DNA of 64,000 nt from assembly GCA_945861665.1 (NCBI GenBank), contig CAMAVS010000004.1:62001-126000 (forward strand), read 5' to 3'. Below, piece after piece: positions 1 through 64,000 of this stretch; within the stretch, counting starts at the first letter, position 1, and the number at the start of each line of letters is the position of its first letter. The notes under the pieces were generated by a model, which saw only the letters and a list, made by a program, of their open reading frames with translations, was not told where the DNA came from and searched no databases. The stretch is from Chitinophaga pinensis (GTDB taxonomy: Bacteria > Bacteroidota > Bacteroidia > UBA4408). The translations under genes and the position numbers were made by a program.

Positions 1-708
1 ATGATTATATCCATCACAAACAATAACTGTTAAGTTGCAAATTGCTTTATTGGGCAACCAACCTTCACCGTTCAACATTTTTGCATATTCTCCAATGGTT
101 AGTCCATAAACAACCGGAACCGGATCAACTCCAACAAAAGAAGTAAATGCTTTATCCAAAACCGGACCATCCACAAAATAACCGTTAGGATTTGGTCTAT
201 CGAGTACAATAAGCTGTTTTTTGTTTTCAGCACAAGCCTCCATCATATAATGCAAAGTTGAAACATAGGTATAAAAGCGTACTCCTACGTCTTGAATATC
301 GTATACAACAATGTCAATATCGGCCATATCACTTCTAGAGGGCTTTTTTTTATCGCCATACAATGAAACAATTCGTATTCCAGTTTTTTTATCCTTTGAA
401 TTTGGAATGTCTTCTCCTGCATCGTTGCTTCCCCTAAATCCGTGTTCCGGACAAAACACCTTTTTTATATTTACACCCAGTTTTAATAAGCTATCCACTA
501 AACTAGTTTTGTTAATTACCGATGTTTGATTTACCAGGAGTGCAACTCTTTTGCCTGTTAACAAAGGGACATAGCTTTTTGTATTATTAGCTCCTACCGT
601 AATTTCTTGTTGATTTTTTGTGTCAGGGATTAAGTGGGTATAATTTTGAGCTGTACAAAAATTAGAATACAATAAACTACAAAGTATTAAAAAATGTTTA
701 GTGAACAT
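1..708 (-). CDS. NamZ-like exo-N-acetylmuramidase (DUF1343), C-terminus cut by window edge
   Basis: The first 236 residues are visible; the rest lies outside the window. Residues 1-20 form a Sec signal peptide ending CTAQ, so the protein is exported. The conserved blocks LLVNQTS, CPEHGFRG, YDIQDVGVRFYTY, DRPNPNG and TIGEYAKM are those of the DUF1343 family, whose characterised member NamZ removes terminal MurNAc from peptidoglycan fragments. The family match is seen in the sequence; substrate and recycling role are inferred from the family. The start is the ATG at 708-706, directly before the signal peptide. It is divergent from the LolE-like gene, with 74 bases between the two starts. Confidence 0.88.
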   Translation of the reverse strand, partial: MFTKHFLILCSLLYSNFCTAQNYTHLIPDTKNQQEITVGANNTKSYVPLLTGKRVALLVNQTSVINKTSLVDSLLKLGVNIKKVFCPEHGFRGSNDAGEDIPNSKDKKTGIRIVSLYGDKKKPSRSDMADIDIVVYDIQDVGVRFYTYVSTLHYMMEACAENKKQLIVLDRPNPNGYFVDGPVLDKAFTSFVGVDPVPVVYGLTIGEYAKMLNGEGWLPNKAICNLTVIVCDGYNH

Positions 709-782
709 AATGTCTTTTTTTTGCTAGTATACACAATTATTGCAAAATTTACACCAAATTGCACTACTAAAAATTATATTTT

Positions 783-2000
783 TTGAATACCGAACTATTT
801 ATTGCAAAGCGAATATTATTAGGCGGTGGACAGCGTTTATCCAGTCCCATTGTAAACATTGCTATAATTGCAATTGTATTAAGCATTACTGTGATGATAA
901 TTTCGGTGGCTGTATTAAACGGATATAAGCAGGAAATTACAAGTAAGGTTATAGGTTTTGGCTCTCATATTGTAATTAATCCTTTTGGCGAAGATGATTT
1001 GATGGAGGCTAAACCCATTAGCAGGTTCAAGTTGTTTGTTAACGACATAAAAAAACAAAAAGAAATTAAACACGTTCAGGTATTTGCAAATAAAGCTGGT
1101 ATTATAAAAACAAAAACAGACATTGAAGGTGTTGTTCTAAAAGGTATTGGTGAAGATTTTGATTGGACTTTTTTTAATAAAAACATCGTTGAAGGAAGAT
1201 CTTTTAAGGTGTTGCCAAACAAAAATTGCTATGAAATAATTATTTCGAAAAACATTGCAAATAAACTTAACTTAAAGGTTGGAAGCGATGTGGTGATGTA
1301 TTTTATTCAAAAACCTCCAAGAGTTCGAAAATTTAAAGTGTCGGGGATTTACCAAAGTGGATTAGAAGAGTTTGATGATAAATTTATTTTAGGTGATATT
1401 TCACATATACAAAAATTAAATGATTGGGATAGTTCTAACGTAGCAGGCTTTGAAGTGTTGGTGAATGATTTTAATTTAGTAGATAAAACAGCTGAAACTT
1501 TATATGATATGGTTGATTCGGATATGAATGTTAGGACGATTAAAGAAGTAAATCCACAATTGTTTGACTGGTTGGAGCTTCAGAATATTAGTGTGTTGAT
1601 ACTTTTAGTAATGATGATTGTGGTTGCTGTAATAAATATGACAACGGCATTACTCATTTTAATTCTTGAAAGAACCAATATGATTGGTATTTTAAAAGCA
1701 TTGGGCTCACCCAATTGGAGTGTACGTAAAGTGTTTTTGTACAATGCTGGCTTTATAATTGCAAAAGGTCTTTTTTTTGGAAACATACTAGGTTTAGGAT
1801 TGTGCTTCTTACAAAAACAATTTTCTATACTATCACTCGATAAAACTATTTACTATGTTTCAACGGTGCCAATAGATTTAAGTATAGGTAATATTATTGT
1901 ATTAAACGCAACAACATTAATAATTTGCTTTTTTATACTGATAATACCTTCCTATATTATTACTCGAATTAGTCCTCTAAAGGCTATACGATATAATTAA
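783..2000 (+). CDS. LolE/FtsX-type ABC transporter permease
   Basis: This 405-residue inner-membrane protein has one membrane segment near residues 23-47, a large periplasmic domain of the MacB-PCD type, and three C-terminal membrane segments (about 268-296, 320-345 and 372-395). This is the fold of lipoprotein-releasing permeases, which extract lipoproteins from the inner membrane for transfer outward. The start must be TTG at 783: an in-frame TAA lies at 768-770 and the first in-frame ATG is codon 38, inside the first membrane segment. The N-terminus NTELFIAKR fits the family. A matching ATPase (LolD type) is encoded at 19127-19780 rather than next door; pairing the two is an inference. Confidence 0.87.
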   Translation: MNTELFIAKRILLGGGQRLSSPIVNIAIIAIVLSITVMIISVAVLNGYKQEITSKVIGFGSHIVINPFGEDDLMEAKPISRFKLFVNDIKKQKEIKHVQVFANKAGIIKTKTDIEGVVLKGIGEDFDWTFFNKNIVEGRSFKVLPNKNCYEIIISKNIANKLNLKVGSDVVMYFIQKPPRVRKFKVSGIYQSGLEEFDDKFILGDISHIQKLNDWDSSNVAGFEVLVNDFNLVDKTAETLYDMVDSDMNVRTIKEVNPQLFDWLELQNISVLILLVMMIVVAVINMTTALLILILERTNMIGILKALGSPNWSVRKVFLYNAGFIIAKGLFFGNILGLGLCFLQKQFSILSLDKTIYYVSTVPIDLSIGNIIVLNATTLIICFFILIIPSYIITRISPLKAIRYN

Positions 2001-2300
2001 ACTATTCTCAGCTATCCCTATTTCGTAGGTATATAGAAAGCTGGTAATAGAAGCAACAGTAGCACATAGAGGATTATGTTGTCCTGATTTGAATTAAGTA
2101 ATATGGTTTAATAAACTTACTGAATTAATGATTGACTAAAAAAATTGACCCTCAATTCAATTACGAGCAAAATATAGGTAACAATAGCAGCAAGGTAGTT
2201 ATTATGGCTCAACAACTTTTCATATGTGTATTTAATATCTAATCTTAGAATTTGTTCTTACTCCTTAACAAATATAGTTGAAGTGAATTTTTTAAAAAAA

Positions 2301-3224
2301 TTAAAATATAAAAGGATGTACTAAAAAGCCCTTTTGATTATTGAACTCAATGGCAGGAAATGGAATTTTTATGCAGCCAAAGGCCGCAAGCAGTTTTTTA
2401 AAAAATATGTTTTTGTTTTTGATTCGTGATAAATCTATATCACCCGAAATATAAAATTGTTGATATCGATTGAAAACAGGGTTCACCATCCCGTTATCAT
2501 CTAAAATTGGATTAACCTTTCCTCCTATCATTCCGTTGGCACCGTATCCAATTGCTATATTTAAAAAGCTTAAAAAAACAGGTCTTGATCTTTTTATAAA
2601 ACTACTTGGATTAATCGATAGCCAATATGTTTGAGCATTGTAATCTTTAAATAATTGCTGGGTAAAATTTGAACCTAACACATTGGGACGATAACGGGCA
2701 AATTCAGATGGGCTGTATGAAAATTTTACTTGTATACGTTGTTCTTGCCAGGCTAATTCCTGAAATGATGCAAGTCCACATCCAGCAACATTTGCAACAA
2801 CATCACCAGGAGAAGCACCCCAAGCGGATGAAAAGCCATCCAATACTTCAATGGTGGATAAAAACAAAAAAGAAGAAACGGTTCCATAAACAAGGCTTTT
2901 CTTTACACCTGTCCATTTATACAAGGAAATTCCAGTTCTTGTTAACTGATAAGCACTAAATGCGTGTCCCGCTTTATCCATTTGTAACCATTCGTCATTA
3001 TCATTAAAAGAATGAAAAGATGTACGAGGATAATCCTTATACCAAAGTGAATTTAGCGCGAATAATCCACCAACGTAAACAGCTCCTTGGCCCAATAATA
3101 AACCATAAAACCTATGTTTATTATATGTTTGTAATGATTTTAAAAAACTGCAGGAATCTTTATTTGCTTTTACGAATGTCGGCAACATCAAAAAGCATAG
3201 TAGAAAAATTTTGTTTTTAAACAC
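2301..3224 (-). CDS. DUF2279 envelope protein
   Basis: This is a 307-residue exported protein of the DUF2279 family, common in Bacteroidota and of unknown function. Residues 1-20 are a signal peptide ending in a small residue and Lys. The recognised core runs from about residue 80 to 200 and includes DKAGHAFSAYQ, IEVLDGFSSAWG, SPGDVVAN, EQRIQVKFS and RPNVLG; several hydrophobic stretches suggest membrane association. The C-terminal third is less conserved and ends in aromatic-rich segments that could form strands. It lies 39 bases downstream of the TonB receptor gene on the same strand, so co-transcription is possible. No catalytic function is claimed. Confidence 0.8.
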   Translation of the reverse strand: MFKNKIFLLCFLMLPTFVKANKDSCSFLKSLQTYNKHRFYGLLLGQGAVYVGGLFALNSLWYKDYPRTSFHSFNDNDEWLQMDKAGHAFSAYQLTRTGISLYKWTGVKKSLVYGTVSSFLFLSTIEVLDGFSSAWGASPGDVVANVAGCGLASFQELAWQEQRIQVKFSYSPSEFARYRPNVLGSNFTQQLFKDYNAQTYWLSINPSSFIKRSRPVFLSFLNIAIGYGANGMIGGKVNPILDDNGMVNPVFNRYQQFYISGDIDLSRIKNKNIFFKKLLAAFGCIKIPFPAIEFNNQKGFLVHPFIF

Positions 3225-3263
3225 GTTAAAACCGATTGTTATTGAGCTACTAAGGTATGAATT

Positions 3264-5648
3264 TTAAAATTCAATAATGATGCCTATGGATGGGACAGTT
3301 GTTCCTGTTGGGTTGGGGATTTCTTTTACAAGATATGAAGTGGGGTTATTGGGGTCAATCATTTTATTTCCATTGCCATCTCGTTCAACAAGTATAATTG
3401 GTTTTTGTTGTGCTTTAAATCCATACGCATTTTGAATATCGAAGTAAAAATTAAGATTCGTTTTTTTTAAGAATATTTTTTTATCTACTCGAATATCAAG
3501 ATTATGAAACGATTTTAACCTTTGCGTGTTGAGCAATGTATAATCAGGTATAGCTGCACCTGTAATATCCCAAACTGCAATTTGTGAAGACAATGCAATA
3601 TTATTGGGCGTGTAAGGTGTTCCTCCTAAAAAGCGCCACTTGGCACCCAATTCCCAATTCTTTTTGAATTTTTTTCCGCCTGTTAAAGTAATAATGTGTT
3701 TGTTATCCCAAGCAGAGGGTTTATACGATACGGTTTTGTCAGTAAATTCACTTCTAACAAGTGTATAAGCTATTATTCCATAAAACCCTTTGTATAGTTT
3801 TTGCTGCAGCAAGAACTCTGCACCATAACTTCTTCCCTTTGAAGTGGAGTTGGCTGGTGCATTTCCAATAACACCAAAATCGCTTCCTAAATTAGCCAAT
3901 GAAATAGAGTCATTTAATAAAAAAGGATACTTGGAATAGTTTTTATAAAAACCCTCCACCGTTATTTTTGAGTTGTTTCTACCATTGTATTCAAATCCCG
4001 AAACAAGGTGGTCGACAGAAATATACTCAATATTGTTATACCTGTTTACCAAATCACCATTGCTGTTTCTGAAACCCATTACCGTATATGCCGGCAATTG
4101 ATAATACCTTCCGGTGCTTGCATTAAAGCTAAAGTTGGGAGCAAATGAATAGCTCAGTGAAAAACGAGGCGAAATTTGTTTTGCTATGTCATCCATAGCA
4201 TTTGAATAATTGTTCGCATCACTTCGCAAACCCAATGATAGAAGAAGTCGTTCATTTGCAAAGCCTTTGCTTATTTGTGTAAATAAGCCATACTTATTGA
4301 AATTAAGTTTGGAATTGTAGTCGACAGTTAGATTCCCTGAAGGCAAAGCAATCTTGTTAAACGTAATGTTGGTGTAAATAACATATTCATAATTCACACC
4401 GTAATTGATTTTAAAGCCCTTGTTTCTAATGGTATTTTCGAAACGAACTTTGTTTTCAATTTCCTGCGAACTGTACTTTAAAATAAGGTTTGCTAAATTG
4501 GTATCATCGTTATTAAAGTACTTTGTGGCTGTATTATTTAAGTGATTTCTGCTAACAACAAAAGTGCTGAACCCTTTCTCTCTATAATGTTTGTAATTTA
4601 TTCCCGATGTATAACTCCACTGCTCATTTACAGGCAGGTTCTCCAATAGATATTTCTGTTGTTCTGTTTCATTGGCTTTTAGGTTTAACTTAAAGTTATC
4701 AATGGCTCCTAAGCCGATTAAGGTGATTTCATCCTTGGCTCCCATCCGAATTTTATATTTTAACTGAGCATCATTGTATATTGGTAAAAAAGGGAGTTTT
4801 AATACTGTAAACAATAATTGTAAATAGGATCTGCGAACAGAAAAAATAAAGGAGGCATTCTTTCCAGCAGGTCCATCAAATGTTAAACCATAATCGCTTG
4901 AACCTACTGTGAGATTAGTAATTACTCTGTCGGGGTTTCCATCCCTTTGTTTAAATTCAAATAAGGAACTTAATGTATTTCCCCTATTGGCTGGAAACGC
5001 GCCTGAATAAAAATCTACTTCGCGAATAAAATTTACGTTTATCATTCCCACAGGTCCTCCCGAAGAGCCTTGGGTAGAAAAGTGATTAATATTTGGCACT
5101 TCAATACCGTCTAAATAAAAACGATTTTCATTTGGCGCACCACCTCGAATAATAATATCGTTGCGGAAAGCCGCACTGGAAGATACACCCGGCAATGATT
5201 GTATTACCTTTGAAATATCACGATTTCCACCCGGATTCCTTTCAATTTCAGAGGTGCCAATTGTTCTTAAAGATACAGGACTTTCCTCAGTCTTGTTATA
5301 TGGCGAAGCTTTTATTTCTATTTCTTTTAAATTTTTTACATCAGCTTCCAAAGCAACGTTTACTATAAAAGGTTTTACATTTGTAATTTGAAGTTCATAC
5401 AATACTTTTTTCTTGTATCCAACAAACATTACTTCAAGATTGTATAGGCCCGGCACTAAATTGGTTAGTATAAAGTTCCCATCAATGTCCGACTTAGTTG
5501 CAGTTGTAGTAGCTTGTATAGCAATTGTTGCAAAAGGAACGGGCTCATTGTTAATGGCGTCATATACCTTACCTTTTATGATAGCATTCTGCGCTATTCC
5601 CAAAGAAACTAACATTGAAAATAAAACAGAAAGTACAATTTTTTTCAT
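3264..5648 (-). CDS. TonB-dependent outer-membrane receptor with carboxypeptidase-like N-terminal domain
   Basis: This 794-residue protein begins with a signal peptide (1-20, ending IAQ). Next comes a carboxypeptidase regulatory-like beta domain (about 22-105, with KGKVYDAINNEPVPFATI), then a plug domain (about 115-235, with QSLPGVSS, IIIRGGAPNENRFYLDG and FYSGAFPA), then a C-terminal barrel ending in the outer-membrane signature IIIEF. Such receptors import large or scarce ligands using TonB energy. No SusD-like lipoprotein gene is adjacent, so this is not a standard polysaccharide-utilisation pair and the ligand cannot be read from context. DUF2279 follows on the same strand. Confidence 0.9.
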   Translation of the reverse strand: MKKIVLSVLFSMLVSLGIAQNAIIKGKVYDAINNEPVPFATIAIQATTTATKSDIDGNFILTNLVPGLYNLEVMFVGYKKKVLYELQITNVKPFIVNVALEADVKNLKEIEIKASPYNKTEESPVSLRTIGTSEIERNPGGNRDISKVIQSLPGVSSSAAFRNDIIIRGGAPNENRFYLDGIEVPNINHFSTQGSSGGPVGMINVNFIREVDFYSGAFPANRGNTLSSLFEFKQRDGNPDRVITNLTVGSSDYGLTFDGPAGKNASFIFSVRRSYLQLLFTVLKLPFLPIYNDAQLKYKIRMGAKDEITLIGLGAIDNFKLNLKANETEQQKYLLENLPVNEQWSYTSGINYKHYREKGFSTFVVSRNHLNNTATKYFNNDDTNLANLILKYSSQEIENKVRFENTIRNKGFKINYGVNYEYVIYTNITFNKIALPSGNLTVDYNSKLNFNKYGLFTQISKGFANERLLLSLGLRSDANNYSNAMDDIAKQISPRFSLSYSFAPNFSFNASTGRYYQLPAYTVMGFRNSNGDLVNRYNNIEYISVDHLVSGFEYNGRNNSKITVEGFYKNYSKYPFLLNDSISLANLGSDFGVIGNAPANSTSKGRSYGAEFLLQQKLYKGFYGIIAYTLVRSEFTDKTVSYKPSAWDNKHIITLTGGKKFKKNWELGAKWRFLGGTPYTPNNIALSSQIAVWDITGAAIPDYTLLNTQRLKSFHNLDIRVDKKIFLKKTNLNFYFDIQNAYGFKAQQKPIILVERDGNGNKMIDPNNPTSYLVKEIPNPTGTTVPSIGIIIEF

Positions 5649-5711
5649 AATAATTTAGATAGACAATTGATTAACAATTTTATCTGAAAATAGTTTAGAC
5701 CATTTTAAGAA

Positions 5712-7118
5712 TTACCCAAATAAGGTTTTCTGTGCTGCTTCCAATATTGCAAAAGCCTTTTCTTGCGTTGATGACTCAGCATAGGTTCTTAAAACCGGTT
5801 CCGTGCCAGATGCACGAATCATTAACCACTCATCGTCATTGAAGAAGTATTTCCAACCATCAAGATCTTCCATACGTTGAACTTTATAAGTTCCAAAGCT
5901 GTTGTAATATTTGTTTTTACAATTTTCAACTATTTTGTTTTTCACTGTTTCGTCCAATTGCAGATCAATTCTTTCAAAGGCAAACTCTCCAGTTATTTCA
6001 TAAACTTCCTTTATCAATTCTTTCAAGGACTTGCCCGATTTTGCCATATACTCCCATATAGTGAGTCCCATCCAAATGCCGTCACGTTCAGGAATGTGAC
6101 CTTTAATGGCTATACCCCCACTTTCTTCACCACCAAGCAAAACATCTTCTTTAATCATTATTCCACAAATATATTTAAAGCCAATTTTAACCGTTTCGAG
6201 CTCTAGTCCATAATGCTCACACATTTTTTTAATTTTTACGGTAGTTGAAAATGCTGTACATATCTTGCCTTTCATACCTTTGTATTTTACCAAGTAATGT
6301 ATCAGCAATAAAATGATATGGTGCGAATCAATAAAATCCCCTTCATTGTCAAATAAGCCTATTCTGTCTGCATCACCATCTGTAGCCAGTCCACAATCAA
6401 TATTTTCGGCTGTTTTAATCATTTCCGAAAATGGAATAAGGTTTTTATAAATTGGTTCAGGAGATTGTCCATCAAAACTTGGATTGTAATCGCAATGCAT
6501 AAAAGTGGCATCTGGTAACAAACGTCTTATCACATTCTGACCTGAACCATACATTGCATCATAACCAAGCTCTAAACCTGAGTTACGAATTAATTCCAAA
6601 TCAAAGTTTTCCCCAACATGATTGCAGTAAATTGTTTCTAAATCAATATACTCTAACAATCCACTTTTTTCTTTGCTTTTTAAATCAACTGTCTTAAAAT
6701 TTTGGGAAGGAATTTCCGGAATCAGATTTTCAATTTCTTCTATTTTGTCAGGTAATAAAGGTCCTCCATAGCTCCCTTTTAATTTAAAGCCATTATAGCT
6801 TGGGGGATTATGACTTGCAGTAATGATGATTCCTAAATTCGCATTTTTTTGCAATGCACCCAATGAAATCATCGGAGTGGATACAAAATCTTTTGCCAAA
6901 TACACTTTTATATTGCTTTCGGTAAGTACCTTTGCTACTGTTTCGGCAAATAGTTCACCGGCAAAGCGACAGTCGTGTCCCAATACCACCGAAGGAGATG
7001 CTGTTTGTTTTAATAACCATTTAGCACTTGCTTCTGCTACTCGAGCAACATTTTCTACAGTAAAATCTTGAGCAATTATTGCACGCCAACCATCTGTTCC
7101 AAATTTAATTTTGTCCAT
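5712..7118 (-). CDS. Phosphoglucomutase/phosphomannomutase family protein
   Basis: This cytoplasmic enzyme of 468 residues belongs to the alpha-D-phosphohexomutase superfamily, which interconverts hexose 1- and 6-phosphates. All four family signatures are present: the phosphoserine loop TASHNPP (Ser102), the metal-binding loop DGDADRIG, the sugar-binding loop GGEESGG, and the C-terminal phosphate-binding RASGTEP. The N-terminus GTDGWRAII is also diagnostic. The length is normal for the bacterial PGM/PMM branch; glucose versus mannose specificity cannot be decided by eye. Its product could feed the nucleotide-sugar genes at 49-61 kb, but this is only a metabolic inference. Confidence 0.92.
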   Translation of the reverse strand: MDKIKFGTDGWRAIIAQDFTVENVARVAEASAKWLLKQTASPSVVLGHDCRFAGELFAETVAKVLTESNIKVYLAKDFVSTPMISLGALQKNANLGIIITASHNPPSYNGFKLKGSYGGPLLPDKIEEIENLIPEIPSQNFKTVDLKSKEKSGLLEYIDLETIYCNHVGENFDLELIRNSGLELGYDAMYGSGQNVIRRLLPDATFMHCDYNPSFDGQSPEPIYKNLIPFSEMIKTAENIDCGLATDGDADRIGLFDNEGDFIDSHHIILLLIHYLVKYKGMKGKICTAFSTTVKIKKMCEHYGLELETVKIGFKYICGIMIKEDVLLGGEESGGIAIKGHIPERDGIWMGLTIWEYMAKSGKSLKELIKEVYEITGEFAFERIDLQLDETVKNKIVENCKNKYYNSFGTYKVQRMEDLDGWKYFFNDDEWLMIRASGTEPVLRTYAESSTQEKAFAILEAAQKTLFG

Positions 7119-7246
7119 TGTTATTTGTTTTAAAATACAAATGTATCATTTTTTCAAAAACGGTAATAAAAACAAGTCGTTTAGAAGATATTGAAACTTT
7201 GGCACATAAATTGGCTTATACCTTACAAAATAATTAATTAAAATTT

Positions 7247-7252
7247 AGGAGG
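7247..7252 (+). promoter_or_regulatory. Strong Shine-Dalgarno for the DUF4476 gene
   Basis: A complete AGGAGG lies nine bases before the ATG at 7262. Most genes in this window show no such site, as expected in Bacteroidota, so this one stands out and fixes the start codon. Confidence 0.7.
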
Positions 7253-7261
7253 AACCATTTT

Positions 7262-8020
7262 ATGAAAAAATTAACTACCACAATCGTTTTAGGTTTATTC
7301 CTCGCAATAAACGCTAAAGCAAATCACTACAATGTTCAATTGAATTTGAAATTGTATGACAATGCACCCTTTACTTTAAGCATTGATAATGTTAAATATA
7401 CAAATCCAAGCTGTGCATTCAGCACATCGAATATCACACCTGGAAATCATTATATAACAGTAACAAAACATATAATAAATCCTTATGGATATTATGGCAA
7501 TAGTTCAATAACTGTTTTTAAAGGGTATGTTAACCTTCCGATAAATCAGCAACTATATGCACAAATAGACCATTGTAACACTTTTACTGTTTACAATCAA
7601 GTGTCGATGAATAACAACTATTGTGATAATAATTTATACAAAGGTTACGAAAGAAAGCACAATAAATATGACAATGGTGATTATGGCAGAGGCAAAGAAA
7701 ATAATGATTGTATAAATCCTAAATATGAACGTAGAGGAATGAGTATGGCATCTTTTAACAAGTTGAGAATGATGATTGGTAACACAGCTTTTTTAAGTAC
7801 AAAATTAAATTTGGCAAAACAAGCAATTACAGCAAATGGCATATTATCTGCTCAAGTAGAAGAACTAATGAAGCAATTAGATTTTGAAACCGATAGGTTA
7901 AACCTTGCAAAGTTTGCTTACTTGCACACTGTAGATAAGAACAATTACTTTATTGTAAACAATGCTTTTGATTTCGATAGCAGTATTGTACAATTGGAAA
8001 GATACATTGCAATGATATAA
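7262..8020 (+). CDS. Secreted DUF4476 protein
   Basis: This exported protein has 252 residues. Residues 1-20 are a signal peptide (MKKLTTTIV to NAKA). The N-terminal half is a beta-rich, Asn/Tyr-rich region, followed by a polar low-complexity linker (about residues 118-158) rich in Asn, Lys, Tyr and Asp. The C-terminal 90 residues are a helical DUF4476 domain with MSMASFNKL and FETDRLNLAKFAYLHTVD. The family is widespread in Bacteroidota and has no established function. The gene stands alone between divergent or convergent neighbours and ends at a strong terminator. Confidence 0.85.
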   Translation: MKKLTTTIVLGLFLAINAKANHYNVQLNLKLYDNAPFTLSIDNVKYTNPSCAFSTSNITPGNHYITVTKHIINPYGYYGNSSITVFKGYVNLPINQQLYAQIDHCNTFTVYNQVSMNNNYCDNNLYKGYERKHNKYDNGDYGRGKENNDCINPKYERRGMSMASFNKLRMMIGNTAFLSTKLNLAKQAITANGILSAQVEELMKQLDFETDRLNLAKFAYLHTVDKNNYFIVNNAFDFDSSIVQLERYIAMI

Positions 8021-8044
8021 ATTTTGTGGAGTTTGGGTTTGGTT

Positions 8045-8075
8045 CGCAGCGAGGGAAACCTCGCTGCGTTTTTTT
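8045..8075 (+). terminator. Rho-independent terminator after the DUF4476 gene
   Basis: A perfect 10-bp stem (8045-8054 with 8059-8068), closed by a GAAA tetraloop, is followed by seven T residues. It sits 25 bases after the DUF4476 stop and before the convergent response-regulator gene. Confidence 0.93.
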
Positions 8076-8082
8076 AATTTAA

Positions 8083-8853
8083 TTACTGTTTCAATTTGTC
8101 CAATACTTCGCTTCTTCTTCTTCTGGAAACAGCGTGTTTTCGTCCATTTTTCATAACAATAATAATGGGAGAACCTTTTTCATAATGATCACAAAAAGTA
8201 AGGTTAATGATTGAGCTTTTATTGATGCGAATAAAATTCAGGTTTTCTCCCAATAGCTCCTCCCATTCTCCAAGTGTTTTAGGTACATTTATAGTATCCT
8301 CATTTTCAGAATATACGTTGGAATAATTGGAATCGGCCTCCACTTCAATTATGTTTTTTACAGGTAGTAAAACAACATTTCCTCTATTATGAATTGCAAT
8401 TTTTTGATCTTCCAAGTTTGTTTTTAAAGTTTGGATTTGTTGCGAATATTGCTCGCTGCTTCTGGCAGCAGAACCATTTACCTTTTTAAACTTTTCTATC
8501 GCCTTTTTTAAATCAGATTCTTCAACCGGTTTTAACAAATAGTCGAGCGCACTTGCTTTAATAGCATTGAGGGCGTACTGGTCGTAGCTAGTAACAAAAA
8601 TTATCTCAAAAGTGTGCTTTGTGAATTTTTCTAAAAGCTCAAATCCACCACCACCTGGCATCTTAATATCCAAAAATAAAAGTTCGGGATTGTGTTTTTG
8701 AATTAGTGTATAGGCTTGTTTAATATTGTCGGATTCGGCTACAACATTAATTTCCGGACAAAATAATTTCAATAGTGCACCAAGTACAATTCGATTATCC
8801 GATTCATCATCTACAATAATTGCATTATAGATTTTTTCTGCATTAGTTGTCAT
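8083..8853 (-). CDS. LytTR-type response regulator
   Basis: This 256-residue two-component regulator has an N-terminal receiver domain (about 9-125): acidic pocket VDDESDN, phospho-acceptor Asp in LLFLDIKMPG, conserved Thr/Ser in IIFVTSYDQYA and Lys in LLKPVEE. A short coiled linker leads to a C-terminal LytTR DNA-binding domain (about 155-253, with IIEVEADSNYSNVY and SRRRRSEVLDKL). It overlaps the end of the sensor kinase gene by 11 bases and lies downstream of it, so the two are almost certainly co-transcribed and partners. Target promoters are unknown. Confidence 0.93.
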   Translation of the reverse strand: MTTNAEKIYNAIIVDDESDNRIVLGALLKLFCPEINVVAESDNIKQAYTLIQKHNPELLFLDIKMPGGGGFELLEKFTKHTFEIIFVTSYDQYALNAIKASALDYLLKPVEESDLKKAIEKFKKVNGSAARSSEQYSQQIQTLKTNLEDQKIAIHNRGNVVLLPVKNIIEVEADSNYSNVYSENEDTINVPKTLGEWEELLGENLNFIRINKSSIINLTFCDHYEKGSPIIIVMKNGRKHAVSRRRRSEVLDKLKQ

Positions 8854-11785
8854 CTAATAATTTTAAGGTTATTACTATTTTTGTACCTGCTGCTTGCTTA
8901 TCGTTGTTATATAAATCAATAATTTCTATGGTAGAATCAACTAAGTTTAATCGCTCTTTTGTAATGGTAAGTGCCAGTGATTTAGGTTTATTTTCACTCA
9001 TGTTTATTTTTTTAGCTTCGGCTCGCCCTACCCCATTATCTTCAATTACAATAGTTAAATAATTATCATCTTTATTTTCGATACGAAGCCAAACTTTACC
9101 TTTAACCGTCTCGGGAAGATGGGTTACTCCATGCCAAATAGCATTTTCAATATATGGCTGTATCATCATCGTAGGAATACTCGATAGCTCCAGATTTACT
9201 TTTTCGTTAGGAATAATTTTAAATTCAAATTTATTTTGTAAACGTATTTGTTCAATTTGCATATACAAATCTAAAAACTCAATTTCTTTGCTTAAACGAA
9301 TATAATTGTTTTGTGACGTTTCCAAAACAAAACGTATAAGTTTTCCAAATTTCGCCAAGTACGAGTATGCCTTTTCGGGATTGTTAGTTAGTATATACTT
9401 TTGAATAGAGTTTAAGGAATTAAATATAAAATGTGGATTCATTTGAGCCTGTAGCGTATTCATTTTATAATCGGCAATTAACTTCTGAACCTTGATTTGC
9501 TTTTTAGCATTTTTTTGTATGCTTCTTGTTCTTATATAAATAGTAAGTGCAACCATAACTATAACTATAAATAGGATTGTTAAAACAAACCACAATTTTT
9601 GCCAGTAAGGTTTATCAATCGTAAAACTTACAAAAGCTCCAGACTTATCTGTCGCAGCTTGTTTATTATAGGCAGATAAATGATTAATTCGAATAGAGTA
9701 TGTGCCTGATTTCAACTCTTCGAAAACAAATTCATTGCCGCTTGTATATTCACTCTTTTTTTTGTCATGGATGAGCGTGTAGTGGTATTGAATATTATCG
9801 AAATTTTTGTAGGATGGCGATTCAACAACCAAGGATATTTTATTTATAGTGTACTTGAATAAGGTTGTATTAGCATTGGAATAATCTGTTTGTATAACAT
9901 CTGTTATAAATTGTGCCCGTATATGTTGCACAGATATTTCCTTTTTTATTTCATTTGTTTTTGCATAACATACACCTTTACTGGTTCCAATTATTAAATT
10001 GTTTTTGAAAAGAAGCACTTTGTTTATTTCATTTGATAATAATCCATCACTTTCAAGGTATGACTCTAATAAATAATCACGTTTCATAACAGAATTAAGG
10101 ATAATTCTGCACAGTCCATTATTAGTGCCTATCCAAGCAGTATCATTAGAAGTTGTTATACTTGTTGCGGTAAATGATGGAAATTTATCATTTTTATCAA
10201 TCAGTAAAAAATTATTTCCGTCTATGATTCCAATTCCATACCCTTTTATAGAAACCCAATACCTGTTTTTGTAGTCAGCGTGAATTAGGTCAACTCTATT
10301 TGTAAGCAGTGAATTTACTTTGGAAAAATCAAAGAGAGTTTTATTTTTATAAATAAACAATCCTCTAATCCCTGCAATCAGTAAATCTCCGTTTCTGTCA
10401 ACATCAATCCCAAACGATTTTATTTTTAGTCCGGGAATACCGTTTATAATATCTTTTGAGAAGCAATCGATGATACCTGAATTTATATTTCCATATACTT
10501 TTGTTTTGCCAACAGCCATTGATTTAATGCCTCCGCCCATTTTATCAATTGAACTGGCAGAAAGTCTTGAATTGAATGCGAGAGTTGCTTCTGGAAAACA
10601 AGCATAGACCGTTCCTTTGATACTTTTTAAAAATAGTAGTCTTGAAATTTTGTTTTCAATACTTGTAACCAACTTTATTTCGTTGTTTGAAGCAAATTCT
10701 AAATTTATTATACTTCCTTTTCTAGTTCCAACATATAATTGTTTGGAGGTCGTATCCATACAGGTTATATTTTGTGTTGCAATCCCATTGTCCCCCACTA
10801 CTTTAAAAATCTTGTTTTGAGAAAAAAATATACCATTTTCTAGCGTTCCTAACCAAATACCATTTTCATTATCTGAACAAATAGAAGTAATTGTGTTACC
10901 CTTGAGCATATTCAATGGCTCAGAATTAATATCTCCCTTCTTAAAGTATTTCACTCCATCATTAACCAATCCTATCCATAAGCAATTTTCTGTATCAAGA
11001 AATACACTGGCAATATCTTTTTCAAAAACTTTTTTTGTGTAGCTGCCATCCTTGTTTAATACAAAAAAACAATTTGCAATGCTAAATCCAATATTACCGG
11101 TATTAAATTTTACTGATTTAACATTTAAGTTATAGCTGTTTACTCCGGTCAGGTCCAGCATGTATTTTTTTTCAATTTTATTAGTTGACACAATAATTTC
11201 CATTTTTTTTACAGAAGTAGTAAATTGTGTTAATAAAATATTATCGTAACTGCAAAGAAGGCTGCCAGATGAATTTATAAAATGAATAGACGTTTTTAGA
11301 TATTTATCCGGATATATACTAAAATAGGCTTCGTTTGATTTTTTCGAAAACAAACCATGATTATAATTTAACCAAATGGTATTATTATCATCCACTTTAC
11401 ATTTATTTATTCTGTCGGAATAATCGTTTGAATACTTAATTGTGCTTGTTTTATTAGGCTTTTCAATACCAATTTTGGCAACACTCATATTGTAGCCAGT
11501 AAGAACCAATTCACTTTTGCCAAAAGGGACAATGTGAAAAATAGTATTGTCTAGCAAACCATTTAAGCGGGAGAATGTTTCTATTTTTCCGTTTGAAAAT
11601 CTTCCAATACCTTCGTCAGAGCAAAACCAAATAAAACCATTTTGATCTTTTTCTATATCATATACCTCAGAACTGGGTAACCCCTCCCTTGTTGTATAGT
11701 TTTTAAAATTAAAGGATTGTGCTAGCAGGAGTGAGCAAGTTGAAAGCAAAGCTAAAAAAGAAACAATAACCTTATTGAAGTTCAT
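8843..11785 (-). CDS. Sensor histidine kinase with periplasmic beta-propeller and Y_Y_Y domain (LytS-type kinase)
   Basis: This 980-residue membrane sensor has a signal peptide (1-22, ending LLAQ) and then a long beta-propeller-like sensor region of two-component regulator repeats (about 25-610, with repeated IWFCSDEGIGRF, LWIGLVNDG, IWLGTLENG and AWIGTNNGL blades). A Y_Y_Y-type beta domain (about 640-725) precedes one membrane helix near 738-758. The cytoplasmic part is a LytS-type kinase: phospho-acceptor His785 in MNPHFIFNSLNS, then a GHKL ATPase with YIENAIWHG and IEDNGVGR. The ligand is unknown. It is the first gene of a pair with the LytTR regulator. Confidence 0.92.
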   Translation of the reverse strand: MNFNKVIVSFLALLSTCSLLLAQSFNFKNYTTREGLPSSEVYDIEKDQNGFIWFCSDEGIGRFSNGKIETFSRLNGLLDNTIFHIVPFGKSELVLTGYNMSVAKIGIEKPNKTSTIKYSNDYSDRINKCKVDDNNTIWLNYNHGLFSKKSNEAYFSIYPDKYLKTSIHFINSSGSLLCSYDNILLTQFTTSVKKMEIIVSTNKIEKKYMLDLTGVNSYNLNVKSVKFNTGNIGFSIANCFFVLNKDGSYTKKVFEKDIASVFLDTENCLWIGLVNDGVKYFKKGDINSEPLNMLKGNTITSICSDNENGIWLGTLENGIFFSQNKIFKVVGDNGIATQNITCMDTTSKQLYVGTRKGSIINLEFASNNEIKLVTSIENKISRLLFLKSIKGTVYACFPEATLAFNSRLSASSIDKMGGGIKSMAVGKTKVYGNINSGIIDCFSKDIINGIPGLKIKSFGIDVDRNGDLLIAGIRGLFIYKNKTLFDFSKVNSLLTNRVDLIHADYKNRYWVSIKGYGIGIIDGNNFLLIDKNDKFPSFTATSITTSNDTAWIGTNNGLCRIILNSVMKRDYLLESYLESDGLLSNEINKVLLFKNNLIIGTSKGVCYAKTNEIKKEISVQHIRAQFITDVIQTDYSNANTTLFKYTINKISLVVESPSYKNFDNIQYHYTLIHDKKKSEYTSGNEFVFEELKSGTYSIRINHLSAYNKQAATDKSGAFVSFTIDKPYWQKLWFVLTILFIVIVMVALTIYIRTRSIQKNAKKQIKVQKLIADYKMNTLQAQMNPHFIFNSLNSIQKYILTNNPEKAYSYLAKFGKLIRFVLETSQNNYIRLSKEIEFLDLYMQIEQIRLQNKFEFKIIPNEKVNLELSSIPTMMIQPYIENAIWHGVTHLPETVKGKVWLRIENKDDNYLTIVIEDNGVGRAEAKKINMSENKPKSLALTITKERLNLVDSTIEIIDLYNNDKQAAGTKIVITLKLLDDN

Positions 11786-11880
11786 ATATTTAATTTCAAA
11801 AATACAATAAAGTGGCTAATAATTCCAATATGGGAGAGAAAAGATGAATATTAAACTGTTTATTAACTTTACAGCAAAAT

Positions 11881-12519
11881 ATGAGTACAAGTAAATTATC
11901 AAAACAAGATTTAGAAAAAGGTAAAATGCTTCCTTTAATGGAGGAGTTTTATACCATTCAAGGCGAGGGCTATAATTCAGGTAAAGCTGCTTATTTTATT
12001 AGAATTGGCGGATGTGATGTAGGGTGCCATTGGTGCGATGTAAAGGAAAGTTGGGATGCCTCCATTCACCCTTTAACATTAACAGATAGCATTGTGCATA
12101 ATTGTAACGAATATCCTGCAAAAGCCGTAGTAGTTACAGGAGGAGAACCATCGATGTATCAATTGGATTACTTAACGCAGGAATTAAAAAACAAAAATAT
12201 AATTACCTATGTTGAAACATCAGGAGCGTATGAATTAACCGGTGAATGGGATTGGATTTGTTTATCGCCAAAGAAAACAATGCCTCCCTTACCTTCTATC
12301 TTTAATAGAGCGAATGAACTAAAAGTGATAGTGCACAATAAAAATGATTTTGAATGGGCCGAAAAAAACGCTGAGTTGGTTGATATGAAATGTAAATTAT
12401 ACTTGCAACCCGAATGGAGCAAACAGGAACAAATAATGCCATTAATATTGGATTATGTGATGAATAATCCCAAATGGAATATCTCCTTGCAAACACATAA
12501 ATATATGAACATTCCTTAA
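11881..12519 (+). CDS. queE: 7-carboxy-7-deazaguanine synthase
   Basis: This is a radical-SAM enzyme of 212 residues that converts 6-carboxytetrahydropterin to 7-carboxy-7-deazaguanine in the queuosine/preQ0 pathway. The iron-sulfur motif C-x3-C-x2-C is seen as CDVGCHWC, near residues 45-52. It is preceded by the family signature EEFYTIQGEG, which contacts substrate, and followed by VVVTGGEPSM, a SAM-binding GGE motif. The length is typical of the long QueE form. queC, queD and queF are not in the window. The stop codon overlaps only a spurious upstream extension of the next gene. Confidence 0.95.
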   Translation: MSTSKLSKQDLEKGKMLPLMEEFYTIQGEGYNSGKAAYFIRIGGCDVGCHWCDVKESWDASIHPLTLTDSIVHNCNEYPAKAVVVTGGEPSMYQLDYLTQELKNKNIITYVETSGAYELTGEWDWICLSPKKTMPPLPSIFNRANELKVIVHNKNDFEWAEKNAELVDMKCKLYLQPEWSKQEQIMPLILDYVMNNPKWNISLQTHKYMNIP

Positions 12520-12548
12520 TGGTATGTTTGTTGTTTAAAACAATACAT

Positions 12549-14507
12549 ATGAAAAAAACAGCTTATAGCCTTTTAATGTTTATTATCCTTTTTGCTAATT
12601 GTTTGGCTCAAACACAAATAGTAAGTACCAGCTCGGCAAAAGCGAAAAAATTATATTTAAAAGCAAAAGAAAACTATGAATTAAGAAAAGACAATGAGGC
12701 TACAGTTGATTTAATAAAGGCAATTCAAATTGATTCAATGTTTATTGAAGCACACGTTTTATTGTCTGAAATATATGCTGAACACAACCACGTTGAAAAG
12801 GCAATAAAGGAATGCCATGCAGTGATAAATATTAATCCTACTTATTTTCCAAATGTAATGTTTAATCTAGGTGCATTGCAAATGAAAAAGGGTTATTACA
12901 GCGAAGCCGCTGAAAATTTTGCAATGTTTTTAAAGGTAAGAATTTCACCCGATCAACGTTCCAAAACAGAGCATTTGCTTGCCTCTGCTCGTTTTGCTGA
13001 AAAGGCAATTAAAAATCCTGTTCCTTTCAATCCGCAAAATTTAGGGGGCGGTGTTAATACTAGACTTAATGAATATTTGCCAGCTATCACCGCCGATGAG
13101 CAAACATTAATTTACACGGTTAGGGCTCCACGCGATGGAAATATAAACTCAACCGATTTAAATAATCAACAAGAAGATTTTTACCAAACGGATTTAATAA
13201 ATGGTAAATGGGGGAAGGCTATGAATATGGGTTCGACTATAAATACGGAAGGGAATGAGGGTGCACAATGTATCAGTACTGACGGTAAAATTTTATTTTT
13301 CACTGCTTGTCAGGAAATAGCCGGTTATGTTGGTGGAAGAGAAGGTTACGGCAGTTGTGATATCTTTTTTTCGCGTAATATAAGCGGCAAGTGGAGTGTT
13401 CCTAAAAATGCAGGTGCCCCAATTAATACTCAATATTGGGACTCACAACCTTGCCTATCGCCCGATGGAACTACTTTGTATTTTGCAAGTAACCGCCCCG
13501 GTGGAAAAGGGAAAATTGATATTTGGAAGTGTGACCTTGATGAAAAAGGATGGGGAAAGGCCATCAACCTTGGTGATTCTATTAATACAACCTATTCTGA
13601 AATGTCACCTTTTATTCATCCCGATAATCACACTTTTTATTTTGCATCTGAAGGTCATCCTGGAATGGGAGCACACGACATTTTCATTGCGTACTTAAAC
13701 GAAAAAAAGGAATTTTCTAAACCCGTAAATATCGGTTACCCTATTAATACAAGCGGTGATGAAATAAGTTTGATAGTTGGAGCAAGTGGAAAAACGGCAT
13801 ATTATGCATCGGAACGAAAAGAAGGTTTTGGCGAACTTGATTTATACTCTTTTGAGTTGCCTGAAAAGGCACGAGCAACAACAGTTACCTATATGAAAGG
13901 AAAAGTGTTCGATGAAAAAACAAAAGGTTATATGCAAGCTAAATTTGAGTTAATCGATTTGGCTACTTCGCAAACTATAATGAGTTCCTATTCGGATGGG
14001 AAATCGGGTGAATTTTTGGTTTGTTTGCCGGTAAATAAAAACTATGCCTTAAATGTTTCAAAAAATGGTTATTTGTTTTATTCTGAAAATTTTTCGTTGA
14101 AAGAAAAAAATGGTAGCAAACCTTATTTGATGGATATCCCCTTGCATCCTATTGATACCGGAACTATTGTTGAATTAAAGAACATATTTTTTGAAACAAA
14201 CAAATTTGATTTAAAGGATGAATCAAAAATTGAATTGCAAAAATTAACGAACTTCTTAAATTTAAATAAAAATATACGTATTCAAATTAGTGGACACACC
14301 GACAATGTGGGCGATAAAAAACTGAATCAAGTTTTGTCGCAAAACAGGGCTAAATCAGTTTATGAGTATTTGATTACCAACGGCATTGAAAAAACACGTT
14401 TGAGCTTTAAAGGCTATGGTGATACTAAACCTGTAGTAGCGAACGATACTCCCGAAAACAAAGCTAGAAACAGAAGAACAGAGTTTAAGGTTGTTGGTTT
14501 GAAGTAG
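12549..14507 (+). CDS. TPR, PD40 propeller and OmpA-domain envelope protein (PorE-like architecture)
   Basis: This 652-residue protein has, in order, a signal peptide (MKKTAYSLL to CLAQ), TPR repeats (about 35-140), a PD40/WD40-like propeller (about 165-435, repeated LSPDGTTLYFASNRPGG-like blades), a carboxypeptidase-like beta domain (about 445-530) and a C-terminal OmpA peptidoglycan-binding domain (about 540-650, with ISGHTDNVGD and NRRTEF). The order matches PorE of the type IX secretion system, but the same architecture also occurs in many other Bacteroidota proteins. The start at 12549 is chosen over 12519 because it begins the signal peptide. FANC is a poor lipobox, so lipidation is doubtful. 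Confidence 0.88.
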   Translation: MKKTAYSLLMFIILFANCLAQTQIVSTSSAKAKKLYLKAKENYELRKDNEATVDLIKAIQIDSMFIEAHVLLSEIYAEHNHVEKAIKECHAVININPTYFPNVMFNLGALQMKKGYYSEAAENFAMFLKVRISPDQRSKTEHLLASARFAEKAIKNPVPFNPQNLGGGVNTRLNEYLPAITADEQTLIYTVRAPRDGNINSTDLNNQQEDFYQTDLINGKWGKAMNMGSTINTEGNEGAQCISTDGKILFFTACQEIAGYVGGREGYGSCDIFFSRNISGKWSVPKNAGAPINTQYWDSQPCLSPDGTTLYFASNRPGGKGKIDIWKCDLDEKGWGKAINLGDSINTTYSEMSPFIHPDNHTFYFASEGHPGMGAHDIFIAYLNEKKEFSKPVNIGYPINTSGDEISLIVGASGKTAYYASERKEGFGELDLYSFELPEKARATTVTYMKGKVFDEKTKGYMQAKFELIDLATSQTIMSSYSDGKSGEFLVCLPVNKNYALNVSKNGYLFYSENFSLKEKNGSKPYLMDIPLHPIDTGTIVELKNIFFETNKFDLKDESKIELQKLTNFLNLNKNIRIQISGHTDNVGDKKLNQVLSQNRAKSVYEYLITNGIEKTRLSFKGYGDTKPVVANDTPENKARNRRTEFKVVGLK

Positions 14508-14601
14508 GACTCACAATTCAATAAATTATTTGTTGCCAACTAATATAAAATTAAGTTTAAATAATCTAGGTTATATTTGTAGAAATTATTTAAATAAAAA
14601 T

Positions 14602-15171
14602 ATGAAAACAATTAAAAGTCTATAATAGTAACTGCTGTAATTTTATTAACTGCTTGTCAAAAACAACCGAGTACAGATTTTAGTACTGATAAATCAGAGT
14701 ATATAGCAGGTGATGTTGTAAAATTAACTAATTCCTCTACTGATGGCTCAAGTTATAAATGGATAATGCCGGATGGGCAAACTAATACCTCTACTAACTA
14801 ATATAGACTACTCTTTGCCTAAGAATATGGCAGATGAATCGTTAACTTTCAAACTATAAGCTCGTTCAAAAAATGGTAAAAAGACAGATGAGGCTCAAAA
14901 AAAATTTTCGGTTAAAGCTGCAACCAGACAAATAACTGTTTGGACTTCAAATGGAGGTGTAAACCAAATATCAGTTTCAATTGACAATTCTGCCGCAGGA
15001 ACCATTACCCAATATTATGTTGGAGGGAGTCCTGGTTGTGCGGCAACGGGATGTGTTACAGCAACCCTAAAAGTTGGATCGCATACTATTTCAGCAACAG
15101 ATGGTGTATTTTCATGGAATGGTTATATTACTGTTACGCGAGATGGTTGCGCTCAATTTGATCTTCAATAG
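14602..15171 (+). pseudogene. Decayed PKD-like lipoprotein gene
   Basis: Three reading-frame segments join into one recognisable protein. The ATG at 14602 opens MKTIKSL. A frame change near 14620-14622 leads to a lipoprotein signal ending LLTAC and a PKD-like segment (DVVKLTNSSTDGSSYKW). A second change near 14790-14800 restores the original frame (DYSLPKNMADE), a TAA interrupts it at 14857-14859, and it continues to a Cys-containing C-terminal beta domain ending at TAG 15169-15171. A TATATTTG promoter element survives at 14572-14579. The gene probably encoded a secreted surface lipoprotein. Two indels plus a stop favour real decay over a single sequencing error. Confidence 0.8.
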
Positions 15172-15194
15172 TTTTTTAAATTACAAACCTGTTC

Positions 15195-15229
15195 ATAAAA
15201 AAAGACCCGCAATTTGCGGGTCTTTTTTT
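15195..15229. terminator. Bidirectional terminator between the decayed lipoprotein gene and rplT
   Basis: A GACCCGCA/TGCGGGTC stem (15204-15222) is flanked by an A-run on the left and a T-run on the right, so it can terminate transcription from both sides. It serves the plus-strand pseudogene and the minus-strand thrS-infC-rpmI-rplT operon. Confidence 0.9.
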
Positions 15230-15247
15230 ATGATGTTTAAACTGATT

Positions 15248-15592
15248 CTATTTTACCGAATCAACAACGGCTTTAAAAGCTTCCGGATGATTCATCGCTA
15301 AGTCAGCCAATACTTTTCTGTTTATGATAACGTTTTTGGCGTGTATTTTACCCATAAATTCAGAGTAGCTCATTCCAAAAGGACGAACCCCTGCATTGAT
15401 ACGTTGTATCCACAATCCACGAAAATTACGTTTTTTGGTTTTTCTATCGCGGTAAGCGTATGTTAAACCTTTTTCTAAAATGTTTTTAGCAATGGTAAAA
15501 ACATTTTTTCTTGCTCCCCAATAACCTTTGGTTTGTTTAAGGACTTTTTTTCTGCGGGCTTTTGAGGCCACATGATTAACCGATCTTGGCAT
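15248..15592 (-). CDS. rplT: 50S ribosomal protein L20
   Basis: This is a 114-residue, very basic r-protein with the L20 signatures [36 protein letters not shown] and LWIQRINAG. It binds 23S rRNA domain II during 50S assembly and, in bacteria that have been studied, represses its own operon by binding mRNA. It is the last gene of thrS-infC-rpmI-rplT on the minus strand. The 83-base spacer before it holds a strong hairpin that may be its autoregulatory site. Confidence 0.98.
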
Positions 15593-15607
15593 TTTTTTTA
15601 GTTTTTT

Positions 15608-15648
15608 GGTGAGCAGTGACTCTTTACGAGTTCTTGATACTGATCACC
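15608..15648 (-). promoter_or_regulatory. Structured rplT leader, candidate L20 autoregulatory hairpin
   Basis: In the spacer between rpmI and rplT the mRNA can fold into GGTGA-x-CAGT paired with ACTG-x-TCACC, enclosing a second ACTC/GAGT hairpin with a GTAAA loop. The stem is followed by A-rich sequence and the rplT ATG, not by a T-run, so it is not a terminator. Stacked helices with a mismatch are typical of ribosomal-protein leader sites; that L20 binds here is inference. Confidence 0.45.
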
Positions 15649-15675
15649 TGGTTAAATTGATTGTTTAATTAAAAA

Positions 15676-15876
15676 TTACTTACCCAATGAAAGCATAAAC
15701 TTAACATTGCCCAAATCGGCAGGGTTAACTAATGCTGCACCTGTAAGCGCTCTTTTTCTTTTCGTGCTTTTTTTGGTCAAAATGTGACTTTTATAAGCGT
15801 GTTTTCTCTTAATTTTTCCTGTTCCAGTAAGCTTGAATCTCTTCTTAGCACTGGAGTTGGTTTTCATTTTAGGCAT
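15676..15876 (-). CDS. rpmI: 50S ribosomal protein L35
   Basis: This 66-residue basic protein matches L35 along its length: [15 protein letters not shown] at the N-terminus, [14 protein letters not shown] in the middle and a short conserved C-terminus. It is a late-assembling 50S protein. It sits between infC (35 bases upstream) and rplT, the order found in most bacteria, and is probably translated from the shared mRNA. Confidence 0.98.
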
Positions 15877-15911
15877 TTCGCGTAATTATTTATTTGTTAT
15901 TTATTGTTTTT

Positions 15912-16502
15912 TTATTTCTTTTTAGGCGCAATAATCATTCTCATATTCTTCCCTTCTAACAACGGCAACTGCTCTACTTTACCAAACTCTTCCAACTCCT
16001 GAGCAAAACGCAATAATAATATTTCACCTTGTTCTTTGTACACTATCGAACGACCTCTAAAAAATACAAAAGCTTTTACTTTTGCCCCTTCAGCCAAAAA
16101 CTTCAACGCATGATTCTTTTTAAAATTAAAATCGTGGTCGTCTGTTTGTGGTCCGAAGCGTATTTCCTTTATAACAACCTTAGCAGCTTTCGACTTTATT
16201 TCTTTTTGTTTCTTTTTTAATTCGTACAAAAACTTTTTATAATCGACAACTTTGCAAACCGGTGGTTCTGCGGAAGGAGAAATTTCAACTAAGTCAAGTT
16301 CTGCTTCTTTTGCAATTTGCAAAGCTTTCTCAATTGGAAAAACGCCTTGCTCAATTCCTTCACCAACTACACGAACAACTTGTGCTCGTATGCGTTCGTT
16401 GATGTTATGTAAGTCTTCCTTCTTTGATGGAAACCTTCTATCGAATGGCTTCTTAAATGTAGGCCTTGCTGTACTACTAGTTTTTTTAAATGGTGTTGCT
16501 AT
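15912..16502 (-). CDS. infC: Translation initiation factor IF-3, ATA start
   Basis: IF-3 binds the 30S subunit, blocks early 50S joining and checks the start codon. The protein covers 196 residues, with the N-domain signature [16 protein letters not shown], the linker region [19 protein letters not shown], and the C-domain [14 protein letters not shown] and FFRGRSI. No ATG or GTG occurs in frame before the conserved domain, and the only TTG (16322) would delete its N-terminal part. ATA at 16502, five bases after GGAGG, is therefore the likely start. IF-3 genes often use rare starts (AUU in E. coli) so that IF-3 limits its own synthesis; the same logic is inferred here. Confidence 0.95.
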
Positions 16503-16507
16503 AGTTA

Positions 16508-16512
16508 CCTCC
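16508..16512 (-). promoter_or_regulatory. Shine-Dalgarno that fixes the ATA start of infC
   Basis: GGAGG is read on the minus strand from 16512 to 16508, five bases before ATA 16502-16500 and just after the thrS stop (16526-16524). A strong site in a genome that mostly lacks them marks a gene with an inefficient start codon. Confidence 0.75.
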
Positions 16513-16523
16513 GTTTTTTTAAT

Positions 16524-18464
16524 TTATATATTACTCAATCGTTGTTCAATTTCTGTATTTATTTTATTCGCAAACTCCTCAATGCCTAAAGAACCCAAAT
16601 CCCCTTCTCCTTGCTTCCTCACGGATACTTTTCCTTCCTCCATTTCCTTTTCACCTACAACAAGCATAAAAGGCACTTTATTTAACTCCGTATCTCTTAT
16701 TTTTTTGCCTATTTTTTCGTTTCTTTCATCAACAAAGCCGCGAATATCGTAATTTTTAAGCAAATTCAAAACATTTTTCGCATAATCATTATACTTTTCG
16801 CTTATTGGAAGTATCGCAACTTGGTCAGGAGTAAGCCATAAGGGAAATTTTCCGGCACAGTGTTCAATTAATACTGCCACAAAACGCTCCAAAGAACCGA
16901 ATGGTGCTCTGTGTATCATTACAGGACGATGTTTTTGATTGTCGCTGCCGGTGTACTCCAATTCAAATCGTTCGGGCAAATTATAATCTACCTGAATGGT
17001 TCCTAACTGCCACTTACGACCAATGGCATCACGCACCATAAAATCGAGTTTTGGTCCGTAAAATGCAGCTTCCCCCAATTCAACCACAGTGCTTAAGCCT
17101 TTTTCGGCAGACGATTCAATAATGGCCTGTTCTGCTAATGCCCAATTCTGGTCACTGCCAATGTATTTTGTTTTATTATCGGGGTCACGCAAAGAAATTT
17201 GCGCTGTATAGTCTTTAAAATCCAATGCCCTAAAAACATACAATACAAGGTCGATTACTTTACAGAACTCTTCCTTTACTTGGTCGGGACGACAAAAAAG
17301 ATGGGCATCATCCTGTGTAAATCCACGCACACGCGTTAATCCGTGCAACTCACCACTTTGCTCGTAACGGTAAACAGTACCAAATTCAGCCAAACGTATA
17401 GGTAAATCCTTGTAAGAGCGAGGTTGTGTTTTATAAATTTCGCAATGATGCGGACAATTCATCGGTTTTAAAAAGAATTCCTCCCCTTCCTGTGGTGTAC
17501 GGATAGGTTGAAAGGAATCGGCACCGTATTTTTCGTAATGACCTGAAGTTACATACAAGTTTTTATGTCCGATATGCGGTGTAATTACAGGCAAATAACC
17601 TGCTTTTACTTGTGCCTTTTTAAGGAAGTTTTCCAATCGTTCGCGCAACATTGCTCCTTTGGGAAGCCATAAAGGCAAGCCCATCCCTACTTTTTCTGAA
17701 AAGGCAAATAACTCTAATTCCTTACCCAGCTTACGGTGATCACGCTTTTTGGCTTCTTCCAACAATACAAGGTAATCCGTTAAATCTTTTTGTTTCGGGA
17801 AAGTAACAGCATATAATCTGGTCAGCATTTTATTTTTCTCATCACCACGCCAGTATGCACCTGCCACGTTCATCAATTTTACAGCTTTGATAAAGCCGGT
17901 ATTGGGTATGTGTGGACCGCGACATAAATCCGTAAAGTTTCCTTGCTCGTAAAAGGTAATGCTTCCATCTTCTAAGTCCTTCAGCAAATCGAGTTTGTAC
18001 TCATCGTCCTTTACTGTAAAGTATTTTATGGCATCTGCTTTTAACACATCCTTGCGGGTGTAAACACTGCTAAGTCTTGCTAACTCTAGTACCTTATCTT
18101 CAATTTTTTTGAAATCCTCTTGGGAAATAGTTTTCCCACCAAGGTCTATGTCATAATAAAAACCGGTTTCAATGGGTGGACCAATACCAAACTTTGTTCC
18201 CGGGTATATTGACTCGATCGCCTCCGCTAACAAGTGAGCCGAAGAATGCCAGAAAGTGGATTTACCATCCGTATCGTTCCAGGTTAATAAGGTAAGTCGG
18301 ACATCATTGTCGATGCCTCTGCCGGCATCCCAGACTTGGCCATTTACTTTTGCTGCGAGTACATTTCGTGCTAATCCTTCGCTAATGCTTTGCGCTACTT
18401 GAAGCGCTGTGGTTCCTTTGGCGTATTGCCTTACCGAACCATCGGGGAGTGTTATATTTATCAT
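16524..18464 (-). CDS. thrS: Threonyl-tRNA synthetase
   Basis: This 646-residue class II synthetase charges tRNA-Thr. In order: a TGS domain (1-62, [11 protein letters not shown]), an editing domain with [10 protein letters not shown] and the second zinc-site Cys/His, the catalytic core with LPKGAMLRE, the zinc-binding [11 protein letters not shown] and the motif 2 arginines in [27 protein letters not shown]-type sequence, and an anticodon-binding domain at the C-terminus ([10 protein letters not shown]). The length is normal. It heads the infC-rpmI-rplT cluster, with 21 bases before infC, and follows ftsB. A hairpin lies in its leader. Confidence 0.98.
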
Positions 18465-18475
18465 ACATTTTTTTC

Positions 18476-18499
18476 GCTCACCCCTACAATTGGGTGCGC
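18476..18499 (-). other. Hairpin in the thrS leader
   Basis: CACCC (18479-18483) pairs with GGGTG (18492-18496), extended by GC/GC across one mismatch. It lies in the 73-base ftsB-thrS spacer, 11 bases before the thrS ATG. On the plus strand it is followed by seven T residues, but no plus-strand gene ends here. It could affect thrS translation; function unknown. Confidence 0.35.
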
Positions 18500-18537
18500 A
18501 TTTTTTTAGGAAGGCAAATGTACATTAAAAAGGGGAA

Positions 18538-18858
18538 TTATTCTGCTAGTACAGAATCTTTGTGCTGCGATTTATCGATAATAACAAAAATATCTTCGTC
18601 ATCTTTTTTCATCAGGTATTTTTCACGGGCAAATTTTTCTAAACTCTCTGCATTGGTTTGAAGCTCCTGAATATCCTTTTGATTCTTCTTTATTTCATCT
18701 TTAAAATAACCCCTGTCTGTTTCCAACTGCTTTAATTTTTGCCGCGACTGGTACTGTTCAATCATATCGTAACGATCGAAAAAAGTAACCCACACAGCCA
18801 AACCCAATATGGTAATGAAATACTTTTTTTTAATAAAGCGAAATACTTTTTTAAACAT
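18538..18858 (-). CDS. ftsB: FtsB/DivIC-type cell division protein
   Basis: This 106-residue bitopic membrane protein has a basic N-terminus, one membrane helix at about 13-27, a coiled coil at about 35-75 and a short conserved tail (FAREKYLMKKDDEDIFVI). This is the shape and the C-terminal signature of the septum formation initiator family, which bridges FtsQ and FtsL and activates septal wall synthesis. A TAACTTTG promoter element (18863-18870) lies only four bases before the ATG, which suggests a leaderless or near-leaderless transcript. thrS follows on the same strand. Confidence 0.88.
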   Translation of the reverse strand: MFKKVFRFIKKKYFITILGLAVWVTFFDRYDMIEQYQSRQKLKQLETDRGYFKDEIKKNQKDIQELQTNAESLEKFAREKYLMKKDDEDIFVIIDKSQHKDSVLAE

Positions 18859-19126
18859 CTTACAAAGTTAAAGCATACGAAGTGTGAAAATAATTGTGGA
18901 ATAAAAATGAGTTAACAATGAGGTGTTTATATCCAGTTACCGATTCTAATAATGTTTACGCTAGTGTGGGGTAGTAAAGCAAGTCAATTTATTTTATTAA
19001 AATAATTTAAGTTGTCCTACTCGTATGACTTTTCAGTTACACCCCGTTTTTTAAAAAAAATTAAGTTGGTTCTGGACTCCACTTATATTTGTCAATAATA
19101 CAAAATTTATTTTAAAAAAAAATTCA

Positions 19127-19780
19127 TTACCCTAACATCAACCCATCCTTCATCACCAATCTTCTATCGGCCATAGCAGCTAACTCTTCGTTGTGGGTAA
19201 CAATTACAAAGGTTTGTTTGTATTGTTCACGTAAGAAAAAAAAGAGTTTGTGTAAGTCTTTTGCATTGGATGAATCCAAGTTGCCAGATGGTTCATCGGC
19301 CAATACCACACAAGGGTTGTTTATTAATGCTCTTGCAACAGCAACCCGCTGTTGTTCACCGCCTGAAAGTTCTGCCGGTTTGTGTGATGCCCTATTTTTT
19401 AATCCTAAAAAATCTAACAATTCATAAGCCCGTGTTTCGGCGGTCTTTTTTGCTTTTTTAGCTATAAAAGCAGGTAAACAAATGTTTTCCAGGGCGGTAA
19501 ATTCGGGTAGTAAATGATGAAATTGAAATACAAAGCCAATGTTTTGGTTTCTGAAAGCAGATAGTTTTTTATCATTTAAATTATTCAATACCTCTCCCTT
19601 TATTTCAACAGTTCCTTCATCGGGCTTATCCAATGTTCCCAATATGTGCAGCAAGGTTGATTTCCCTGCTCCAGAAGAACCTACGATGGATACAATCTCC
19701 CCTTCTACAATTTCAACACTAACACACTTCAGTACTTTTAAGCTGCCGTATGATTTATAAATATTCGTTGTTTTTATCAC
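19127..19780 (-). CDS. lolD: LolD-type ABC transporter ATP-binding protein
   Basis: This 217-residue ATPase has Walker [11 protein letters not shown]-loop [12 protein letters not shown], signature [15 protein letters not shown], Walker [13 protein letters not shown] and switch His in FVIVTHNEE. The Q-loop region and length match the LolD/MacB branch that powers extraction of lipoproteins from the inner membrane. Its permease is not adjacent; the LolE-like protein at 783-2000 is a good candidate. It is divergent from the TPR gene that follows. Confidence 0.9.
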
Positions 19781-19925
19781 TCTTGTAAATTTAAGCTAAG
19801 GTAAAAGTAATAATGGTAAATAAAAAAACGAATGATATAGTATTTTTTGCTTTTACATTTTTCTAAAGGGGTTAAGAATTTTGAAGTGAATCTATTTATT
19901 AATACATTGCCTATAATTTTAATTT

Positions 19926-21062
19926 ATGCGTATTCGATTATTTACGATCTTCCTTATTGTTACTAATTCGATATTTGCTCAAATAAATATTGATAGTTTG
20001 CAGTCCATAGTTTCATCCAATGTGGCAGATACAATTAAAATTAAAAATTTACTTCTGCTTACTGAATATTGTCAAGACAATAGTAAAAACAAATGTGTTG
20101 AATATTTAAATCAAGCTTATACAATTGCTAAAAAATCGGATAACAAAAAGTACATATCTAGGCTAAGCAATCAATTAGGGAGGCATTATTATTACTTAGG
20201 TGATTATAAAAGAGCACTAAAGAATTTTTTAGAAACCCTGGAAGCAAACGAATCATTAACAGATGAAGTGGGAATTGCGAGCTGTTTAAATAATATTGGC
20301 AGTATTTATATTGGGCAGGAAGATTATGGAAAAGCGTTGGAATACCATTTAAAAGCGCTGAATTTAAGGCAAGAAAATTTTAAAAAAGGTTTAGGGGATG
20401 GAAACGATATTGCTATGTCGTATGGTAATATAGGTCAGGCATATTTCTACTTAAACAATTTGAGTAAGGCGATGGAATATTATAACAAGTCGATCAAAAT
20501 ATCTGAAAACACAGGGAACAAAGAACGTGTTGCGTTGATGTTGAATAATATAGGAAGTATTTATGGTCAACAAAAAAAATACGAAAATGCTTTGTTGTAT
20601 TATACAAAGTCCTTACAAATTCAACGCCAATTAAACGACAAACAAAATATGGCAATGACCTTGAATAATATTGCATCTGTTTACCTTGAAAAACTTGATT
20701 ACACGAATGCAATTTATTTATTCAACAAGGGATTAGCATTGTCAAAACAAAATGGTTATTTAGATGATTTAAAAACAAGTTATGAAGGTTTAAACAGTTG
20801 TTATTTAGGATTGAAAGACTTTAAAAATGCTTATACCTATTTAACCCTTTTTCATTCCATAAAAGATTCCATTTACAATTCAGAAAACTCAGACCAGCTG
20901 AATGAAATGCTAACCAAGTTTGACACAAATAGCAAGGAGCAGTCTATAAAACTATTGCAAAAAGATCAACAAATACACAATTACTTTAGAAATTCCATTA
21001 TTGTAGGCTTCATTTTAATTTGCATTATCGCTATTTTGCTTTTTAGCATAAACAAAATGTGA
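19926..21062 (+). CDS. Exported TPR protein ending in a membrane helix (truncated sensor?)
   Basis: This 378-residue protein has a signal peptide (1-18, ending IFAQ), then about six tetratricopeptide repeats (about 70-310; each with NNIGSIY- or YNKSLKI-like units), then one membrane helix at about 353-373, and stops six residues later (FSINKM). In related Bacteroidota sensors this helix is followed by a cytoplasmic coiled coil and a LuxR-type or histidine-kinase output domain, which is missing here. Either the protein is a stand-alone membrane TPR adaptor, or the gene has lost its 3' part to the TGA at 21060. No output-domain remnant was recognised downstream. Confidence 0.8.
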   Translation: MRIRLFTIFLIVTNSIFAQINIDSLQSIVSSNVADTIKIKNLLLLTEYCQDNSKNKCVEYLNQAYTIAKKSDNKKYISRLSNQLGRHYYYLGDYKRALKNFLETLEANESLTDEVGIASCLNNIGSIYIGQEDYGKALEYHLKALNLRQENFKKGLGDGNDIAMSYGNIGQAYFYLNNLSKAMEYYNKSIKISENTGNKERVALMLNNIGSIYGQQKKYENALLYYTKSLQIQRQLNDKQNMAMTLNNIASVYLEKLDYTNAIYLFNKGLALSKQNGYLDDLKTSYEGLNSCYLGLKDFKNAYTYLTLFHSIKDSIYNSENSDQLNEMLTKFDTNSKEQSIKLLQKDQQIHNYFRNSIIVGFILICIIAILLFSINKM

Positions 21063-21147
21063 AATGAATATTAAAACATAATAGAACTTGAAACTATAAA
21101 TAATGTTTTTGTAAAATATTCAGAAAAATGTAAAGAAGATGAAAACA

Positions 21148-21177
21148 AAAAAAACCCGCTTGTGGCGGGTTTTTTTT
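21148..21177. terminator. Bidirectional terminator between the TPR gene and hup
   Basis: An ACCCGC/GCGGGT stem with a TTGTG loop, flanked by A8 and T8 runs, lies between the convergent TPR and HU genes and can serve both. Confidence 0.88.
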
Positions 21178-21195
21178 GTTAGTTAAAAGTAAATA

Positions 21196-21471
21196 CTACT
21201 TGTTAACAGTTTTAGCTAACTCAGTACCAGCTTTGAACTTTGCAACTTTTTTAGCTTTGATTTGGATTGTTTTACCAGTTTGTGGGTTTCTTCCAGTTCT
21301 AGCATTTCTTTTAGCTACTGAAAAAGATCCAAAACCTACTAAAGCAACTCTGTCTCCCTTTTTAAGAGCTTTTGATGTTGCTTCAATAAATCCTTCTAAT
21401 GCTCTTTGAGCATCTGCTTTTGTGATTTTCGCACTTCCTGCGATTGCATCAACTAATTCTGATTTGTTCAT
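21196..21471 (-). CDS. hup: HU-family DNA-binding protein
   Basis: This 91-residue nucleoid protein matches HU throughout: MNKSELVDAIA at the start, the dimer core ALKKGDRVALVGFGSFSV, and the DNA-intercalating arm with RNARTGRNPQTGKTI, including the Pro at the arm tip. It bends and compacts DNA. It is monocistronic, with its own promoter (21519-21548) and a shared terminator. Confidence 0.97.
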   Translation of the reverse strand: MNKSELVDAIAGSAKITKADAQRALEGFIEATSKALKKGDRVALVGFGSFSVAKRNARTGRNPQTGKTIQIKAKKVAKFKAGTELAKTVNK

Positions 21472-21518
21472 TTTGTTTTTAGTTTTTTAGTTAAACATTA
21501 ATTAATTATAGAACGCGA

Positions 21519-21548
21519 CAAAAATAAACAGAAATACACTCACACCAA
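21519..21548 (-). promoter_or_regulatory. Bacteroidota promoter for hup
   Basis: On the minus strand TTG (21548-21546), 19 bases, then TATTTTTG (21526-21519) match the TTG-N19-TAnnTTTG consensus of the primary sigma factor in this phylum, about 48 bases before the hup ATG. Confidence 0.7.
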
Positions 21549-21904
21549 TCACTACAGACCAAAAAAATGCTTACTTTGTTGATAACTCCGCATTTTGTTA
21601 ATAACTATGGCTCAAAATGGCTGTTATCAGTACCTTTTTAGAAAAAAATAACCTAAAAAGTAATCTATTGAATATATATAGGCATATAAATTTAGCTTAA
21701 TGGTACATTATATTAGATTTTATGTAGGGATGAAATGATGAATTAAAATTATTTTAATTTTTTAAGTAGCTCGCTCAGGAATTTCTCAGCTTTTGTTTTT
21801 ATAGATAAATTAAATCTTTTAAGCGAAATAATAATAGGTTCAATGATAACACCAATCATAGATGCCAATTTATCAGGCCTTCATATACTACAAAATAGGA
21901 TAAA
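21549..21904. other. AT-rich spacer, one possible short reading frame
   Basis: This stretch lies between the hup promoter and the Skp-like gene. The only coding hint is a 36-codon minus-strand frame at 21749-21859, starting MIGVIIEP, with a basic helical C-terminus. It has no visible ribosome site or homologue that I recognise, and it may be chance or a gene remnant. No tRNA or terminator was seen. Confidence 0.3.
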
Positions 21905-22528
21905 CTATTTTTTATTCACCTTCTGTGCCTTATATTCATTATTTATGCCCTCTAATACTTCTTTGGTAATGTCCATAGTGGCTTTTGCATACAGTATGCC
22001 ACCACCGTTTGAGTATCCAAGTATATAAGTGTAACTGGAGTTGTTATAGTTCTTGTTTAAATACTCTGTAATGTTATTTTGTACTGCTTCATTTTTTTTT
22101 AATTCATTTTTCCCTAATGATTCATTCATTTGGTCGCGGTACTCCGTTAGTTTTTGCTCCTTTACCATCAACTCCTGCTGCTTTGCCATTCCTTCATCCT
22201 GACTAATGTTAGCAGCTTTGTCTCTCAATTGATTGTATTCAGTTTCCAATGCCTTGTATTTAGTGTTAAAATTTGCCTCGGCATTCTTACGTGCTTGCTC
22301 CAATACTTTCCTTGTATCCTTCACAAATTCGTAATTATCCCATAAACTATCGGAATTTACAAATACAACCGTACTGGATTTGAGTTCAATTTTTGGTTGA
22401 GTTAACTGTTTTGCTTCCTTTTTTTTGACAAGTGGCTCCACAATAGAGTGGCTTTTGAAATGCAAGTAATACAATACGGCTACCGCAGCTGCTAAGACTA
22501 AATTTACAACTAATGAACTATTTTTCAC
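21905..22528 (-). CDS. OmpH/Skp-family periplasmic chaperone-like protein
   Basis: This 207-residue protein has an N-terminal hydrophobic segment (about 7-24), which acts as a signal or anchor, then an OmpH fold: a small beta core (VVFVNSDSLWDNYEF and the C-terminal SYTYILGYSNGGGILYA) around a long coiled coil rich in Ala, Lys, Glu and Gln (about 70-150). Skp-type chaperones hold unfolded outer-membrane proteins in the periplasm. The single membrane segment may keep it tethered. It is encoded alone on the minus strand. Confidence 0.88.
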   Translation of the reverse strand: MKNSSLVVNLVLAAAVAVLYYLHFKSHSIVEPLVKKKEAKQLTQPKIELKSSTVVFVNSDSLWDNYEFVKDTRKVLEQARKNAEANFNTKYKALETEYNQLRDKAANISQDEGMAKQQELMVKEQKLTEYRDQMNESLGKNELKKNEAVQNNITEYLNKNYNNSSYTYILGYSNGGGILYAKATMDITKEVLEGINNEYKAQKVNKK

Positions 22529-22657
22529 GTATTTATGGTTTTATAAGCGACAAATGTACGGAATTATTAATGTTGGAATAATTATTAAGTAATACCTTAA
22601 TTAAAAATTATAATTACCTGGTAATCAATTTTTTATTATTTTTATTTTTAATTCTAC

Positions 22658-22688
22658 TTGTACTTTCTAATCGAAATATATACCTTTG
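22658..22688 (+). promoter_or_regulatory. Bacteroidota promoter for rpmE2
   Basis: TTG (22658-22660), 20 bases and TACCTTTG (22681-22688) fit the TTG-N19-20-TAnnTTTG consensus, ending 29 bases before the L31 start. This also argues against translation starting at 22658, inside the promoter. Confidence 0.65.
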
Positions 22689-22717
22689 CCGTACAATTAT
22701 CAAGAAGAAAACCCACA

Positions 22718-22966
22718 ATGAAAAAAGACCTACATCCAGAAAACTACAGATTAGTTGTTTTTAAAGATATGTCAATTGATTACTCTTTTATTACGAAATC
22801 AACATCCGATACGAAGGAAACGGTTGTTTGGGAAGACGGCAAGGAATATCCTTTGGTAAAACTTGAAATATCCTCTAAATCGCATCCATTTTATACAGGA
22901 AAAGTTAAATTAGTAGATACTGCCGGTCGTGTTGATAAATTCAATACGCGCTATCAGAAAAAATAG
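22718..22966 (+). CDS. rpmE2: 50S ribosomal protein L31 type B
   Basis: This 82-residue L31 has the type B signature [19 protein letters not shown] and the C-terminal [13 protein letters not shown]. It has no cysteine, so it is the zinc-free form, which in many bacteria replaces zinc-binding L31 under zinc limitation. The ATG at 22718 is used because it starts the conserved protein and lies just after the promoter. A strong terminator follows. Confidence 0.96.
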
Positions 22967-23010
22967 AGTTAATGTGATTTTTTCTTTTTAATTGATCCAT
23001 TATTTATAGT

Positions 23011-23038
23011 AGTCCCACAGAAATGTGGGACTTTTTTT
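23011..23038 (+). terminator. Rho-independent terminator after rpmE2
   Basis: A perfect 9-bp stem AGTCCCACA/TGTGGGACT with a GAAA loop is followed by a T-run. An ATG at 23025 falls inside this stem, so it is unlikely to be the start of the following gene. Confidence 0.92.
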
Positions 23039-23069
23039 AGTTATTACACAATGGTTTAATTTGCACGAA

Positions 23070-24575
23070 GTGAGTAGTACCCCAACCAATCCATCCGACC
23101 AAAAATACGTCCTTAGCAAATCGACCTACATTCGTGGTCTGCAATGCAAAAAATCGCTATTCCTCTATAAAAAATTCATTCAACTTCGCGATCCGCTAAG
23201 CAGTGAACAAGCTGCTATTTTTAGTCGTGGTACAAATATCGGTTTAATCGCTCAAGGATTGTTTCCGGGTGGTACAGATGCCAGAAGTTTCTGTAAAAGC
23301 AGTAACGAGGCTATTAAAAAAACACAAGAGCTAATAAATTCAGGAGAAGAAATAATTTATGAAGCAGCTTTTCAACACGATCAGGTATTAGTGTACTTGG
23401 ATATATTGATTAAAAAAGATGGAAAGTGGTTTGCTTATGAAGTAAAAAGTTCGGTTAAAGTTAGCAAAACCTATATGAACGATGCCGCTTTGCAGTATTT
23501 TGTAATCACTCAAAACGGATTGCTATTGGAAGCAATGAATATTCTGTATATAAACAAAGAATACCAAAGAAAAAAGGAATTACAACTGGAGCAATTTTTT
23601 CTAACAAAAGAAGTAAGCGATTATTGCAAGGGACAAACTGAGGATATACAAGCAAAATTAGTTGACTTAAAAGAGGTTATTAAACTGGAAGCTATTCCCG
23701 AAATAAGTATAGGAGAACATTGTAATAGTCCCTACCCTTGCGATTTTATGAGTTATTGCTGGAAAAATGTACCGAATGATTCTGTCTTTAATATTATGGG
23801 CGCTAATAGAAGCGAACTTTTTTCAATGTATAATGCAGGTATTAAAAGCATAAAAGATATTGAGAACGAAGAAGTATATAATCGTGAGCAACGTATACAA
23901 ATATGGAGTTATAAGAATAAAAAGGCCTTTGCTTCAAAAAAAGGATTAAACGATTTTTTTGACACCCTCACTTACCCCATCTACTTTTTGGATATTGAAA
24001 TTTGTATGCCTGCCTTGCCCGAATTTGAAGGCAACTATCCATATCAACACACTCCTTACCAATACTCACTTCATTACAAACAAAATGCTGATGCAGAATT
24101 GTCACATATTGATTTTTTAGCCGAAAGTATGGGTAATCCATCGCGACAGTTTTTAGATCATTTTTTAGCACATATTGGAAACAAAGGCAGTATTCTCATT
24201 TTTGATGATTCGGCCGAACGGAGAGTTTTAAACCAATTGGTAAAGGAAATGCCAGAAAGAAAAGCTGAAATGGACAAAGTATTAAACCGCTTTGTGGACA
24301 TCTCGCAGGTATTTATGAAAAGACATTATTACAATCCTTTAATGAAGGGTTCCTTATCACTTAAAAATATATTACCAGCCTTACTACCTGGTATTGATTA
24401 CAGTAAGTTGGCTATAAGCAATGGTGTTACAGCTTTGGCTGCATTTGATAAGCTGCGCAATCCACAAGCCGATTTATTTGAGATAGATGAGTTACGAAAA
24501 AATTTGCTGGAGTATTGCAAAATGGATACCTATGCAATTGCAATGATTACAGAAAAGTTGAGGGAGTTTATTTGA
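23070..24575 (+). CDS. DUF2779 protein: Cas4-like iron-sulfur nuclease fused to DEDDy-type exonuclease
   Basis: About 501 residues. The N-terminal half looks like a Cas4/RecB-type PD-(D/E)XK nuclease: LSKSTYIRGLQC near the start, then YLDILI and YEVKSS as catalytic Asp and Glu-x-Lys, and a late Cys cluster C-x5-C-x5-C (CNSPYPCDFMSYC). Together with the early Cys this could hold a 4Fe-4S cluster. The C-terminal half is the DUF2779 RNase H-like exonuclease, with FLDIE, FVDIS and the YCKMD motif of DEDDy enzymes. The biological role of the family is unknown; DNA or RNA processing is inferred. GTG 23070 (or TTG 23061) is preferred because ATG 23025 lies in the rpmE2 terminator. Confidence 0.85.
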   Translation: MSSTPTNPSDQKYVLSKSTYIRGLQCKKSLFLYKKFIQLRDPLSSEQAAIFSRGTNIGLIAQGLFPGGTDARSFCKSSNEAIKKTQELINSGEEIIYEAAFQHDQVLVYLDILIKKDGKWFAYEVKSSVKVSKTYMNDAALQYFVITQNGLLLEAMNILYINKEYQRKKELQLEQFFLTKEVSDYCKGQTEDIQAKLVDLKEVIKLEAIPEISIGEHCNSPYPCDFMSYCWKNVPNDSVFNIMGANRSELFSMYNAGIKSIKDIENEEVYNREQRIQIWSYKNKKAFASKKGLNDFFDTLTYPIYFLDIEICMPALPEFEGNYPYQHTPYQYSLHYKQNADAELSHIDFLAESMGNPSRQFLDHFLAHIGNKGSILIFDDSAERRVLNQLVKEMPERKAEMDKVLNRFVDISQVFMKRHYYNPLMKGSLSLKNILPALLPGIDYSKLAISNGVTALAAFDKLRNPQADLFEIDELRKNLLEYCKMDTYAIAMITEKLREFI

Positions 24576-24664
24576 TAAATTTTTGTGTGCGTTGTGCCAA
24601 AATTATTCCTTATGTTGCGTAACTTTTAAACATTTGTTTCACTTAAAAAAAAGTACAGATATAT

Positions 24665-25045
24665 CTAGCTCACAACTGCAATAACAGATATTTCAACATT
24701 TACATCTTTCGGTAAACGCGACACTTGAACGGTTTCTCTGGCAGGAAAATCTTTCGTAAAATAAGAACCGTATACCTCATTCACTTTTGCAAAATTATTC
24801 ATATCGCTTAAAAAAATACTCGTTTTAACAACGTTTGTAAAATCCATTCCTGCTTCGGTAAGTATAGCTTTTATATTGTCCATTACCCTTTTTGTTTCTT
24901 CAATGATATTGTCCAATATTAAAAGTCCCGTAGCTGAATTAATTGCAATTTGTCCTGACACATATAGTGTTCCATTTACCAGCACAGCTTGGCTGTATGG
25001 GCCAATAGGTGAAGGTGCATTAGTTGTGGCGATAATCTTTTTCAT
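24665..25045 (-). CDS. RidA-family enamine/imine deaminase
   Basis: This 126-residue protein of the RidA/YjgF family hydrolyses reactive enamines such as 2-aminoacrylate produced by PLP enzymes. The N-terminal PSPIGPYSQAV, the middle VKTSIFLSDMNNFAKVNEVY and the catalytic Arg in FPARETVQVSRLP are all present, and the length is standard for the trimeric enzyme. It is transcribed on its own strand block upstream of nothing obvious; the gene to its right (cdaA) is 158 bases away. Confidence 0.95.
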   Translation of the reverse strand: MKKIIATTNAPSPIGPYSQAVLVNGTLYVSGQIAINSATGLLILDNIIEETKRVMDNIKAILTEAGMDFTNVVKTSIFLSDMNNFAKVNEVYGSYFTKDFPARETVQVSRLPKDVNVEISVIAVVS

Positions 25046-25203
25046 AGATCTTTATTCGATTATTTTATACTGTAATTGTCCTTATTTTCTCACCAGCATT
25101 TAAGGTTTAAAGTTTGTGGTTAATTAATAAAGATAAACTAACAACATTTTAGACAAATAAACAATTTTTTATCGATTAAATTTTATTGACAAAACACGAA
25201 TGT

Positions 25204-26013
25204 TTATCCTTTCGGTTCAGTAAGTTCTGCTTCAAGTATCTTTCTTAGCCCATCTGCTGTTAAGTGCTGCATTAACTGACCATCTTTAGAAAAAGCTATT
25301 TCACCTGTTTGTTCCGATACGGCAATGGCAAAAGCATCTGTTACTTCTGTAATTCCAACTGCCGCACGGTGACGCATTCCTAAATTGGAAGGAAAGTCAT
25401 TGTTTTCGGAAACAGGCAATACGCAACGAGCAGATTGAATGGTGTTACCAACAATAATTACCGCACCATCATGCAACGGACTGTTTTTATAAAAAATGCT
25501 CTCCAATAAGCGCAAGGAAACTTTTGCATTTATATTATCGCCTGTATTGGAATAAAAATTTAAATCGGTTTTATTACTGATAACTATAATGGCTCCTGTT
25601 TTTGAATCCGACATATTTTTACAAGCTTTAGCAATGGCATTTATATCAATCGATTCAGATACTTTTGTTTCGAAGCTCATTTTAAACCAGTTTTTTGAAA
25701 AGTAATTTTTGTTGATAATTCCGTTTGTTCCAATGAGCAATAAAAATTTACGCAACTCTTGTTGAAAAACAATAATTAATGCGATTACACCCACTCCAAT
25801 AAATTGACCAAGAATGGTGCTTAATAATTGCATATTCAGAGCTTTTACAACCAACCAAAAAAAGTATATAGAAACAATTCCAATAAATATATTAACTGCC
25901 ATTGTCCCCCTTACTATCTTATATAATTGGAAAAGCAATACAGCTACCAATAACACATCTATGGCGTCAATCCATCGAAAACTTAAAAAATAGGGGAAGA
26001 TTGATAAAACCAT
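25204..26013 (-). CDS. cdaA: Diadenylate cyclase (c-di-AMP synthase)
   Basis: This 269-residue membrane enzyme joins two ATP into the second messenger c-di-AMP. Three membrane helices lie at about 5-25, 33-56 and 62-85, followed by the DAC domain with the two catalytic signatures DGA (LHDGAVII) and RHR (GMRHRAAVGI). The ATG overlaps the folP stop by one base (TAATG), so the two are translationally coupled; this folP-cdaA order recurs in Bacteroidota. No c-di-AMP phosphodiesterase gene is seen in the window. Confidence 0.95.
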   Translation of the reverse strand: MVLSIFPYFLSFRWIDAIDVLLVAVLLFQLYKIVRGTMAVNIFIGIVSIYFFWLVVKALNMQLLSTILGQFIGVGVIALIIVFQQELRKFLLLIGTNGIINKNYFSKNWFKMSFETKVSESIDINAIAKACKNMSDSKTGAIIVISNKTDLNFYSNTGDNINAKVSLRLLESIFYKNSPLHDGAVIIVGNTIQSARCVLPVSENNDFPSNLGMRHRAAVGITEVTDAFAIAVSEQTGEIAFSKDGQLMQHLTADGLRKILEAELTEPKG

Positions 26014-26837
26014 TATGACTGTTGATTATAAAAATTTACAATTTTAATTGCCTCCATTGCCTCTTTCACATCGTGCACACGTAATATGTTTGCACCATTT
26101 AATAATGCAACAGTATTTACAACTGATGTACCATTAAGTGCTTGGTTTGGAGATGCATTGATTACTTTGTTTATCATCGATTTTCGAGAAAGTCCCGCTA
26201 AAATAGGCAATTCAAATTTTTTAAACAAAAAAAGGTTTTTTAATATGCAATAATTGTGTTCCGGAGTTTTGCCAAAGCCAAATCCTGGGTCAATAATAAT
26301 ATCGCTAGCACCCAATGATTTCAATTCATTCACTTTTTGTTGAAAATACGTTGCTACTTCTTTCACCACATCCTCATAATGAGGATTGTTTTGCATAGTT
26401 AAGGGAGTGCTTTGCATATGCATCATTATATAGGGTGTTTTTGCTTTTGCAATGAATGGAAACATTCCTGCATCCATTTCTCCTCCCGAAATATCGTTTA
26501 TGATACCTGCGCCATTGTGTATTGCTATTTCAGCAACCGAAGCATGAAAAGTATCTGCCGAAAAAATAGCTGTCGGGAATTCCTTCACCAATAATTTTAA
26601 GATATTTTCAATTTTTTGAATCTCTTCTTTTTCATCTATGGCAATAGAACCTGGCTTTGATGAAGAGGGTCCAATATCAATAATACTTGCCCCTTCTTCC
26701 AACATTTTCGAAACCTGCTCTATGACTGATTTGTCGGAAGAGAATTTACCACCATCATAAAAGGAATCGGCAGTGATGTTTAAAATGCCCATCACTACCG
26801 GTTTTTCAAGAGAAAGTATTTTTCCGTTACAGTTCAT
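26013..26837 (-). CDS. folP: Dihydropteroate synthase
   Basis: This 274-residue TIM-barrel enzyme condenses 6-hydroxymethyl-dihydropterin diphosphate with p-aminobenzoate in folate synthesis; it is the target of sulfonamides. The signatures are MGILNITADSFYDGG at the N-terminus, the substrate loop IDIGPSSSKPGS, NDISGG, DPGFGFGKTPEHN and the C-terminal RVHDV. Loop 2 carries a Ser-rich form of the usual GPxSTRPG. It is the first gene of the pair with cdaA and diverges from the DUF1599 gene, whose start is 62 bases away. Confidence 0.96.
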   Translation of the reverse strand: MNCNGKILSLEKPVVMGILNITADSFYDGGKFSSDKSVIEQVSKMLEEGASIIDIGPSSSKPGSIAIDEKEEIQKIENILKLLVKEFPTAIFSADTFHASVAEIAIHNGAGIINDISGGEMDAGMFPFIAKAKTPYIMMHMQSTPLTMQNNPHYEDVVKEVATYFQQKVNELKSLGASDIIIDPGFGFGKTPEHNYCILKNLFLFKKFELPILAGLSRKSMINKVINASPNQALNGTSVVNTVALLNGANILRVHDVKEAMEAIKIVNFYNQQS

Positions 26838-26899
26838 TCAATTTGTTCAAAATAATTATCTTTGGCATTCTAATATTAATCATTTTTCACATTGCAAAT

Positions 26900-27445
26900 A
26901 TGAGCAATACTTCCGCACAATTTGATGCTGCCATAAAAAGCTGTAAAGATATATTTATTAAAAAAATGCACGATTATGGAAGCGCCTGGCGAATTTTACG
27001 CACCAGTTCCATAACCGACCAACTTTTTATTAAAGCACAACGAATACGCAGCATTGAGGATAAAGGTATGCAAAAAATTGAAGAGGATGTTTTATCGGAA
27101 TACATTGGTATTGTTAACTATTCGGTAATTGGCTTAATTCAATTAACCTTGGGTACAGGCGATGAAATGGACTTGCCAATGGAAAAAGCAATAAAATTAT
27201 TTGAGAAATACGTAGGAGAGGCTAAAGGCTTAATGGAGAATAAAAATCACGATTACGATGAAGCTTGGCGAGATATGCGTGTAAGTTCGCTTACCGATTT
27301 AATTTTAATGAAACTATTGCGTATCAAACAAATTGAGGACAACAAAGGTAAAACATTAATCAGCGAAGGTATTGATGCCAACTACTACGATATGATTAAT
27401 TATGCTGTTTTTGCGATGATAAAGATTGATGATGGTAGTTTCTAG
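26900..27445 (+). CDS. DUF1599 protein with duplicated domain
   Basis: About 181 residues. Two copies of the DUF1599 (nucleotide modification associated domain 1) unit are visible: HDYGSAWRILRTSSITDQLFIKAQRIRSIE near residue 25 and HDYDEAWRDMRVSSLTDLILMKLLRIKQIE near residue 118. The pair probably forms a helical pseudo-dimer. The biochemical role in Bacteroidota is not established; the domain is linked in the literature to base-modification gene sets. ATG 26900 is preferred to 26843, because the upstream extension is a hydrophobic stretch overlapping the promoter region (TATCTTTG at 26857-26864). The gene is divergent from folP. Confidence 0.85.
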   Translation: MSNTSAQFDAAIKSCKDIFIKKMHDYGSAWRILRTSSITDQLFIKAQRIRSIEDKGMQKIEEDVLSEYIGIVNYSVIGLIQLTLGTGDEMDLPMEKAIKLFEKYVGEAKGLMENKNHDYDEAWRDMRVSSLTDLILMKLLRIKQIEDNKGKTLISEGIDANYYDMINYAVFAMIKIDDGSF

Positions 27446-27484
27446 ATTTAGTTGTTAACTGTTATGTGTTTGAGTAAACAATAA

Positions 27485-27964
27485 TTAGGGATAATATACA
27501 GGAGGAAGCACTTTAATTTTTTTCACTTCTAAATACCTTCGTTTTTTATTGTACACATAACTTATTAATGCAAGGCCTTTGTGGTCATAAGGTACAGGAT
27601 ATATTTTTATCTTTTCTTCTTCGTAATTTGGGCTGTGTGTTTTATACACATTTGTATTTTTTTTTGCAACAAGCATAATCGAATCGTTTGTAGAAAACTC
27701 AGTCAACCCTACTTTGGTAATATTCTTAATGCTTGAAGGGAGGTATTCTTTTCCCAGCCAAAAACGATCTATGGTAATTTTACCGGAAGGTAATTTTGTT
27801 AGTAGTTTAATTTGATACTCAGTTGTGCAACCTGCGCCAATTATCCCGGCACAAGAAAATTTTGAAGTAGCATTTAACATTTCCAACACCATAGCTTTTT
27901 TTTGCACTTCGAAAGAAGTTGCAAAAAGGAAAAATAAAACAAAGAAGGATATTCGTGTTTTCAT
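27485..27964 (-). CDS. Secreted protein of unknown function
   Basis: I do not recognise the family. The 159-residue protein has a signal peptide (MKTRISFFVLFFLFATSF), then a mixed beta region with two Cys in SCAGIIGAGCTTEY that might form a disulfide, and a basic C-terminal part with YNKKRRYLEVKKIKV. ATG 27964 is preferred to 27973 because it begins the signal peptide. It lies between convergent DUF1599 and the OstA-like gene, 130 bases from the latter. Confidence 0.7.
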   Translation of the reverse strand: MKTRISFFVLFFLFATSFEVQKKAMVLEMLNATSKFSCAGIIGAGCTTEYQIKLLTKLPSGKITIDRFWLGKEYLPSSIKNITKVGLTEFSTNDSIMLVAKKNTNVYKTHSPNYEEEKIKIYPVPYDHKGLALISYVYNKKRRYLEVKKIKVLPPVYYP

Positions 27965-28094
27965 TTTATACAATTGTAAAGTTAATGACTATTTTGTTTT
28001 ATATTGGTTATTGAGTTGGGTAATAGATGTGGGGCAATGAAATTAGTAGACTTGCTTGTTACTAACATCCTCACTAACAACCCAAAGCCAATAT

Positions 28095-29672
28095 CTACCA
28101 ATTAAAAATATCGCTTTTCTTTTTCGGTTGTCTATTCTCTAACCATTTAAAGTCTTTTAATATTAAGTCATCGATACTTAATTCTTTATAGGGGTGCATT
28201 GCTCCTGAAGGTTTACCGAGCATTGCAATTTTGCTCACTGAATTATTCTTCATATAAATCATCATATTGTTACAATCGGCTTTGTTTACCCCTATATAGG
28301 CACCATTATTTTCTTTCACGTAATATACAACTTGTCCGTTACCATAAACTTTCAATCGCTTCATTTCGTTGTTCACAAAAAAGCCTTTCATCGTTTTCCC
28401 TTTTATTTGGTTGTAACGAGCCGAATCTTCCTTTGAGGCGATAAAGGAATTATTGGGAATATACAGCCAGTCTATTTTGCCTGAATAATTTTTTATATCA
28501 ATTCTATCGCCAGTTATTTGTGACGAGTCGGACCACAACACCGGTGCGAAAAACATTTTCATCAGTGAATCGCCTGCATTCACGACCAATGAATCGCACA
28601 TGCCTTGCATATCTTTTTTAAAGAACTTCACTTTATTATAGGCAAATAACTGACGGTGACTGTCTTTAATTGAATCAGGCATTGTTGGTTTTTTTAACTT
28701 CTCAAGTTGTTTTTTCATGCTATAATATGCTGTATCGTAAGTAGACTTTAAGGTATCTGCGTGAAGAAACAAAGTGTCACCGCCAAAATATTGTGTGAGT
28801 AATGCTTTGCCTGTAATAACATACTTGTCAAGTAATTCAAAGTATTCAGCTAATTCACCGTTAAGTATTATTTTTTCTACCGAATCAAGTAACGCTACAT
28901 TTTTTATCGCTTTTCCATAGCCCTTTTTACGGTCGTAAAATAAACTATCTCCACTAAACTTTTGTCCATCTGTTTTTAAGTATGCATTTCTATTAAACTG
29001 ACACATATCTTTTACGCTATTGTACCAACCATTTTCGCAATAAATGAAATTGTTTTTTGCAATTATCCTTGTGGGTCCATAAAAGTATGAAATTTTAGTA
29101 AAGGTATTGTGCCGCAGTGTATCAGTGTATATCGTATAATCAGGATTTACGAGCACCACATCTTTTTTAAAATAAAAATCTTTTGATTCGGAATAGTAAT
29201 AACCATACCTACTGGTTAATGTATTGTCTTTGTTGGTTATTTTACCGCCACCATTAAAATTGCCAATTTTGGTATTCATATCGTATAAAAGATGCTCAGT
29301 AATAAGTAGCATTTCTTTATCGCTCAACCGAACATTTTTAATCAAAACTGCCTTTTTCGTATCTCCATTGTAACGCAATGTGTCTCCGTATAAATTAAGC
29401 GAATCGCCCTGTTGAATGTGTACTTTCCCAAAAGCATCTATGGCATTTTTATCAGTGTATTGGTAAGCGCTGTCGCAATACATCATCACATCTTCTTGCT
29501 TAAAAACTACGTTGCCTATAATTTTACGAACCTTCCCTCCCCTATTCTCATCGTAGGTAAGGTTATCACCATTTACAATTTCAATTTGTTTTCCTTTGGT
29601 TGGTGCTTTATCTACTTTTTTCTTTTGTGCAGAACAAGGAATAACCCATAAAAAGACAAAAAAAATGCACAA
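28095..29672 (-). CDS. OstA/LptA-like periplasmic protein
   Basis: This 525-residue exported protein is built of repeated OstA/LptA-like beta units (GDNLTYDENRGG, VMMYCDSAYQY, DSLNLYGDTLRYN and further D-S/T-L-Y repeats to about residue 420), the fold that shuttles lipopolysaccharide across the periplasm. It is the Bacteroidota OstA-like type, longer than E. coli LptA. The start is unusual: no ATG or GTG lies in frame after the upstream stop, and only TTG 29672 is a standard candidate. That would leave a signal peptide without a basic N-terminus, whereas a rare ATT/ATA start further up would add a Lys. It follows the M42 peptidase gene. Confidence 0.85.
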   Translation of the reverse strand: MCIFFVFLWVIPCSAQKKKVDKAPTKGKQIEIVNGDNLTYDENRGGKVRKIIGNVVFKQEDVMMYCDSAYQYTDKNAIDAFGKVHIQQGDSLNLYGDTLRYNGDTKKAVLIKNVRLSDKEMLLITEHLLYDMNTKIGNFNGGGKITNKDNTLTSRYGYYYSESKDFYFKKDVVLVNPDYTIYTDTLRHNTFTKISYFYGPTRIIAKNNFIYCENGWYNSVKDMCQFNRNAYLKTDGQKFSGDSLFYDRKKGYGKAIKNVALLDSVEKIILNGELAEYFELLDKYVITGKALLTQYFGGDTLFLHADTLKSTYDTAYYSMKKQLEKLKKPTMPDSIKDSHRQLFAYNKVKFFKKDMQGMCDSLVVNAGDSLMKMFFAPVLWSDSSQITGDRIDIKNYSGKIDWLYIPNNSFIASKEDSARYNQIKGKTMKGFFVNNEMKRLKVYGNGQVVYYVKENNGAYIGVNKADCNNMMIYMKNNSVSKIAMLGKPSGAMHPYKELSIDDLILKDFKWLENRQPKKKSDIFNW

Positions 29673-29719
29673 TACAAGAGTGTATTTTAGGAAGCAAGTT
29701 ATTGTATTTAAAAAGTAGA

Positions 29720-30820
29720 TTATGATAATTTAATGTATTTAAAATCGTGGTTATTCTTTACAGAAAGCAAGGTTTCATAAATAAGTTTAATAACATTATT
29801 CACATCTTCTTTATGAACACTTTCAACCGTTGTATGCATATAACGTAATGGCAACGAAATTAGTGCAGAAGGCACACCTCCTAACGAATAAGCAAAAGCA
29901 TCGGTATCGGTTCCAGTTGCACGTGATGCCGCAGCACGCTGAAACGGAATTTTATTTTTATTCGCTGCAGCTATTATTAATTTCAAGACATTGTTTTGTA
30001 CAGCAGGGCCGTATGTAAGTACCGGACCTTTACCACAGGCTAAATCACCGCTAGTTATTTTGCTCATCATGGGCGACTGTGTATCGTGACAAACATCTGT
30101 AACGATTGCTAAATTAGGCTTTATGGTATGCGTAATCATTTCGGCACCGCGCAAACCCACTTCTTCTTGAACTGAGTTGGTTATATATAATCCAAAAGGA
30201 AGTTTTACTTTATTTTCTTTCAGTACTTTAGCTACTTGAGCTATTATAAATCCACCAATACGATTGTCCAATGCTCTTCCCACATAGTATCGATCGTTTA
30301 GCACCATAAACTCATCATCATAGGTAATTACACAACCCACGTGAACACCTAAGGCTTCCACCTCTTTTTTTGTACTGCATCCACAATCTAAAAATATATT
30401 TTTTAAAGTAGGTGATTCTTCCTTTGCTGCATCACGAACGTGAATAGCAGGCCATCCGAATACCGCTTTTACAATTCCTTTATCGGTGTGAATGTTTACA
30501 CGTTTTGAAGGGGCTATTTGATGGTCGCTACCGCCATTTCTACGCAAGTATATAAATCCATCGTTGGTAATGTAATGTACAAACCACGATATTTCATCTG
30601 CGTGTGCCTCTATTACTACTTTGTATGCAGCCTTTGGATTTATTACGGCTACTGCTGTTCCATAATTGTCTACAAAATAATAATCCACATAAGGTTTGAT
30701 ATAATTGAGCCATAATTTCTGACCTTCTGTCTCAAATCCTGTCGGAGCAGCATTGTTAATGTATTTTTCTAAAAATGCCGAAGCGTTTTTATCTAAAATT
30801 GAGTTCTTTTTCTTCGCCAT
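29720..30820 (-). CDS. M42-family aminopeptidase
   Basis: This 366-residue dinuclear-metal peptidase (glutamyl aminopeptidase/endoglucanase M family) trims peptides in the cytoplasm. Metal ligands and catalytic residues are seen in EAHADEISW (His and Asp), ALDNRIGG (bridging Asp), QEEVGLRGA (catalytic Glu and metal Glu), VTDVCHDT (Asp) and the C-terminal HTTVESVHKED (His). The PDZ-like insert domain lies between about 95 and 175. Its start is two bases from the stop of def, so the order is def then this gene, probably one operon. Confidence 0.93.
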   Translation of the reverse strand: MAKKKNSILDKNASAFLEKYINNAAPTGFETEGQKLWLNYIKPYVDYYFVDNYGTAVAVINPKAAYKVVIEAHADEISWFVHYITNDGFIYLRRNGGSDHQIAPSKRVNIHTDKGIVKAVFGWPAIHVRDAAKEESPTLKNIFLDCGCSTKKEVEALGVHVGCVITYDDEFMVLNDRYYVGRALDNRIGGFIIAQVAKVLKENKVKLPFGLYITNSVQEEVGLRGAEMITHTIKPNLAIVTDVCHDTQSPMMSKITSGDLACGKGPVLTYGPAVQNNVLKLIIAAANKNKIPFQRAAASRATGTDTDAFAYSLGGVPSALISLPLRYMHTTVESVHKEDVNNVIKLIYETLLSVKNNHDFKYIKLS

Positions 30821-30822
30821 AC

Positions 30823-31380
30823 TTATTTTTTAGGAAACTTCATTTTATAATCTACATCTACTTTTCCTTTAGATATATCGTTTAACTTGCCCTTTAACAA
30901 GGTTCTTTTTAATGCAGAAATACGGTCGGTGAATAACTTCCCTTCTATATGATCGTACTCGTGTTGAATGATGCGTGCAGCTAATCCGCTAAATTCTTCT
31001 TCATAATAATCAAAATGCTCATCGTAATAGCGAATTAAAATGGTCGGTTTTCGCATTATATCCTCACGCACGGTGGGTATACTCAAACAGCCCTCATTAA
31101 ACACCCACTCTTTACCGCTTTCTTCTACTATTTGTGCATTGATAAATACTTGCACAAAATCTGCCAACTCCGGGTCTTTATCTTCAAAGGGAGATGCGTC
31201 AATTACAAATAATCGAATGGCTTTGCCAATCTGTGGCGCGGCTAAACCTACTCCATTGGCATTCTCCATCGTGTCGAACATGTTATCAATCAATTCTTTT
31301 AAATTGGGATACTGTTCTTTAATATCAACTGCTTTTTTTTTTAATACCGGATCACCGTAAGCAACTATTGGGAGAATCAT
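30823..31380 (-). CDS. def: Peptide deformylase
   Basis: This 185-residue metalloenzyme removes the formyl group from the N-terminus of new proteins. The three family motifs are intact: GVGLAAPQIG, EGCLSIP (metal Cys) and QHEYDHIEG (HExxH, two metal His and catalytic Glu). The length is standard for the type I/II bacterial enzyme. It lies between ruvX (upstream, 38 bases) and the M42 peptidase on the same strand. Confidence 0.97.
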   Translation of the reverse strand: MILPIVAYGDPVLKKKAVDIKEQYPNLKELIDNMFDTMENANGVGLAAPQIGKAIRLFVIDASPFEDKDPELADFVQVFINAQIVEESGKEWVFNEGCLSIPTVREDIMRKPTILIRYYDEHFDYYEEEFSGLAARIIQHEYDHIEGKLFTDRISALKRTLLKGKLNDISKGKVDVDYKMKFPKK

Positions 31381-31418
31381 ATACTATTTGACATTTTGTA
31401 AATTTTAAAAAGGCAAAT

Positions 31419-31850
31419 TTACGAATAATGTTCTTTGTTTTTCATTGCTTCCATATAGGATTGTAAAATAAGCGTAGCACTTATCTCATCAACTAAAGCT
31501 TTGTTTCTGCGTTGTTGTTTTTTCAAACCACCGTCAATCATTGTCTGAAAAGCCATTTTGGAGGTGAAACGCTCGTCCATTCTTTCCAATTTCATATTCG
31601 GAAACTCCTTTTTAAACTTAATTAAAAAAAGGTTAACCTGTTCAGCCGATTGAGAAGGCTCGTTGTTCATTTTCTTGGGTTCGCCCACTACTACACATTC
31701 TACTGACTCGTTTTTAAAATACTGTTTTAAAAATACAATTAAATCTTTGCTGTGTATGGTGCTAAGTCCACTTGAAATAATTTGAAGAGAATCTGTTACG
31801 GCAATGCCACAACGTTTAGTACCATAATCAATTGCCATTATTCGAGCCAT
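31419..31850 (-). CDS. ruvX: Putative pre-16S rRNA nuclease YqgF/RuvX
   Basis: This protein has 143 residues. The RNase H-like fold is marked by MAIDYGTKRCGIAVTD (catalytic Asp near residue 7), VVGEPKKMNNEPS (Glu) and DERFTSKMA with a late conserved Asp in ALVDEISATLIL. The family completes 5' processing of 16S rRNA in E. coli; Holliday junction cleavage was an early proposal. ATG 31850 is chosen over 31898, as the upstream extension runs into the 3' end of the SRP RNA gene. Confidence 0.93.
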   Translation of the reverse strand: MARIMAIDYGTKRCGIAVTDSLQIISSGLSTIHSKDLIVFLKQYFKNESVECVVVGEPKKMNNEPSQSAEQVNLFLIKFKKEFPNMKLERMDERFTSKMAFQTMIDGGLKKQQRRNKALVDEISATLILQSYMEAMKNKEHYS

Positions 31851-31876
31851 TGTTGTAAATTTATAAAAATAAAAAA

Positions 31877-31972
31877 GGGTAAGCCCCTTATATCGCACCG
31901 CTCAACCACCTACCCTTGCACCCTTCCAGATCTGGGGGAGTTCAGTAGGAGCTGGTCGTATAAGACTTACCC
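31877..31972 (-). ncRNA. ffs: Small bacterial signal recognition particle RNA
   Basis: A 96-base RNA read on the minus strand folds into one long hairpin. The outer helix GGGTAAG/CTTACCC closes it, and UUAUA/UAUAA and ACCAGCUC/GAGCGGU helices follow. The tip holds the SRP signature CAGATCTGGAAGGGTGCA: GGAA tetraloop plus the CAG/GCA symmetric loop that binds Ffh. The signature exists only on this strand. A promoter ends five bases upstream, and a T-rich run (TTTTTTATTTTT) directly after the outer helix makes it its own terminator. With Ffh it targets nascent membrane proteins. ruvX starts 26 bases downstream. Confidence 0.9.
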
Positions 31973-31976
31973 ACCA

Positions 31977-32005
31977 CAAAAGTAGAAAATTTTATATGTA
32001 AACAA
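31977..32005 (-). promoter_or_regulatory. Promoter of the SRP RNA gene
   Basis: On the minus strand TTG (32005-32003), 18 bases and TACTTTTG (31984-31977) match the Bacteroidota consensus. The RNA 5' end GGG follows after four bases, the expected start distance. Confidence 0.75.
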
Positions 32006-32019
32006 TAATTTATTCAAAA

Positions 32020-32047
32020 TTGTTGTTTTTATAAATTACTATATTTG
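32020..32047 (+). promoter_or_regulatory. Promoter of the DUF4199 gene, divergent from ffs
   Basis: TTG (32020-32022), 17 bases and TATATTTG (32040-32047) lie 23 bases before the ATG at 32071. The -33 elements of this promoter and the ffs promoter are only 15 bases apart, back to back. Confidence 0.6.
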
Positions 32048-32070
32048 TCTTTATAACATACAAAAATCCT

Positions 32071-32607
32071 ATGGAAACAAAACCAAATCCCATTTATAAA
32101 AACTCAATGAATTACGGTACTATTGTTGGGTTGGCACTTTGTATTATTGTTATAATTGTAAGTACGCTTAAAATTAAAAGTCAAACAATACCTAATTTGC
32201 TTAGTTATGCAATACTCATAACTGCCATTGTAATAGGTACCAAAAACTTACGAGATAACCTGGAAGGTGGTTTTATAAGCTACGGCAGAGCACTTTGGAG
32301 TGGAACATTGATTACTTTTTTCTGTGCCATTATCACCTGTTTTTATATGCTTCTTCATTTTCGATTTATCGACCCAAGTGCCATCGATCAAATATTACAG
32401 CAACAGGAACAAGGTATGATTGATAATGGAACGCCCGATGAACAAATTGAAATGGGTATGAAGTACGCACGTAAGTTTACGACACCTATTTGGATAGCCA
32501 TATTTGGTTTAATAATGTACACTTTTATGGGATTTATTTTTTCATTGATTACTTCAGCCTTCTTGAAAAAAGAAGCTACACCGTTCGAAAAAACTGATAG
32601 CAATTAA
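32071..32607 (+). CDS. DUF4199 integral membrane protein
   Basis: This 178-residue protein has four predicted membrane helices (about 14-31, 38-56, 72-92 and 145-168) and an acidic, Gln-rich loop before the last one, the pattern of the DUF4199 family. Its function is unknown. In Bacteroidota it is often found immediately upstream of a family 2 glycosyltransferase, as here (one base between stop and start), which suggests a link to lipid-linked sugar transfer, but this is context only. Confidence 0.85.
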   Translation: METKPNPIYKNSMNYGTIVGLALCIIVIIVSTLKIKSQTIPNLLSYAILITAIVIGTKNLRDNLEGGFISYGRALWSGTLITFFCAIITCFYMLLHFRFIDPSAIDQILQQQEQGMIDNGTPDEQIEMGMKYARKFTTPIWIAIFGLIMYTFMGFIFSLITSAFLKKEATPFEKTDSN

Positions 32608-32608
32608 G

Positions 32609-33562
32609 ATGGTAGATATATCCGTAGTTATTCCTTTATTAAACGAGGAGGAATCATTGCAAGAGCTTTGCGATTGGATAGCGCGTGTAATGGATGAAAA
32701 TAAATACTCCTACGAAGTTATATTAGTAGACGATGGCAGTAAGGATGCATCGTGGGGTATAATTGAAAGTATCAGTAAACAAAACTCTTCTATTAAGGGA
32801 ATAAAATTTAAACGCAATTACGGTAAATCGGCCGCGCTGTATGTAGCATTTGATGCTGCTTTTGGTAATGTGGTGATTACGATGGATGCCGATTTGCAAG
32901 ACAGCCCGGATGAAATACCCGAACTGTATAATATGATTGTGAAAGATGGTTATGATTTAGTATCTGGTTGGAAAAAGAAGCGTTACGACCCACTAACAAA
33001 AACAATACCTACTAAATTATTTAACTGGGCAACCCGTAAAATAAGTGGTATTGAGAATTTACACGACTTTAACTGCGGACTAAAATCATACAATAAAAAC
33101 GTTATAAAAAGCATTGAAGTATACGGTGAAATGCACCGCTACATACCTGTTATTGCTAAATGGGCAGGATTTACAAAAATTGCCGAAAAGGAAGTACAGC
33201 ACCGCGAACGCAAATACGGAACAACCAAATTTGGCTTGGAGCGCTTTTTAAATGGCTTTCTCGACTTATTTTCCATCACTTTTATTTCGAAATTCGGAAA
33301 AAGACCCATGCACTTTTTTGGCTCCATTGGTACACTTATCTTCTTTTTCGGTGGTATTGTTTCGATGTGGCTCATTGGCGAAAAAATATACAATCTTTAC
33401 AATCATTTAACAGTGCGTAACATTACAGATCAACCCTTATTTTATTTTGCTTTAACGGCTATGATTGTTGGCACTCAACTATTTTTGGCAGGTTTTCTGG
33501 GCGAACTCATTGCACGCAATTCTCCCGTACGAAACAATTACCACATCGAGAAAAAAGTATGA
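32609..33562 (+). CDS. Family 2 glycosyltransferase, GtrB/dolichyl-phosphate mannosyltransferase type
   Basis: This 317-residue inner-membrane enzyme transfers a sugar from a nucleotide donor to undecaprenyl phosphate or a similar lipid. The GT2 fold is shown by ISVVIPLLNEEESL, VDDGSKDAS and the metal-binding DADLQDSPDEIP, then a QHRERKYGTTKFG-like loop (here VQHRERKYGTTKF), the DPM1/GtrB signature. Two C-terminal membrane helices lie at about 235-257 and 276-298. It follows DUF4199 by one base and overlaps the FAH gene by four, so the three form an operon. Donor specificity cannot be read. Confidence 0.9.
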   Translation: MVDISVVIPLLNEEESLQELCDWIARVMDENKYSYEVILVDDGSKDASWGIIESISKQNSSIKGIKFKRNYGKSAALYVAFDAAFGNVVITMDADLQDSPDEIPELYNMIVKDGYDLVSGWKKKRYDPLTKTIPTKLFNWATRKISGIENLHDFNCGLKSYNKNVIKSIEVYGEMHRYIPVIAKWAGFTKIAEKEVQHRERKYGTTKFGLERFLNGFLDLFSITFISKFGKRPMHFFGSIGTLIFFFGGIVSMWLIGEKIYNLYNHLTVRNITDQPLFYFALTAMIVGTQLFLAGFLGELIARNSPVRNNYHIEKKV

Positions 33563-34170
33563 AAATAATTTGTATCGGCCGTAATTACGCTGAGCACGCC
33601 AAAGAACTCAACAACGCTGTACCAACTGAGCCTGTATTTTTTATGAAACCCGATACAGCACTTATTCGTAACGGACAGCCTTTTTATCACCCCGATTTTT
33701 CGAACGACATACACCACGAAATTGAATTGGTATTGGTTATTTGCAAAACAGGCAAAAATATTGACGATAAATTTGCATCTAAATACTATAATAAAATAGC
33801 TATAGGCGTTGACTTTACCGCACGCGACCTTCAAAATACTGCAAAAGAAAAAGGCTTGCCATGGGAAAAAGCAAAAGCCTTTGACGGCTCCGCTCCTTTG
33901 GGTGAAAGTGTGGATGTAAGCACTATAAAAGATGTAAATAATATTAATTTCCACTTAGAAATTAACGGTAAAACAGTACAGCAAGGGAATACAAAAGACT
34001 TGCTGTTTTCCTTCGATAAAATAATTGCATATATTTCACGCTATATCACATTAAAAACAGGTGACCTAATTTATACCGGAACTCCCGCAGGTGTTGGAAA
34101 AGTAAATATAGGTGATAAACTAGAAGGTTTTATTGAAGGAAATAAAATGTTGGAGCTTGCTATTAAGTAG
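33559..34170 (+). CDS. Fumarylacetoacetate hydrolase family protein
   Basis: This 203-residue protein of the FAH superfamily has the short-form signature from MKIICIGRNYAEHAKEL, PVFFMKPDTALI, the metal-binding HHEIELVLV, GVDFTARD and LIYTGTPAGVG. Such enzymes hydrolyse or decarboxylate beta-diketo acids (acylpyruvases, oxaloacetate decarboxylases); the exact substrate is not evident. The ATGA overlap with the glycosyltransferase gene shows translational coupling, although a functional link is not obvious. Confidence 0.9.
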   Translation: MKIICIGRNYAEHAKELNNAVPTEPVFFMKPDTALIRNGQPFYHPDFSNDIHHEIELVLVICKTGKNIDDKFASKYYNKIAIGVDFTARDLQNTAKEKGLPWEKAKAFDGSAPLGESVDVSTIKDVNNINFHLEINGKTVQQGNTKDLLFSFDKIIAYISRYITLKTGDLIYTGTPAGVGKVNIGDKLEGFIEGNKMLELAIK

Positions 34171-34206
34171 CTTCACATACCCTCAAACGTCATTTCGATA
34201 AGCTTT

Positions 34207-34655
34207 TCAATGAAAAATAATACCGGATACTTTGAGCTTTATTTTATCAAATAAGACCAGTGTTTTATTTGAGTCCCTATAATTTATAAATACACTTTTT
34301 TCTTTCAACTTAATATAAATAAAAGGAGGTGTTTCAATATCTACAAATAGGAGAGCATCTTCTATTCCCTTCATTTTAAAATGCCCTTTAAAATAGGTTT
34401 AGCACCAAATCCATTTGTTCTACTAAGTATTTCAGGTAACGAGTGAATTGTATCAACTTTTATTATATCACTGTATTTAAATTCGATGTTATAACCTGTA
34501 CTACTTATTTCCATTTTATTATCTTCAAAATGAGTCGTAGGGGCTGTCATACCAGAATAAAGAATAATTGCTACGATGACTCCAACTACAATCATTGTGT
34601 AGAATACCCCTATACCTATTTTATAAAAATCACCAGTGTAAACTGAATTTTTCAT
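34207..34655 (-). pseudogene. Frameshifted PH-like membrane protein gene
   Basis: The first 94 codons encode one membrane helix (about 18-36) followed by the start of a bacterial PH-like domain (ISSTGYNIEFKYSDI and SRTNGFGAKPILKG), then stop. Moving one frame at 34383-34387 continues the domain without a gap: HFKMKGIEDALLFV, TPPFIYIKLKEKSVFINYR, ending at TGA 34209-34207. The single-base loss falls in a GGG run, so it could be a real mutation, phase variation or an assembly error. Intact, the protein would have about 148 residues. Its function is unknown. Confidence 0.75.
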
Positions 34656-34734
34656 TAATGAGTGCTTTTTATTAATTCAAAATTAATTCTTGCCTATGGT
34701 TTGTGTTATAACCAACCGCAGAAATTCTAAAAAA

Positions 34735-35964
34735 CTACCCCTCCAATTCCAACAAAACCCCTTCCACCGTCTTTTTAGCTTCAAAAAAGGAAAGGAGTTT
34801 CAAGAGTACTTCTTCAATAACGCTATCGGGACAAGAGGCTCCGCTGGTTAAAATAATGCTAACGGGTGTGTGTGAATTAAGCTGTAAATAGTTTTCAGTT
34901 GTGATGTACTTTTGGGTATGATAATTAAAATGGTTGATTTGAGAAGAAGAGATGAGTTGTTTTGCCGATGTTATAAAATAAGTTTGTAATTTTTCCTCAC
35001 ACAATTCCACAATGTGCGAAGTGTTCGAACTGTTGTATCCTCCAACTACAATGGCAAAGTCGGCATTTTGTTTTAACAGCTCGTAGGTTGAATCCTGGTT
35101 TTCGTTGGTGGCATAACACAGCGTATCGCGTGTATCGGCAAAATGCTCCTTAATATATTGTTCACCGTATTTTTGAATCATTGTTTGCTTGAAATAATCC
35201 GCAATTTGTGCCGTTTCAGTCGCCAACATTGTTGTTTGATTTATCACTCCCAGCCTGTCCAAATCTACATTCGGGTCGAAACCTTCCGAAAATCTGTTGG
35301 CAAACAATTCAAAAAAAGTATCTCGACTTATTTTCCCCAATATTACATCACCCAACAAATAAGCTTCCTTTATATCCTTTATTACAATGGAGGGTGCATT
35401 TAATTCAGAACGCGAAAAAGTTGCACGCGTTTCTTCGTGGTTGTGCTTTCCGTGAATCACAATGGAATACTTTTCTTCTCCTAATTTTTCCGACTTTTTC
35501 CACACCCGTTCCACAAAAGGACAAGTGGTATTGTAACGCTGCGGCTCAATACCTCGCTTTTTTAATTCTTCCTCAATGGCAATGGTGGCACCGAATGCTG
35601 GAATAATTACAATATCGTTTGCAGTTAATGTATCCCAGGCAATTAATTGCCCCCCTTCGGTATCCATCAAAAAGCTTACACCACGACTTAATAAATCGTT
35701 GTTCACTTCAGGATTGTGAATCATTTGGCTCAGCAAATAAATACGTTTATCCGGATTTTCTTCAATTGCTCGATACGATATTTCAATAGCATTCTCAACA
35801 CCGTAACAAAAACCAAAATGCCTTGCAATGTAAAATCGTACTGCTCCAAAGTCGAGCACTGTGGGTGAAAAATCTTTTTTCTTGGGGTCTTGTTTTTTAC
35901 GTACTTCCTTAATTTTACCAATAACGGAACTGCGATAAAATTCGGGAATATTAAAGGTTTTCAT
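34735..35964 (-). CDS. ispH: 4-hydroxy-3-methylbut-2-enyl diphosphate reductase
   Basis: This 409-residue iron-sulfur enzyme performs the last MEP-pathway step, making IPP and DMAPP. The three cluster cysteines are in HFGFCYGV, TTCPFVERV and TSGASCPDS; substrate His residues are in QMIHNPEVN and GKHNHEET, and the catalytic Glu region follows. It is the long form found in Bacteroidota, with an N-terminal extension of about 50 residues before the first Cys. It is transcribed alone, 30 bases downstream of the mntH stop. Confidence 0.96.
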   Translation of the reverse strand: MKTFNIPEFYRSSVIGKIKEVRKKQDPKKKDFSPTVLDFGAVRFYIARHFGFCYGVENAIEISYRAIEENPDKRIYLLSQMIHNPEVNNDLLSRGVSFLMDTEGGQLIAWDTLTANDIVIIPAFGATIAIEEELKKRGIEPQRYNTTCPFVERVWKKSEKLGEEKYSIVIHGKHNHEETRATFSRSELNAPSIVIKDIKEAYLLGDVILGKISRDTFFELFANRFSEGFDPNVDLDRLGVINQTTMLATETAQIADYFKQTMIQKYGEQYIKEHFADTRDTLCYATNENQDSTYELLKQNADFAIVVGGYNSSNTSHIVELCEEKLQTYFITSAKQLISSSQINHFNYHTQKYITTENYLQLNSHTPVSIILTSGASCPDSVIEEVLLKLLSFFEAKKTVEGVLLELEG

Positions 35965-35994
35965 AAGGCATAAAATTACACATAATATTTATGT

Positions 35995-37875
35995 CTATAC
36001 AATGAGTACCGGAACTTTTATTCTGTGTCGCACAGCATCCAAGGTTGTACCGAATAACAAATCTTTAAAGCCAGTATGTCCGTGCGCTCCCATTACCAAC
36101 AAATCGCTATTCAATTGGTTTACTATTGTGGGAATGGCTTTTTTAGGATTACCAAAACCCAATTGAATGGATACATTAAAACCTTGTTCATTGAGTCGTT
36201 CCGAATAATTTTTCAAAAACACCTTATCCGATTCACTTTCCATATCGTTTATTTCATTTCCTACCACCATTGCTCCTACTGTTTCAACAATGTGTATGAG
36301 CGTATATTTTGCAGACTTACCTCCCTGCGCCAATGCATGATTGATTGCTTTTTCATCCGAACCCGAAAAATCTACTGTAATGGCAATGTTGCTGTAGTTT
36401 GTAGGTTTAAAATCTTTTAAGGATTTTACTTCACCGTGTAAACTCTCTTTTTTGGTAAACAATGTTCTGCTTATAAAAGGTTTAAAAGTTATGTACAACA
36501 GCAATACCATCGATAAAACAACCAATGGGATAACTGTAAAAGATAAGAGTGTTGAATGCTCTGATGTGCTTAACCAACCGCCCAATACTCCAATAACTAA
36601 CTTTACATTGAGTCCTACAATAATAAGTGCACAAAGCCAGGAAGCCAATTTGGTTTTAAAACCGATGGTAAATTCACCCATTTTTCTTTTATCGCTTACA
36701 AAATGAATGAGGGGAATAATGGCAAAACCCAATTGTAAACTTAATATTACCTGACTTAGCACCAATAATTTTCCGGTAACCGATTCACCAAAATAGTAAA
36801 TGGTTACAAAGGCAGGAACAATGGCTATTAATCGCGTTAAAATACGCCTTACCCAAGGTTGTATACGCAAATTCAAATAGCCTTCCATAACTATTTGCCC
36901 CGCAAGTGTTCCCGTTATGGTACTGCTTTGTCCGGCTGCAATAAGCGCTATGGCAAACAATATGGCGGCCCAGCGAGTTCCTAAGGTTGGTTCTAAAAAT
37001 TTATAGGCTTGTTGTATTTCGGCAACTTCAAAAAATCCTTGATTGTAAAATGCAGTTGCTGCCAATATAAGTATGGCTGCATTCACAAAAAAAGCTGCAT
37101 TGAGTGCAATAAAGGAATCGATGAAATTAAAATGGATTGCTTTTTTAATACCTGTTGAGCTGCGTTCAAATTTACGTGTTTGAACCAAGGATGAATGCAA
37201 ATACAAGTTGTGCGGCATTACAGTTGCTCCAATTATTCCTATTGCAATGTACAATGCATCGTTGCTTGGCAGTGAGGGAATAAATCCTTTCGCTATTTGA
37301 GATACATCAGGAGAGGCAAAAAGCATTTCAAGAAAAAAGCAGGAACCTATAATTAACACTAGTGTTAATATAAATGCCTCCATTTTTCGTATGCCGTAAT
37401 TGATAAGAAATAACAACAAGAAAGTATCCAATACGGAGATACACACTCCTGCCAATAATGGAATATCAAACAACAATAAAAGTCCGATTGCCATACCCAG
37501 TACCTCGGCAAGGTCGCAGGCAGCAATTGCTATTTCGGCTAATATGTACAAGAAAAAATTAATTACGGGTCCGTAATTTTCACGCGAAGCTTGTGCCAAA
37601 TCCCTTCCTTGCACCAAACCCAATCGGGCACTTAAACTTTGTAACAACAATGCCATTAAATTCGACATCAGCAATACCCACAACAAACTATAACCAAACT
37701 TGCTACCACCGGCTATGTCGGTTGCCCAATTTCCTGGATCCATATACCCAACGCTTACCATATAGGCGGGTCCCATAAATGCAAGTAACTTTTTCCAAAA
37801 ACCTGTTTTCACTTTTGTGTCTACACTTTCGTGAACTTCGGACAAGGAGCGTGATTCTGATTTATTGTCTTTCAT
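35995..37875 (-). CDS. mntH: Nramp-family Mn2+/Fe2+ transporter fused to a universal stress protein domain
   Basis: This protein has 626 residues. The N-terminal 465 form an Nramp transporter with about 11 membrane helices: helix 1 metal site SVGYMDPGNWATD, helix 6 ATVMPHNLYLHS and the GQSSTITGT loop, all intact. It imports Mn2+ (or Fe2+) with protons. The C-terminal 150 residues form a cytoplasmic UspA domain (ITVDFSGSDEKAINHAL to the ATP-binding GAHGHTGFKDLLFG), a fusion that could sense nucleotide state. It is co-transcribed with the DtxR-type regulator, whose stop overlaps this start (TAATG). Confidence 0.94.
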   Translation of the reverse strand: MKDNKSESRSLSEVHESVDTKVKTGFWKKLLAFMGPAYMVSVGYMDPGNWATDIAGGSKFGYSLLWVLLMSNLMALLLQSLSARLGLVQGRDLAQASRENYGPVINFFLYILAEIAIAACDLAEVLGMAIGLLLLFDIPLLAGVCISVLDTFLLLFLINYGIRKMEAFILTLVLIIGSCFFLEMLFASPDVSQIAKGFIPSLPSNDALYIAIGIIGATVMPHNLYLHSSLVQTRKFERSSTGIKKAIHFNFIDSFIALNAAFFVNAAILILAATAFYNQGFFEVAEIQQAYKFLEPTLGTRWAAILFAIALIAAGQSSTITGTLAGQIVMEGYLNLRIQPWVRRILTRLIAIVPAFVTIYYFGESVTGKLLVLSQVILSLQLGFAIIPLIHFVSDKRKMGEFTIGFKTKLASWLCALIIVGLNVKLVIGVLGGWLSTSEHSTLLSFTVIPLVVLSMVLLLYITFKPFISRTLFTKKESLHGEVKSLKDFKPTNYSNIAITVDFSGSDEKAINHALAQGGKSAKYTLIHIVETVGAMVVGNEINDMESESDKVFLKNYSERLNEQGFNVSIQLGFGNPKKAIPTIVNQLNSDLLVMGAHGHTGFKDLLFGTTLDAVRHRIKVPVLIV

Positions 37876-38531
37876 TATTTTTTACTGACTAAAATGTTCT
37901 TTGCTACTTCGTTGCTGATAAATACTTTCTTTCCACTCAATTGAGCTTGTAAAGACTTATCATACAATGCTCTTTCTTTTACTTTTATTTCCTTTCCCAA
38001 TACAATTCCTGCACTGTCGAGGTACTGCAAAAAGGACGAGGAATGGTCGACAACACCTGTAATAATATAGGATTTATTGAGTACTGCCTCTTCTAATAAT
38101 TGTGACTTGGTATTATGGAATTTCCCATCTCCATCAGGAATTGGATCACCGTGTGGGTCGAATTTCGGAAAACCTAAAAACCTGTCCAGCTTTTCGGTTA
38201 GTTCATTTGAATGGATGTGTTCAAGCTCTTCGGCAATTCCGTGTACCTGATCCCATTTAAAATTCAATTTTTTTACTAAAAAAAATTCCCATAAGCGGTG
38301 TTTTCGAATAATATTTACTGCTATTTTTTTACCTGAAGTGGTGAGCGAAACACCTTGGTATTTTTGATAATGAATTGATTTTTTTAGCGACAACTTCTTC
38401 AGCATATCCGTAACTGTAGCTGCTTTTGTAGACATTTTTTTGGCAATTGAATTGGTACTCACTTCACTATCGGTTTGCTCCGTTAGTTTGTAAATTGCCT
38501 TTAAATAATTTTCCTCAGTAAATGAATTCAT
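37875..38531 (-). CDS. mntR: DtxR/MntR-family metal-dependent repressor
   Basis: This regulator has 218 residues. The N-terminal winged helix (about 1-62, FTEENYLKAIYKL, SIAKKMSTKAATVTDMLKKL) is followed by the metal-binding dimerisation domain with HRLWEFFLV and EELEHIHSNELTEKLDRFLGFP, and a C-terminal FeoA/SH3-like domain (about 145-215). With Mn2+ or Fe2+ bound it should repress its own operon with mntH. ATG 38531 is preferred to 38549, where translation would begin inside the promoter. A matching palindrome lies in the promoter (38563-38578). Confidence 0.93.
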   Translation of the reverse strand: MNSFTEENYLKAIYKLTEQTDSEVSTNSIAKKMSTKAATVTDMLKKLSLKKSIHYQKYQGVSLTTSGKKIAVNIIRKHRLWEFFLVKKLNFKWDQVHGIAEELEHIHSNELTEKLDRFLGFPKFDPHGDPIPDGDGKFHNTKSQLLEEAVLNKSYIITGVVDHSSSFLQYLDSAGIVLGKEIKVKERALYDKSLQAQLSGKKVFISNEVAKNILVSKK

Positions 38532-38546
38532 CGGTATAAATTTATA

Positions 38547-38578
38547 CAAATGTAAATAATTTTTTAGACTAATCTAAA
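38547..38578 (-). promoter_or_regulatory. mntR-mntH promoter with DtxR-type operator
   Basis: On the minus strand the palindrome TTTAGA-4-TCTAAA (38563-38578), close to DtxR/MntR boxes, ends nine bases upstream of the -7 element TACATTTG (38554-38547), covering the place of the -33 element. Bound repressor would block RNA polymerase. The ATG of mntR follows 16 bases after the -7 element. Confidence 0.65.
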
Positions 38579-38620
38579 TTTTTATCAAAATTATCACGGC
38601 AAACAATTTTGAAATAAATA

Positions 38621-38649
38621 TTGTTTATACCATTTATTTTATAAATTTG
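38621..38649 (+). promoter_or_regulatory. Promoter of the DUF3276 gene
   Basis: TTG (38621-38623), 18 bases and TAAATTTG (38642-38649) match the consensus, 21 bases before the ATG at 38671. It diverges from the mntR promoter, with the operator between the two. Confidence 0.65.
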
Positions 38650-38670
38650 TGATAAGAAACAAACAAAATT

Positions 38671-39012
38671 ATGGGAGAATTTGACAATAAAGACAAGGAA
38701 GAAATCTTTGCAAAGTCGGTAAGAGCAGGTAAAAGAACGTATTTCTTTGATGTAAAAGCTACTAAAAGTAATGATTATTACCTTACGATTACGGAGAGTA
38801 AGAAACGTTTTACCGATGACGGTAAGTTTACTTATGAAAAACACAAAATATTTCTATATAAAGAAGATTTTGATAAGTTCCTGGATGGATTGAATGAAAC
38901 CTTAGATTATATTAAAAAGGAACAGCCTTACACTCCTCCTATCAGAGAAACTTCCAGCAATGGAACTTCTGATAGCTATTCCAATGTGAGTTTTGAAGAT
39001 TTAGATAAATAA
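38671..39012 (+). CDS. DUF3276 (PUR-domain) nucleic-acid-binding protein
   Basis: This 113-residue cytoplasmic protein has one PUR repeat (about 10-85: IFAKSVRAGKRTYFFDVKATKSNDYYLTITESK, then the long helix EDFDKFLDGLNETLDYI) and a Ser/Asn-rich tail. PUR domains bind single-stranded purine-rich DNA or RNA, as in Borrelia BpuR. It has its own promoter and a terminator. Its targets are unknown. Confidence 0.9.
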   Translation: MGEFDNKDKEEIFAKSVRAGKRTYFFDVKATKSNDYYLTITESKKRFTDDGKFTYEKHKIFLYKEDFDKFLDGLNETLDYIKKEQPYTPPIRETSSNGTSDSYSNVSFEDLDK

Positions 39013-39034
39013 GTTAAAAATAGCTATACTGAAA

Positions 39035-39062
39035 AACCTCAGATTGTATCTGGGGTTTTTTT
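39035..39062 (+). terminator. Terminator after the DUF3276 gene
   Basis: An AACCTCAGAT/ATCTGGGGTT stem with one G-T pair and a TGT loop is followed by a T-run, 22 bases after the stop and 14 before nth. Confidence 0.85.
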
Positions 39063-39075
39063 ATTATCCATATAA

Positions 39076-39717
39076 ATGTTAAAAAAAGAGCGATTCGCAA
39101 AGATACTGGCTTATTTTATAAAAAACAGTCCGGTTGCTGAAACAGAACTGCAGTATAAGAATCCCTTTCAATTATTGGTTGCTGTGATACTGTCGGCTCA
39201 GTGCACCGACAAAAGAGTAAATACGATTACCCCTTCCCTCTTTAATAAATATCCCGATGCACCCAGTATGGCACTTGCACACTCGGATGATATCTTTAAA
39301 TTGATAAGAAGTATCAGTTATCCCAATAACAAAGCAAAACACTTGGTTGGCATGGCACAAAAGCTTGGACGTGAATTTAAGAATACAATTCCTTCCGATA
39401 TTGCAGCATTGCAAACACTACCGGGCGTAGGGCGAAAAACAGCCAATGTAATTGCGTCAGTAATTTACAATAAACCGGCAATGGCCGTTGATACACACGT
39501 ATTTAGGGTTTCGGCACGACTTGGACTCACCACCAATGCTAAAACACCACTGGCAACAGAAATACAATTGGTAAAACACATACCAGAAAAGCTCATTGCA
39601 ACGGCACACCATTGGCTCATTTTACACGGTCGCTATGTTTGTTTGGCACGCAAACCAAATTGCAGTGAGTGTGAACTTAAGACTTATTGTAAATACTACT
39701 CTCAATTGTACAAATAA
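39076..39717 (+). CDS. nth: Endonuclease III
   Basis: This 213-residue DNA glycosylase/AP lyase removes oxidised pyrimidines. The helix-hairpin-helix is LPGVGRKTANV (catalytic Lys), the catalytic Asp is in AVDTHVFRV, and the C-terminal 4Fe-4S cluster C-x6-C-x2-C-x5-C is seen as CLARKPNCSECELKTYC. N-terminal LSAQCTDKRVN is diagnostic. The length matches E. coli Nth. It follows the DUF3276 terminator and so probably has its own promoter. Confidence 0.97.
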   Translation: MLKKERFAKILAYFIKNSPVAETELQYKNPFQLLVAVILSAQCTDKRVNTITPSLFNKYPDAPSMALAHSDDIFKLIRSISYPNNKAKHLVGMAQKLGREFKNTIPSDIAALQTLPGVGRKTANVIASVIYNKPAMAVDTHVFRVSARLGLTTNAKTPLATEIQLVKHIPEKLIATAHHWLILHGRYVCLARKPNCSECELKTYCKYYSQLYK

Positions 39718-39934
39718 TGAAACAATTTGAAAGATACTAGTGGTTATATTTATATTTATTAATATGTCGAAAGCTAAATGCTTGAAATATTATAATATGT
39801 AAACCGAAATAATGAGACTAATTGCAATTTCCATTTCATTCTAAACTAGTGATATTAAATTGTTTTCTAAAAATGAACTATTAAAACAATTATTCAAGCT
39901 AAGTTCGTTACTTTTATGCTTTTAATTTTCAATT

Positions 39935-41737
39935 ATGACTCGTAAAAATAAAGATACGGATGATTTACCAAAAGTTAAACTGAACAAAGAAAACCTCAAA
40001 AAAGCTACCCGTATTTTTAAGTTTATTGGTCCGCATAAGTTGAAGTTCTTTATAGGAATGATATTCTTGGCACTTACCGGTGCTACTGCCCTTATTTTTC
40101 CAAAACTTATGGGACAATTAATGGGCGTGGCGGGTAACAGTAAAAGTGTATCGATCGACCTAATCAACAAAGCCAACGATGTGGGTATTAAAATGATTAT
40201 ACTTTTTGCTTTACAAGCCATATTCTCTTTTTTTAGGGTAGTACTTTTTGTAAATGTTACCGAGAATATGCTCGCTTCCTTACGACAAGCAACCTATGGT
40301 CAATTAATAAAAATGCCAATGACCTTCTTTTCGCAGCACCAAGCAACAGAACTTAGCAGCCGTATTGGATCGGACATAACACAAATACAGGACACCTTTA
40401 CTACCAACATTGCCGAATTTATACGTCAGCTCATTATTATTGTAGGTGGCATTACAATGATTTGTTTTACCTCGTATGAACTGGCTATTATTATGCTTTC
40501 CATTATTCCATTGTTAGCTTTGCTCACAGTCTATTTTGGAAGAAAAATTCGCAATATTTCAAAAAATGTACAGGATAAAATAGCTGAGTCCAACATCATT
40601 GTAGGTGAAACCTTTCAAGGTATTTCAAATGTAAAATCATTTGCTAATGAATTTTTTGAAATAGCACGATATAAAAAAAGCACAGAAACCATTGCTCAAT
40701 TGGCAATGAAAGGAGGCTTGGCACGTGGCGCATTTTTCTCCTTTATTATATTTTGTCTGTTTGGTGCCATCATACTCATTGTGTGGTATGCCGTAACAAT
40801 GAATATGAGTATGGAAAAAATGATGACTTTTATGTTCTATACTGTTTTCGTAGCAGCTTCCATTGGTGGAATTGCGGAACAATATTCACAAATACAAAAA
40901 GCCATCGGTGCAACCGACCGAGTAATGGATATTTTGGATGAAGATCCTGAAAAAATTGATTTGAATTATAATTTAAATCCTGTAAAACTAAAAATAGAAG
41001 GGCATGTTCAACTCGAAAATGTTGCCTTCTCCTACCCTAGCAGAAAAGATTTTGAAGTACTAAAAGATATTTCATTTAGTGCAAAAAAGGGTGAAACAAT
41101 TGCCCTGGTTGGCCCAAGCGGTTCTGGTAAATCAACGTTGGCCGGACTAATACTTCGTTTTTACGATCCTCAAGAAGGTCGTATTTTAATTGATGGAAAA
41201 AACTCAACCGATTATTCCTTAACTGAATTGCGTAACCAAATGGCAATAGTACCGCAGGATGTATTATTGTTTGGTGGAAATATAAAAGAAAACATTGCAT
41301 ACGGTAAGCCCGATGCTACGATAGAAGAAATTATAGAAGCTGCCAGAAAAGCGAACGCATTGAGTTTCATTGAAAGCTTCCCAGATAAATTCAATACAAT
41401 GGTTGGTGATAGAGGTATTCAATTATCTGGTGGACAACGCCAGAGAATAGCCATTGCAAGAGCGGTATTGAAAAACCCTGCCATATTAATTTTGGATGAA
41501 GCTACTAGCTCGCTCGATTCTGAATCAGAACATTTGGTGCAAGAAGCTTTAGACAAATTGATGCAAGGAAGGACTTCCTTTGTTATTGCACACCGTTTAT
41601 CTACTATCCGCAATGCCGATAAAATAATTGTTATTGAGAATGGTAAAGTAAAAGAAAGTGGTACACACGATGAACTTATTAAACTTGACAGCGGTTTGTA
41701 TAAAAGTTTAAGCAGATTACAATTTGAACCCAATTAA
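39935..41737 (+). CDS. ABC exporter, MsbA-like half-transporter
   Basis: This 600-residue protein has a membrane domain of six helices (about 35-320) and a C-terminal ATPase with Walker A GPSGSGKST, Q-loop VPQDVLLF, signature LSGGQRQRIAIARA, Walker B LILDEATSSLD and the His switch in IAHRLSTI. It is a homodimeric exporter of the MsbA/lipid-flippase type by overall length and sequence; substrate specificity is not certain. The next gene starts three bases after the stop, so the helicase-nuclease gene is co-transcribed. Confidence 0.92.
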   Translation: MTRKNKDTDDLPKVKLNKENLKKATRIFKFIGPHKLKFFIGMIFLALTGATALIFPKLMGQLMGVAGNSKSVSIDLINKANDVGIKMIILFALQAIFSFFRVVLFVNVTENMLASLRQATYGQLIKMPMTFFSQHQATELSSRIGSDITQIQDTFTTNIAEFIRQLIIIVGGITMICFTSYELAIIMLSIIPLLALLTVYFGRKIRNISKNVQDKIAESNIIVGETFQGISNVKSFANEFFEIARYKKSTETIAQLAMKGGLARGAFFSFIIFCLFGAIILIVWYAVTMNMSMEKMMTFMFYTVFVAASIGGIAEQYSQIQKAIGATDRVMDILDEDPEKIDLNYNLNPVKLKIEGHVQLENVAFSYPSRKDFEVLKDISFSAKKGETIALVGPSGSGKSTLAGLILRFYDPQEGRILIDGKNSTDYSLTELRNQMAIVPQDVLLFGGNIKENIAYGKPDATIEEIIEAARKANALSFIESFPDKFNTMVGDRGIQLSGGQRQRIAIARAVLKNPAILILDEATSSLDSESEHLVQEALDKLMQGRTSFVIAHRLSTIRNADKIIVIENGKVKESGTHDELIKLDSGLYKSLSRLQFEPN

Positions 41738-41740
41738 CGA

Positions 41741-44700
41741 TTGAACTTCACCGTATATAAATCATCGGCAGGATCGGGGAAAACATTCACCCTTGTAAAG
41801 GAGTATCTCAAACTTGCTTTAAAAGGTGATAACGTTAAAGAATACAAATCTATTTTAGCGATTACGTTTACCAACAAGGCTGCGGCCGAAATGAAAGAAA
41901 GAGTGCTCTTGGCACTTAAAAGTTTTTCGAGCAAAGAAAAACTGGAAGGAACACCACTATTTTTACTTCTTGAATTGGAAAAAGAACTAAAGCTTCCTCA
42001 ACACGAAATTCGTGCGAAAGCTAAAAAAGTAATCAGCTCAATGCTTCACAATTATTCCGACATAGGCATTAGCACCATTGATAAATTCACCCATAGAATT
42101 ATTCGAACATTTGCTTACGACCTGCACATTAAAATGAATTTTTCGGTAGAGACCGATGAAAAAGAGATGTTGGAAAAGGCAATTGATATGGTGTTGAGTA
42201 AAATTGGTGAAGATGTTAAACTCACAGAGGTTCTTAAAGAATTTACAGTGAGTAAAGCTGAAGATGAAAAAAACTGGTCGATAGAAGCTGACTTGTTTAA
42301 TTTTTCAAAAAGCTTATTGAAGGACGAAGGAATTTCACACATCGACAAAATAAAAGAAATAAGCATTGATGAATTTAATGAAATAAAAAAAACGCTGCAA
42401 AATACTATTCGCGAATTCGAAAAAACGATATCCACATTTGGAAAAAAAGGATTGGCATTAATTGAATCTTTAGGTGTTGACAAAGCTTCTTTTGCAGGTG
42501 GCGCAAATGGATTACCAAAGTATTTTGAATATTTAGGAACACTCAAATTCGATAAACTAAAACCTTCAAATACGATTCAAAAGGCAATTGCTGATGATAA
42601 ATGGTTTGCAGCAAAAGCATCTGTTAGCGATAAACAAAACATTGAAAGTATCAAAGTACGCTTATTGGAAATATACAATAAGGCAATACAGACAATAGAT
42701 TCAAACATAAAAGAAATAAGCTTGTTTAGAAGTATAAACAAAAACATTTATAGTTTAATAACACTCAATGAAATAGAAAAAGCAATTGTTCAAATCAAAA
42801 ACGAGGATAATATTTTACACATTTCAGAATTCAACAAGCGAATTGCGAACATCGTAATGTATGAGTCGGCTCCTTTTATTTACGAAAGACTCGGCGAAAA
42901 ATACAAGCATTTCCTGATTGATGAATTTCAAGATACCTCAGTATTACAATGGCATAATTTGTTGCCACTTATCGACAATTCACTCGCCAACGGAAATTTC
43001 AATATGTTAGTAGGCGATGGAAAACAATCTATTTACCGTTGGCGTGGTGGTGATGTAGAGCAATTTACCGCATTACCCGAAATGAAAATGTCGAGCAATT
43101 CAATTGTACAAGAAAGAGAAGCAGCATTGAAACGTTATTATTGTGGTAAAATATTACAGCAAAATTATCGCAGCAAAGCGGAGGTTGTAGAGTTTAATAA
43201 CAACTTTTTTAAAAGCTGCGCAAAACAATCTAACAACGGCTTAATTACAACCGTATACGAAAAGGGGGAGCAATTGTGTGATCCGACCAACATAGGTGGA
43301 GGTGTAAGCATTGAGTTCATCAAAAAAGATGAAGAAAATGAATTTACATACGATGAACAAAGCTGTTTTAAAATACTTCAAACAATTCATCAACTGCAAG
43401 AAGATAATTTTGAACTGCGCGACATAGCAATCATTTGCCGTATTAATTCAAAAGCAAATATAGTAGCTAATTACCTTATTGAAAATGGTATTCCTATTCT
43501 TTCAAAAGAATCGCTTTTGCTGTCTAGCTCACCTTATGTAAACTTTATACTGTCGACACTCGAATACATTCACAACAGATCAAACAATGTTGCAAAAGCA
43601 AACATTATTCAATTCATCTGTAAACTAAAAGATAAACAAGAAAACAGCTGTGAAGAATTAATGTCAGCCAACATCTCCGAGTTTATGGAGAAACATAAAA
43701 TCGCCTTTAATTTAAGTTATTTCAGCTCCTTGCCAATTTACGAATTGTGTGAAGAAATTATCAGAAATACGGGGTTGAATGAAAGGGCAAACCCATATAT
43801 TCAGTTTTTTTTAGATGCTGTCTACAAATTCTCGATAAAAAACAACACAGGTATAGGGGGCTTTTTAGAATGGTGGGAAAATAAAAAAAATAAACTTTCG
43901 GTAAACATTCCAGAAGGTATGAATGCAGTCAACATATTAACCATACACAAATCAAAGGGGCTTGAATTTCCCGCTGTTATATTTGCCTTTGCCAACTGGC
44001 AAGCAGTAAATAACGATGCTATATGGGTATCGGTAGAAAACGACAAAATACCCAAATTAAAGTCGGCACTCATTCAAAAAAACAAGAATTTTGATGATAC
44101 TGACTATGCCACACTACTGGAAATAGAAAAAAGTAAAGAAAATATGGACAACCTAAATCTATTGTATGTTTCTTTAACACGACCAATGGAAAGATTATAC
44201 ATTATAACAGATAAAGCCTACGGACAAAAAAAAATAGCCAACTACTATCAAAATTATTTAACGGAAATAGGTGAATGGGACAATGATAAAACTAGCTACC
44301 ATTTTGGACTGTTCAAAAAGTATGTACACAATAATAATAAAAAAATTAAAAAGCCAATTACACTCACTAAAATCATTTCAGAGCCTTGGCAGGATAAACT
44401 AAGAATTAGTACAGACTACCAAAGCGTAGACCAAAATTTTGATAATAAAAATCAAAAAAAATACGGAAATCTCCTTCACACTGCTCTCTCTAAAATTAAA
44501 AATTTAGATGATGTTGAAGCATCCTTGTCAAATATGTTGCAAAAAGGACTGATTAACTTAGAAGAGAGCAAAAAACTAAATACAATAATTGTAACCCTGA
44601 TAAGTAATAAAGACATTCATCCATTTTTTACTGAAGAATTAAATAGTAAAAACGAAAGAGATATACTGCTCCCAAACGGTGAAACATACCGTCCTGACAG

Positions 44701-44875
44701 AGTAATACTAAAAGAAAAACATGCCATTATACTTGATTATAAAACAGGAAAAGAAAATAAAAAGTATGCTGCACAACTAAATAAATATGGAACTATTTTG
44801 GAGCAAATGGGATATAGTCAAGTTGAAAAATACATACTCTATACAGAAGAGCAAAAATTGGAAAAAATAAATTAA
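41741..44875 (+). CDS. AddA/RecB-type UvrD helicase-nuclease
   Basis: This 1044-residue protein has a UvrD/SF1 helicase (Walker A SSAGSGKT at 8-15, FTNKAAAEMKERV, Walker B LIDEFQDTS, motif VI LLYVSLTRPMERLY) and a C-terminal RecB-type nuclease (GNLLHTAL, RPDRVIL, LDYKTGK, AAQLNKY) with the catalytic Asp and Asp-x-Lys intact. It resects double-strand breaks and is usually paired with an AddB-type nuclease gene, not found here. TTG 41741 is the start, giving MNFTVYKSSAG. It forms an operon with the ABC exporter upstream. Confidence 0.92.
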   Translation: MNFTVYKSSAGSGKTFTLVKEYLKLALKGDNVKEYKSILAITFTNKAAAEMKERVLLALKSFSSKEKLEGTPLFLLLELEKELKLPQHEIRAKAKKVISSMLHNYSDIGISTIDKFTHRIIRTFAYDLHIKMNFSVETDEKEMLEKAIDMVLSKIGEDVKLTEVLKEFTVSKAEDEKNWSIEADLFNFSKSLLKDEGISHIDKIKEISIDEFNEIKKTLQNTIREFEKTISTFGKKGLALIESLGVDKASFAGGANGLPKYFEYLGTLKFDKLKPSNTIQKAIADDKWFAAKASVSDKQNIESIKVRLLEIYNKAIQTIDSNIKEISLFRSINKNIYSLITLNEIEKAIVQIKNEDNILHISEFNKRIANIVMYESAPFIYERLGEKYKHFLIDEFQDTSVLQWHNLLPLIDNSLANGNFNMLVGDGKQSIYRWRGGDVEQFTALPEMKMSSNSIVQEREAALKRYYCGKILQQNYRSKAEVVEFNNNFFKSCAKQSNNGLITTVYEKGEQLCDPTNIGGGVSIEFIKKDEENEFTYDEQSCFKILQTIHQLQEDNFELRDIAIICRINSKANIVANYLIENGIPILSKESLLLSSSPYVNFILSTLEYIHNRSNNVAKANIIQFICKLKDKQENSCEELMSANISEFMEKHKIAFNLSYFSSLPIYELCEEIIRNTGLNERANPYIQFFLDAVYKFSIKNNTGIGGFLEWWENKKNKLSVNIPEGMNAVNILTIHKSKGLEFPAVIFAFANWQAVNNDAIWVSVENDKIPKLKSALIQKNKNFDDTDYATLLEIEKSKENMDNLNLLYVSLTRPMERLYIITDKAYGQKKIANYYQNYLTEIGEWDNDKTSYHFGLFKKYVHNNNKKIKKPITLTKIISEPWQDKLRISTDYQSVDQNFDNKNQKKYGNLLHTALSKIKNLDDVEASLSNMLQKGLINLEESKKLNTIIVTLISNKDIHPFFTEELNSKNERDILLPNGETYRPDRVILKEKHAIILDYKTGKENKKYAAQLNKYGTILEQMGYSQVEKYILYTEEQKLEKIN

Positions 44876-44941
44876 TATTGTTTCAAAATTAGAACAACTA
44901 TTTCTATATCGAGATGAATCATTAAAGCAAAAAGTACTTAC

Positions 44942-45034
44942 ATGTCCACATTCACCCGCCCCCACCTTTATAACGGTCCGCCAACAAATATGTCGAAGTT
45001 TTACAAATTCCTTTGGGATACAACAAGGGGATAA
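44942..45034 (+). CDS. Possible 30-residue reading frame, uncertain
   Basis: A short frame starts MSTFTRPHLYNGPP and ends FLWDTTRG. It is more G+C-rich than its surroundings (CCCGCCCCCACC), which is odd here and might mark a remnant of a larger gene. No ribosome site, neighbour link or known family supports it, and it may be noise. Confidence 0.2.
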   Translation: MSTFTRPHLYNGPPTNMSKFYKFLWDTTRG

Positions 45035-45076
45035 GATGTATAAAAAAAGCGATAGGACTAAGATTTGCTAAGTTTA

Positions 45077-45976
45077 TCAGTATACCGTATTTTTTCTGGA
45101 AACCAATAAATCATAATTAAACAGCACAATTGACAATGCTATAAAAACATATGAAACTACTTGTGTTACTGTTGTCGGCTCATTAAAAAACAATCGCGCT
45201 ACTATAAAATTAATCAAGGGGTTGATGTATAGTAATATACCCATCGTTGAAGAATTAACCCCTGTCATCGCGTATAAATTAAAGAACAAAGGCAGTATTG
45301 TAAATAAAATAGCTATTAAGGAAATATAAAAGTAAAAATTAAACTCTGCAGGAAGGCTTACTGAATAAATTGAATAAACTGGATAAAAAGGCAACAATAT
45401 GAATGCGGAAAAAATCATTTGAAAACACAAAATAACTAATTTGTCAACCTTGTTATTTCCACGCTGTGAAATAAGGTAAAATGCATATGAAAAAGCTACT
45501 ATCAGGCTGTAAAACAAATCCGATAAATTATGAAAGGATAATATTGCACAACTTATTACACTAAGCAACACTGATATCCATTGCAATCGAGTTAATCTTT
45601 CTTTGAGTATAAAATAAGCCAACACAGTAGTAAGAATTGGGCATACCAAATAGGCATAAGATGCCGATTTTATACTAATATGATTCATTGCATAAATAAA
45701 AAAGTACCAATTACCTGTTAGCAAAGCTCCTCCAATAAAAGTAAGGTAAACGGTTCGCCACTTTTCAGAAAGCGAAAGTTGCTGGAAGATGAGCAAATTT
45801 TTTTTACGAATACTTCCTATAGACAAAATGATAACACACATAAGGATTGCCGAAAGAAAAACACGGTAAAATAATATATCGAGCGAAGGATAAGATGACA
45901 AGGGCTTTAAAGCCAAGCTAAAAAAACCCCATATAACAAAAGCTGCAAGTGCAGCCAGGTAATACCTATACTTCAT
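45077..45976 (-). CDS. EamA-family transporter, RarD-like
   Basis: This inner-membrane protein of about 299 residues has ten membrane helices in two EamA repeats (about 5-145 and 150-290). N-terminal AAFVIWGFFSLALK, FYRVFLSAIL, GNWYFFIYAMNHI and SASYAYLVCPILT resemble RarD. Such proteins move small metabolites; the substrate is unknown. ATG 45976 is used; ATG 45985 would add three residues. It diverges from the MFS gene. Confidence 0.88.
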   Translation of the reverse strand: MKYRYYLAALAAFVIWGFFSLALKPLSSYPSLDILFYRVFLSAILMCVIILSIGSIRKKNLLIFQQLSLSEKWRTVYLTFIGGALLTGNWYFFIYAMNHISIKSASYAYLVCPILTTVLAYFILKERLTRLQWISVLLSVISCAILSFHNLSDLFYSLIVAFSYAFYLISQRGNNKVDKLVILCFQMIFSAFILLPFYPVYSIYSVSLPAEFNFYFYISLIAILFTILPLFFNLYAMTGVNSSTMGILLYINPLINFIVARLFFNEPTTVTQVVSYVFIALSIVLFNYDLLVSRKNTVY

Positions 45977-46070
45977 TTGCTGCAAAGATATCCTTTCGTA
46001 AATATAATTGAGAATAATGCTTCTATTTAAATCGACTATTGTTATATTCGCTTTTATAATAGCACTATTT

Positions 46071-47333
46071 ATGAGTTTACTAAAAAAATTAAAAACACCA
46101 CAGAATATTATTGTGATAGTGGCTGCATTAGGCTATTTTGTAGACATATACGACCTAATTCTTTTTAGTATTATTCGTAAAAAAAGTTTAATGGGAATCG
46201 GTATTGCCGAAGCAGACTGTCTTTCCATAGGTGAACACCTTATCAGTATGCAAATGATGGGAATGCTTATTGGTGGGGTTTTATGGGGAATATTGGGTGA
46301 TAAAAAAGGAAGGTTATCCGTATTATTCGGCTCTATCCTACTCTATTCAATTGCCAATATTGCCAACGGAATGGTAGATAATGTTGAATCATACTCATGG
46401 TGGCGCCTTATTGCAGGCATAGGTTTAGCAGGTGAACTAGGTGCAGGTATTACCTTGGTAAGTGAAACTATGAGTAAAGAAAAACGTGGCTGGGGAACAA
46501 TGGCTGTCGTATCCTTTGGAGTATTAGGCGGTGTATTTGCAGGATTAATCGGCCAATCGTTTGATTGGCGGACCTGCTATTATTTAGGAGGGGTAATGGG
46601 ACTTGTTTTACTTTTATTGCGTATTGGTGTATTTGAATCAGGAATGTATACAGCCACCAAAAATAATGGGATTTCAAGAGGGAATTTTTTTCAGCTTTTT
46701 AATAATAAAAAGCGCTTTATAAAATATTTACAATGTATCACTATTGGTTTGCCTATTTGGTTCTTAATAGGTATTTTAATAACCTTTTCACCCGAATTTT
46801 CAAAAGCAAAAGGCGTTTCTAATATCAGTGCTGCAACAGCAGTAATGGTATTTTACGCAGGAACCTCTTTTGGCGATTTTATGAGTGGATACTTAAGTCA
46901 AGTTTTTAAAACACGAAAAAAAATTGTTTTCTTCTTTTTAATACTTACGAGCATTGGTATTCCACTTTATCTTTTTACAAATGGAATTAGTCAATTTGCT
47001 TTTTACGCTATTTGTGTATTTTTAGGATTGGCAGGCGGATATTGGGCTATATTTGTAACCATAGCCTCTGAACAGTTTGGAACAAACTTACGTTCAACAG
47101 TTACTACCACAGTTCCAAATTTTGTGAGAGGAGGACTGGTTTTCTTATTGCTGCTATTTAATTTTTTTAAAAATAATTTACCCGATACCGGAATCGCACT
47201 TTTCAGCAATTCTAACAATGTGATTATATATAGTGCACTTTTTGTAGGAATTATTTCAGTAATAATTGCCTTTTTATCATTATGGGGAATGGAAGAAACA
47301 TTTGGTAAAGACTTAAATTACGTTGAAAAATAA
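46071..47333 (+). CDS. MFS transporter, metabolite:H+ symporter type
   Basis: This protein has about 420 residues and twelve membrane helices. The cytoplasmic loop after helix 2 has GILGDKKGRLSVLFGS, the MFS motif A of the sugar/metabolite symporter group; RxxAGIGLAGELGAG and the helix 4-5 region also fit the metabolite:H+ symporter branch (dicarboxylate- or sugar-acid-like). The substrate is unknown. ATG 46071 begins the conserved N-terminus (MSLLKKLKT); the earlier ATG 46008 would add a hydrophobic stretch not typical of the family. Confidence 0.88.
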   Translation: MSLLKKLKTPQNIIVIVAALGYFVDIYDLILFSIIRKKSLMGIGIAEADCLSIGEHLISMQMMGMLIGGVLWGILGDKKGRLSVLFGSILLYSIANIANGMVDNVESYSWWRLIAGIGLAGELGAGITLVSETMSKEKRGWGTMAVVSFGVLGGVFAGLIGQSFDWRTCYYLGGVMGLVLLLLRIGVFESGMYTATKNNGISRGNFFQLFNNKKRFIKYLQCITIGLPIWFLIGILITFSPEFSKAKGVSNISAATAVMVFYAGTSFGDFMSGYLSQVFKTRKKIVFFFLILTSIGIPLYLFTNGISQFAFYAICVFLGLAGGYWAIFVTIASEQFGTNLRSTVTTTVPNFVRGGLVFLLLLFNFFKNNLPDTGIALFSNSNNVIIYSALFVGIISVIIAFLSLWGMEETFGKDLNYVEK

Positions 47334-47409
47334 ACTACTACTGCTAACATCTGCTTATATATTTTTAATAAGCGCTATTTATTGGACGTGGGACAACCGT
47401 AATAATTGA
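47323..47409 (+). CDS. Possible 28-residue single-membrane-helix peptide
   Basis: A TTG-started frame overlaps the last 11 bases of the MFS gene and ends at TGA 47407-47409. It encodes MKNKLLLLTSAYIFLISA followed by a short charged tail: basic N-terminus, one membrane helix, and a C-terminal Trp-Thr-Trp. The composition is that of a small membrane protein. Coupling to the MFS gene is possible but unproven. Confidence 0.35.
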   Translation: MKNKLLLLTSAYIFLISAIYWTWDNRNN

Positions 47410-47416
47410 TGTTCCT

Positions 47417-48634
47417 TTAAACCAAGTTCAATATTACATCAGTTGCTCCTGTTTTTAGCTGTACATATTTTTTAGAAACAAGACTTGTTTCATTTAGCAA
47501 AATGGAGTTGTTTAAAAATAAATTTAATTTTTCACGTAACTCATCTGCAGAACTTATACTATATGCAGCTTTCAGCTGAATGAGTTCAGTCGCCTCCTGA
47601 AACTTTTTATAATTTGGTCCGAAAAGCACAGGCATTCCATACCCTGCAGCCTCTAACACATTGTGTATGCCGTTCCCAAAACCACCACCAATATACCCAA
47701 TAGAAGCATAACCATACACTGAAGATAACATACCAATATTATCAATAATTAACACACGCGCATCTTTACAAGAAATATCATTTGCTAAAGAATACCGAAT
47801 TGGATTATAAGAAGAGAATTTCCTCATTATTGATTCAATATTACTTTCACTGATTTCGTGTGGAGCAATTAGTAGTTTAAAATTTGTTAAGGACACCGAT
47901 ACAAGAATATCTTCGTCAACCTGCCAAGTACTACCTGCAACTAAAAGCGGAACTTCCCCTTTAAATGCTTCAATCAAATCGTATTTTTTTGCAGCAATAG
48001 TAAGCTTATTTACTCTGTCAAAACGAGTATCCCCTGCAACAATTACATTGTTGTATCCAAATTCATTCAATAGCAATAAGGAATTTTCATCCTGCACAAA
48101 AATATGCTTGTACGTATCCAAACCTTGCCGTGACCATTTTCCTAAAGCAGAAAAAAAGTGTTGTTCTCTTCTGAAAATAGCTGAAATTAAATAAGTAGGA
48201 ATGCTCCTGTTTTTTAATTCACGCAAATAGTTAAACCAAAACTCATACTTTACAAAAAATACATATTCAGGCTTTAGAATGTCAATAAATGTTCGCACAT
48301 TATATGGAGTATCCAAAGGCAAATAAAAAACAACATCAGCACCGCTATAATTTTTACGAACCTCATAGCCGGAAGGAGAAAAGAAAGTCAATACTATTTT
48401 ACAATTGGGGTATTTTATCTTGATTTTTTCAATCAAAGGTCTACCCTGCTCAAACTCACCCAAAGATGCACAATGAAACCAAATAATAGAGTTGATTCCT
48501 TTTACAACAGTCCTTAACTTAACTTCCCAATCTTCTCTCCCTTTTACCCATAAGGATGCTTTTACATTAAAAAGGGATGCGCAACGAATAAAAAAACCGT
48601 AAAGGTAGATTGCTAGATTATAAAATAAATTCAT
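47417..48634 (-). CDS. kdtA: 3-deoxy-D-manno-octulosonic acid transferase
   Basis: This 405-residue GT-B enzyme, membrane-anchored at its N-terminus (residues 1-20), transfers Kdo to lipid A precursors. The family signature GEFEQGRPLIE is at about 60-70, with LTFFSPSGYEV, YLPLDTP and FVKYEFWFNYLREL following, and the C-terminal domain has GGGFGNGIHNVLEAAGYG near 318-335. The intact set of motifs supports a working enzyme. It lies 14 bases downstream of an outer-membrane protein gene. Confidence 0.95.
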   Translation of the reverse strand: MNLFYNLAIYLYGFFIRCASLFNVKASLWVKGREDWEVKLRTVVKGINSIIWFHCASLGEFEQGRPLIEKIKIKYPNCKIVLTFFSPSGYEVRKNYSGADVVFYLPLDTPYNVRTFIDILKPEYVFFVKYEFWFNYLRELKNRSIPTYLISAIFRREQHFFSALGKWSRQGLDTYKHIFVQDENSLLLLNEFGYNNVIVAGDTRFDRVNKLTIAAKKYDLIEAFKGEVPLLVAGSTWQVDEDILVSVSLTNFKLLIAPHEISESNIESIMRKFSSYNPIRYSLANDISCKDARVLIIDNIGMLSSVYGYASIGYIGGGFGNGIHNVLEAAGYGMPVLFGPNYKKFQEATELIQLKAAYSISSADELREKLNLFLNNSILLNETSLVSKKYVQLKTGATDVILNLV

Positions 48635-48648
48635 TGGGCAAAATAAAG

Positions 48649-49404
48649 CTAGTAGGTGTAAAATTCATTCGGAACTTTTTTATACAAGGGAATAATAATC
48701 CCCACCTTGCATCCTGTAAGTTGATCAATTCTTTTTGCAGTATCGTATTGCATTGTATCAAAATTATACCCCCTGCGGTTTTGAGTCCAAGCTTGTATGA
48801 ACTCAACACCTGCAAAAAAATTAATAAAATAACGGTTGTCTAAAAATAAATATCCTAAAAATGCAGTCACAGCAAGTCCATTGGTAAGCCTGTCATAACC
48901 CTTTCTGTACTCCTTACTGAGTTGTGGCGTTGTATTACCAATATCATCGTAGCGAATTTTATGTTGTAAAAATCCGGGGCCCACAGCAAAAACAAATCCG
49001 CAATTTTTGTTGGGTGATAACCAAGGAAAAATACGCCCAACTTTAGCACTTGTAAAATAACCTCTTTCCGATACGCGCACATCGGCATACAATCCATTGA
49101 TATTTATAATCTGTCCGTTGGATGTTTTTAAATTATCCAAAATAGTCGCATCCTTTATGGTTCTGCCAAAAAGGTAATTCAAATCGGCACTCCAAAACCA
49201 ATTCTGCTTTGTTTTAAACATAAAATTAATTCCTACGTTGGAGTTCGAAGCATAGCGGTTTACCATATCACCACCCGGGAATTGGTGAGCGTAGGAAAGT
49301 CCGAGTAAAGGTGCCGAAACCATTGAGTCTTTCACATTTAATTGCGCATTTGCATACGACATTGAAAGCAAAAGAAACAAGACACAATAAAATAAGTTAC
49401 GCAT
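48649..49404 (-). CDS. Outer-membrane beta-barrel-like protein of unknown function
   Basis: This 251-residue protein has a signal peptide (1-20, ending ANAQ) and alternating, aromatic-rich beta strands (FMFKTKQNWFWSADLNYLFG, FINFFAGVEFIQAWTQNRRGYNF) and ends in IIPLYKKVPNEFYTY. It resembles Bacteroidota outer-membrane barrels of about eight strands. No function is known. Position just upstream of kdtA suggests a link with envelope biogenesis. Confidence 0.78.
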   Translation of the reverse strand: MRNLFYCVLFLLLSMSYANAQLNVKDSMVSAPLLGLSYAHQFPGGDMVNRYASNSNVGINFMFKTKQNWFWSADLNYLFGRTIKDATILDNLKTSNGQIININGLYADVRVSERGYFTSAKVGRIFPWLSPNKNCGFVFAVGPGFLQHKIRYDDIGNTTPQLSKEYRKGYDRLTNGLAVTAFLGYLFLDNRYFINFFAGVEFIQAWTQNRRGYNFDTMQYDTAKRIDQLTGCKVGIIIPLYKKVPNEFYTY

Positions 49405-49474
49405 AGGTAAAATAAAACGCTAAGATACTAATTCAACATTACATACTGCATAACGCTATTAAGGCATTTTTAAT

Positions 49475-49482
49475 TATATTTG
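49475..49482 (+). promoter_or_regulatory. -7 promoter element of the nucleotide-sugar locus
   Basis: TATATTTG lies 18 bases before the ATG at 49501. No clear TTG was found at the usual distance, so only the -7 element is supported. Confidence 0.45.
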
Positions 49483-49500
49483 ACAGCCAATATTTATACT

Positions 49501-50643
49501 ATGAAAAAAATACAAATGGTTGACTTAAAAAGTCAGTACGAAAAAATTAAAACAGCCGTTGACGCTGCCATTCATACCGTAATAGACAACACTACATTCA
49601 TAAACGGACCGGAGGTAAAAGCTTTTCAAGCCGATTTAGAGAAATACCTAAACGTAAAACACGTTATTCCTTGTGCCAACGGAACCGATGCCTTGCAAAT
49701 TGCTATGATGGCGCTCGACTTAAAACCGGGTGATGAAGTAATTACTGCCGATTTTACTTATGTGGCTACTGCCGAAGTAATTGCATTGTTGGGATTAAAA
49801 CCTGTTTTGGTGGATGTTATTCCCGATACCTTTGATATTGATGTGAAAGCTATTGAAAAAGCCATTACATCAAAAACAAAAGCAATTGTTCCTGTTCACT
49901 TATTCGGACAATGTGCCAATATGGAAGCGGTGATGGAAATTGCAAAAAAGCATAATTTATTTGTAATTGAAGATGTAGCGCAAGCCATTGGAGCCGATTA
50001 TACTTTTAGTAACGGTACGAAACAAAAAGCGGGAACAATAGGAACTGTGGGTTGTACATCCTTTTTCCCTTCTAAAAACTTAGGCTGCTATGGCGATGGT
50101 GGTGCTATGTATACAAACGATGATGAGTTAGCAAAAAAAATACGAATGATTGCCAACCACGGTCAATCAGTACAATACGTGCACGATTCCATTGGCGTTA
50201 ACTCCCGATTGGATAGCATACAAGCAGCGATACTCGGAATTAAATTAAAACAATTAGATAATTACGCAGCAGCACGAAACCGTGCAGCCGACTATTACGA
50301 CAAAGCTTTTGCCAATAATCCAAAAATAAAAACTCCTGCAAAAGTTAAAAATTCCACACACGTTTTTCATCAATATACCTTTCAAATTGTAGGAGTTGAC
50401 AGCCCCGAAAGCTATCGGGGAAAATTGCGTGAATTTCTTGCTTCAAAAGATATTCCTGCAATGATATACTACCCTATTCCATTGCATTTGCAAAAAGCAT
50501 ATCTCGATCCGCGATACAAAGAAGGAGACTTTCCAGTAACTGAAAAACTATGCGCTTCGGTACTTTCCTTGCCTATGCATACCGAATTGGATGAAGAAAC
50601 ATTGAAGTACATTACAGAAAACGTATTGGAGTTTTTGAAATAA
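49501..50643 (+). CDS. wbpE: DegT/DnrJ/EryC1/StrS aminotransferase, WbpE type
   Basis: This 380-residue PLP enzyme aminates a keto-sugar nucleotide. Lys192 in FFPSKNLGCYGDGG carries PLP; N-terminal VDLKSQYEKI, NGTDALQIAMMAL and PVHLFGQCANM are family motifs. Its close fit to WbpE, together with WbpA, WbpB and WbpD homologues 6-8 kb downstream, indicates the 3-amination step toward UDP-2,3-diacetamido-2,3-dideoxyglucuronate. ATG 49501 is used instead of TTG 49480, which lies in the promoter. A 251-base spacer separates it from ugd. Confidence 0.9.
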   Translation: MKKIQMVDLKSQYEKIKTAVDAAIHTVIDNTTFINGPEVKAFQADLEKYLNVKHVIPCANGTDALQIAMMALDLKPGDEVITADFTYVATAEVIALLGLKPVLVDVIPDTFDIDVKAIEKAITSKTKAIVPVHLFGQCANMEAVMEIAKKHNLFVIEDVAQAIGADYTFSNGTKQKAGTIGTVGCTSFFPSKNLGCYGDGGAMYTNDDELAKKIRMIANHGQSVQYVHDSIGVNSRLDSIQAAILGIKLKQLDNYAAARNRAADYYDKAFANNPKIKTPAKVKNSTHVFHQYTFQIVGVDSPESYRGKLREFLASKDIPAMIYYPIPLHLQKAYLDPRYKEGDFPVTEKLCASVLSLPMHTELDEETLKYITENVLEFLK

Positions 50644-50894
50644 ATTCTCCTTTAGATAATTAATTTTTGAATATTTTAATGATATTAATCTTTGATAAAA
50701 TAAATTTAAAGGGTTAGGACTTATTTCAACCAAGATTTAGGCTTGACGAGGTAGTTATAAGTTGTTAGTGTTGTACACACACGCCATCGCATAGTAATAC
50801 AGTTGGAAACTAAATGATTTTGCAAGTTACTTTATTCTGAAAATGTAAAATATGAAAAAAGTAATTATGTTTGTTGTAAATTAAAATTAAATAA

Positions 50895-52208
50895 ATGAAC
50901 ATAGCAGTAATAGGAACAGGATACGTGGGACTTGTAACAGGAACTTGTTTGGCCGAAACAGGTAACAATGTTATTTGCGTTGACATTCACGAGGAAAAAG
51001 TAAAAAAAATGCAGCAAGGCATTATTCCAATTTACGAGCCGCATTTGGATGCCCTTTTTCATAGAAACATAAAGGCAGGGCGCTTAACATTTACGACTGA
51101 AATAACTGATGCAATTAAAAACGCTTCCATCATTTTCTTGGCATTGCCTACACCTCCCGATGAGGATGGTTCGGCAGATTTAAGCTATGTATTGGGCGTG
51201 GCAGAGCAGTTAGGAAAATTAATTACAGAATACAAAGTTATAGTAGATAAAAGTACTGTTCCGGTGGGTACTGCAGAAAAGGTACACAAAGCAATTGCAC
51301 TGAATGCAAAAACAGATTTTGATGTAGTTTCCAATCCCGAATTTTTGCGCGAAGGTTTTGCTGTGGATGATTTTATGAAGCCCGACAGGGTTGTAATAGG
51401 TACAAGCTCCGAAAAAGCGGGTAAAATAATGGAAGAATTGTACAAGCCATTTGTTCGTCAGGGCAACCCCATCATAATTATGGATGAGCGTTCGGCAGAA
51501 CTAACTAAGTATGCAGCAAATGCTTTTCTAGCTACAAAAATCACTTTTATGAACGAGATTGCCAACCTCTGTGAAAAAGTAGGTGCTGATGTGGATATGG
51601 TGAGAATAGGAATTGGCTCGGACGACAGAATCGGAAAACGTTTTCTTTTTCCTGGTATAGGTTATGGCGGAAGTTGTTTTCCAAAAGATGTAAAAGCTTT
51701 GGCTAAGTCGGCAAAAGATGCGGATTATAATTTTAAGATATTGGACGCAGTGATGAATGTAAATGCAAAACAAAAAACTATCATTGTGCGAAAATTAAAA
51801 GCATATTTTAACAATCAAGTAAAAGATAAAAAAATAGCTTTTTGGGGACTTGCATTTAAGCCAGATACCGATGATATTCGAGAAGCTCCTGCCTTGTATA
51901 TAATTGATGAATTATTAAAAGAGAGTGCTACAATTATTGTATTCGATCCTGAAGCAATGAACAACGTAAAATCATTGTTGGGAGATAAAATACACTACGC
52001 AAACGACCATTACGAAGTATTAAAAGATGCTGATGCCTTAGTAATTGCAACTGAATGGAGTTTATTCCGCACACCCGATTTTGAAAAAGTAGCTTCTCTG
52101 CTTAAAAACAAAACAATATTTGACGGTCGTAATCTATATGGTTTACAACAAATGAAGGAATTGGGTTACTACTATTGCAGCATTGGTCGCGAAACAATAA
52201 CACCCTAA
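50895..52208 (+). CDS. ugd: UDP-glucose 6-dehydrogenase
   Basis: This NAD-dependent enzyme of 437 residues oxidises UDP-glucose to UDP-glucuronate in two steps. The Rossmann loop GTGYVGLVTGTC is at the N-terminus, VDKSTVPVGTAE and NPEFLREGFAVDDF in the middle, and the catalytic Cys in GYGGSCFPKD near 257-266. It differs from the WbpA-type enzyme in this window by its LREG and GGSCFPKD signatures. UDP-glucuronate can be used by the decarboxylase gene two places downstream. A TATGTTTG element (50866-50873) precedes it. Confidence 0.95.
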   Translation: MNIAVIGTGYVGLVTGTCLAETGNNVICVDIHEEKVKKMQQGIIPIYEPHLDALFHRNIKAGRLTFTTEITDAIKNASIIFLALPTPPDEDGSADLSYVLGVAEQLGKLITEYKVIVDKSTVPVGTAEKVHKAIALNAKTDFDVVSNPEFLREGFAVDDFMKPDRVVIGTSSEKAGKIMEELYKPFVRQGNPIIIMDERSAELTKYAANAFLATKITFMNEIANLCEKVGADVDMVRIGIGSDDRIGKRFLFPGIGYGGSCFPKDVKALAKSAKDADYNFKILDAVMNVNAKQKTIIVRKLKAYFNNQVKDKKIAFWGLAFKPDTDDIREAPALYIIDELLKESATIIVFDPEAMNNVKSLLGDKIHYANDHYEVLKDADALVIATEWSLFRTPDFEKVASLLKNKTIFDGRNLYGLQQMKELGYYYCSIGRETITP

Positions 52209-52230
52209 ATGCAATCTGTACAAGAAACAG

Positions 52231-54651
52231 ATGAATAACAAACTGGCGGGTATTCTTAGTAAGTATGTTGGCGCTTCATTCGTTTTTTGGATTACATTTA
52301 TTGTAATCAGAATATTTGAAGCAATAACCTTATTACTTAAACATTCTTCTGAACAAAGTTTGTTCGTATTTGAATTACGCGGAATTTTATTCGATACAGC
52401 TACAGTACTTTTACTGTCGTCTATTTCACTTTTTCCTTATATCGCAATCAGTTATATAAAATCAGCTTTTTCAAATGGCTTTCTCATACTATGCCACCTG
52501 GTTCTTTGCCTTCTATACATAGTACTTTCAAAAGTATTTATCATACAATTAATACCTGTCGATCAAGTTATTTTCACCTACACAATAAGCGATTTATGGT
52601 TAGCAGTAACATCCAGTACAAGCGAAACGTGGACGACCTTTATTCCCATTCTTTTACTGCTCCTAATGTACTTTTTTCTGTTGAAAAAGTTAAGCTATAG
52701 AAACATCAATAAAAGGGTAGTATATGCTTTTGTGCTGTGCTGTATACTCATTTTACCTTTTTATAAAATATCCTATTACGAAAGACATCCCGGGCAATTC
52801 AAAAACTTTGTCATCAACAATAAACTATCCTATTTTATACACAACAGTATTTTATATTACAAGGATGTAAAACAAATGGAAAAAATCATTGATATTGCAC
52901 AGGAAACAAAACTACACGAACACTATAACCCGCAATGGAAATTCACAAATACAGCCTATCCTTTTTTACACAAAGCAACAAATGAAGATGTATTGGGTCC
53001 ATTCTTTAAATTGAACGATACGCAAAAACCAAACATTGTTTTTATCATTGTCGAAAGTTTATCACGCTCCTTTATGGGCAAAGATTCGAGGTATGGAAGT
53101 TTCACACCTTTTCTCGATTCCTTGTCACAACACAGTCTTTATTTCCCCAATTTTTTAAGTACTGCCGAACGTACCTTTAATGTGTTGCCATCTTCATTGG
53201 GTTCACTTCCCTACTCACAAAAAGGATTTATGGAACTAGGGCTAAAACGTAAATTACCATACCATTTTACCTCCATACAATTACTGAAAGAGCAAGGGTA
53301 TTATACTCGCTTTTATGTTGGAAGTGTACCATACTTTAATAATATGGATGGTTTTTTGAACGAGCAAAACATAGATTACATTGCGCAAAATTGGGATAAA
53401 AAATATATGCTCCCTAACAAAGATAAAGACAACTGGAGCTGGGGTTATCACGATGGCGACTTGTATGGCAAGTCGATGGAAGATTTGGGAAAACACCCCA
53501 TAAAAGAAGAACGTTTTGACATATACTTGACCATTAGTTCGCACGGCCCTTTTATACCGCCAAATCAAAAGTATTACAATGCTATTTTTGAAAAGCAAAT
53601 GAATGTACTGGAATTCGATAATGTAAAAAAAGGTAACTATCGGAAAGACGCTAATAAATTTGAAAGCATATTATATACGGATAATGCGTTAAGAGATTTC
53701 TTAAAACAATACCAAGAAAGGCCCGAATACCAAAATAGCATTTTCTTTATTTTTGGCGATCACGCAATGCCCGAAATACATTACAATTTTCCATCGATAG
53801 AAAAATATCATATTCCACTCATCATCTATTCCCCTATGCTAAAAAGGAGTAAAAGAATAGAAGCTGTTTCATCGCATCTTGACTTGACTCCTTCTCTGCT
53901 TGCATTGATAAAAAACAAATACAATATAAACTTTCCCAAAGAAGTGGCTTGGATAGGGAATGGATTGGATACAAATGCACAATTTCAAAACAATCATTCT
54001 ATTCCCTTTATGCACAACAATAAAAAATTGGTTGAATATATGTACCAAAATTACTTTCTATCCTTTGATGATTTATATGAAGTAAAGCCAGGACTTGTTA
54101 CAGTAATAATAAAAAATAAAGCCAAAAGAAAAGAGATGATAGATCGCTTGGCTAATTTTATCAAACTCAATTATTACACTACTCTGTCCGATAAAATTAT
54201 ACCGAAAGAGTTATACGAACAATTTGCCGGCAGTATTAAAACAGAATATGTTATTACGATTCCAAATGTGGAAACAAAAAATCCGGTTGTTCAACAAAAA
54301 ATGGTTCTATCTCACCCTTATAAGATTAATGATGCCTTAACAGCTGTGTTAATTGAAAACAATTTCGACTTTTATGTGACAGACACCTTGTTTTATCACG
54401 AACCAATTGTGGTGGCAATTGTAAAAAATGCAGAAGGGATAATTATAAAAAAAATCCCAATGGAAATCCTTGAAAAAAACAATGTAAAAATAACACCCAA
54501 AACATGGAATAAGGCTACTTGCGGTACTTATATAAACCTCCTTCCTTTTAAAAACCGCAAAGGCTACTCATTATACTTGGAAATTATTAACAAAGATGAA
54601 TGTCCTAGCTACTACCGAAATTGGAAATTTGAATTAAAAGGAGTAAAGTAG
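52231..54651 (+). CDS. LtaS-type membrane sulfatase-fold phosphotransferase
   Basis: This protein has 806 residues. Five N-terminal membrane helices (about 12-190) precede an extracytoplasmic alkaline-phosphatase-fold domain. The LtaS catalytic residues are all seen: Glu275 (VESLS), nucleophile Thr315 (AERT), Asp510-His511 (GDHA) and a His in SSHGPF. LtaS relatives transfer phosphoglycerol or phosphoethanolamine to glycolipids or glycans; the acceptor here is unknown. A C-terminal beta-rich extension (about 650-806) has no recognised domain. The gene sits between ugd and uxs (22 bases on each side), which points to a modified surface glycan. Confidence 0.88.
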   Translation: MNNKLAGILSKYVGASFVFWITFIVIRIFEAITLLLKHSSEQSLFVFELRGILFDTATVLLLSSISLFPYIAISYIKSAFSNGFLILCHLVLCLLYIVLSKVFIIQLIPVDQVIFTYTISDLWLAVTSSTSETWTTFIPILLLLLMYFFLLKKLSYRNINKRVVYAFVLCCILILPFYKISYYERHPGQFKNFVINNKLSYFIHNSILYYKDVKQMEKIIDIAQETKLHEHYNPQWKFTNTAYPFLHKATNEDVLGPFFKLNDTQKPNIVFIIVESLSRSFMGKDSRYGSFTPFLDSLSQHSLYFPNFLSTAERTFNVLPSSLGSLPYSQKGFMELGLKRKLPYHFTSIQLLKEQGYYTRFYVGSVPYFNNMDGFLNEQNIDYIAQNWDKKYMLPNKDKDNWSWGYHDGDLYGKSMEDLGKHPIKEERFDIYLTISSHGPFIPPNQKYYNAIFEKQMNVLEFDNVKKGNYRKDANKFESILYTDNALRDFLKQYQERPEYQNSIFFIFGDHAMPEIHYNFPSIEKYHIPLIIYSPMLKRSKRIEAVSSHLDLTPSLLALIKNKYNINFPKEVAWIGNGLDTNAQFQNNHSIPFMHNNKKLVEYMYQNYFLSFDDLYEVKPGLVTVIIKNKAKRKEMIDRLANFIKLNYYTTLSDKIIPKELYEQFAGSIKTEYVITIPNVETKNPVVQQKMVLSHPYKINDALTAVLIENNFDFYVTDTLFYHEPIVVAIVKNAEGIIIKKIPMEILEKNNVKITPKTWNKATCGTYINLLPFKNRKGYSLYLEIINKDECPSYYRNWKFELKGVK

Positions 54652-54673
54652 TTATATTTACAAAAAATAAAAT

Positions 54674-55642
54674 ATGGAAAGAATTTTAATAACAGGTGCA
54701 GCAGGTTTTTTAGGATCGCATTTATGCGATAGATTTATCAAAGAAGGCTACCACGTTATTGCAATGGATAACTTAATTACAGGCGATCTTAAAAACATAG
54801 AACATCTTTTTAAATTAAGACAATTTGAATTTCACCACCACGATGTATCTAAATTTGTTAATGTTCCGGGCGATTTAAAATACATCCTCCATTTTGCATC
54901 ACCTGCAAGTCCTATTGATTATTTAAAAATACCCATACAAACACTCAAAGTAAGTTCATTAGGAACCCATAATTTATTGGGCTTAGCAAAATCAAAAAAA
55001 GCACGCATCCTCGTTGCCTCTACTTCCGAAGTCTATGGCGACCCTTTAGTGCATCCACAACCAGAAGAATACTGGGGAAACGTTAATCCAGTTGGTCCTC
55101 GCGGAGTATACGATGAAGCAAAAAGATTTATGGAGGCAATCACTATGGCATACCATACTTTTCACGGAGTTGAAACACGCATCATACGAATTTTCAACAC
55201 CTATGGTCCGCGTATGCGCTTAAACGATGGGCGCGTATTACCTGCATTTATAGGACAGGCATTGCGTGGCGAAGATTTAACAATCTTTGGCGATGGCTCA
55301 CAAACACGCTCTTTTTGTTATGTGGACGATTTAGTAGAAGGAATATACCGACTGCTATTGAGTAATTATTCAATGCCTGTAAACATCGGAAATCCTTCGG
55401 AAATAAGCATAAAAGAATTTGGAGAAGAAATAATTAAATTAACTGGAACAAGTCAAAAACTGATTTCACTCCCCTTGCCTCAAGATGATCCAAAACAAAG
55501 AAAGCCGGATATAACAAAAGCAAAAAAAATACTTGGCTGGGAACCAAAAGTAAATCGTGACGAGGGACTTAAAATCACTTATGAGTATTTCAAGTCTTTA
55601 TCAAAAGATGACTTGTTTAAAAAAGAACACAGGCAATTTTAA
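54674..55642 (+). CDS. uxs: UDP-glucuronate decarboxylase (UDP-xylose synthase)
   Basis: This 322-residue short-chain dehydrogenase/reductase has the NAD loop [10 protein letters not shown], catalytic Ser in STSEVYG, Tyr-x3-Lys in VYDEAKRF, and the UXS-type PASPIDYL and NVNPVGPRG. It converts UDP-glucuronate to UDP-xylose, in line with its place downstream of ugd. The length and motifs are standard. About 150 bases of spacer follow before the acyltransferase, with a fresh promoter element at 55773. Confidence 0.93.
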
Positions 55643-55772
55643 AACAATTGCTATTGAGTCTCAACAGCTAAAAATATTAAGCCAATTAAAATCCTGGTCT
55701 GTAATGTTAAAACAAACACTCGATTTGTATAAACAACTCATTACCAAATAACTGACTTTTCGTTAAGTTTTT

Positions 55773-55780
55773 TATCTTTG
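55773..55780 (+). promoter_or_regulatory. -7 promoter element of the wbpD-wbpB-wbpA block
   Basis: TATCTTTG ends 16 bases before the ATG at 55797, giving a short leader. No clear TTG lies at the usual distance upstream, so support is partial. Confidence 0.45.
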
Positions 55781-55796
55781 TATCCTTGTTATAACT

Positions 55797-56372
55797 ATGG
55801 AAAAAGAATACTTTGCTCATCCTACAGCCATCATAGACGAAGGTTGTAACATTGGAAAAGGTGCCAAAATTTGGCATTTTTCCCATATTATGCCTAACTG
55901 TAAATTGGGTAAAAACTGTAATATTGGTCAAAATGTAGTTATATCACCCGGTGTTATACTAGGTAAAAATGTAAAAGTGCAAAACAATGTATCTATTTAT
56001 ACTGGAGTAACCTGCGATGAAGATGTTTTTTTAGGTCCTTCAATGGTCTTCACAAATGTTATTAATCCCCGCAGTGCCGTAAATAGAAAAAATGAATATG
56101 CAAAGACACACGTTGGCAAAGGTGCATCAATAGGTGCAAATGCAACAATTGTTTGCGGGCACGATATTGGCCCTTTTGCCTTTATTGGTGCAGGTGCAGT
56201 AGTTACAAAAAATGTCCCGGCTTATTCACTTTGGGTTGGAAATCCTGCTAAACAAATGGGGTGGATGAGTGAATACGGACATCGTTTATCATTCAACAAA
56301 GATGGAATTGCAATGTGCGAAGAATCAAAAGAAAAATATAAACTCGAAAACGGAGCAGTCACAAAAATATGA
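55797..56372 (+). CDS. wbpD: UDP-GlcNAc3N-uronate N-acetyltransferase, WbpD type
   Basis: This 191-residue left-handed beta-helix acyltransferase is built of hexapeptide repeats (about 15-160; for example [32 protein letters not shown]), followed by the acetyl-CoA region [25 protein letters not shown]. It should acetylate the 3-amino group made by WbpE. It overlaps wbpB by four bases (ATGA). Confidence 0.92.
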
Positions 56373-57400
56373 GTAATTCAAAAATAAAATTTGCCGTTAT
56401 AGGACAAGGGCACATTGGTAAACGCCACGCAGAAATGATACGCAGACATCCAGAAGCTGAACTAGTTGCGGTTTGCGATGTGCTTACAAAAGAACAAATA
56501 GGCATAACCGCTATCAGCGAGAAATTTTACAACTCACTGGATGACTTACTAAAGGCACACCCCGAAATTGATGTTGTAAATATTGCAACACCAAACGGAT
56601 TACACTCTGAACACGCTTTAAAAGCATTGGAATACAACAAACATATTGTTTGCGAAAAACCAATGGCATTAAATAAAGCAGACTGTGAAGCTATTTTATT
56701 TAAAGCCTTGCAAGTACACAAGCAAGTATTTTGTGTAATGCAAAATCGTTACTCACCACCTTCTGTTTGGATTAATGATATTATAGAAAAAAAAATTATT
56801 GGCGATATTTTCATGGTGCAATTAAACTGTTATTGGAACAGAGATGATCGTTACTACAAAAAGGAAGGGTGGAAAGGGAAACAAGACTTAGATGGCGGAA
56901 CTTTGTTTACACAATTTTCGCACTTTATTGATATTATGTATTGGTTATTTGGTGATATAAAAAACATTAAAGCAAAATTTAACGATTTCACACACACTAC
57001 TACTACCGATTTTGAAGACAGCGGATTAATAAGTTTTGATTTTACAAACGGTGGAATGGGTTGCATTAACTACTCTACTGCTATTTGGGATACTAATCTT
57101 GAAAGCAGCATCACAATTATTGGAAGCAAAGGCAGTGTTAAGATTGGCGGACAATATATGAACGATGTTGAATATTGTCACATTAAAGATTACACAATGC
57201 CTATTTTGGCGGAAACCAATCCAGGCAACGATTATGGAGCATACAAAGGTTCTGCGGCAAACCATAATTACATTATTGACAATGTTGTAGATGTGTTGAA
57301 AAACAGAAATACAATCACTACCAATGCGATGGAAGGCTTAAAAGTAGTGGATATCATTGAGCGTATTTACTCACTCCGACAAAAAAACAGAAAATCATAA
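56369..57400 (+). CDS. wbpB: Gfo/Idh/MocA oxidoreductase, WbpB type
   Basis: This NAD-dependent oxidoreductase has 343 residues: Rossmann [15 protein letters not shown], the EKP motif in [13 protein letters not shown], and the C-terminal substrate domain with [16 protein letters not shown]. By its neighbours it is the 3-dehydrogenase that converts UDP-GlcNAc-uronate to the 3-keto sugar used by WbpE. It overlaps wbpD by four bases, and wbpA starts 16 bases after its stop. Confidence 0.92.
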
Positions 57401-57416
57401 GGAAAAAAAATAAAGT

Positions 57417-58706
57417 ATGATTAACAAACTATTAAAAAAAGAAGCCAAAATAGCCGTAATTGGTTTGGGGTACGTAGGTTTACCAATTGCCTTGGCATTT
57501 GCAAAAAAAGTAAAAGTAGTCGGCTTCGACATCAACGAAGATCGAGTAAAAATGATGCAGAACAATATTGATCCTAGTCAAGAGTTGGATACCAAAGCAT
57601 TCGAGGGCTGTGACATTGAATTTACTGCATCAATTGATGTTTTAAAAACAGCTAACTTTTTTATTGTTGCAGTACCCACTCCAATCAATGAGCACAATCA
57701 CCCCAATTTAAAACCACTTTTGGGTGCATCTCGTTCGGTAGGGAATGCTCTTAAAAAAGGTGATTACATTGTGTATGAGTCCACTGTATATCCTGGTTGT
57801 ACAGAAGATGATTGTATACCTGTGGTGGAAGAAGTATCAGGATTAAAATTTAAAACTGATTTTAAAGTTGGCTATTCTCCTGAGAGAATTAATCCAGGCG
57901 ATAAGGAACACACCATTACAAAAATAATAAAAGTAGTATCGGGTTGTGATGCAGAAAGTTTAGATATCATAGCTAAAGTATACGAAATAATTGTTGAGCC
58001 GGGTGTTCACCGTGCATCGTCCATAAAAGTAGCTGAAGCTGCTAAAATAATAGAGAATACACAACGAGACATGAACATAGGATTGATGAACGAGTTGTCA
58101 ATTATTTTTAGTCGTATTGGTATAAATACATATGAAGTTTTAGAAGCAGCAGGCACAAAGTGGAACTTTTTGAAATTTTATCCGGGATTGGTTGGCGGCC
58201 ATTGCATTGGCGTTGACCCATACTACCTTACTTATAAAGCCGAATCATTAGGATACCACGCGCGTATCATTAACTCCGGCAGATATGTAAACGATTCTAT
58301 GGGCCCTTATGTAGCAAAAAATTGTGTAAAGAAAATGATTGCTGCAAAGAAAAACTTAAACGATGCAACCGTACTTGTTATGGGTGCAACATTTAAAGAA
58401 AATGTAAGTGATATTAGAAATTCAAAGGTGGCTGACATCATCAAAGAATTAAAATCTTATAGCGTTTCAGTTGAAGTGGTTGACCCACTTGCTGATACAG
58501 TTGAACTAGAAAACGAATACGGGTTTGGATTAATTGAAAAACCATCTAAAAAATACGAAGCAATCATTGTTGCCGTTAATCATAAAGAATATATGGCCTT
58601 AGATGAAAATTATTTTAAATCGATACTCACCGACAATGGTGTACTTGTTGATATAAAAGGAATGTACAGAAACAAAATAAAGGACTTAACATACTGGAGC
58701 TTCTAA
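57417..58706 (+). CDS. wbpA: UDP-GlcNAc 6-dehydrogenase, WbpA type
   Basis: This 429-residue nucleotide-sugar dehydrogenase has Rossmann GLGYVGLPIALAFA, VPTPIN, ESTVYPGCTED, SPERINPGD and the catalytic Cys in GGHCIGVDPYYL. These signatures are of the WbpA/TviB class acting on UDP-GlcNAc rather than UDP-glucose. It provides the first step of the diacetamido-uronate route. Gene order wbpD-wbpB-wbpA is compact, with wbpE earlier in the same strand run. Confidence 0.92.
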   Translation: MINKLLKKEAKIAVIGLGYVGLPIALAFAKKVKVVGFDINEDRVKMMQNNIDPSQELDTKAFEGCDIEFTASIDVLKTANFFIVAVPTPINEHNHPNLKPLLGASRSVGNALKKGDYIVYESTVYPGCTEDDCIPVVEEVSGLKFKTDFKVGYSPERINPGDKEHTITKIIKVVSGCDAESLDIIAKVYEIIVEPGVHRASSIKVAEAAKIIENTQRDMNIGLMNELSIIFSRIGINTYEVLEAAGTKWNFLKFYPGLVGGHCIGVDPYYLTYKAESLGYHARIINSGRYVNDSMGPYVAKNCVKKMIAAKKNLNDATVLVMGATFKENVSDIRNSKVADIIKELKSYSVSVEVVDPLADTVELENEYGFGLIEKPSKKYEAIIVAVNHKEYMALDENYFKSILTDNGVLVDIKGMYRNKIKDLTYWSF

Positions 58707-58717
58707 TTTTAAAATAC

Positions 58718-59746
58718 TTGAACAAAAAAAACAAAATACTTATAACGGGAGGTGCCGGTTACATTGGCTCTCATACTGTTGTAGAGTTACAGCAAAAAGG
58801 TCACGAGGTGATAATCATTGACGATTTATCGAACTCAAACAGTTCTGTGATTGACGCCATTGAAAAAATAACAGGAATAAAACCTGCCTTTTATAATTTT
58901 AATCTCTGCGATAAAAAAGAACTTTCTACTTTTTTTAGCAAGGAAAAAAACATCGATGCAGTTATTCACTTTGCTGCCCACAAAGCTGTTGGAGAATCAG
59001 TAAACGAACCTTTAAAGTACTACCATAACAACCTGTCTTCACTTATTAATTTATTGGAAGAAATGAAAGAAAACAATGTAAAAAAAATTGTCTTCTCTTC
59101 TTCTTGCGCGGTGTATGGTGAACCCGACAGACTTCCTGTGAACGAAAATGCTCCGTTAAAAAAAGCTACTTCACCTTACGGAAACACCAAACAAATAAAC
59201 GAGGATATACTTTCTGATACTGCAAAAGCATCAAATATACGTGCCATTTCACTTCGTTATTTTAATCCCATAGGAGCACACCATTCACAACTGATTGGTG
59301 AATTGCCAAATGGTATACCTAATAATTTAGCTCCCTTTATTACTCAAACAGCAATTGGGAAACGCGAACAATTAATGGTAAACGGAAACGATTACAATAC
59401 CCCTGATGGCACATGTATTCGAGACTACATACACGTTGTTGATATAGCAAAAGCACACATCATTGCCATACAAAGATTGCTAGAAAATAAAAATAAAAGC
59501 AGCTTTGAAATATTCAACCTTGGTACAGGTAGAGGAAATTCAGTATTAGAAGTCATAAAGTCCTTCGAAAAAGTGTCTGGTAAAAAACTGAATTATAAAA
59601 TTGTTGGGAGAAGAGTCGGAGACATAGAGAAAATTTATGCCGACTCTACGCTTGCATCCGTTGAATTAAACTGGAAAGCAGATAAAACAATGGATGATAT
59701 GATGCTTTCAGCTTGGGAATGGGAAGTTAAATTAGCCGAAAAATAA
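58718..59746 (+). CDS. galE: UDP-glucose 4-epimerase
   Basis: This 342-residue SDR enzyme interconverts UDP-glucose and UDP-galactose (or the N-acetyl forms). NAD loop GGAGYIGSH, catalytic Ser in SSSCAVYGE, Tyr-x3-Lys in SPYGNTK, and the RYFNPIGAH substrate loop are present. The start is TTG 58718: it directly precedes the conserved core and no ATG is available. Eleven bases separate it from wbpA and nine from rmlB. Confidence 0.93.
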   Translation: MNKKNKILITGGAGYIGSHTVVELQQKGHEVIIIDDLSNSNSSVIDAIEKITGIKPAFYNFNLCDKKELSTFFSKEKNIDAVIHFAAHKAVGESVNEPLKYYHNNLSSLINLLEEMKENNVKKIVFSSSCAVYGEPDRLPVNENAPLKKATSPYGNTKQINEDILSDTAKASNIRAISLRYFNPIGAHHSQLIGELPNGIPNNLAPFITQTAIGKREQLMVNGNDYNTPDGTCIRDYIHVVDIAKAHIIAIQRLLENKNKSSFEIFNLGTGRGNSVLEVIKSFEKVSGKKLNYKIVGRRVGDIEKIYADSTLASVELNWKADKTMDDMMLSAWEWEVKLAEK

Positions 59747-59755
59747 CACCTTAAA

Positions 59756-60832
59756 ATGAGCAAAACAATATTGGTAACAGGCGGCGCAGGATTTATTGGC
59801 TCGCACCTTGTTCGTTTGCTTGTAAACAAATACATTGATTACAAAATTATTAATCTCGATAAGCTTACCTATGCAGGTAACTTAGCAAACTTAAAAGACA
59901 TTGAGAACAAGCCCAATTACGAATTTGTAAAAGGCGATATCGTTGATGCTACATTTATAAACGAACTTTTTACCAAATACAAATTCGACAGTGTAATTCA
60001 CTTGGCTGCCGAATCTCACGTAGACAAAAGTATCAGCAATCCTTTGGAGTTTGTTATGACAAACGTTATTGGTACCGTTAATCTATTAAATGCTGCAAAA
60101 GTAAGTTGGGTAAAACCAACAACCAAAAACGAACAACTAACAACTAATAGATTCTACCACGTTTCAACAGATGAAGTATATGGTAGTTTAGGCGAAACAG
60201 GATTGTTTACTGAATCAACTTCTTACGATCCACACAGTCCCTACTCTGCTTCAAAAGCATCTTCCGATCATTTTGTAAGAGCCTACCATGATACATACGG
60301 TTTAGACATAGTAATATCAAACTGCTCTAATAATTATGGAAGCTGCCATTTTCCCGAAAAATTAATTCCACTTTCAATTTATAATATTAAAAACAACAAA
60401 GCGATTCCTATTTACGGCAAAGGCGAAAACATACGCGACTGGCTGTTTGTAGAAGATCACGCTCGTGCCATTGATGTAATTTTTCACAATGCAAAAAGTG
60501 GAAGCACTTACAATATTGGTGGGCACAATGAATGGACCAACATTGATTTAATTCGTTTGCTGTGCAACATAATGGACAAGAAACTGAACAGAGTTGAAGG
60601 TACTTCCGCACAACTCATCACTTATGTAAAAGACCGTGCCGGTCACGATTTACGCTATGCGATTGACTCATCTAAACTTCAAAACGACTTAGCTTGGAAA
60701 CCTTCCTTGCAATTTGAAGAAGGCTTAGAAAAAACAGTTGATTGGTATTTATCAAACGAAGAATGGCTGAACAATGTAACTAGTGGAGATTATCAAAAAT
60801 ACTACCAAGAGCAATATGTTAAAAGATTTTAA
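59756..60832 (+). CDS. rmlB: dTDP-glucose 4,6-dehydratase
   Basis: This 358-residue SDR enzyme makes dTDP-4-keto-6-deoxyglucose, the precursor of rhamnose and other deoxysugars. NAD loop GGAGFIGSH, DKLTYAGN, HLAAESHVDKS, STDEVYGSLG and Tyr-x3-Lys in YSASKAS are present. About six extra residues (TTKNEQLTTN) sit before FYHVSTDEVYG, encoded by a simple-sequence tract. rmlA, rmlC and rmlD are not in the window. It is the last gene of the sugar locus; rimO is convergent. Confidence 0.93.
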   Translation: MSKTILVTGGAGFIGSHLVRLLVNKYIDYKIINLDKLTYAGNLANLKDIENKPNYEFVKGDIVDATFINELFTKYKFDSVIHLAAESHVDKSISNPLEFVMTNVIGTVNLLNAAKVSWVKPTTKNEQLTTNRFYHVSTDEVYGSLGETGLFTESTSYDPHSPYSASKASSDHFVRAYHDTYGLDIVISNCSNNYGSCHFPEKLIPLSIYNIKNNKAIPIYGKGENIRDWLFVEDHARAIDVIFHNAKSGSTYNIGGHNEWTNIDLIRLLCNIMDKKLNRVEGTSAQLITYVKDRAGHDLRYAIDSSKLQNDLAWKPSLQFEEGLEKTVDWYLSNEEWLNNVTSGDYQKYYQEQYVKRF

Positions 60833-60839
60833 AATGCCA

Positions 60840-62153
60840 CTACTCCACTACATCCCCATAAAGGTCAAAATCCAAAGCTGAAGTAATTTTCACGTTTGCG
60901 AAATCGCCAATACGCACATAATCGGTATCAGCTTTTACCAATACTTCATTGTCCACTTCAGGGCTATCAAATTCAGTGCGACCAATAAAATAATCTCCTT
61001 CCTTTTTATCAAACAATACCTTGTAAGTGTTACCAACTTTCTGTTGGTTTAAATCAAATGATATCTCTTGTTGCACATCCATTACTGCCTGACTACGCGC
61101 CTCTTTCACTTTTGCCGAAACATTGTCCTTTAGCAAATAAGCGTGTGTATTTTCTTCGTGCGAGTATCCAAAAATTCCCAATCTGTCAAAGCGTGTTTCT
61201 TCAACCCACTGAAGCATTTCTTGATGATCTTTTTCAGTCTCGCCCGGATAACCTGCTATGAGTGTTGTTCTAATGGCTATACCTGGAACTTTATCGCGTA
61301 TTTGATTTACCAAATCAATCGTTTTTTGTTTGGTAGTTCCTCGTCTCATACTCTTCAGCATATTGTCGCTTATGTGTTGCAAAGGCATATCGAGGTAATT
61401 GCAAATATTGCTTCGCTCCTTCATCACATCCAATGCATCCATAGGGAAACCACTTGGAAAAGCGTAATGCAAACGTATCCACTCTATTCCATTAACATCC
61501 GAAAGACTTTTTAACAAGTCTGCTAAATTTCTCTTTTTATATAAATCCAAACCATAATAGGTTAAATCCTGTGCAATCAACATTAACTCTTTTGTTCCGT
61601 TCTTCGCCAAGTGCTTTGCTTCCTTTACCAATTCTTCAATGGGTTTTGAAATATGCCCGCCCCGCATCAATGGTATGGCACAAAAAGAACAAGGTCTATC
61701 ACAACCTTCCGATATTTTTAAATACGAATAATGGTGTGGAGTTGTTAGCAATCGCTCACCTACTAACTCGTGCTTATAATCAGCCTTTAAGGTTTTTAGC
61801 AAACGGGGCAACTCACGCGTTCCAAAATAACCATCAACCGTTGGGATTTCTCTTTCTAAATCCGGTCTATATCTTTCACTCAAGCAACCTGTAACATAAA
61901 TTTTATCAACCAAACCTGCCTTCTTTGCACTGGCATAACGTAAAATAGTATCAATGCTCTCTTGTTTCGCATTATCAATAAAACCACAGGTATTGATAAT
62001 AACAATGCTTGAATCATCTTTTGTACTTTCGTGTTCTACTAAAAAATCATTTGCCTTTAGTTGTCCCATCAATACTTCGCTGTCCACAATATTTTTAGAG
62101 CAGCCAAGGGTAACAACGTTTACTTTATTCTTTTTTAGCGTTTTTGTTTTCAT
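60840..62153 (-). CDS. rimO: Ribosomal protein S12 methylthiotransferase
   Basis: This 437-residue radical-SAM methylthiotransferase modifies Asp88/89 of ribosomal protein S12. N-terminal UPF0004 cluster cysteines are in TLGCSKN, INTCGF and VTGCLSE; the radical-SAM triad is CDRPCSFC; the C-terminal TRAM domain starts near 370 and ends with FDLYGDVV. RimO rather than MiaB is indicated by GCSKN and MRGGHISKP. A TATCTTTG element (62171-62164 on this strand) lies ten bases before the ATG. Confidence 0.95.
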   Translation of the reverse strand: MKTKTLKKNKVNVVTLGCSKNIVDSEVLMGQLKANDFLVEHESTKDDSSIVIINTCGFIDNAKQESIDTILRYASAKKAGLVDKIYVTGCLSERYRPDLEREIPTVDGYFGTRELPRLLKTLKADYKHELVGERLLTTPHHYSYLKISEGCDRPCSFCAIPLMRGGHISKPIEELVKEAKHLAKNGTKELMLIAQDLTYYGLDLYKKRNLADLLKSLSDVNGIEWIRLHYAFPSGFPMDALDVMKERSNICNYLDMPLQHISDNMLKSMRRGTTKQKTIDLVNQIRDKVPGIAIRTTLIAGYPGETEKDHQEMLQWVEETRFDRLGIFGYSHEENTHAYLLKDNVSAKVKEARSQAVMDVQQEISFDLNQQKVGNTYKVLFDKKEGDYFIGRTEFDSPEVDNEVLVKADTDYVRIGDFANVKITSALDFDLYGDVVE

Positions 62154-62186
62154 AAATAGGGTGCAAAGATACCAAAAAAAGAAAGC

Positions 62187-63197
62187 TTATTTCTCAAGCC
62201 TCTTTATACCTTCAATGGCTTTTTGATAGCCGTAATTAATTTCTATAGCAGTGGTATAATCGGCTTTAGCTGCTTTTACATTGCCCAACGTTTCGTAACA
62301 CAAACCGCGCATATAAACAGCAGTATAGTACTTTTTATCGGCCTCAAATGACTTGCTAAAATATTCCAATGCCTTATCGTACAGCTTCAGGTATTCAAAA
62401 TGTATATAGCCTAAATTGTAATTGGCATTTTTATTTTTTGGGTCAATTTGTAAAATTGCAGTATAGGCTTCAATGGCCCTGTTTAACTCCCCGTGATCTT
62501 GGTAAAACATACCCAAACTATAATATGCTTCAATACTTTTAGAATTTAAGAGTATGGCACTTTTAAAATATTCCACCGCAAGTGCATTGTGTTTTGCAGC
62601 CGCAATTATTCCCAATTGCATAAATGCATCATAATAGTCGGGATCTTGCTCCACCGTTGTTTCAAAACTCGAGATTGCTTTTGCTGTATCACCCAACTCT
62701 TTAAAGTTCATTCCTTTAATGAAATAGGCTTTCGGATTGTTTATGTCAATTTTCAGTACCTTATCGAGGTATTGAATAGAAGTTTTTAATTGCTTTACAT
62801 ACAAGTACAATTCAGCAAGTTTTAACAAGCCTTCCACATTTTTACTGTCGAGCAAAACACATTTTTCCAATGCCGCTTTTGCATAGCCTGAACTACCCAT
62901 CACAAAATACACATCGGAAAGGGTTAAAAAATAATTTGCCTTGGTGCTGTCTAAGCTTATTGCCATTTGTATATCTTTCAATGCAGACGCAGCGTCTTTT
63001 GCCTCGAAATAGTATTTTGCACGTTCGTTATACAAATCGCCATTCTTTGGATTACTTTCAATTTTAGAATTCAATTCCAACAAAGGTTTAGGAATATTAA
63101 GCCCTTCAACAACCTGTTTGTTTTCTTCCTTGGCCGGATTGCCGCAAGAGAACATCAAAAAAGAAATAACAACAAGTGTGTAAACGTATTTTGTCAT
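62187..63197 (-). CDS. TPR lipoprotein
   Basis: This 336-residue lipoprotein has the lipobox LMFSC (Cys at residue 18) and then nine to ten tetratricopeptide repeats (about 35-335), including YFIKGMNFKELGDTAKAI and NANYNLGYIHFEYLKLYDKAL. It should sit in the outer or inner membrane as a protein scaffold; no partner is known. ATG 63197 (MTKYVY) is used over 63206. A TATTTTTG element lies six bases before the ATG, next to the recA terminator hairpin. Confidence 0.88.
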   Translation of the reverse strand: MTKYVYTLVVISFLMFSCGNPAKEENKQVVEGLNIPKPLLELNSKIESNPKNGDLYNERAKYYFEAKDAASALKDIQMAISLDSTKANYFLTLSDVYFVMGSSGYAKAALEKCVLLDSKNVEGLLKLAELYLYVKQLKTSIQYLDKVLKIDINNPKAYFIKGMNFKELGDTAKAISSFETTVEQDPDYYDAFMQLGIIAAAKHNALAVEYFKSAILLNSKSIEAYYSLGMFYQDHGELNRAIEAYTAILQIDPKNKNANYNLGYIHFEYLKLYDKALEYFSKSFEADKKYYTAVYMRGLCYETLGNVKAAKADYTTAIEINYGYQKAIEGIKRLEK

Positions 63198-63206
63198 AGG
63201 GTACAA

Positions 63207-63238
63207 AAATAAAAAGAGATGGGAGTTTTCCCATCTCT
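63207..63238 (-). terminator. Rho-independent terminator after recA
   Basis: A perfect 10-bp stem AGAGATGGGA/TCCCATCTCT (63215-63238), closed by a four-base loop, is followed by a T-rich run on the minus strand. It ends recA transcription and lies just before the lipoprotein start. Confidence 0.9.
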
Positions 63239-63260
63239 AATGTAATTATTTATTCAATAC

Positions 63261-64000
63261 TTATGCTTTAGTACTTAGCGCTTCTCTAATCTTGCCCTCA
63301 ATTTCATCACACATTTCAGGATTGTCTAAAAACAATTGCTTAACTGCATCTCTACCCTGACCTAGCTTTGTCTCTCCGTAGCTAAACCAAGAACCACTTT
63401 TCTTTACAATGTTATGCTCAACACCCAAGTCAACAATTTCGCCCACTTTCGAAACACCCAATCCGTACATAATATCAAACTCTGCCAATCTAAAAGGAGG
63501 TGCTACTTTGTTCTTTACAACCTTCACCCTTGTTCTGTTACCTACAACTTCATCCCCATCTTTTATCTGACCTATTCTTCGTATGTCTAATCGCACAGAA
63601 GCATAGAACTTCAAGGCGTTACCACCAGTGGTAGTTTCAGGGTTACCAAACATAACACCAATTTTTTCACGCAATTGATTGATAAAAATACAACAACATC
63701 CTGTTTTGCTAATTGTTCCCGTTAATTTACGCAATGCTTGCGACATTAATCGCGCTTGCAATCCCATTTTGCTATCGCCCATTTCACCTTCTATTTCCGC
63801 TTTTGGAGTTAAAGCTGCTACTGAATCGATTACAATAATGTCTATTGCTCCAGAACGTATGAGGTTTTCTGCAATTTCAAGCGCTTGTTCACCATTATCA
63901 GGTTGTGATATCAATAAGTTTTGAACATCTACACCTAATTTTTTTGCGTAAAACTGATCGAATGCATGTTCTGCATCGATAAAAGCAGCAGTACCACCTA
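63261..64000 (-). CDS. recA: RecA recombinase, N-terminus beyond the window edge
   Basis: About 246 C-terminal residues are visible. [20 protein letters not shown], the Walker B region [22 protein letters not shown], loop L1 [44 protein letters not shown] (L2) and [12 protein letters not shown] identify RecA. It coats single-stranded DNA, pairs homologous strands and triggers LexA cleavage. The C-terminal tail is short and mixed in charge. The ATP-binding P-loop lies outside the window. Confidence 0.97.

What the first reader, a model, noticed from the sequence alone, without database searches (positions are those of the whole stretch)
23070..24575. Cas4-like iron-sulfur nuclease fused to a DEDDy exonuclease (DUF2779) with no cas genes nearby
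Seen: an N-terminal PD-(D/E)XK-type core (LDIL, EVKSS), one early Cys and a late C-x5-C-x5-C set, as in 4Fe-4S Cas4/AddB nucleases, followed by an RNase H-like domain with DIE, VDIS and a YxxxD motif. Known: DUF2779 has no assigned role. Inference: a two-nuclease enzyme for end trimming or nucleic-acid clearance, a possible stand-alone defence or repair factor.
Basis: partly seen in the sequence, partly recalled or inferred. Interest (0 to 1): 0.6.

Follow-up and report, generated by a model that had tools for sequence, protein, structure and literature searches.

The report
Two-nuclease DUF2779 protein, solo copy
This gene makes a real two-in-one enzyme, a Cas4-like iron-sulfur DNA nuclease joined to a second exonuclease; the family and its layout were already on record but its job is unknown, and relatives, including a second copy in the same genome, sit in what look like phage-defence gene clusters while this copy stands alone among housekeeping genes.

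Summary
Window 23070-24575 (+) encodes a 501-aa protein with an iron-staple PD-(D/E)XK nuclease (C26, C218, C224, C230; D111, E124, K126, Q142) and a DEDDy-type exonuclease (D308, E310, E383, D410, Y482, D486). Each of these residues is invariant in 89 homologues. AlphaFold pLDDT is 95; nearest solved folds are Cas4/MGME1 and RNase T-like exonucleases. Cas4's three C-terminal cluster cysteines align onto C218/C224/C230. It is a plain member of Pfam DUF2779, whose DUF83 + RNase H-like composition was published in 2014. New here: (1) it is colinear over 445 columns with the first half of helicase-bearing TM0106 proteins, sharing an unusual Glu in exonuclease motif II; (2) the family is patchy and mobile, with WYL regulators beside it about 70 times more often than chance; (3) the same genome has a second copy in a WYL-DUF2779-AAA run holding the genome's only WYL gene. 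The window copy lies in a clade without such neighbours, after a terminator, between rpmE2 and ridA; the genome has no cas1. Best reading: a stand-alone single-strand end-trimming nuclease for repair or DNA clearance. Defence is plausible for relatives, not shown for this copy.

The parts
23070..24575 (+). DUF2779 protein, 501 aa, GTG start: two-nuclease enzyme
23103..23774 (+). Iron-staple PD-(D/E)XK (Cas4/AddB-like) nuclease domain, about residues 12-235; D111 (23400-23402), E124 (23439-23441), K126 (23445-23447), Q142 (23493-23495)
   Evidence: Invariant in 89/89; Foldseek Cas4/MGME1/AddAB; hhalign to Cas4
23145..23147 (+). C26, N-terminal cysteine predicted to bind the Fe-S cluster
   Evidence: invariant 89/89
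23721..23759 (+). C218-x5-C224-x5-C230, C-terminal cysteine triad predicted to bind the Fe-S cluster
   Evidence: invariant 89/89; aligned on Cas4 Cys
23775..23969 (+). Linker region, residues 236-300, shared with TM0106 proteins
   Evidence: hhalign
23970..24566 (+). DEDDy-type exonuclease domain, residues 301-499; D308 (23991-23993), E310 (23997-23999), E383 (24216-24218), D410 (24297-24299), Y482 (24513-24515), D486 (24525-24527)
   Evidence: Pfam DUF2779 at residues 305-430; invariant; Foldseek RNase T/PolB exonuclease
23011..23032 (+). Intrinsic terminator of the upstream rpmE2 unit; separates it from the DUF2779 gene
22718..22966 (+). Upstream neighbour: ribosomal protein L31 type B (rpmE2), named by eye from the sequence
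24665..25045 (-). Downstream convergent neighbour: RidA family protein, named by eye from the sequence

Best explanation
The protein is an ATP-independent DNA nuclease with two active sites. The N-terminal Cas4/AddB-type domain, held together by one Fe-S cluster on C26/C218/C224/C230, cuts single-stranded DNA at ends or flaps (Cas4 relatives act 5'-3' and endonucleolytically). The C-terminal DEDDy domain chews 3' ends. Together they trim or clear single-stranded ends and flaps of both polarities. It is a helicase-less sister of the TM0106 Dna2-like proteins. As a solo chromosomal gene, this copy most likely serves DNA repair or clearance of stray DNA and relies on cellular helicases; other branches of the family have repeatedly been taken into defence-type clusters. 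Shown: domains, conserved sites, homologies, gene contexts. Inferred: substrate, polarity, Fe-S occupancy, biological role.
For: Both active sites and all four Cys invariant in 89/89 homologues, so both nucleases are under selection. AF2 pLDDT 95.4; Foldseek to Cas4, MGME1, AddAB, RNase T, PolB exonuclease. hhalign to Cas4 E 1.4e-7 with Cys on Cas4 Cys. hhalign to TM0106 E 1.7e-12 over 445 columns, with the motif II Glu and a later invariant Lys shared. Published activity of Cas4 on ssDNA (PMC4176176) and of a bacterial Fe-S Dna2-like enzyme (PMC7430649); predicted 3'-5' exonuclease clade for DUF2779 (PMC3985635). Solo context: terminator upstream, no WYL neighbours in its 47-row clade, mostly housekeeping neighbours of related copies.
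Against: No biochemistry on any DUF2779 protein was found. Patchy presence (20 of 56 good relatives; 43 of 296 in the phylum) is unlike a core repair gene. RNA substrates are not excluded: DEDD enzymes such as RNase T also act on RNA. The QhxxY Tyr is not kept in place.
Confidence: 0.6

Rival explanations
1. Dedicated anti-phage or anti-plasmid effector: the window copy degrades invading DNA as a stand-alone defence nuclease.
For: Relatives recur beside WYL regulators, AAA+ ATPases and restriction genes, on plasmids and in islands; patchy, mobile distribution; the paralogue in this genome lies in a WYL run.
Against: The window copy has housekeeping neighbours and no regulator, its own clade of 47 rows has no WYL link, and PADLOC has only a weak Cas4 hit. 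No functional test exists. WYL and DUF2779 may merely share islands.
Confidence: 0.25
2. RNA-processing or nucleic-acid salvage enzyme: the DEDDy half trims RNA and the other half degrades DNA for nucleotide recycling.
For: RNase T and 3'hExo are among the closest folds; a Mycoplasma bovis DUF2779 insertion mutant turned up with nanoRNase and c-di-AMP hydrolase mutants in a growth screen (PMC7373297).
Against: The N-terminal domain groups with DNA nucleases; TM0106 kinship points to DNA. The M. bovis mutant was not followed up and that hit is a single insertion. RNase T also acts on DNA.
Confidence: 0.1
3. A Cas4 that serves CRISPR adaptation in trans.
For: Cas4-like fold and cysteines.
Against: No cas1 in the genome, no CRISPR-like repeats in the window, score below the Cas4 cut-off, extra exonuclease domain.
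Confidence: 0.01

Closest known systems
Pfam PF11074 DUF2779 family (clade F.17 of Majorek et al. 2014)
   Same: Full match above cut-off; same DUF83-like plus RNase H-like composition
   Different: Nothing essential. This copy is solo; others are linked to WYL/AAA+ genes
TM0106 family (TIGR03491, COG2251/PF13482), RecB-like nuclease with SF1 helicase half
   Same: Colinear over both nuclease domains and the linker (445 columns, E 1.7e-12); Glu in exonuclease motif II; later invariant Lys
   Different: No helicase half; scores below the TIGR03491 cut-off (37.9 against 97.45 bits); different cysteine spacing
Cas4 (PF01930), including solo-Cas4
   Same: Iron-staple PD-(D/E)XK fold; one N-terminal and three C-terminal Cys; D, E, K, Q motifs
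   Different: Fused to a DEDDy exonuclease; C-x5-C-x5-C instead of C-x2-C-x5-C; below the Cas4 cut-off; no cas genes
Bad / Dna2 iron-staple helicase-nucleases
   Same: Fe-S RecB-family nuclease acting on single-strand ends
   Different: No helicase; has a second nuclease. Whether Bad belongs to TM0106 was not tested
DEDDy 3'-5' exonucleases (PolB type); fold also close to RNase T
   Same: DxE, D and YxxxD motifs and fold
   Different: Invariant Glu replaces the motif II Asp

Membership tests
DUF2779 (PF11074) | Score above Pfam gathering cut-off over the full model | tested here: met
   114.7 bits against 23.3, model 1-126 of 126
Iron-staple RecB/AddB/Cas4-type nuclease | PD-(D/E)XK fold | tested here: met
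   Foldseek 4r5q 6e-5, 8d3l_J 7e-5, MGME1 4e-4; model pLDDT 95
Iron-staple RecB/AddB/Cas4-type nuclease | Motif II D, motif III E-x-K, Q of QhxxY | tested here: met
   D111, E124, K126, Q142 invariant 89/89
Iron-staple RecB/AddB/Cas4-type nuclease | Tyr of QhxxY four residues after Q | tested here: not met
   Position 146 is I/L/M; a Tyr lies at 143 in most members. Membership is therefore claimed at fold and superfamily level only
Iron-staple RecB/AddB/Cas4-type nuclease | Four conserved Cys, one N-terminal and three C-terminal | tested here: met
   C26, C218, C224, C230 invariant 89/89; three align on Cas4 Cys
Iron-staple RecB/AddB/Cas4-type nuclease | Fe-S cluster bound by these Cys | not testable with these tools
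   Needs purified protein; inter-Cys distances not available from the model output
Cas4 proper | Score above PF01930 cut-off | tested here: not met
   17.1 against 22.7 bits
Cas4 proper | Linked cas1/cas2 or CRISPR array | tested here: not met
   No cas1 in genome; no CRISPR-like repeats in window. Solo-Cas4 exists, so this alone is not exclusive
DEDDy exonuclease | DxE, third and fourth acids, YxxxD | tested here: met
   D308/E310, E383 (Glu variant), D410, Y482/D486 invariant; fold matches
TM0106 (TIGR03491) | Score above NCBIfam cut-off | tested here: not met
   37.9 against 97.45 bits
TM0106 (TIGR03491) | C-terminal SF1 helicase half | tested here: not met
   Protein ends at residue 501 after the exonuclease
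Known anti-phage defence system | Match to a PADLOC defence protein, or defence gene neighbours | tested here: not met
   Only a weak Cas4 hit, E 0.011; housekeeping neighbours
Known anti-phage defence system | Protection from phage or plasmids | not testable with these tools
   Needs a bench test

The most novel reading that the evidence does not exclude
WYL-DUF2779-AAA+ clusters, such as the paralogue's in this same genome, are an undescribed family of regulated defence systems whose effector is a helicase-less Dna2-like nuclease with two active sites; the window copy is the unregulated, chromosomally settled form of the same enzyme.
Probability: 0.2. Interest if true: 0.65.

Novelty: new member of a known kind. 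Interest (0 to 1): 0.36.

Why it matters
DUF2779 is a widespread, mobile family with no assigned role. The link to the TM0106 Dna2-like proteins and the recurrent WYL/AAA+ neighbourhood turn it into a testable hypothesis: a helicase-less end-trimming nuclease that has repeatedly been recruited into defence-type clusters. One genome that carries both a solo copy and a WYL-linked copy offers a natural comparison.

Tried and rejected
PDB search by sequence gave only chance hits; the fold search was needed. Looking for a conserved operon partner of the window copy failed: near relatives share no neighbour with it, and ridA lies elsewhere in them. CRISPR link rejected. Phage origin: no full-length match in phage records and only 7 IMG/VR contigs. 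RidA, L31 or HU as functional partners rejected: terminator in between, convergent, or not shared. A helix-hairpin-helix reading of the linker was left as by-eye only (a Pol lambda profile hit at E 2 is not evidence).

Full report
WHAT WAS CLAIMED AND CHECKED. The finding names an ORF at 23070-24575 (+) with a Cas4-like iron-sulfur nuclease fused to a DEDDy exonuclease (DUF2779) and no cas genes nearby. The ORF is open from GTG 23070 to the stop at 24575, 501 aa. A longer GTG start at 23025 is unlikely: it lies inside a 9-bp stem followed by a T run (23011-23032), which looks like the terminator of the upstream rpmE2 unit, and 23070 is then the only plausible start before the conserved LSKS motif (inference). 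Pfam gives DUF2779 at 4.4e-33, with RNase_H_2 and Cas4 only as weak, below-cut-off hits. NCBIfam gives TM0106 at 1e-9, below its cut-off. PADLOC gives only a weak Cas4 hit.

ANATOMY. In an alignment of 89 sequences (23-49% identical to the window protein) these residues are identical in every row: C26, E98, D111, E124, K126, D138, Q142, C218, C224, C230, D308, E310, E383, D410, K432, Y482, D486. Both nuclease sites and all four cysteines are therefore kept together. AlphaFold2 with 72 rows gives mean pLDDT 95.4 and pTM 0.89. Foldseek against the PDB returns Cas4 (4r5q, 8d3l_J), human MGME1 and AddAB, then RNase T, PolB-type exonuclease and 3'hExo; assigning the first group to the N-terminal half and the second to the C-terminal half is my reading. 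Profile-profile alignment with 14 Cas4 proteins from the same phylum gives E 1.4e-7 and puts C218/C224/C230 on the three C-terminal Cas4 cysteines; in Pcal_0546 Cas4 these, plus one N-terminal Cys, hold the cluster (PMC4176176). Spacing differs (C-x5-C-x5-C against C-x2-C-x5-C), and the QhxxY Tyr is not at its usual place. I did not see coordinates, so cluster geometry remains inferred.

KINSHIP. Against eight TM0106-family proteins the family aligns over 445 columns through both nuclease domains and the linker (97.7% probability, E 1.7e-12). Both families carry Glu instead of Asp in exonuclease motif II and an invariant Lys further on. The TM0106 proteins have open frames of 1005-1190 aa, against 501 here; their SF1 helicase half is taken from the literature (AAA domains in COG2251, PMC3985635). 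The window protein thus reads as a helicase-less sister of a Dna2-like group; this is my inference. A bacterial Dna2-like enzyme, Bad, has a measured Fe content and degrades ssDNA (PMC7430649); whether Bad belongs to TM0106 was not tested. In the viral structure library the top four matches, aligned over 558-792 columns at TM 0.54-0.63 of the query, are giant-virus proteins, one named YprB RNase H-like.

WHAT WAS ALREADY KNOWN. Majorek et al. 2014 placed DUF2779 (F.17) in the 3'-5' exonuclease clade and noted its DUF83, PD-(D/E)XK-like domain (PMC3985635). A full-text search for DUF2779 found six papers; I read the DUF2779 passages of five of them, and none gives an experimental function. A Mycoplasma bovis insertion mutant in a DUF2779 gene was among growth-deficient mutants in cell culture; the paper pursues other genes (PMC7373297). 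No paper in the held library mentions DUF2779 together with WYL.

DISTRIBUTION AND CONTEXT. The family is patchy: 20 of 56 good-quality relatives and 43 of 296 genomes of the phylum, with 1-3 copies, plus 30 plasmid records from several phyla. Plasmid copies often lie beside WYL regulators, AAA+ ATPases, PLD and PD-(D/E)XK proteins and restriction genes. In 40 loci taken without regard to context from the phylum sample, 6 WYL genes lie within 3 genes of the DUF2779 gene (235 genes), against about 0.09 expected from about 1.18 WYL genes per genome, roughly 70-fold (taking about 3,200 genes per genome). The WYL model was my own, built partly from neighbours of other DUF2779 genes; at least four of these six genes (in L155, L159, L160, L172) also appear among the Pfam WYL hits. 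In that sample nearly all the linked copies belong to the longer, about 650-aa branch of the family, so the enrichment for the 500-aa branch alone rests on the other sets and the plasmids. In the 20 nearest class relatives no WYL gene lies within 3 genes. PADLOC and Pfam tallies of neighbours of WYL-linked copies show, besides WYL by selection, AAA+, type I methyltransferase, PDDEXK_4 and RmuC, while neighbours of solo copies match mostly general helicases and housekeeping families. One linked locus continues into a patatin and a CD-NTase-like gene, as in CBASS (L155; named from sequence by eye).

THE TWO COPIES IN THIS GENOME. The window copy stands between rpmE2 and ridA and belongs to a supported clade of 47 rows with no WYL neighbour. 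A second copy, 33% identical, lies at own-genome C6:7536-9011 (-). It sits in a same-strand run WYL - 115 aa - 327 aa - DUF2779 - 162 aa - AAA - 197 aa - RmuC, beside a second AAA gene and near a type III methyltransferase fragment and a Fic gene. The WYL gene of that run is the only one found in the genome. On the tree the two copies are far apart, and the WYL label needs at least 8 changes by starred branches (FastTree). The genome has no cas1.

INTERPRETATION. Shown: domains, conserved sites, homology, contexts. Inferred: single-strand DNA end trimming by two sites of opposite polarity, Fe-S occupancy, and role. For the window copy I favour repair or DNA clearance (0.6 for the whole statement) over dedicated defence (0.25). 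For WYL-linked relatives defence is the better bet, because WYL regulators such as BrxR and CapW control phage-defence systems (PMC9122601, PMC9122588). Shared islands do not prove a shared system.

VERDICT. It is a member of a known but uncharacterised family; interest is moderate, and the paralogue's cluster is the more promising lead.

Noticed in passing
Own genome C6:1-20000 (L126), DUF2779 paralogue at 7512-9020 (-): Same-strand run WYL, 115 aa, 327 aa, DUF2779, 162 aa, AAA, 197 aa, RmuC, with a second AAA gene, a Fic gene and a type III methyltransferase fragment nearby; holds the only WYL gene found in the genome.
   Followed up: yes
L122:3855-12662 (Sphingobium yanoikuyae plasmid): DUF2779, a TM0106-annotated nuclease, two WYL genes, a PD-(D/E)XK gene and an AAA ATPase within about 9 kb.
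   Followed up: partly
Viral structure library: Giant-virus proteins (Cafeteria roenbergensis virus E3T4R0, Faunusvirus, Sylvanvirus, Megaviridae) match the whole two-nuclease model at TM 0.54-0.63.
   Followed up: no
L129:352-9470 (Aliarcobacter cryaerophilus plasmid): SbcD- and SbcC-like genes, an ATP-binding protein and DUF2779 in one run; the last two genes overlap by 14 bases.
   Followed up: no
L155:7149-12286: Long-form DUF2779, WYL, patatin-like and CD-NTase-like genes in a row, suggestive of a CBASS neighbour.
   Followed up: partly
DUF2779 hits of about 620-680 aa in the phylum sample: A second, longer DUF2779 subfamily with more WYL linkage in the unbiased sample than the 500-aa branch.
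   Followed up: partly
window 41741-44875 (+): 1044-aa UvrD/AddA-like helicase with a RecB-type nuclease end (read by eye); no obvious AddB partner among the larger ORFs next to it.
   Followed up: no
window 31873-31979 (-) and 19010-19087 (-): Rfam hits: Bacteroidales small SRP RNA (91 bits) and a borderline DUF805 RNA (51.7 against 51.1).
   Followed up: no
L011 (G035:C13:11720-13189): A DUF2779 copy whose match holds one in-frame TAA, possibly a decaying gene.
   Followed up: no
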